A program made the translations under genes and the position numbers. Below the pieces are notes generated by a model that had not been told where the DNA came from, ran no database searches, and worked only from the letters and a program-made list of their open reading frames with translations. Shown here piece after piece: positions 1-22,893 of a stretch of 22,893 nt of DNA. Source of the DNA: a virus; the IMG/VR virus record IMGVR_UViG_3300025010_000234, positions 1 through 22,893 of that record; one strand, given 5' to 3'. Numbering within the stretch: position 1 is the stretch's first letter; every line of letters begins with the position of its first letter.

Positions 1-115
1 AAACCCTCCCAGGTAGGAACCTAAGAGGGTTTAGCTATCCTTACATGTACCGCCCTGGTACGCTTTTAGTGAAGGAAGCGCGGCGGCATCTGTTGGGTAT
101 ATTATAACCTATTTT
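1..115 (+). other. Hairpin-rich non-coding left edge, unidentified
   Basis: I see no convincing gene in this stretch. It contains three successive hairpins: AAACCCTC (1-8) with GAGGGTTT (25-32), enclosing AGGT/ACCT (11-14/19-22); GTACC/GGTAC (47-51/57-61); and CGCTT/AAGCG (61-65/76-80). It runs directly into a plus-strand terminator at 116-147. It is therefore probably the 3' part of a transcript that starts left of the window, either a structured RNA or the 3' UTR of an unseen gene. I could not match it to tmRNA, SRP RNA, RNase P, 5S rRNA or a riboswitch I know. Confidence 0.35.
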
Positions 116-147
116 CAGTAAGGCCAGATTCGCCCTACTGCTTTTTT
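116..147 (+). terminator. Intrinsic terminator
   Basis: CAGTAAGGC (116-124) pairs with GCCCTACTG (132-140), leaving one A x C mismatch and a 7-nt loop, and is followed by C and six T. This is a good rho-independent terminator on the plus strand. It ends a transcript coming from beyond the left edge and converges with the minus-strand operon that ends near 227. Confidence 0.7.
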
Positions 148-179
148 GCGTTACTCTTAACTTCGTTAATGCGTTACTC
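147..179. repeat. 10-bp direct repeat
   Basis: TGCGTTACTC occurs at 147-156 and again at 170-179, 23 bp apart, in the gap between two convergent terminators. The function is unknown. A protein-binding site or recombination scar is possible. Confidence 0.5.
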
Positions 180-200
180 AAAAGCTATTCGGCGGGGTTG

Positions 201-220
201 TGGAATATTCCATGTGGAAT
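201..220. repeat. Overlapping palindromes TGGAATATTCCA / ATTCCA-TG-TGGAAT
   Basis: TGGAATATTCCA (201-212) is a perfect 12-bp palindrome. Its right half, ATTCCA, forms a second inverted repeat with TGGAAT at 215-220. Three half-sites of one 6-mer in 20 bp look like an operator. It lies just downstream of the small-gene operon. No promoter is obvious beside it. Confidence 0.4.
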
Positions 221-245
221 AAAAAAAGCCCCCCAATGGAGGGCT
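221..245 (-). terminator. Intrinsic terminator of the small-gene operon
   Basis: On the minus strand AGCCCTCC (245-238) pairs with GGGGGGCT (234-227), with one mismatch and a 3-nt loop, followed by a run of T (226-221). The stop codon of the last gene (246-244) lies within the stem. The hairpin ends the operon that starts at the promoter near 1600. Confidence 0.75.
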
Positions 246-447
246 AATCATCATCCAAGGTATCATCTATATGCTTTTTCATAGCCATGGCCCAAGTATC
301 CATGACACATATCTGCGCGGCCTGGCGTATTAATTCGCCGACTTTCTCACAGGCCTCATCGCTCATCATATCTTTATCATCCTCGATGCCGTTTTCGAGA
401 CTATCGACGAGGGAATTTAGGGTTGCTTTTAGTTCAGATACTTTCAT
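244..447 (-). CDS. Small acidic protein of unknown function (67 aa)
   Basis: This is the last gene of the four-gene minus-strand operon. The ATG at 447 has an SD of GGAGG ending 6 nt upstream and overlaps the end of the ribbon-helix-helix gene by 14 nt, so the two are translationally coupled. The product is predicted mostly helical, is rich in Asp and Glu, and ends in DDD. I see no recognisable domain, membrane segment or signal peptide. Its size, acidity and position next to a small DNA-binding regulator are typical of phage accessory or anti-defence genes, but no function can be assigned from sequence. Confidence 0.7.
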   Translation of the reverse strand: MKVSELKATLNSLVDSLENGIEDDKDMMSDEACEKVGELIRQAAQICVMDTWAMAMKKHIDDTLDDD

Positions 448-619
448 GGTTTTCCTCCCTCTTCCTTAGGTATTCCTCAAACGCCGCCACCATCACATCG
501 TTACGCGACACCTTAAAATTATTTTCCGCTGTGAGCTTACTTGCAGCCTCATCCAGACGGGTAAGTAACTCCTTAGGTACTGTAACCATCGTACGGGTTT
601 TGTCCTGTCCTACTGCCAT
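434..619 (-). CDS. Ribbon-helix-helix (CopG/Arc-like) transcriptional regulator
   Basis: The product is 61 aa. Residues about 9-17 (RTMVTVPKE) form the beta-strand that RHH dimers insert into the DNA major groove. They are followed by helix A (LLTRLDEAASKL) and helix B beginning at a VSRNDVM turn. This length and layout match small phage RHH repressors. The ATG at 619 has a GGAGG SD 5 nt upstream. It is third in the operon and overlaps the next gene. Such proteins usually repress their own operon. The likely target is the inverted repeat AGTGTT-N11-AACACT overlapping the -35 box at 1606-1628 (inference). By position it could play the part of an anti-CRISPR-associated (Aca-like) regulator. Confidence 0.8.
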   Translation of the reverse strand: MAVGQDKTRTMVTVPKELLTRLDEAASKLTAENNFKVSRNDVMVAAFEEYLRKREENHESI

Positions 620-635
620 GATGTCCTCCTGTTAT

Positions 636-661
636 GGCCCGCCCGATGAGCGGAACGGGCC
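636..661 (-). other. Intercistronic hairpin
   Basis: GGCCCG (636-641) and CGGGCC (656-661) form a 6-bp GC stem between the stop of the 174-aa gene and the SD of the RHH gene. There is no T tract, so it is not a standard terminator. It could affect mRNA stability or modestly attenuate the regulator. Confidence 0.4.
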
Positions 662-672
662 TGGCTTTTGTC

Positions 673-1197
673 CTATAACATGCTTTTGTATAGAGCTATT
701 TTCTCTGGTTCGATGTCGGAAATCTTATCCCGACTCCATCCATCCTGATTTGCTAGATGTTGGCCGTCACGTCCTGCGGTGTATATTGCCTCACCGTCGC
801 GGAACAGATATTCGACCTTCCAATTGCCGGCCTCGAAGTTTTCCAGGTCTTCGGCATCGCAGGCGTTCTGTTCGTCTGTAACAAAGTCCTCCATGATGCC
901 GTGCAGCTCGTCGTATACCTCCTCGTCGTTTTCCTTCACCCAATCGGTGTCTATTGTGAAACTAACATGGTCAAGGATAACATCTTCAGAGTATATTTCC
1001 ATGTCTGCCCCGGTGTGACATTGTTCCGTCTTGCTATACCAACTTCCTTCCTCCTGCACGCACATGCTGTCATCGTGTAGGTTTAAAATTGCTGTTTCAG
1101 GTACTTCTACTTCAACTGTGGTTTTCGCCGGGACGATTGCGTCGCCCAGGTCTGTTACTATTGTGATGTCGATGTTCTCTCCGTTATATATTCTCAT
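673..1197 (-). CDS. Highly acidic protein of unknown function (174 aa)
   Basis: This is the second gene of the operon. The ATG at 1197 is preceded by GGGGAG. By hand count it has 43 Asp+Glu against 11 Lys+Arg, a net charge near -32, spread along the whole length and densest in the middle (about residues 70-125). I recognise no family. It lacks a signal peptide and membrane segments, so it should be cytosolic. Strong overall negative charge in a phage accessory protein of this size is typical of DNA mimics (Ocr, ArdA-type antirestriction proteins, some anti-CRISPRs). However, I do not see an ArdA motif, so DNA mimicry is only a hypothesis. Confidence 0.75.
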   Translation of the reverse strand: MRIYNGENIDITIVTDLGDAIVPAKTTVEVEVPETAILNLHDDSMCVQEEGSWYSKTEQCHTGADMEIYSEDVILDHVSFTIDTDWVKENDEEVYDELHGIMEDFVTDEQNACDAEDLENFEAGNWKVEYLFRDGEAIYTAGRDGQHLANQDGWSRDKISDIEPEKIALYKSML

Positions 1198-1227
1198 TAT
1201 TTTTATCTCCCCTTGTTTTATTTTTAA

Positions 1228-1256
1228 GTTAGGCCAGGCAACCAGCCCGACCTAAC
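1228..1256 (-). other. Strong intercistronic hairpin (attenuator-like)
   Basis: On the minus strand GTTAGGTCGGGC (1256-1245) pairs over 12 bp, with two G.U pairs, with GCCTGGCCTAAC (1239-1228) around a 5-nt loop. It lies between the first and second genes of the operon. It is followed by TTAAAAATAAAA rather than a clean T run, so it may reduce transcription or protect the upstream mRNA rather than terminate fully. Confidence 0.55.
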
Positions 1257-1265
1257 CAGTACAAG

Positions 1266-1538
1266 CTACTTCGATACTTCCCAGCCTCTTTTCACTGCTT
1301 CGGCAATCAGATCCGCGTTGTCATTATCGTTGTTCTTCTCAGACCACAGCAGTTCGTGGGTAAGTATTTCGTCTGACATCTCAGCAGCGTTTCTGTCGAA
1401 AATAGGACCGTCGTACAGGTCAAGAGCTGCAAGTCTTTCCTTACGAAGTCTCTTGGCCTCTTCGGTATCACCGGCTTGCTTTGCGGCGAAGGCTAGTTTG
1501 ATGTTTTGGTCTAGCTTGCTTCCAATGATTATTTTCAC
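1266..1538 (-). CDS. Hypothetical protein (90 aa), first gene of accessory operon
   Basis: The start is GTG at 1538, with GGAGG placed 7 nt upstream. Transcription comes from the near-consensus promoter at 1596-1624. The product is mostly helical and rich in charged residues, with a basic Lys/Arg-rich helix (about residues 26-34) followed by an acidic and Asn-rich segment (EKNNDNDNAD, about 67-76). No known domain, membrane segment or metal motif is visible. The first gene of such operons is often the effector (for example an anti-defence protein), but nothing in the sequence proves it. Confidence 0.7.
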   Translation of the reverse strand: MKIIIGSKLDQNIKLAFAAKQAGDTEEAKRLRKERLAALDLYDGPIFDRNAAEMSDEILTHELLWSEKNNDNDNADLIAEAVKRGWEVSK

Positions 1539-1595
1539 CTTATATCCTCCTTTATCGTGCCGGGGTTTTATTCTGTTTCCCTGTTCTTATATATA

Positions 1596-1628
1596 AGTAT
1601 AGCACAGTGTTATCACCATGTCAACACT
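1596..1628 (-). promoter_or_regulatory. Near-consensus promoter with operator-like inverted repeat
   Basis: On the minus strand a TTGACA -35 box (1624-1619), a 17-bp spacer and a TATACT -10 box (1601-1596) with an upstream TG (extended -10) precede the 1538 gene. The inverted repeat AGTGTT (1606-1611) / AACACT (1623-1628), with an 11-bp spacer, covers the -35 box and spacer. A repressor bound there would block RNA polymerase. The RHH protein of the operon is the natural candidate. Confidence 0.8.
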
Positions 1629-1649
1629 ATTTTGGTAGTTTATAAAATT

Positions 1650-1684
1650 AAAAAACCCAGTAAACACGCGGATTCCAGGGTTTT
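1650..1684 (-). terminator. Probable terminator/insulator
   Basis: On the minus strand AAAACCC (1684-1678) pairs with GGGTTTT (1658-1652) across a 19-nt loop, and the T run continues to 1650. It would stop minus-strand read-through arriving from the lysis genes before the accessory-operon promoter. The long loop makes it moderate in quality. Confidence 0.5.
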
Positions 1685-1708
1685 CGTGAAAATTCTTTCA
1701 AAATAAAT

Positions 1709-1737
1709 TTGACAATTTTGTGTTTTTGAAATATAAT
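1709..1737 (+). promoter_or_regulatory. Perfect consensus sigma-70/A promoter for a non-coding RNA
   Basis: TTGACA (1709-1714), an exact 17-bp spacer and TATAAT (1732-1737) form the best promoter in the window. No ORF follows. The next 150 nt hold CRISPR-repeat-like units and a terminator. The expected start of transcription is near A1744/G1745. Such a strong, unregulated-looking promoter suggests abundant constitutive expression, including in the lysogen. Confidence 0.88.
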
Positions 1738-1756
1738 TTTCTCAGCTACCAGCCAC

Positions 1757-1862
1757 ATAGCCTACCTATAAGGGATTGAAACATATACTTGGTCATGTTC
1801 TAAACGAACATTCTAAGCGTGGCGGTAGCTGATTCAATAGTCTACCTATAAGGTTATAAAAC
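1757..1862 (+). repeat. Two degenerate CRISPR-repeat-like units, 80 bp apart
   Basis: Copies of 26 nt at 1757-1782 and 1837-1862 match at 21 of 26 positions, including an unbroken 12-nt core CTACCTATAAGG. They end GATTGAAAC and TTATAAAAC respectively. The 54 nt between the 26-nt units is longer than usual spacers and contains half of the long stem and a complete hairpin, so it looks structural rather than like an acquired spacer. The core and the ATTGAAAC end resemble 30-nt type I-B repeats of Firmicutes as I remember them; this needs a database check. Confidence 0.65.
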
Positions 1863-1886
1863 CCGTCGAATTCGACGGGTTTTTGC
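1858..1886. terminator. Perfect-palindrome bidirectional terminator
   Basis: AAACCCGTCG-AATT-CGACGGGTTT is a perfect palindrome centred near 1870. On the plus strand it is followed by more T (five in a row in total) and ends the small RNA. On the minus strand it also has a TTT tail and backs up the lysis-operon terminator. The 3' end of repeat-like unit 2 is inside its first arm. Confidence 0.85.
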
Positions 1887-1902
1887 TTTGTCCGGGCAAA
1901 AT

Positions 1903-1931
1903 AAAAAAGCCCCGACCAAACGGCCAGGGCT
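1903..1931 (-). terminator. Terminator of the lysis operon
   Basis: On the minus strand AGCCC (1931-1927) pairs with GGGCT (1912-1908), extended inward by GGCC/GGTC with wobble pairs, and is followed by five or more T (1907-1903). It lies 9 nt beyond the stop of the holin-like gene. Confidence 0.8.
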
Positions 1932-1939
1932 TCGATAAG

Positions 1940-2149
1940 TTATGCTTTTACTGTAGGCAACGCCTTTTTAAATCCAAGCGACAGGGCCGACATTTCAAAA
2001 ATTTTCTGCAGCAAATCAGGTACTGCTCGTTCCTGGTAACCCATGGTCAGGATAACTGCTAACGACATTATAAACGCGGTAATCAGCGCATAATCAACTA
2101 TGTCATGTTGTTTTGCTTGCACCGGCTGAGCGGCAACTTTTTCTTCCAC
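1940..2149 (-). CDS. Putative holin / small membrane protein
   Basis: The product is 69 aa and starts at GTG 2149 with a GGGGG-type SD, immediately after the endolysin stop codon. There is one clear transmembrane helix at about residues 20-42 (YALITAFIMSLAVILTMGY), then a short amphipathic segment and a Lys-containing C-terminus. One membrane helix, small size and placement directly after the endolysin fit a holin or holin accessory protein that lets endolysin reach the wall. The family is not recognised with certainty. Confidence 0.6.
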   Translation of the reverse strand: MEEKVAAQPVQAKQHDIVDYALITAFIMSLAVILTMGYQERAVPDLLQKIFEMSALSLGFKKALPTVKA

Positions 2150-2150
2150 G

Positions 2151-2801
2151 TTAAATCACCCCCCTGTCCATAAACCGAGCCAAAATAACGGCCATCTGCT
2201 CCCGTGTCACAGGCTGATCCGGCCTAAAGGTACCATCATCAAAGCCTTTTAGCCAACCGGTATCCTTCGCCCGTTGAATATGTCCAGCACTCCACCTGTC
2301 ACTGGCAACATCGGGAAATGGCCCTGGTACCGGTACCGGCACAACGTCATACTGCTTAAGATTAAACTGATTGATTATGCTGATAAGTTTCTCCGGGTAG
2401 GCCGGGTCAGTAGCATACCCGCACTTCTGAAGCTGTCGGCAGGCTTCTTCTGGAGTGGTTGCCTGTCTAACAGGAATATACCGATTTGCCATCAACACCT
2501 TGTGGTGATCGCGTAACGACTCAGCATAGTTGCTATAGGCCCGGAAATTTGCATCGATGCTAACTTTCTGACCGCTATATACTTCCCATGTTTTACAGAC
2601 AACTGAGCCTGCCGGTCCGGTGCCTTTTACGCCAAACAGGTTAAAACTTGCCTTGCCGGTATTCTTATCTACCGGCAAGAACTTGCCGTAGCCAGTTTCC
2701 AAGCAGGCTTGGGCAATAGTTGTGCTGGCAAATATACCGAATTCCTTTTGCAATTCCTGCGCGCCCGGCGCAATGGCTGCGATAAATTCTTTTTGATTCA
2801 A
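2151..2801 (-). CDS. Endolysin: glucosaminidase (FlgJ-like) domain plus C-terminal SLH domain
   Basis: The product is 216 aa, with a TTG start at 2801 and GGAGG 7 nt upstream. Residues about 5-150 are a mannosyl-glycoprotein endo-beta-N-acetylglucosaminidase/FlgJ-type lysozyme fold, with the catalytic Glu35 in the QACLETGYGK motif and a YSNYAESLRDH motif further on. A short Pro-rich linker (VVPVPVPGPFPD) leads to one S-layer-homology domain at about 162-216 (FPDVASDRW, GFDDGTFRPDQPVTREQMA). The enzyme cuts peptidoglycan glycan strands at lysis. SLH domains bind secondary wall polymers or modified peptidoglycan, so the domain probably anchors the enzyme to the host wall. No signal peptide is visible, so a holin is needed. 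Confidence 0.9.
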   Translation of the reverse strand: MNQKEFIAAIAPGAQELQKEFGIFASTTIAQACLETGYGKFLPVDKNTGKASFNLFGVKGTGPAGSVVCKTWEVYSGQKVSIDANFRAYSNYAESLRDHHKVLMANRYIPVRQATTPEEACRQLQKCGYATDPAYPEKLISIINQFNLKQYDVVPVPVPGPFPDVASDRWSAGHIQRAKDTGWLKGFDDGTFRPDQPVTREQMAVILARFMDRGVI

Positions 2802-2812
2802 GGCGATACCTC

Positions 2813-3007
2813 CTATTTAGCTAAATTTACTACTATATTTATCACAGCACCGACCGCCGAAGCCATGATCCAAAATTGCAGCTTGTCAACTTTCTGGTCA
2901 ACTCGAAAAATGGTGCCATTCAACTGTGTATCCCGTTCTTTCAAGTAAGACACCTCCGCTGTTAGTCTGGAAAGTTCCCTAACTACTTCTTCTTGGTTCA
3001 ATTTCAC
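2813..3007 (-). CDS. Hemolysin XhlA-like lysis accessory protein
   Basis: The product is 64 aa. I place the start at GTG 3007 because GGAGG sits 6 nt upstream; an in-frame ATG at 3100 has no good SD and would run through the regulatory DNA. The N-terminal two thirds is an amphipathic coiled coil (EEVVRELSRLTAEVSYLKERD). The C-terminus is one transmembrane helix (FWIMASAVGAVINIVVNLAK). This is the pattern of XhlA proteins, which act with holin and endolysin in Firmicute prophages. It is the first gene of the lysis cassette. Confidence 0.8.
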   Translation of the reverse strand: MKLNQEEVVRELSRLTAEVSYLKERDTQLNGTIFRVDQKVDKLQFWIMASAVGAVINIVVNLAK

Positions 3008-3029
3008 CTCACTCCTCCGGTAACAATAA

Positions 3030-3049
3030 AATAACCGCCCATTGGCGGT
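3030..3049 (-). terminator. Short hairpin terminator/attenuator before lysis genes
   Basis: On the minus strand ACCGCC (3049-3044) and GGCGGT (3039-3034) form a stem with a 4-nt loop, followed by TATTTTATT. It separates the tail-fibre gene from the lysis cassette and lies between the GTATAC cluster and the lysis SD. It could end the tail transcript or attenuate lysis expression. Confidence 0.5.
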
Positions 3050-3161
3050 ATACTTTCTAGCCTTGATTTTACTGAGGTATACTTTAGTATACCTGTACAC
3101 AAAAAGTATACCTGTTGATTTTGCTGGGTTTTTTAATAAACGATAATACTAAAAGGTATAC
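3048..3161. promoter_or_regulatory. Cluster of five GTATAC operator-like sites
   Basis: GTATAC occurs at 3048, 3077, 3087, 3106 and 3156. The spacings of 29, 10, 19 and 50 bp are all close to whole helical turns. The sites at 3077 and 3087 lie in a 9-bp inverted repeat AGGTATACT-TT-AGTATACCT (3075-3094). The cluster fills the gap between the fibre gene and the lysis genes and probably binds a regulator controlling lysis transcription. I found no clean consensus promoter in it. Confidence 0.6.
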
Positions 3162-3164
3162 GTT

Positions 3165-4643
3165 TTATTCTGCATCGTCTATCCCCACGCTGCATCGGAT
3201 ATAAGCCTGCTGCCTGGGCCCCACATGCACCCTGGCCCGTATATACATATCAAAGTTGCCGTACTGCGTAGGGTCAATTCCTGTTGGAGCTACATCATGC
3301 CAAGATATATTGTCAAAACTATACTCAAAGGACGGATGACTACTATCTACAACATTACTTGTCCTGTCATCTAACACTATGGTCATTTCCTGATCAGCAA
3401 ATACTTCTACCCGGTAGTGTAACTTTGGACCTGTGTAAGGTACGTTAGTTACTTTTATAATAAGAAACTTAATCAGCGGGTTTGCGCTACGTATTTCAGT
3501 TGTTAATAATTGTGGTGGACTTGGAGATAGCTGAAAAACTGCCGTTACTACCTTATCCGCATTCATAAATATGGTCGAACTCGAACTGTTTGGATCTTCT
3601 ACATCACCTTGCCACTGTAGAAATTTCCAACCTTCGTCTGGAAGTGCTAATAAGTCTATTAGTTGGCCAATACCGTAGCTGTAAATTCCACTACTAGGCG
3701 TAGTCATACCGTTACCACTGATTTGTATGGTTAAGCTACAGACAAGCACAAATATTGCCGTAATTGTTGTATCAGTACTACCAATAGTTACCGTAGTACT
3801 TGCACTGTTAGGTTGAGCTACATTACCATCCCAAGAATCAAAAGCGTAGCCCTCGCTTGGTACCGCTGAAATATTTATAACTTGTCCTTCTATATATTGA
3901 TGTGTACCTATGGCAGGAGCCGTTGTGCCAACTCCGCAAACATCTATAGTAAGAGTGTGAGTCGTGGAGACTAATGAGACGTTTCGAGATACGTTACTAT
4001 AAAACCCCGAATAGCGATATTCTACCCACACAGAGCTATAGGTGAAAGATACCAACATATCAGTGAGGGGCAGCAAATATTCCTGCGTAAAGCTCGAATA
4101 GAGTCTTAAAGATATTACTCTTAGATAAGTTGCGCTAGTTGACATCGGTATGGTGAAAAAGTCAGCAACAGGTAAAATTCCGGTGTACACCCCATTAGCA
4201 TCTGTGACTGTAGTTACGGTTATTTCCTGAACTTTTACATTACTAGAATTGTAGGCTCCGATAACGACATCTATATTCACATTTGGTAGAGGAGCACCGG
4301 AGATACTATCTGTTACTATACCCGTAACGGCTACATTACTAATTAGCTCCACATCAAGGATGTATGTATAGCTTGGAGGTACGTAAGCACTACCAGTTAG
4401 TGGATAGAAGTTTGCTAAGACTAAGTTAGATCCCTTGAACCACACTGAGTTTAGCGCTAATCCATTCGTGTAACTTGGCATATCTTGAGTATGAGTATAA
4501 AACCCATTACTATCTGTAGTAACTTCTGTATTAAAATACACACTGGAATTATTGTAATTTCCAGAAATGTTTACAATTACACCAGCAAGAGGCGCGCAGG
4601 TGCGCCTATCAGTTACATGGCCCGCAAACGTTACGGTAGCCAT
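3165..4643 (-). CDS. Tail fibre / receptor-binding protein with CarboxypepD_reg-like and InlB-type repeats
   Basis: The product is 492 aa. Residues about 4-70 and 105-175 are two carboxypeptidase-regulatory-like beta-sandwich modules (GHVTDRRTCAPLAGVIV; GIVTDSISGAPLPNV, each followed by a TD.NG.Y strand). Residues about 228-300 and 301-372 are two divergent InlB B-repeat-like modules (G.G...P..G...Y..GQ..... P.EG..F..W.G). The last 120 residues are unassigned and may be the distal receptor-binding tip. Such modules are common in surface adhesins and phage fibres. Its position after the baseplate hub and before lysis genes is where receptor-binding proteins sit. The ATG at 4643 has AGGAG 10 nt upstream. 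Confidence 0.75.
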   Translation of the reverse strand: MATVTFAGHVTDRRTCAPLAGVIVNISGNYNNSSVYFNTEVTTDSNGFYTHTQDMPSYTNGLALNSVWFKGSNLVLANFYPLTGSAYVPPSYTYILDVELISNVAVTGIVTDSISGAPLPNVNIDVVIGAYNSSNVKVQEITVTTVTDANGVYTGILPVADFFTIPMSTSATYLRVISLRLYSSFTQEYLLPLTDMLVSFTYSSVWVEYRYSGFYSNVSRNVSLVSTTHTLTIDVCGVGTTAPAIGTHQYIEGQVINISAVPSEGYAFDSWDGNVAQPNSASTTVTIGSTDTTITAIFVLVCSLTIQISGNGMTTPSSGIYSYGIGQLIDLLALPDEGWKFLQWQGDVEDPNSSSSTIFMNADKVVTAVFQLSPSPPQLLTTEIRSANPLIKFLIIKVTNVPYTGPKLHYRVEVFADQEMTIVLDDRTSNVVDSSHPSFEYSFDNISWHDVAPTGIDPTQYGNFDMYIRARVHVGPRQQAYIRCSVGIDDAE

Positions 4644-4656
4644 AAACCATCAACTC

Positions 4657-5205
4657 CTAAGACAGATTCCACTCTATAATAAGTAATATGTCCGGTATAC
4701 TGCTGCCTCCTGATTGCTCGAAGGTAACGCCGTTACCCGGATAAAGCTCTTTGTTTGTGTCGTTCACCGGGCCGAAGCTGGTTACTTGGTTAGCTGCAGC
4801 ATTATTTCCAAATACAAAAGTTTTTGTACAGATAACTTCGTTAGTGTCAACGTTTCTGAGTAATAACTGCATCGGGCTTTCGTCAGTACCAGTTATGTCG
4901 GCTTTTGGAACTATGTGTGCTGCCGCAATATGACAGTCTGCCAGGGCGCCAAAGACAGGGTATTCAGTGGTTCCGGCCAGCAATGACAGGTAGACGATAT
5001 AGTTCCCAAGGGTTTTGTCATTGATCAGGTTTTTGGTTAATGAAAAATTATCGAAGTAGGCATTTAATCCGTTCGACTCCACGAGCTCGGCTAAAAATTG
5101 AGCAGATAGGAATTCCTTTTCCTGGTTTACCGTAGCTGTTACCTCGACATGCAACCATTTAACAGTCAGGTTTTGCAGTTGTCCAGATACCCAAGATATA
5201 GACAT
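4657..5205 (-). CDS. Baseplate/tail protein carrying the second half of a carbohydrate-binding-like domain
   Basis: The product is 182 aa. Its ATG (5205) directly follows the TAA of the upstream ORF in the same reading frame, and GGGGG lies 7 nt before the ATG, so separate initiation is possible. Residues about 14-58 (WLHVEVTAT ... NAYFDNFSLTKN) look like the C-terminal strands of a CBM4/9-type jelly roll, whose N-terminal half is encoded just upstream. The remaining 120 residues are beta-rich and probably a separate tail module. The two ORFs probably represent one ancestral baseplate or carbohydrate-binding protein. Confidence 0.6.
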   Translation of the reverse strand: MSISWVSGQLQNLTVKWLHVEVTATVNQEKEFLSAQFLAELVESNGLNAYFDNFSLTKNLINDKTLGNYIVYLSLLAGTTEYPVFGALADCHIAAAHIVPKADITGTDESPMQLLLRNVDTNEVICTKTFVFGNNAAANQVTSFGPVNDTNKELYPGNGVTFEQSGGSSIPDILLIIEWNLS

Positions 5206-5562
5206 TTAGGCACCCCCTGAGTCATCCCGGAGTGGAAATATTACTTCGTCTTTTGTTCCGTCGCCGTAGGAAAATATTAGCTTTACAATTCCTTCGGTTT
5301 GATATGCTCCATCCCCTGGATCCGTAGATGGCAAGAAATCAGCAGCTATTTTAAAATCGGATGGAGCAGTAAAATATGACTTGGTTTGGGACATATTAAC
5401 ATTAACGCTGTCAATAGCAAAACAATAATTACTATCCTCACCTACCCCGCCCGAAGCAACCCCAATATCTGTCGCCACTCCTTCGATAGTCCAGCCAGTT
5501 AGGTTTCCTGTTTCTGCGCCGGGGTTCGTAAGCTGATTTTTACTGTATAGTTCGTCGGCCAT
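5206..5562 (-). CDS. N-terminal half of a carbohydrate-binding-like tail protein
   Basis: The product is 118 aa, starting at ATG 5562 with a strong GGGGG SD. NQLTNPGAETGNLTGWT near the N-terminus is the typical start of CBM4/9-like (galactose-binding-fold) modules, and LIFSYGDGTKDEVIF is an internal strand pair. The domain lacks its final strands, which are found in the same frame immediately after the TAA at 5208-5206. Read-through would give a 301-residue protein. Either a nonsense mutation has split the gene or the phage makes the domain as two interacting polypeptides. Confidence 0.6.
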   Translation of the reverse strand: MADELYSKNQLTNPGAETGNLTGWTIEGVATDIGVASGGVGEDSNYCFAIDSVNVNMSQTKSYFTAPSDFKIAADFLPSTDPGDGAYQTEGIVKLIFSYGDGTKDEVIFPLRDDSGGA

Positions 5563-5563
5563 T

Positions 5564-6934
5564 TTACACCCCCGCTATTGGCTTTCTGGCTTTTACTTTA
5601 GCACTTAAGCCGCCATCAAAACTTAGTTCTAGCCGGGTAATAACGATATTGACGGTACCTATTTTATCGGTAGCATCCTGGATTTGAACAATGTCGCCTA
5701 TTTCAACCGCTGGATCACCTCTCAACTCAACCTCAAAGTTTACAAGTGGGTCGGTAATATAGCTTAAAAGCGACTGAGCGTAAGAGGTAGCAACGTCCAG
5801 GGACTGAATAAGGTTGTTGTCTACGGGCAGTTCTTTTCTGCCAAAAACACTGATAGCTCCAGCATCCTCGACTGAGTAGTTAAATCCGGTAAACTCAACT
5901 GCCTGGCCGATAACTTCAATATTTACCGTTTCATCTGCCCCGGCATTCGATACTTCTATAGTGATTGACCAGGCTCCGTATGAAATATTTGTTACCTGAG
6001 AGTTAACAGCACCCAGGAGCTTTACCTGCTCAACATAAAAAACTGGCCCAGCTGAAAATTCAACTGCAGTTATTGTCGTGCCGCCTGCCGCTATGGCGTA
6101 ATCGGTTATACTTAAGACTGTATCTAAATCCTTCTTGGTAGGGAGTTTGTAGTTAAGTCTGACTACCGAGTAAGCATCAAGATATTTCTGCTGGTTTTCT
6201 GCACTGATTATCATGTCGTTATCAGTCCAGGTCGTTACCGGAGACCCGGTTACGAAGTTTGATTTAACCTTAATAACGCCATATCGGTCGGCATAAACAG
6301 AGCAACGCCCGGCAACACTCAGGTATTGCAGTGCTGCCTTTACCTTGCCCTTAGGGATATATCCAAGCTGCACAATCTGAATTAATGCCGGGTCAATTTC
6401 ATACTCATCAGCAGTTAACCCCAACACTGAAAACAGCATCCCGAACAACTGGCCAACTGTTACCCCAGTGGCCATAGCGATCATGGGTACGTCTAAATCG
6501 CCTATCTCATACAGCTTGTCATATGCTACAACGGATGATTCTAGGGAGCTACTTGGGCTGCTCCAGTCACCAGATTTGAATACACCAATCGGAACATACT
6601 CAATGCTGCTGTCAGTCAATTCTAGTCCAAGGTATGGTTTAATTAAAATATTTGGCTTGAGCTTGCCGTAATAAGCACCTGCAGTATTTGTAGGGGTGAA
6701 ATCCCTAGAACTATTATCAAAAGCCAGCTCTACAGAATTAGACGAAACTAGGCCAAGCGGATTATCGCCATCCGCGCTTGCCTCTTCCAGCAGCTTTACT
6801 GATGCTGAGCTATCAACATTAAAAATCACCGGAACGTTTTCCTCGCCGTCAAAATAGACTTCTACCTTTGGTAAAATATATCTTGTATCAGCCTTAATTG
6901 CAGTTTTATATGCTTCGCTAACATTAATCAGAAT
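5564..6934 (-). CDS. Baseplate hub / tail-tip (Tal-like) protein, probable non-canonical start
   Basis: The earliest standard start is GTG 6829, giving 421 aa. The frame stays open upstream and encodes an N-terminus typical of Firmicute tail-tip proteins (NVSEAYKTAIKAD..., then a basic strand and YFDGEE). A strong SD (GGGGG, 6943-6939) begins at the stop codon of the preceding gene. The only in-frame candidates near it are ATT 6934, CTG 6931 and ATT 6928, so translation probably begins at one of these, giving about 455 aa. The protein is beta-rich in its N-terminal and C-terminal parts, and DIVQIQD and a final strand pair resemble hub proteins. It should join the tail tube to the fibres. Confidence 0.7.
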   Translation of the reverse strand: MLINVSEAYKTAIKADTRYILPKVEVYFDGEENVPVIFNVDSSASVKLLEEASADGDNPLGLVSSNSVELAFDNSSRDFTPTNTAGAYYGKLKPNILIKPYLGLELTDSSIEYVPIGVFKSGDWSSPSSSLESSVVAYDKLYEIGDLDVPMIAMATGVTVGQLFGMLFSVLGLTADEYEIDPALIQIVQLGYIPKGKVKAALQYLSVAGRCSVYADRYGVIKVKSNFVTGSPVTTWTDNDMIISAENQQKYLDAYSVVRLNYKLPTKKDLDTVLSITDYAIAAGGTTITAVEFSAGPVFYVEQVKLLGAVNSQVTNISYGAWSITIEVSNAGADETVNIEVIGQAVEFTGFNYSVEDAGAISVFGRKELPVDNNLIQSLDVATSYAQSLLSYITDPLVNFEVELRGDPAVEIGDIVQIQDATDKIGTVNIVITRLELSFDGGLSAKVKARKPIAGV

Positions 6935-6942
6935 ATCACCCC

Positions 6943-7290
6943 CTACTGCTCAATTAAGGCAAAGGATATGTCTTTATATAGCTTTTTACTTGCCGTATTC
7001 ATGTAAAAAAGTGACTTCAAGGCCCCAGTATAAACAGTGCAGGTGCTCGTGCTACCGTCGCTTTCAGGGAATTCAAAAGTAAGAAAAGCATCGTTAGTAT
7101 CAATTACAGATACCAACGTAGCAAAATCAGAACCGGTCAGAGTATTATAGCTAAGCGTAAATTTCCTTTTCCGCGCAATTACTTCTAACGTCATTTTTCC
7201 AGACGCCACACGACCAGCCTTTACAAGCTTGTACCATTCACGTTCAAACCCTTGCGGTTCCGGAAGCGTTGTCCCGCCAAGTTTCATCAA
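6943..7290 (-). CDS. Distal tail (Dit-like) / minor tail protein
   Basis: The product is 115 aa. TTG 7290 overlaps the tape-measure stop; the adjacent ATG 7287 is equally possible (GGGG SD 6-9 nt upstream). The beta-rich, single-domain protein contains REWYKLVKAGRVASGKMTLEVIARKRKFTLSY. Its position between the tape measure and the hub is that of distal-tail proteins. It is shorter than classical Dit, so it may be only the ring domain or an analogue. Its stop codon overlaps the SD of the hub gene, implying translational coupling. Confidence 0.6.
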   Translation of the reverse strand: MMKLGGTTLPEPQGFEREWYKLVKAGRVASGKMTLEVIARKRKFTLSYNTLTGSDFATLVSVIDTNDAFLTFEFPESDGSTSTCTVYTGALKSLFYMNTASKKLYKDISFALIEQ

Positions 7291-10200
7291 CTACCACCCC
7301 GCCTTGCTTTTTCGCTTGCTATTGCCGGTTGCATTGCCCTTACAAGTGAAGTCATGCTTGAGGTGCTTGTATCTACTTTTGCAATAACATTCATGCTTTG
7401 TAGCGCATTAATAAAGGCGGTCTCGATGCGCTCATAATCAATGCCTATATTGCTACTACCGCCCTTTCCTGCACTGCTGGTTCCTACCATGCTTTCAATG
7501 TCTGAGTTTGGAGTAACGCTTGAACCTCTCGGTAAATTTAATATCTCCGGGCCTTTTTCACCAACAACTGCCCAGCCGCCAGGGTGATAATCTGTACCGC
7601 TTGCATATGCTGGAACAGTAGACGTATTACCGCCAGAGCTAAAAATAAGCCTTACTACGCCGGGGAAGGCACTTTTGAAACTATTCCAAGCATTTACGCC
7701 TAGGTCATAGAGCTTACCGGGCAAACTAGCTAAGGCCGATATTATACGTCCTGGCATACCCTCAAAATACGCTAAAACATCGTCAATTAATCCGGTAAAA
7801 GCTGCTGCTACACGCGGTAGAAATGCGGCCAACCTTGGAAGCAAAAGAGCAATAGCCTCTAAAACTAATGCTGGTAGCCCTAACCACCAAGCTACTATAC
7901 CTACTATTAATAGTCCAACGGTCACAAGCACGGCCGTTTTATGATCCTCCCAAAAACTTTCCATGACAGCAAAAGCTTGGCTTAGCGGTTGCTTCATCAT
8001 GTCGCCTAGTTGTCCCATTTTGTCTGAAGCCCAATCGCCAAAGTCCTTCATTACTTCTTTTATTTTGTCATAGCCAGTGTTCCAAGCATCCCCGAATAAT
8101 TTAGCCAGCTCAATAACTGGCTTTACTGCTGCTACTAATCCAGCCCAGGCAGAATCCCAGCTTTGCTGCAATAAAACTACTGCTGATTTCACTAAATCTG
8201 TCGCCGCTTGCCATGCCAGCGAAAAAATAGTCGCTAACTCCTTGACTGGTTGCACGGCTACAGCTATCGCTTCCCACACAATAACCCATGCTGTCTGTAG
8301 CGCAACTACCGCCGATGTTACTAATTGTGTACAGGTTTGCCATGCAAGTTGAAATGCTTCAGCTAACACTAAAACTGGTGCAAAGGCTAACTGAAACGCT
8401 TCTGCAAACGCGTACACCCAAGAAGGAACTGGCACCGGCTCTGGAACCAACACAGGGATAATAACAGGCTCTGGCTGCAGAACTGGAATGACCACTGGCT
8501 GCACTTGTGGTATGGGTATCGGCGGTATAGGGGGCCATCCTGGGAAAGGCGGTATAGGGGGCCAATCTAATTCCGGCGTATAATCACTGCCACCAGTTCC
8601 ACCGCCGAGAGAATCCCCACCGCCTCCACCAGTTTCATTTGGTGGTGTTATTTCGGGTATTTTGGGCAGTTCATCATCCTCTGGAATCTGGTAAACTTCA
8701 TCAAATGCCGCTAAAAATTTCTTTGTAGATTTTTCGGCATCTTTCGCAGAATCCTTGTAATCATTGATCATATCATTTAGATCGCTGATTGAGTCCGTGT
8801 AATCATCTGTGCCATCAGCGGCGGCAGAACCTGCTACAGCTGGAGCAAGCACTCCCAATTCCCTTAGCTTTTTAATTAATTGGTCTATCCATTTCGACGC
8901 ATATCCTGACTGGTAAGCCAAGAAAGCTAGTAGACCAATAATTAAAACCATAGCTGCTATTATTGGATTAGTTATCATGGCCGCCTTAAGAGCATTAAAC
9001 GCCATTGCAAGAACGTTTATAGCTTTTGCTGCAATATAGCCAACAGTAAAACGCAAAAACATGCCGATTAACTTAAAGCCACCTAACCGCAAAACAAGGA
9101 ACCAGAATGATAGCTTTGCCATGGTTACGAAAAGCATTAAAAAAGCACCAAGTATAAAGTTTACTACAATTCCAATGCCAAATAGATAACTAATTGTTGA
9201 TTTAATAAACGATGGTAGGGCATTAAAAGAATTAGTTAATAATTTTAAGAAATTAGTAACTATTTGTATTGGCTTTATTAATGGATCTCCTATTGCCAAT
9301 TTAAGTGATTCAAAAGCACCAGAAAGTTGTATTATAGATCCGCGAAGGTTATCTGTTTTGTCTTTGGCTACTTGTGCCGCTGTTGTTTTCGACATTTCAG
9401 CAGCCATTTTGCTAACTCCTGCGGCACCTTCTTTGTACAGGATGTTTCCTGCTCTAATGGCGTCAGTGCCAAACATAGACTCAAGATAAGAGGATCTTTG
9501 TTCGTTAGTTAATCCTTTTAGAGCTATTTTCACCATTTCAGCTATACTTGCTAAATCTCTTAGATCTCCGCTTTGATCATAAAATGCCGATGTGCCTTTT
9601 TCTGTAATAAGACCTAACTTTGACATAGTTTCTATTTGCTCTTTTGTCTTAGGTATCAAGTTCATTATCATGGTTTTGAAGCTTGTACCAGCATCTGACC
9701 CCTTAAGTCCATTCTGAGCAAATACTGCTAATGCTGTGGCCGTGTCCTTAAACTTCATGCCTGCACCGTCTGCAACAGTTCCAACCATTGATAAGCTAAG
9801 TCTTAAACCTTCTACATCGGTAGCACTGGCGTTAGATGCACCAGCTAAAATATCAGCAGCCTGTATAACTGTAAGGTTATCTTTTCGGAAAGTGTTAAGC
9901 GCCGTTGAAGCTATCTCTGCAGCAGAAGCTAAATCTATCTCTCCTGCTGCAGCTAACTGCAGAGCCCCTTCAAGGCCCCCTGATAAAACCTGTTTTAAGC
10001 TCAAGCCGGACTTAATTAACTCTCCCTGTGCCTTTGCTGCTTCTCCCGACGTATAAACGGTAGACTCCCCTGCTTCAATAGCTTGTTCTTTTAATAACTC
10101 CATTTCATCGGCAGTAGCACCGGATACGGCTTTAACTTTCGATAACTCCTGCTCAAAATCTGCCGCAACGCCTACGAAGTTTTTTAACCCAAGTCCAGCA

Positions 10201-10394
10201 GCCCCGCTAAGTGCGACCATACCTATGCCTATATTTCTGATAGAATCAAGCACCTTGCGCTCTACTTCTTTAAATACCTTACCCACATTGCCGCCAAATG
10301 TAGTTAGCGAGGCATTGGCTACATTCAACTGGCCACTGAATGTTGTTATGTCTAGTCCAAGAGTGACCAATAAATTACCTAAAGTACCTATAAT
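7287..10394 (-). CDS. Tail tape measure protein (TP901-type), probable non-canonical start
   Basis: The first standard start is TTG 10370 (1027 aa), but it is 28 nt from the SD. GGGAGG (10404-10399) instead faces in-frame ATT 10394 and ATA 10391. Starting there restores the usual tape-measure opening IGTLGNLLVTLGLD. Residues about 60-330 are the conserved PhageMin_Tail region (ADFEQELSKVKAVSGAT; SMFGTDAIRAG). Hydrophobic segments at about 385-490 are probable membrane-insertion helices. An Asp/Gly- and Pro-rich hinge (about 570-655) precedes two 43-residue repeats at about 669-711 and 712-754 (LAxxFxLAWQ start) plus a partial third. The protein sets tail length and may help form a DNA channel. 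Confidence 0.9.
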   Translation of the reverse strand: MIGTLGNLLVTLGLDITTFSGQLNVANASLTTFGGNVGKVFKEVERKVLDSIRNIGIGMVALSGAAGLGLKNFVGVAADFEQELSKVKAVSGATADEMELLKEQAIEAGESTVYTSGEAAKAQGELIKSGLSLKQVLSGGLEGALQLAAAGEIDLASAAEIASTALNTFRKDNLTVIQAADILAGASNASATDVEGLRLSLSMVGTVADGAGMKFKDTATALAVFAQNGLKGSDAGTSFKTMIMNLIPKTKEQIETMSKLGLITEKGTSAFYDQSGDLRDLASIAEMVKIALKGLTNEQRSSYLESMFGTDAIRAGNILYKEGAAGVSKMAAEMSKTTAAQVAKDKTDNLRGSIIQLSGAFESLKLAIGDPLIKPIQIVTNFLKLLTNSFNALPSFIKSTISYLFGIGIVVNFILGAFLMLFVTMAKLSFWFLVLRLGGFKLIGMFLRFTVGYIAAKAINVLAMAFNALKAAMITNPIIAAMVLIIGLLAFLAYQSGYASKWIDQLIKKLRELGVLAPAVAGSAAADGTDDYTDSISDLNDMINDYKDSAKDAEKSTKKFLAAFDEVYQIPEDDELPKIPEITPPNETGGGGGDSLGGGTGGSDYTPELDWPPIPPFPGWPPIPPIPIPQVQPVVIPVLQPEPVIIPVLVPEPVPVPSWVYAFAEAFQLAFAPVLVLAEAFQLAWQTCTQLVTSAVVALQTAWVIVWEAIAVAVQPVKELATIFSLAWQAATDLVKSAVVLLQQSWDSAWAGLVAAVKPVIELAKLFGDAWNTGYDKIKEVMKDFGDWASDKMGQLGDMMKQPLSQAFAVMESFWEDHKTAVLVTVGLLIVGIVAWWLGLPALVLEAIALLLPRLAAFLPRVAAAFTGLIDDVLAYFEGMPGRIISALASLPGKLYDLGVNAWNSFKSAFPGVVRLIFSSGGNTSTVPAYASGTDYHPGGWAVVGEKGPEILNLPRGSSVTPNSDIESMVGTSSAGKGGSSNIGIDYERIETAFINALQSMNVIAKVDTSTSSMTSLVRAMQPAIASEKARRGGS

Positions 10395-10420
10395 TTCACC
10401 TCCCTTGGCCCTGATTAAAA

Positions 10421-10449
10421 TTGTCTAGTTGAATTATTATTGCTATAAT
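10421..10449 (+). promoter_or_regulatory. Promoter of the plus-strand moron
   Basis: TTGTCT (10421-10426), a 17-bp spacer and TATAAT (10444-10449) preceded by TGC (extended -10). The gene starts 22 nt downstream at ATG 10472. The promoter fires against the late tail transcript, and the -35 box is only 17 bp from the tape-measure SD. Confidence 0.82.
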
Positions 10450-10471
10450 GAAATAAAAAGGATTTGATGCC

Positions 10472-11044
10472 ATGATTAATTGTCCAGAGTGTAACCACAA
10501 AAACAATGATTGGGCAAAAATGTGCGTTAGTTGCGGCAACATTTTAGACAGCAGTGTAAAACCAGCTAAGAAAAAATCCAAAATGACAACTATTATTATT
10601 ATCGTAATATGTATTTTTCTTTTCGTTTCTTTTAGCAATATACCGCCTAAAAATATAGATGGAGCTATAAAAGATGCTCTTGGCAATAAATTAAAAAGTT
10701 CAGAGGTGTTTAATTATGTACAAGACGAATCGAAAAAAATTGTTAAAATACATTTTATCGCCAGCGATAATTTGACTGCATCCTATATTAAAATGAGTAT
10801 GTTGCAGGATACAGCTAATGTATGCGAAAAAATATTATCCACCAGCATCCCGATCCGTCAAATAACAGTAGTCGCATATTTTCCTTTAACAGATAAATAC
10901 GGCAATGAATCTAATACATGTATTATGACACTTAGTATTAACGGAGAAACATTGAAGAAGATTAACTGGGATAATATTAATAAAACTAAATTTAATCAAT
11001 TAGCAGATGAGTATTGGGAGCATCCAGCAATCAGAGGTATTTAA
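10472..11044 (+). CDS. Zinc-ribbon, single-pass membrane protein (moron)
   Basis: The product is 190 aa and starts at ATG 10472 with AAGGA 9 nt upstream. C4-x2-C7 and C18-x2-C21 form an N-terminal zinc ribbon, followed by a Lys-rich stretch (KPAKKKSK), a transmembrane helix at about 39-57 (TTIIIIVICIFLFVSFSNI) and an outside domain of about 130 residues. The topology suggests a cytoplasmic zinc ribbon with the large domain outside the membrane. The gene is visibly AT-richer than its neighbours, has its own promoter and terminator and runs opposite to the tail operon. These are the marks of a moron expressed from the prophage. Superinfection exclusion or another envelope-directed lysogenic trait is likely, but the family is unknown. 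Confidence 0.8.
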   Translation: MINCPECNHKNNDWAKMCVSCGNILDSSVKPAKKKSKMTTIIIIVICIFLFVSFSNIPPKNIDGAIKDALGNKLKSSEVFNYVQDESKKIVKIHFIASDNLTASYIKMSMLQDTANVCEKILSTSIPIRQITVVAYFPLTDKYGNESNTCIMTLSINGETLKKINWDNINKTKFNQLADEYWEHPAIRGI

Positions 11045-11069
11045 AAGCCGCCAACTACGACGGCTTTTT
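11043..11069. terminator. Terminator of the moron (partly bidirectional)
   Basis: AAAAGCCG (11043-11050) pairs with CGGCTTTT (11061-11068) and is followed by a fifth T. It terminates the plus-strand moron. On the minus strand it ends TTTTAA, so it may only partly stop late transcription, which must pass it to reach the tape measure. The stop codon of the frameshifted chaperone (11057-11055) is in the loop. Confidence 0.75.
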
Positions 11070-11632
11070 CCCTCTTCTCTCGTGCGGCGGTACCCCAATA
11101 AAATCCTGTGGTTTTACTTTTTTACCTTTTTTACCTCGATTTACGTTACAAATAACCGAAGCAAGAAAGGCAAACCTGTGCCATTCAGTATAATCCCCTG
11201 ACTCCTGAGCCTCTTTTGTGTAGACAAGAACACTTTCCAATTCCTCAACGGTAAATTGCATCCACTCAGAAGGCGGTAAGCCATGCTTCGCAAGCGCTAC
11301 ACTGATTTGGCTAAACCCATCTTTGCCAAGGCAAGCACTGGCCTGTATATTTTCTTTAGACCAGTAAAATTTACTTCAATCCACGCCTCCACAAGTGCTT
11401 CAATTTCGCTCGGGTAGGCTTCTTCGATATCAGCCTCGGTTATCTCTGGGAAGAATTCTACGAGCTTAGATTCGAGTATAGGAATAATGTCCTTAACCTC
11501 TTTACCGGCAAGGCCCTTAGAGTCAGTGATGCCGCTCAACCTGGGGATAACATCCTCTTTCAGTTCCTTGATTTTAGATTCCTTAATCGTGATTGACTTA
11601 CCATTAACTGTTACAATCTTGCTTCTAGGCAT
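11055..11632 (-). CDS. Tail assembly chaperone GT-type fusion made by -1 frameshift
   Basis: The -1 frame is open from 11375 (after a TGA at 11378-11376) to the stop at 11057-11055 and overlaps the end of the upstream chaperone ORF. A -1 slip on A-AAT-TTT (11372-11366) joins residue 89 (Phe) of the short form to YWSKENIQ... and gives a protein of about 192 aa. The T part contains FSQISVALAKHGLPPSEW and EWHRFAFLASVICNV and ends Lys/Arg-rich. An ATG at 11261 begins the standard ORF of 68 aa, but the conserved-looking sequence extends 35 residues upstream of it, arguing that the product is made by frameshifting, as in lambda G/GT. It binds the tape measure and recruits tail-tube subunits. Confidence 0.8.
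11297..11632 (-). CDS. Tail assembly chaperone, short (G-type) form
   Basis: The product is 111 aa; ATG 11632 has GGAGG 7 nt upstream. It is helical with a basic N-terminus (KIVTVNGKSITIKESKIKELKEDVIPRL) and an acidic middle (FFPEITEADIEEAYPSEIEALVEAWIEVNF). It lies between the tail tube and tape-measure genes, the invariant place for tail chaperones. The frameshift site is at codons 88-89, so most ribosomes make this form and a minority make the longer fusion. It should coat the tape measure during tail assembly and be absent from the finished tail. Confidence 0.8.
   Translation of the reverse strand: MPRSKIVTVNGKSITIKESKIKELKEDVIPRLSGITDSKGLAGKEVKDIIPILESKLVEFFPEITEADIEEAYPSEIEALVEAWIEVNFTGLKKIYRPVLALAKMGLAKSV
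11366..11372 (-). promoter_or_regulatory. Programmed -1 ribosomal frameshift site A-AAT-TTT
   Basis: The heptamer has the canonical X-XXY-YYZ form in the zero frame (GTA AAT TTT). Directly after it ACTGGTCT and AGGCCAGT form an 8-bp stem (one G.U) with a 13-nt loop, followed by a small TTGC/GCAA hairpin. The spacing to the first stem is shorter than usual, so its lower pairs may be open on the ribosome. Confidence 0.8.
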
Positions 11633-11658
11633 ATGATTACCTCCATCAATTTATTATT

Positions 11659-12069
11659 TTAACTCGTTGCCCTGGCTAAATCACCGTCACCTTGAATAGT
11701 GGTACTTGTTGTTGCTAATTCACCCACAGACCCATCAAGCGGCGAATAGCTTTCAAGCAGACCGTTACCCGTGTATTTCGGGTTTGCGGTACCTACTACG
11801 CCGGCATCCGGCCTAATTTCAATAGGAAAAGCGGCCGCCCCAACAAGCGGGAATAGGGTTGCGTCAACCTCGCCAGCCGCAAAATCCTGATTGAATTCTA
11901 AGTCAACAGAGAAATCCTTTAGGCCAGCAATGCGCTGCTTACTGCTTGCACCCATAGCTGTCTTTTCAAGTATTTCGGCACTGTAGTTAATTGTTACAGA
12001 TGTTACATGATCACTTAGGTCAACGCTGTTTACGCTTACATAAGCATTCTTCAAAACCATTACAGGCAA
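11659..12069 (-). CDS. Tail tube-like protein, short paralogue
   Basis: The product is 136 aa; TTG 12069 has GGAGG 8 nt upstream. It shares a clear pattern with the preceding gene's product: VLKN near the N-terminus, LS..V....T..YS.E.LE.T, SK.R.AGL.D.S.D.E, and late YSP....GEL, QG, L.RATS. It keeps only the tube domain and ends where the longer paralogue's extra C-terminal domain begins. One of the two is presumably the major tail tube and the other a minor or head-proximal tube component. Which is which cannot be told here. Confidence 0.7.
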   Translation of the reverse strand: MPVMVLKNAYVSVNSVDLSDHVTSVTINYSAEILEKTAMGASSKQRIAGLKDFSVDLEFNQDFAAGEVDATLFPLVGAAAFPIEIRPDAGVVGTANPKYTGNGLLESYSPLDGSVGELATTSTTIQGDGDLARATS

Positions 12070-12083
12070 ATTAAACGCCTCCT

Positions 12084-12812
12084 TTACATAATTCCAAGCA
12101 ACACAATGACCGTAAAGCTTGGATTAGTACCTCCCGCAGTAAATACCGGCTTCCACCAATCATCAGTTATGGCCCCGGACAACTCTTTCCACTGGGCTCC
12201 AACGTCAGTAAATTGGTCGAATGTAACGCGCTCAATGCCACTTAAAAAAGCCTCAGCATTATCCGACTCAATAGCGATATCCAATGTCGGAGTTGTGCCG
12301 CTTGCCGCAATAACATGCACAACTGCATACATTTTTTGATCTGCAGTTACTGCCCCCAATTGCCGGGCAATACCATCACCACTGACAGTCAGTGCCCCGT
12401 TCTGCATCACAGTGGCCCGGACAAGTCTTTCAGTTCCCTGGGCAGATACGGAGAAAGCGAATAACTCGCCAACAGCAGCACCAGGTGAGTATTCAGCTTC
12501 CACGGCTTTTGTCGTGTAGGCAATCTCACCCGCTGCACCGGTAGTAGGGCAAACAGTCATAACTTGATCAGCCAACGCCAATTTTTCAAACAATATATCG
12601 TCTACCAGTTTTGGGGCAGTGCCGGCCTGGAAATATCCTTCGTGGTCAGCGCTTACGTCGAATAGGCCGGCAACCCTGCGTTTACTATCATCAGAAAAAG
12701 TAGTTGCTTCCAGCATCTCAACACTGTAGTCAAGTGTCATTTTGTTTACGTCACCGGAAAGGTTATGGCCACCAAAATATAGTTTGCAATTCTTTAAAAC
12801 TCTTGCAGACAA
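12084..12812 (-). CDS. Major tail tube-like protein with extra C-terminal domain
   Basis: The product is 242 aa; TTG 12812 has AAGG 8 nt upstream. The N-terminal ~140 residues resemble the next gene product (VLKN, YS.E.LE, SK.R.AGL). The C-terminal ~100 residues (GAVTADQKMYAVVHVIAASG; WKELSGAITDDWW ... FTVIVLLGIM) are a beta-rich domain seen in Firmicute siphovirus tail-tube proteins, probably exposed on the tail surface. It lies between the tail completion genes and the chaperone pair, as expected for a tail tube gene. Confidence 0.75.
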   Translation of the reverse strand: MSARVLKNCKLYFGGHNLSGDVNKMTLDYSVEMLEATTFSDDSKRRVAGLFDVSADHEGYFQAGTAPKLVDDILFEKLALADQVMTVCPTTGAAGEIAYTTKAVEAEYSPGAAVGELFAFSVSAQGTERLVRATVMQNGALTVSGDGIARQLGAVTADQKMYAVVHVIAASGTTPTLDIAIESDNAEAFLSGIERVTFDQFTDVGAQWKELSGAITDDWWKPVFTAGGTNPSFTVIVLLGIM

Positions 12813-13016
12813 TTAAATCACCTTCTCTTCATGCAAATACCCGCAGTCCTGACATTGCCAGCGCTTAAAACCCATAGAGCTATAATTTTTGCGCTTATCG
12901 GCAGGATGTGGACACTCTGGAGACTCTTCTTTTTCCTGCGGACATAAAAAAGCCAACATTGCATCAATGGCAGAGCGCATTGACAGCAGTTGGTTAATAA
13001 TTACTTCTGTATTCAA
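12813..13016 (-). CDS. Small zinc-ribbon protein in tail operon (67 aa)
   Basis: TTG 13016 is preceded by GGGG 7 nt upstream; the stop is adjacent to the tail-tube start. After an N-terminal helix, C35 and H37 and then C55-x2-C58 (WQCQDCGYLH) can form a zinc ribbon. Small zinc-ribbon genes recur in the tail modules of Firmicute phages without known function; they may be virion or regulatory proteins. Confidence 0.65.
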   Translation of the reverse strand: MNTEVIINQLLSMRSAIDAMLAFLCPQEKEESPECPHPADKRKNYSSMGFKRWQCQDCGYLHEEKVI

Positions 13017-13020
13017 TTTA

Positions 13021-13389
13021 TCACCCCGCGTACCAGATTATAAAAACAAGCGGTATGTGGTATCTATCTGTTTTAGATTCATACGTATCTGATTCATCAT
13101 CTAGGTATGCTGTTGCGTCTGTCCAGGCTTCCAGGGCAGCTATTACCTGTGTAGCAACCGCTTCATTATCCTCAGGGATATCAGCAAAGCACGATATCTG
13201 GAATTTTGTTTTTTGCATACCAATGTACCCGCCCATGGCGTATTTCCTGCCTGGACTAATTTTCTGATAGGTAACATAAGGTGTTAAAGATCCCTGTCCT
13301 GCATTTACAGGGAAAATTCTATCATCAACCAAAGCAGTTAATCCGGCGTATGTCCTAAGTCGATCATACAATGCCTGTTTAACGCTCAT
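13021..13389 (-). CDS. Tail completion / tail terminator protein (DUF3168-like)
   Basis: The product is 122 aa; ATG 13389 overlaps the gp10-like gene end by 4 nt (ATGA). The N-terminus SVKQALYDRLRTYAGLTALVDDRIFPVNAGQG and the strand VTYQKISPGR are typical of DUF3168/gp17-like tail completion proteins, which cap the tail and join it to the head. The order adaptor, gp10-like, DUF3168, tail tube matches many HK97-like phages. Confidence 0.82.
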   Translation of the reverse strand: MSVKQALYDRLRTYAGLTALVDDRIFPVNAGQGSLTPYVTYQKISPGRKYAMGGYIGMQKTKFQISCFADIPEDNEAVATQVIAALEAWTDATAYLDDESDTYESKTDRYHIPLVFIIWYAG

Positions 13390-13802
13390 CTTGTTGCCCT
13401 CTCAATCAATCGTTTTATGCCTTCGTTCATTTTCCTTCTTGCCTCGTCTGCCTTTGCGTCAACCGCTGGACGCCAGAAGGGATGGGCCGGAACGTGGCCG
13501 ACAATCTTACCGTTTCTAACAAGTTCATGTCCGTACTCAACCAAGTGGGCATGAGGAGCTATTTTTCGGTCAACCGCAGCTAAAACAAGCACCTCATTAG
13601 AATTTATTTTCCATTGTTTTTCATTTATAGCTTTTTCTAAGTTTCCGGTAGGTCCTCTGTTTACCCTTGATCTAGCATCATCGGCAATAATTTTAGCAGC
13701 ATCCAGCAAAACCCCCTGAAAGTCTTTAGTATTCACAGCGTCGCCTATTTTTTTGAGTCTCCTAATTAGTTCCTTGTCACCCTTAAGTGTTGCAGTAAGC
13801 AT
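13386..13802 (-). CDS. HK97 gp10-like tail/neck protein
   Basis: The product is 138 aa; the ATG at 13802 overlaps the preceding stop codon. LKGDKELIRRLKKIGD begins the protein, and HLVEYGHELVRNGKIVGHVPAHPFWRPAVD is the hallmark of the HK97 gp10 family (neck or tail completion protein). The C-terminus is a charged helix. Overlaps on both sides indicate coupled translation. Confidence 0.88.
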   Translation of the reverse strand: MLTATLKGDKELIRRLKKIGDAVNTKDFQGVLLDAAKIIADDARSRVNRGPTGNLEKAINEKQWKINSNEVLVLAAVDRKIAPHAHLVEYGHELVRNGKIVGHVPAHPFWRPAVDAKADEARRKMNEGIKRLIERATR

Positions 13803-14128
13803 TACGTAACCTCACCTTTATCAACACACATCAACTGCAGCTCAACATTTCGTTCATCGACATTAATCACGGATTCAATCTCTAGTACTCTGCCCCCAAA
13901 AATAACCCTCATTTCAGACGTTATTCCTGGCGTATACCATAAAATAACCTTATGCGACGTCTCGGCCTGTACTTGCTTGGCCGCAAAATACTCACGACCC
14001 TGGAGAGGCTTCACGAAGGCCAGGCGGGTAACGTAATCTTCCCAGTTTTTAATCTGACCGCCGCTGGTTCCTTTTGTGATAGTTGGTTTTTGTATTTTTA
14101 TGCTATGTGGGAGTCTTTTGGCTTGCAT
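13802..14128 (-). CDS. Head-tail joining protein (SPP1 gp16-like)
   Basis: The product is 108 aa; ATG 14128 is preceded by GGTGAG, which directly follows the stop codon of the recombinase gene. N-terminal MQAKRLPHSIKIQKPTITK, a central FVKPLQGREYFAAKQVQAE and a C-terminal strand pair match the phage head-tail joining family. It completes the neck beneath the connector. It is separated from the connector gene by the recombinase/XRE insert, an unusual break in this block. Confidence 0.85.
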   Translation of the reverse strand: MQAKRLPHSIKIQKPTITKGTSGGQIKNWEDYVTRLAFVKPLQGREYFAAKQVQAETSHKVILWYTPGITSEMRVIFGGRVLEIESVINVDERNVELQLMCVDKGEVT

Positions 14129-14139
14129 TACATACTCAC

Positions 14140-14982
14140 CTACCTGAAATATTTATTATACTCCTGCCTGCGACGTTCCCCTGAGAGTGAAGCATAAATC
14201 ATCGTTGTACTTACCCGTGCATGGCCCAGGTTCGACATAATCACTTCCATCGGAGCCCCGTTGTTGAGCATAGTTGTGGCCATACTGTGCCGCCATCTAT
14301 GAGGATATACGTTTGTGGTGACCTCAGAATGCTGGGCAATAGCTTTCACGACTTCGCGTATTCGTGCTATAGACATTCTGCGAATAGGATTTCTCACCGT
14401 GACAAACAAGGCTTCGTGGTCATCAGTCCGAGATTTTAGGTACTTGTCCAGCCAAATCTTACACTTAATCGTAAAATATACTTCGCGCTGCTTGTCGCCT
14501 TTTCCGATCACTGAAGCAGAACGCGCGTCCCAGTTGATATCTCTGCGATTTAATCCATATACCTCGCCGATGCGACAGCCGGTACTAAAAAAGAACTCAG
14601 TCAGGGACTTTTCCAGCAGAGAATCACAGCTATCACGGAGAAGTTCGATTTCTTCGTCGTTAAGAAACTTTGGGATTCTCTTTCCCTGTTTGGGCTCTCT
14701 TAGTTTGGCGGCCACGTTCCGATCGATAAACCCTTCTTCGTGCAGATGTCGGAATAGTGACCGAATAAACTTAATTCTGTGGGCGATGCTGGCTGGTTTA
14801 AGGTGCTCCTGCTTGATTAAATACTCCTTAAGAGCAAGATGGGTAACATTTTCAATCTCAATGTCGCCTATATGCCTGATTAATAAATTAGCCTGCAGTT
14901 TGTACGCATTCAAAGTATGTGGTGAATATCCTAAAAGACGCTTGTCCGCTTCGTAAAGTTTCCATGCTTTCGACAATAACAA
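14140..14982 (-). CDS. Tyrosine recombinase (XerC/D-type integrase)
   Basis: The product is about 280 aa from TTG 14982, chosen because GGAGGGG lies 6 nt upstream; an in-frame ATG at 15009 would give 289 aa but has no SD. It has the N-terminal SAM-like core-binding domain (LGYSPHTLNAYKLQ) and a full catalytic set: Arg in TGCRIGEV, Lys in GKGDKQREV, HRWRHS, His in LGHARV, and Tyr in TTMIYASLS. It cuts and rejoins DNA through a 3'-phosphotyrosine link, so it is competent for integration or excision. It lies in line with the late structural genes (12 nt before the next gene), with a divergent XRE gene behind it. This is unlike the usual place near the lysogeny genes. Confidence 0.92.
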   Translation of the reverse strand: MLLSKAWKLYEADKRLLGYSPHTLNAYKLQANLLIRHIGDIEIENVTHLALKEYLIKQEHLKPASIAHRIKFIRSLFRHLHEEGFIDRNVAAKLREPKQGKRIPKFLNDEEIELLRDSCDSLLEKSLTEFFFSTGCRIGEVYGLNRRDINWDARSASVIGKGDKQREVYFTIKCKIWLDKYLKSRTDDHEALFVTVRNPIRRMSIARIREVVKAIAQHSEVTTNVYPHRWRHSMATTMLNNGAPMEVIMSNLGHARVSTTMIYASLSGERRRQEYNKYFR

Positions 14983-15025
14983 CCTTATCCCCTCCATACT
15001 GTTCCGCATAGCGTAACACTTTTAA

Positions 15026-15069
15026 TTATATTAACATGTTCCGTCCAGCGGATCAATATGTTAATATAA
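15026..15069. promoter_or_regulatory. Divergent int/XRE control region with 12-bp inverted repeat
   Basis: TTATATTAACAT (15026-15037) is perfectly inverted at 15058-15069 with a 20-bp spacer. The left arm also overlaps the palindrome AACATGTT (15033-15040). Weak promoters read outward: on the plus strand TTAACA-17-CAATAT, and on the minus strand TTGATC-17-TAATAT. The repeats could be operator half-sites for the XRE protein, balancing its own synthesis against the recombinase. Confidence 0.6.
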
Positions 15070-15086
15070 ATAAAAGGAGGGATAAT

Positions 15087-15296
15087 ATGAAGATTGAAAT
15101 TAAACTCGCCAAACTACTAGAAAGCAAAAGCATCTCCCAAAGGGAACTTGCACGTCAGACAGGAGTGCGACTTGCATCAATAAATGAGATGTGTCAAAAC
15201 GACATTATACGCCTTACGCTGGATAACCTTGCTAAAATATGTGATGCTTTGAATTGCGACATTTCAGATATACTAGAACTAGACCGTCATGATTAA
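15087..15296 (+). CDS. XRE-family (Cro/CI-type) HTH regulator
   Basis: The product is 69 aa. ATG 15087 has AAGGAGG 6 nt upstream; a longer reading from ATG 15036 would start inside the inverted repeat and is rejected. The helix-turn-helix is SQRELARQTGVRLASINEMCQ, followed by LTLDNLAKICDALNCDISDIL, the usual ending of short Firmicute XRE regulators. It is divergent from the recombinase and antisense to the late operon. It probably binds the inverted repeat between the two genes and controls recombinase expression. Confidence 0.9.
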   Translation: MKIEIKLAKLLESKSISQRELARQTGVRLASINEMCQNDIIRLTLDNLAKICDALNCDISDILELDRHD

Positions 15297-15314
15297 TCTG
15301 GCGGTCTTTTTTTA
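15281..15314 (+). terminator. Terminator of the XRE gene
   Basis: AGACCGTCA (15281-15289) pairs with TGGCGGTCT (15299-15307), with one G.T, followed by seven more T. On the minus strand there is no T run, so late transcripts are not stopped here. The XRE stop codon lies in the loop. Confidence 0.85.
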
Positions 15315-15340
15315 TCTCTCCCGGGCCTGGCTCATTACCC

Positions 15341-15361
15341 AACTAACACATTTCGTTAGTT
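15341..15361. repeat. 7-bp inverted repeat AACTAAC/GTTAGTT
   Basis: AACTAAC (15341-15347) and GTTAGTT (15355-15361) surround a 7-nt loop just beyond the stop of the 55-aa gene. The stem is AT-rich without a T tract, so it is a weak terminator at best, or a protein site at the insert's edge. Confidence 0.4.
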
Positions 15362-15364
15362 ATA

Positions 15365-15532
15365 TTAGTTCGATATTACAGGACACTTTGGAGAGTGTTT
15401 ATATTTCCACTCAATTTCCGATTCATTCAAAATATTTCCTTCTTCATCTCTTATAACCTGAGTAGGATCTACCGGTACTTTGCTGTATGACTTTGTTTCG
15501 TCGATTGCTTGCCCGCATTTATAGCATATCAT
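15365..15532 (-). CDS. Small zinc-finger-like protein (55 aa)
   Basis: This gene is short and easily missed. ATG 15532 has a perfect GGAGGTA SD with 8 nt spacing, and the SD overlaps the stop codon of the upstream gene. The product begins MICYKCGQAID and ends HSPKCPVISN: C3-x2-C6 with H46 and C50 can bind one zinc. It is the last head-side gene before the XRE/recombinase insert. The function is unknown. Confidence 0.7.
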   Translation of the reverse strand: MICYKCGQAIDETKSYSKVPVDPTQVIRDEEGNILNESEIEWKYKHSPKCPVISN

Positions 15533-15546
15533 TATTTTTCTACCTC

Positions 15547-16023
15547 CTATTGATTAGCTGTTAAAGCAACATTGACTGTATTAACTGTAGTGCTGTTTGC
15601 TATGCTCATTTTGTAATAACGGAAAACAGCTACTTGGCTTGCGGAGTTACCTGTACTGGTATTAATTGCGGCACTACTACCAGTAATCCAATTAATACCA
15701 TCATCAGAAAACATATGGGTGAAATTTGCTGCGAAGGTTGCAAAGGTTTGGTAGTATATTGTCCTCGGTTTCCCACCTTGCAAATCGAATACATCAGAGT
15801 ACCAGACTTCTCCGTTTTCCAATTCAACCGCTGTATACGTGTTGTAGAACGAACTTGCATTTTTTGTTTCCAACACTATACTACCAGTTAGTTGGACACC
15901 AGCGTTTTTATTCACAACCAGTGCGTTATACAAGGCCTCGATCATTTCAGCTGTGTTAACTACTGTGTTATTTTCCCTCAATCTCCTACCTGAACCGGGG
16001 GCCATGCTATTAATATCAGGCAT
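15547..16023 (-). CDS. Beta-rich virion protein, unassigned (158 aa)
   Basis: ATG 16023 has AGGAG 8 nt upstream. A short helix (TAEMIEALYNALV) is followed by about 115 residues of beta strands rich in Thr, Ser, Asn and aromatics (VELENGEVWYSDVFDL; MFSDDGINWITG; FRYYKMSI), ending in a Thr-rich strand. It looks like a surface domain such as a head fibre or decoration protein. I do not recognise the family. Its place directly after the connector in the head module supports a virion role. Confidence 0.65.
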   Translation of the reverse strand: MPDINSMAPGSGRRLRENNTVVNTAEMIEALYNALVVNKNAGVQLTGSIVLETKNASSFYNTYTAVELENGEVWYSDVFDLQGGKPRTIYYQTFATFAANFTHMFSDDGINWITGSSAAINTSTGNSASQVAVFRYYKMSIANSTTVNTVNVALTANQ

Positions 16024-16034
16024 CTAACCATCTC

Positions 16035-16598
16035 CTAAATAGTAGTAAAACTTATCACCGTCCGCGCCAAACTTGGCCCATCAGTCGAAGTGGCTTCAAT
16101 AATGATCGCGTATTTCGTACCAGTCGCCAAATCGCTGCTAGGTGTAACGGTGATGGTCATCTCCGTGATATCTAAGGCAACCGTAATAGCTATGTCAACC
16201 TGATTGTCGTGCTCCTTCATGGCTACGCTGTAGCTACCCAGACGGGCTGAAAACGTCAATACGGGGGTAACACTCACGACTACCCCTGTTGCCCCGTCTA
16301 TAGGGCTTGTGGTGACCGTCAGGACGCTACCGATAGCTGCCAACTGTGTCAGCAGCGTATGGAATACCGTGCTAAATTTAATTTCCCCGGCGTTCAGATT
16401 CCAGGTGTCTGAAACTCCCATGACCAGGGTCCCGATTGCCTGATCCGTGGCCATCACGGCATCAGTGACACCGGCGTTTTTCATGTAGCCGACAACCATA
16501 CTTATTTTTTGGTCTAACATGCTGTCAAAATTCGTGCCGTCAACCGATATATTCAGCCCGATTTTACATGCTTCCCGGAGTTCTGCTAGTGTTGCAAT
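16035..16598 (-). CDS. gp6-like head-tail connector fused to an Ig-like (Big_5-type) domain
   Basis: GTG 16607 opens the standard ORF, but this GTG lies within the SD itself (GGAGG 16611-16607). The in-frame ATT at 16598, 8 nt downstream of GGAGG, gives the family-typical start M-ATLAELREACKI, so ATT is the likely initiator (187 aa). Residues about 1-90 are the helical gp6-like connector (ISMVVGYMKNAGV; AIGTLVMGVSDTW; FHTLLTQLAAIG). Residues about 95-187 are an Ig-like fold (TTSPIDGATGVVVSVTPVLTFSA; ITVTPSSDLATGTKYAIII; VISFTTI). The connector forms the ring under the portal; the Ig domain would point outward at the neck. Confidence 0.75.
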   Translation of the reverse strand: MATLAELREACKIGLNISVDGTNFDSMLDQKISMVVGYMKNAGVTDAVMATDQAIGTLVMGVSDTWNLNAGEIKFSTVFHTLLTQLAAIGSVLTVTTSPIDGATGVVVSVTPVLTFSARLGSYSVAMKEHDNQVDIAITVALDITEMTITVTPSSDLATGTKYAIIIEATSTDGPSLARTVISFTTI

Positions 16599-16616
16599 GT
16601 GGATCACCTCCTAAGT

Positions 16617-16644
16617 AAAAAAGAAAGGACGGTTGTAACCGCCC
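16617..16644 (-). terminator. Strong terminator inside the head operon
   Basis: On the minus strand GGGCGGTT (16644-16637) pairs with AACCGTCC (16634-16627), one G.T included, followed by TTTC and six T. It separates the capsid genes and Gly-rich gene from the connector gene, so expression beyond it needs antitermination or a second promoter. Confidence 0.8.
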
Positions 16645-16645
16645 C

Positions 16646-17305
16646 CTATGCTACTGATGCAAAAGCTTCTGTACTAGTCCATAACCACTTTCCATTACTT
16701 GGGAAATTATAACGGACAATTACCGCCCCGGAGCCGCCGTCAGCCCCTACCTTACTGACGGAAGCACCGTTGTAGCCCCCACCGCCGCCGCCAGAGCCAG
16801 AGTTAGCCCTGCCATTCATTGCGGCAAAGTTGGCATCTCCGCTTCCCGTTTGTTCTGCAGTTGTGTTGCTATAAGCAATGGGTGCTGCTGAACCTCTGCC
16901 ACCGTGACCGCCGCCATAAGTATTTGAACCTGCGCCAGCCAAAGCGGAAGAATCTCCCCGACCACCAGCGCCACCGCCTCCAGCATAACCTATATTTGTG
17001 CCGGTGATGTTATTCATTACACCGTTGCCGCCTCTGCCGGCCTGGGCTGTGCTTACCTCACTCTGTCCTGCTTCACTAGCTCCGCCGCCTCCACCGCCGC
17101 CGGATATCGTGCTTGTGTTAATTTTATTTCCCCCGGCAAAGCCAACGCCGGGACTTACTTTTGTACTAGCCCCGCCCTGTGCTGTGCTAAGGCTTGATGC
17201 GCCTGCGCCACCTCCACACCCGCCAGCAACACCGGTACCTATACCAGTAGCAACAACCTGTGCAAATCTAGTCCAGAATATAGCGTCGTTAGCAGTAAAT
17301 GACAT
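16646..17305 (-). CDS. Glycine-rich virion protein (219 aa)
   Basis: ATG 17305 has a GGTGGG SD. About a third of the residues are Gly, with runs such as GGGGGGGA and GGGGGGY, between an aromatic N-terminus (DAIFWTRFAQVV) and a C-terminus (GADGGSGAVIVRYNF ... WLWTSTEAF). The GGSGAVIVRY motif is the usual end of Gly-rich (polyglycine sandwich) domains of phage fibre tips and bacterial adhesins. Here it follows the major capsid gene instead of a tail fibre gene, which suggests a head decoration or head-fibre role (inference). Confidence 0.7.
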   Translation of the reverse strand: MSFTANDAIFWTRFAQVVATGIGTGVAGGCGGGAGASSLSTAQGGASTKVSPGVGFAGGNKINTSTISGGGGGGGASEAGQSEVSTAQAGRGGNGVMNNITGTNIGYAGGGGAGGRGDSSALAGAGSNTYGGGHGGRGSAAPIAYSNTTAEQTGSGDANFAAMNGRANSGSGGGGGGYNGASVSKVGADGGSGAVIVRYNFPSNGKWLWTSTEAFASVA

Positions 17306-17331
17306 ATTCCCACCTTCTTTCTAAGGTAATG

Positions 17332-17361
17332 AGTTAACCCACCGATATCGGTGGGTTAACT
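17332..17361. repeat. 30-bp perfect palindrome after the capsid gene
   Basis: The arms AGTTAACCCACCGAT (17332-17346) and its complement meet without spacer. In RNA it makes a very stable hairpin 12 nt beyond the capsid stop codon. There is no T run on the minus strand, so it is more likely a 3' mRNA stabiliser or partial terminator that raises capsid expression than a full terminator. Confidence 0.75.
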
Positions 17362-17373
17362 ACTCAACTAGAT

Positions 17374-18618
17374 TTAATCTACTTCCTTTTTAACTCTCAA
17401 AAATCCATTCTTTGCCACTACGTTACCGGCGACAAAAATACTCGCCCTGTGCGCGATCATACCAGTTGAAAACTTAAAATCTTCAGAACGTTTAACTTCA
17501 AGATCGCTGAACACCGCCAGCATGTAGTTAGATAATGAACCGTACGCCATTCCGTATTGTCCCACAGTAGTAGTCGAAGCGCTAATGGCTTTGCACGCGC
17601 TGTTGATGATAAAAGGCACACCATCTATCGTTCCTGTATTGCCGTTGGTTACGATTGTATGGAATTTCTTGCCATCTGTAGTTCTGAGCTGCGAAAATGC
17701 TTTTAAATCAACCTTGTTTAAGATCAATACAGCAGCATCCTCGACATCCTCGTCGCCGCCATATGAAAATACAATATTATCCATTGTGTTATTATCGATA
17801 ACCGAAATCCCTAAATCTGTAGCTGCATCGATAGCGGTAGCATTGGAGTTAAATATGCCTACCAAATGGTTAGTAGTGCCATCACCAATAAGTATTTCAC
17901 GGGTGATTTTCTTTCTTGAAGCAATTTTTACCCCAGCCATAACTTCCGCATCATAGTCAATGGCCGGAAGCCTCAGCAATTCTTCAGAATCTTCCGCATA
18001 GCTGGTTACCTTTGCTTTAGACATTTGCGCTTTAGCGAATGTGGGCTCGGAAGTTGCGTATGCTTCGTTTTCCCCTTTGTAGTCGCCTATCCCGTATCCC
18101 ACTAGATACGGTTGCTCGAAAGACTCCCCACCCATCAGGGGTTTTGTATACACTCTATCAATCAGGGATGATGTTTCATTGAAAGTCGGTTTGATATCTG
18201 TAGCCTGGTGCTTCGGTAGTATAATCCCAGCGGATGCGACGGTTACCGCCCTTTTCTCCATCAGGTCTTTGCCGCGTTTCTCTGCTGCTTCTTTGGCTGC
18301 CGCTCTCTCCTCTTGTCTACTGTCATTCACGGCAGAGTATGCTTGGCGCGGATCAAAGGAACTGCCGCCAACGGTACGCAGTTCGCCTTCTGGTTTTTGC
18401 TCTGCTCCGCGCTGTTCGGGCTCTGCGGCCGGTTCCTGGGGCTCTGCGGGAAGTGCATCAAGCTGAGTCCTAAATTCCGCGATTTCAACATCCAGGGCTT
18501 CGATCTGTTCTTCGGCGCTGCGGATTTCATCAAGATTAGTGGCATTTTTTCCTTTCACCTTAAGTGCCGCGCGGGCCTCCTCCTTAGTCTTAATACGTGC
18601 AAGTAGCCATTTTTTCAT
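17374..18618 (-). CDS. Major capsid protein, HK97 family
   Basis: The product is 414 aa; ATG 18618 has AGGAGG 8 nt upstream. Residues about 12-56 form the coiled-coil delta (scaffold) region, followed by a Pro/Glu-rich linker (PAEPQEPAAEPEQ). The HK97 fold starts near 128 (VASAGIILP). Recognisable parts are the E-loop region (PYLVGYGIGDYKGENE), the spine region (LLRLPAIDYDAEV ... REILIGDG), and the C-terminal strand RSEDFKFSTGMIAHRASIFVAGNVV. The delta region should be removed by the adjacent protease during head maturation. Confidence 0.92.
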   Translation of the reverse strand: MKKWLLARIKTKEEARAALKVKGKNATNLDEIRSAEEQIEALDVEIAEFRTQLDALPAEPQEPAAEPEQRGAEQKPEGELRTVGGSSFDPRQAYSAVNDSRQEERAAAKEAAEKRGKDLMEKRAVTVASAGIILPKHQATDIKPTFNETSSLIDRVYTKPLMGGESFEQPYLVGYGIGDYKGENEAYATSEPTFAKAQMSKAKVTSYAEDSEELLRLPAIDYDAEVMAGVKIASRKKITREILIGDGTTNHLVGIFNSNATAIDAATDLGISVIDNNTMDNIVFSYGGDEDVEDAAVLILNKVDLKAFSQLRTTDGKKFHTIVTNGNTGTIDGVPFIINSACKAISASTTTVGQYGMAYGSLSNYMLAVFSDLEVKRSEDFKFSTGMIAHRASIFVAGNVVAKNGFLRVKKEVD

Positions 18619-18630
18619 CGTTAGTTCCTC

Positions 18631-19302
18631 CTAATAAAATTTTAGAAATTTAATTTTTTCTAATTCCAGCTCATTGTTAGTGTTCGGTGTGCCATTACTC
18701 CGCGCGTTAGAACTCTCCGGTTCTGCTGCCCTGGCATTATCCAATGCCAGCTTATCAATACCGTCCGGTGCATCGGCCCGAGCGGCCGCTATGTTTGTTT
18801 CCTCGTATTGAGGATTCCACAGCGCGGAAATCTCGTAAATCTTTTTAAATTTGTGGATCTCCCTTGTGGGCATATTTGTATCCAGATTAAGCCATTTTTC
18901 TTCCTTCACACTAAAGGAAAATGACATGCCAGAAACATCCTTCCTTTTAGTGGCCGAATATAACGATTTTGCTTCTGTATTATTCTCGGTATCAAGGTTA
19001 GCTCTGAAATGTAGGCCGGTATCCTTAACCATTAACTGCATGGTGGAGTTAGAGTTATTATTGCGACTCCTTGCCAAGGGTATGGCCCGGCTATTGTGAT
19101 GGATAAATAGCGGTACGTCCTTTAGGTCACAACCATCCAGAGCCCCCCGCATGATAATTTCTTCAAACCAGGGTCCGATCGTCGTTCTAACCCCATAAGG
19201 GACCGCCATTCCCTCGATTATTGCGCCTGGCTCATCTTCCGTAGGATCCACGGCCCTGATTTCCTGTATTTCGTAGTATCTTTTAATCCTTTCTTCACCC
19301 AT
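18631..19302 (-). CDS. HK97-type prohead protease (S78)
   Basis: The product is 223 aa; ATG 19302 has AGGAGG 8 nt upstream. IEGMAVPYGVRTTIGPWFEEIIMRGA is the typical N-terminal strand. His68/His69 (PLFIHHN) and Ser127 (GMSFSF) fit the catalytic His and Ser of the family. The last ~50 residues are a low-complexity tail that is probably autocleaved. The enzyme cuts the capsid delta domains in the prohead. The portal-protease-capsid order supports it. Confidence 0.92.
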   Translation of the reverse strand: MGEERIKRYYEIQEIRAVDPTEDEPGAIIEGMAVPYGVRTTIGPWFEEIIMRGALDGCDLKDVPLFIHHNSRAIPLARSRNNNSNSTMQLMVKDTGLHFRANLDTENNTEAKSLYSATKRKDVSGMSFSFSVKEEKWLNLDTNMPTREIHKFKKIYEISALWNPQYEETNIAAARADAPDGIDKLALDNARAAEPESSNARSNGTPNTNNELELEKIKFLKFY

Positions 19303-19305
19303 CCA

Positions 19306-20544
19306 TTATTCCTCCTTCCTCGCTTGGGGCGCTTTCGCCCTAGCTAACTGGTATTCGTTCGCTAGCGAGGTATCTATATAGTTCAGACTCATATTCCTGA
19401 CGTCCCCGCCCTCGTAGGGAGGTAGCCCAAACAGTGACAGCAGATAATTATTCGTTAAGGCCCCTCTGTCACCAAGGATAGTAGTTATCTCCACCCTGCT
19501 CTGCACGCTCAGCATTTCAAGCAGAGCGTGGTAGAAATTAATTTCGTCCCCCAAATCTTGCTGCCGCTGGGTTAGCATCACGCTAGTAAAAGACTGATTA
19601 AGTGCATTAATTAGCGGTTCAAGCGTCTTGTTGAAAAATGCATTATACTGCACATCAGTAAAGTCTCCATTCAAAATAGGGAGCGAAACATCAAACCAGC
19701 GAAGCACCTTGTCCTCTAGGAATTTAAGTGTTTCATTATCTATTGTTTTTGTATTAAGGCTTACTGGGGTAAAATCGCCCTTAAAGTCCTGAACAATTAC
19801 GCCGCCCCCATCTTCTATGTCTTTTACGAATTTTTCGCGCTCGCCCTTCTTAAGTTTGTCATCAAGAGTAGTGTTAATCTTCAATATCCCACGAATTCCT
19901 TGGCTTAACTTAATACTGTCTGCTGTGCCTGCTAATACCTTGTCTGACACTTCAAGAGTTTTTAGCAGCGCCGCATTGTCAGCGTTACCGGACTCATTGC
20001 CACCCATCAAATCATTGACTGAGTATTTTTTCCGTAGGTGAACCAGGTCAGAATACGGTATTATAGATTCTTTACCGTTCCGGAATCGCATCCTAACGAA
20101 TAGTTCGCCTCTTGCATCCTCCAACCACTCAACCTGCACAGGCTGCAAAGGCCATATCGCTGTATATCTCCTGCTGATATTGCCTTTCGCATCCTCTACT
20201 AGCTCATATGCAGGGTATGCCCAGGCATTGTAGTTTAGGTATAGTGACCAGACCATTTTTTCCAACAGATCACGAGTGGTCATCCATGGGTTAGGCCTAA
20301 CTCTCAATAACCTATTAATGTTATCCCCTTCGATATTCTGAAATTGGCCAGTACTGTCTTTTTTGATGTGCCGTGGTTTCAGTTTGGATATTTCGTTAGC
20401 AATGCAGTCCACGCAGGTATTAACCACGTCTGATACATAGATATTCCGGCCGAACTGTGAGTAAACCGGCACAGAACCGTTAAGTATTTTAGCATAACTC
20501 ATGCTTTGTGAATTTTTCTTTAAAAACAAAACGTCCAGAATCAA
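19306..20544 (-). CDS. Portal protein, HK97 family
   Basis: The product is 412 aa; TTG 20544 overlaps the preceding stop codon (TTGA), with GGTGG upstream. Conserved features are the N-terminal VVNTCVDCIANEISKLKPRH, LLRVRPNPWMT, YAWA-like LYLNYNAWAYPAYEL, IWPLQPVQVEW, IPYSDLVHLRKK, and the C-terminal RWFDVSLPIL. It forms the dodecameric DNA entry ring at one capsid vertex and docks the terminase. The length is normal for the family. Confidence 0.94.
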   Translation of the reverse strand: MILDVLFLKKNSQSMSYAKILNGSVPVYSQFGRNIYVSDVVNTCVDCIANEISKLKPRHIKKDSTGQFQNIEGDNINRLLRVRPNPWMTTRDLLEKMVWSLYLNYNAWAYPAYELVEDAKGNISRRYTAIWPLQPVQVEWLEDARGELFVRMRFRNGKESIIPYSDLVHLRKKYSVNDLMGGNESGNADNAALLKTLEVSDKVLAGTADSIKLSQGIRGILKINTTLDDKLKKGEREKFVKDIEDGGGVIVQDFKGDFTPVSLNTKTIDNETLKFLEDKVLRWFDVSLPILNGDFTDVQYNAFFNKTLEPLINALNQSFTSVMLTQRQQDLGDEINFYHALLEMLSVQSRVEITTILGDRGALTNNYLLSLFGLPPYEGGDVRNMSLNYIDTSLANEYQLARAKAPQARKEE

Positions 20545-20726
20545 CCGCTACCACCGCCTACTTGCTTTTTAGCAATCAAAAGAGCGTTTGCTATACAGCA
20601 AAAACCTGATATTATATAACCTGCCGGCACGTAAATTAGAAATACCCCCCAGGCAATTAGCACCATGCCCGCTAGGAGTAATACTAAGTCAAGCCATTTT
20701 AACATTACCGTACATATGTTTCGCAA
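20541..20726 (-). CDS. Small membrane protein between terminase and portal (61 aa)
   Basis: TTG 20726 has GGTGG 6 nt upstream; an alternative ATG 20705 lacks an SD. Two hydrophobic helices (WLDLVLLLAGMVLIAWGVFLI and AGYIISGFCCIANALLI) are followed by a short KKQ tail. Many Firmicute siphoviruses have a two-helix protein at this exact place (DUF1056-like). The function is unknown. It is coupled to the portal by a 4-nt overlap. Confidence 0.75.
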   Translation of the reverse strand: MRNICTVMLKWLDLVLLLAGMVLIAWGVFLIYVPAGYIISGFCCIANALLIAKKQVGGGSG

Positions 20727-20736
20727 TACTTACCAC

Positions 20737-22494
20737 CTACCCCATATTTACGTAGCGCATAAACTCTGTTTTATATATTTGCCAGCCATACAAACACATA
20801 ACCATGGTAGCCACACCATCAATTTTTTTGGCATTATTCCCTTCTGGTTTGCGCGGCATTATTAAGCCCCTTTTGTTAGCGTCGATACATACATTTCTGA
20901 GACATGCCCGGTCTATCTCGTTATTATTGTAGTTAATTAACTTGCTAGTCAGGTCACTACCTAGCAATGTGAATGGATTAGACAAGTATTCATGTCGTTG
21001 TGGAACGCGCTCCATAACCTCTTGGTCTGTATCGTCAAATATTTCGCTCATGGATTTTGTCCAAAATTTTGCCAGGGCATTGTCATAAAAGCACTTGTAC
21101 ATCCTCAAGCTGTAGGTACTTATTGTTTCAACAAACCATTGCGTCACCAACTCCAGATCAAGGTCATTACCGGGCCCGATCGTTATTAAACCTTTTTTCC
21201 TAAGTTCGTCGTAATCTAGATCATCATCCTTAGTTCCTAGCTTACTCTCAGGGATAAAATACCGTGTTATCATGTATTTTACCGGGTCATTGGGTCGCAT
21301 AATCATTATCCGGGAATTGCACAGGTCTCCGGTTATCGCCAGGTCAGCAGATCCCAGACAGAAGCAACCAGCAAGGTCTTTAATGTCAAACGTAGACTCG
21401 TTAATATATACTTCCGGAGCGAACGCCGTGTTAGCGGAATTCTGCGGAATGTTAAAATCTTTGGACAGAACATTTACCCTGGTTTCCATATTTGTCCGCG
21501 CTTCTTCAACCATCTTTCGTAGGTATGTCCACTTCTTACTTACACCAAGATTTGGGTTACTTTTGTACCAGCTTTTTTCATCTCTCCATATCTCGGCTTC
21601 ATTGTCCTGCGTATATCTCCATATCACCCAGTCGGATCTTTCTATTTCTCCTTCAAGTACCTTTGTAGCGTCGGCATTCCTTTTGTCTAGGTAACCGTCG
21701 CGGACAAAACCCTCTGTAGTGGTCTCTATATACAAACCTTCGTCCTGCGTAGATAAACCCTGCCGTAACGGCATAATCGGTCTCTCGTCAGCCAGTTCGT
21801 GCGCCTCATCAACAGCCCCGACAATTATGTTCCGTCCTTCGTTTGCTTTTTTTCTGGAGGATATTTTCCTTATATTTCCTTTGTTTTGATAGCTGAATTT
21901 ACCTTTCTTCCTAACTTTCTTGGGATTTCCGAAATACATCCCTTTTACATTAGACCTGGTTACCCTTTCCAGCGTAGGGGATTCTTCTCTCATGGCGTTT
22001 ATCGCATCGTACATCAGCGAAGCTTGATCGTAATCATTGCTTGATACTAATATCTTAGAGCCTTTCGGCCCACAGAACCAGCAAGCTAGGCATATTGATG
22101 CTATGAGTGGTGTTTTACCCGCCTTTTTGCCCACCTCTAGTAGTGCTTCCTGATGTTTCCTAACCCATTTGCCTATTTCCGAATTATACACTTTGAATAA
22201 AAATATACTTTCGATAAAAGCCTTTTGCCAAAGTTCTAACAAAAAAGGCTTCCCGGCGAAAGGAGCCTCACTATGCTTACATTCAGATTCGATAAATTTG
22301 ATTATTTTATTAGAATACTCAAAATCAAGCTGGATGTCTGGATCATTAAAGAACTCAATAAACATATCTAACTGCAACATTATATCTCTGCCGACTACAA
22401 TATCTCCATTTTTACATTCTTGAGTGTAATTCAGTATATTTGATTCCGGGTACCGGACGATTAGTTTTTCAAGCACGGACACTGCATCACTCAT
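20737..22494 (-). CDS. Terminase large subunit, HK97 type
   Basis: The product is 585 aa. ATG 22494 overlaps the small-terminase stop by 8 nt. Residues 121-128 (VGKKAGKT) are the Walker A motif and 226-232 (GAVDEAH) the Walker B motif with its catalytic acid pair. The nuclease domain includes the acidic CLGSADLAITGD (about 380-391) and the C-terminal KKIDGVATMVMCLYGW, which supplies another metal-binding Asp. It drives DNA into the prohead with ATP and cuts the concatemer. Confidence 0.95.
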   Translation of the reverse strand: MSDAVSVLEKLIVRYPESNILNYTQECKNGDIVVGRDIMLQLDMFIEFFNDPDIQLDFEYSNKIIKFIESECKHSEAPFAGKPFLLELWQKAFIESIFLFKVYNSEIGKWVRKHQEALLEVGKKAGKTPLIASICLACWFCGPKGSKILVSSNDYDQASLMYDAINAMREESPTLERVTRSNVKGMYFGNPKKVRKKGKFSYQNKGNIRKISSRKKANEGRNIIVGAVDEAHELADERPIMPLRQGLSTQDEGLYIETTTEGFVRDGYLDKRNADATKVLEGEIERSDWVIWRYTQDNEAEIWRDEKSWYKSNPNLGVSKKWTYLRKMVEEARTNMETRVNVLSKDFNIPQNSANTAFAPEVYINESTFDIKDLAGCFCLGSADLAITGDLCNSRIMIMRPNDPVKYMITRYFIPESKLGTKDDDLDYDELRKKGLITIGPGNDLDLELVTQWFVETISTYSLRMYKCFYDNALAKFWTKSMSEIFDDTDQEVMERVPQRHEYLSNPFTLLGSDLTSKLINYNNNEIDRACLRNVCIDANKRGLIMPRKPEGNNAKKIDGVATMVMCLYGWQIYKTEFMRYVNMG

Positions 22495-22828
22495 AACTCG
22501 CTAACTCATCATCCTCTTCTTCGATCGAATTGCTGGACAATATCCTGTCAAGAGCCTTAATCAACACAGCGTAAGCGTTAACATTTTGCCTATATTGCCT
22601 CGCCGCCTCAACCGGCCTCTGGATTTCCGGGTAATCAGGGTGAACTTTAACAGCACCGGTCTTACTCAGTATTTCACGTAGCATATAATTTTCAGCAGTG
22701 AGGAAGGCAGCATCTTGGATGAGGCCGCCAGCTAGTTGTTTTTTGTTCTCGTCGATTCCTTCGAATAATCCATTGAGTTTCTCCAATTCAGCCTGATATA
22801 CTTCCTGCTTACTTTTTGATTCGGACAT
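22487..22828 (-). CDS. Small terminase subunit (P27-like)
   Basis: The product is 113 aa. I choose ATG 22828, 8 nt after GGGG, rather than the upstream TTG 22846. It is helical: ELEKLNGLFEGIDENKKQLAG, then AAFLTAENYMLREILSKTG, VKVHPDYPEIQRPV, and an acidic C-terminus (EEEDDELASYE). This matches the small proteins that recognise DNA and precede HK97-type large terminases. The gene overlap and coupling with the large subunit support the call. Confidence 0.8.
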   Translation of the reverse strand: MSESKSKQEVYQAELEKLNGLFEGIDENKKQLAGGLIQDAAFLTAENYMLREILSKTGAVKVHPDYPEIQRPVEAARQYRQNVNAYAVLIKALDRILSSNSIEEEDDELASYE

Positions 22829-22893
22829 TAGTTTCACCCCTTTCAAAAAGTTGTAGGTCGATTTCGATTTCAGTCCCGTGTGTGCTAAATGGG
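22809..22893 (-). CDS. 3' end of an upstream gene (partial)
   Basis: One frame is open from the right edge to TAA 22811-22809 and reads PFSTHGTEIEIDLQLFERGETNVRIKK. It overlaps the small-terminase start by 20 nt, and the terminase SD lies in it. The composition looks coding, and an overlap of this kind is common in this genome. With only 27 residues visible, no function can be given. Confidence 0.4.
   Translation of the reverse strand, partial: PFSTHGTEIEIDLQLFERGETNVRIKK

Follow-up and report, generated by a model that had tools for sequence, protein, structure and literature searches.

A phage RNA with two CRISPR repeat units as a candidate Racr-like decoy

Promoter, fold and terminator of the RNA

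The window (the whole 22,893-nt stretch of viral DNA analysed here) carries an intergenic RNA locus in the phage late region, with no cas genes. The locus directly follows the lysis genes and runs antisense to the late genes, as does its homologue L162 (see below). The following features were assigned to the window locus.

1709-1737, plus strand: sigma-70-type promoter TTGACA-17-TATAAT, with -35 at 1709-1714 and -10 at 1732-1737
1743-1756, plus strand: 5′ arm of the closing stem, pairing with 1819-1831 in the minimum-energy fold
1757-1782, plus strand: unit 1, a CRISPR repeat by sequence, with an intact 8-nt handle, ATTGAAAC; 25/25 match to array repeats of genome G017
1783-1832, plus strand: pseudo-spacer interval of 50 nt with a conserved inner hairpin (1788-1817); 30/35 identical to the homologue L139 over 1783-1817
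1819-1831, plus strand: 3′ arm of the closing stem in the minimum-energy fold, with both-sided changes across three sequences
1837-1862, plus strand: unit 2, upstream part intact (AGTCTACCTATAAGG), handle lost (TTATAAAAC); 21/26 identical to unit 1
1858-1887, plus strand: intrinsic terminator, a palindrome (1858-1883) followed by a T-rich tail

The promoter matched the consensus at 12 of 12 positions, against a chance expectation of 0.015 perfect promoters per shuffled window. Transcription is predicted to start at about 1744, at the very beginning of the closing stem. A promoter-like element lies at an equal distance in the two homologous RNAs described below. No plus-strand ORF of at least 20 aa was present inside the RNA, indicating that it is non-coding. 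A preliminary description of this DNA had reported the perfect promoter and the lack of an ORF, and both held; every other element that it named was also found in place. Small proteins encoded at 673-1197 and 1266-1538 (minus strand) adjoin the RNA; they matched no Pfam or PHROGs family and are candidate protein anti-CRISPRs.

The minimum-energy fold contained both structures that had been proposed earlier. The closing stem comprised 13 pairs (1743-1750 and 1752-1756 with 1819-1831, A1751 being bulged), and the inner hairpin was formed by 1788-1792/1813-1817 and 1795-1800/1806-1811. The whole RNA folded at -53.3 kcal/mol (z -6.3), a value as low as which was reached by none of 200 shuffles; with the terminator removed it folded at -34.9 kcal/mol (z -4.0). 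The terminator hairpin (1858-1883) has 11 pairs, is a perfect palindrome and shares 5 nt with the 3′ end of unit 2, in agreement with the earlier reading.

Repeat units, interval and likely host

Positions 1758-1782 of unit 1 were identical (25/25) to the array repeats of G017, a Sporomusales genome, which answers the comparison with host-type repeats called for in the preliminary description. The core and handle of unit 1 were also present in true arrays of L001, L004, L006 and L008. The pattern CTACCTATAAGGNATTGAAAC occurred both in arrays of numerous genomes and in true arrays carried by viral contigs. Judged from its sequence, unit 1 belongs among genuine CRISPR repeats. By analogy with type I-B Cas6 biology, a Cas6 cut is predicted between 1774 and 1775. 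Near the G017 arrays we found the type I-B genes Cas6, Cas7b, Cas5b and Cas3 with a weaker Cas8b-like match, as well as type III-B cmr genes. The terminase of the window was 54% and 45% identical to terminases of Sporomusales prophages and less than 35% identical to those of the phage records listed as best. The repeat identity with G017 and the closest terminases point to the same order, so that a host within the Sporomusales is likely. That order, assigned by sequence likeness, carries type I-B and III-B systems with the unit 1 repeat. None of 5,140 host spacers matched these phages beyond short partial matches near control level.

Units 1 and 2 shared 21 of 26 nucleotides, as reported previously. 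This was the best 26-nt direct repeat of the region, and 21 identities were equalled in 1 of 2000 dinucleotide shuffles. The segment TAGTCTACCTATAAGGTT of unit 2 was invariant across the window and both homologues.

The interval between the units had been given as 54 nt; measured against the 30-nt host repeat, it is 50 nt long (1783-1832) and, as had been stated, structured. The corresponding interval of L139 is 59 nt. Among 4,970 distinct spacers extracted from genome arrays with the pattern CTACCTATAAGGNATTGAAAC, nearly all were 34-40 nt long and one reached 50 nt. The earlier view that the interval is not a real spacer is supported by its length, which exceeds the usual range of genuine spacers. 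The argument from self-folding alone was dropped: the interval had a z of -1.6, while 35 of 400 genuine spacers fell below -2. The distinctive feature is the pairing of the interval with the leader across the repeat, not its own folding energy.

The repeat-interval-repeat arrangement would also suit a viral mini-CRISPR array with a single spacer directed against competing viruses. Viral examples exist (Medvedeva et al. 2019, in PMC11656645) and, as far as they are described there, resemble the window RNA in being virus-borne and in flanking an interval with the host repeat; they differ in that the window interval is overlong and conserved instead of virus-derived, and its second repeat has no handle. 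In the window, an interval of 50 nt contrasts with the usual 34-40 nt, is conserved across unrelated phages, and lies between units that are merely 21/26 identical, the second having lost its handle. A search of IMG/VR with the 18-nt interval core yielded unrelated sites only, and the core had no convincing protospacer in 50,697 phage records. We regard a mini-array as very improbable.

Homologous RNAs in unrelated phages

A scan of 2.9 million viral contigs revealed two homologous RNAs, L139 and L162; the search for the promoter-repeat-terminator layout in other phages that had been suggested earlier was thus answered by its recurrence. L139 lies on a contig of 142.8 kb and is complete, running from the promoter and closing stem through the repeat, interval and second unit to the terminator. 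Between the window and L139, unit 2 was identical at 18/18 positions, unit 1 at 23/26 and the hairpin segment at 30/35. The terminator hairpin was identical at just 5/18 positions and still forms. In L162 (36.6 kb), a 165-nt segment that begins midway through unit 1 and runs past the terminator is 95% identical to the window. Its 5′ half of unit 1 is replaced and the loop holds GCCCTGAGGAAAAGGGACTGAAACCCTTATGAAGGATTGAAAC; a shorter closing stem is still possible. The L139 and L162 phages had almost no similarity to the window outside the RNA, which makes the RNA resemble a mobile cassette.

In the closing stem, 3 of 13 pairs were altered on both sides among the three sequences, and 98.5% of cells paired in an alignment fitted by hand. 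The covariation score, obtained from three sequences with an alignment hand-fitted to this structure, was equalled by 31 of 500 shuffles. The compensatory changes are suggestive of the stem, not strong support for it, because the family has three members in reachable data. A covariance model (R1), which retrieved the known positives G005 and G003, found no true homologue in 300 Negativicutes, 391 Clostridia and 113 genomes of the class of G312. Weak R1 matches (L249, L250 and L254; intergenic, coding and at the start of a ferredoxin gene, respectively) were attributed to chance. Further patterns run on IMG/VR gave no additional family members.

The preliminary description held that homologous loci keeping the stems and losing the repeat-like segments would tell against mimicry of the host repeat. 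Half of that pattern is seen in L162, where the hairpin, unit 2, the terminator and a version of the stem persist and the 5′ half of unit 1 is gone. Such retention, together with the location beside the lysis cassette, is what would be expected of a structured phage sRNA with another role (e.g., regulation of late or lysis genes), whose repeat-like parts would be remnants or serve only for maturation by Cas6. Drift, however, poorly explains the 25/25 identity of unit 1 with the host repeat and the invariance of unit 2, and an Rfam search of the window RNA gave sub-threshold matches only, all below gathering, with no known family. We consider this explanation unlikely.

At L162:7480-7640 (minus strand), the I-B repeat is missing from the loop, which instead has two repeat-like, handle-bearing ends, GGGACTGAAAC and AGGATTGAAAC. 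No CRISPR array matching this first module was found in 150 genomes of the class, 28 genomes of the order, plasmids or IMG/VR. Both ends stand on the same scaffold as in the window. We tentatively put forward a modular RNA anti-CRISPR, in which the closing stem, the inner hairpin and a non-cleavable second repeat would form a conserved scaffold that moves between unrelated phages, and the bait repeat would be exchangeable according to CRISPR type.

A Racr-like decoy, its main rival and related elements

RNA baiting of CRISPR proteins with repeat copies is already known in general. For RacrIF1, the RNA has been shown to associate with Cas6f, to undergo cleavage and to nucleate an aberrant complex of Cas6f and Cas7f (Camara-Wilpert et al. 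2023, PMC10651486). Like Racrs (solitary repeat units), the window RNA is phage-borne, intergenic, promoter-driven, non-coding, a mimic of a plausible host's repeat and unlinked to cas genes. Unlike them, it combines a pair of repeat units with a closing stem and an interval that is structured; moreover, the activity of RacrIF1 lies upstream of the Cas6 cut, whereas the window RNA lies mostly downstream of the predicted cut. SRUFinder drops a candidate if a partial repeat of more than 70% identity occurs within its 100-bp flanks. In the window, unit 2 lies 54 nt away with 81% identity and breaks this rule, and the RNA is therefore best read as a variant that is Racr-like in working, outside Racr membership. 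No description of a folded two-repeat decoy design was found in the literature examined.

We give about even chances to the RNA being a phage decoy against host CRISPR systems that depend on Cas6, namely type I-B and perhaps III-B where repeats and Cas6 are shared. Several observations point to a decoy. Unit 1 is identical at 25/25 positions to the repeat of a Sporomusales genome carrying Cas6, Cas8b, Cas7b, Cas5b, Cas3 and Cmr genes. The RNA is phage-borne and intergenic and has a strong promoter. It is conserved in two nearly unrelated phage contigs, with compensatory changes in the stem, an invariant unit 2 and a replaced terminator sequence. The interval is outside the length range of spacers and its core has no protospacer in the records searched. 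Other phages bear the unit 1 repeat, either alone or together with a second unit that is structured or degenerate. The decoy is weakened by the missing 5′ half of unit 1 in L162, by the thin covariation signal from three members, by the ordinary self-folding of the interval and by the conservation of unpaired interval bases. The preliminary description had interpreted the RNA as a mimic of the host repeat that sequesters Cas proteins; the identity of unit 1 with the repeat of a plausible host, the recurrence of the layout and the non-spacer length of the interval support this in part, and the state of unit 1 in L162 tells partly against it.

The decoy might work as follows. The strong constitutive promoter would give an RNA of ~140 nt. 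Since unit 1 is a true host repeat, host Cas6 would be expected to bind it and cut before AUUGAAAC. The 13-bp stem, supported by prediction and conservation, would keep the cut halves joined, so that the Cas6-bound 5′ half stays tethered to the 3′ half, which would consist of the 5′ handle, the self-paired pseudo-spacer and a second repeat with its upstream part and no handle. By analogy with RacrIF1 (PMC10651486), Cas6, and possibly Cas5 and Cas7, would be trapped on a non-guiding RNA, leaving fewer effector complexes.

The main rival to the decoy is a phage-borne guide of the CreA/CreR type, in which Cas6 would produce an atypical crRNA whose 5′ interval, ATATACTTRGTCATGTTC, pairs in part with a promoter, and Cascade would repress host cas genes, a CRISPR-guarded host toxin or a phage gene. 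The general plan is alike: in CreA/CreR a diverged repeat pair flanks a pseudo-spacer, and the handle is better preserved in the first repeat (PMC8501985, PMC9458426, PMC12737573). Among the guides compared, the first 22 interval bases were nearly invariant and position 6, which is unpaired in CreA targeting, was among the variable ones. Unpaired interval bases were conserved as well, which a pure scaffold would not need and a guide function would explain. Matches to the seed (positions 1-5 and 7-11), however, were few and chance-like in the window, in G003, in two cas loci of G017 and in the cas region of Sporomusa KB1. An AT-rich stretch of G005 gave 13 seed hits, one of them full, which looks like an effect of base composition. 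Searches of 28 Sporomusales genomes for 21-nt targets of the interval gave none above control, and seed matches in the other regions searched did not rise above chance. In contrast to CreA/CreR, the window RNA lies in the phage late region, not in or beside a cas operon and with no adjoining recognised toxin; its unit 1 is intact, and its interval is self-folded and longer (50-59 nt in the window and L139). A guide function appears rather unlikely to us.

If the decoy is real, the window RNA is a candidate Racr-like element for type I-B, which is not among the types for which Racrs have been functionally tested according to the discussion in PMC10651486 (I-C, I-E, I-F and V-A). Published counts of RNA anti-CRISPRs would then miss a class, because the standard finder discards candidates with a second partial repeat nearby. 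RNA inhibitors could also evolve a dedicated fold and a second, apparently non-cleavable repeat, and spread among phages as a cassette.

Further repeat-bearing elements were found in phages. L002 has a long hairpin interval and a degenerate second repeat, and L010/L011 have a 37-nt interval and a second repeat with no handle. At L009:4866 (minus strand), a phage repeat is paired with a downstream anti-repeat and its handle lies in the hairpin loop, giving another structured repeat mimic. L157 has a single repeat directly followed by a terminator. As far as their sequences tell, these elements support a wider class.

Two separate solitary repeats, L147:4128 and L151:8478, were present on contig 3300031749_000453 and shared the upstream context GTCCCGAGC. 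Sporomusa sp. KB1 has a cas6 gene outside its main cas operon, and a solitary CRISPR repeat (L212:7870 / L256:70) separates this gene from mntA, which encodes a type VII antitoxin; a second mntA lies in the main I-B locus, between cas3 and cas1. CRISPR-linked toxin-antitoxin control is a possible explanation of this arrangement. The KB1 repeat was rejected as evidence of CreR, its neighbour being mntA and not cas8b, and a 16.5-bit model match on the opposite strand of the cas6-mntA intergenic region was taken as chance. In Tepidanaerobacter sp. EBM-38, the leader-proximal spacer of L101, ATTCCTTATAGGTAGGCTATAAACTCTTGAACATC, is mostly the reverse complement of the repeat of its own array, as if it had been acquired from an array or a phage repeat unit.
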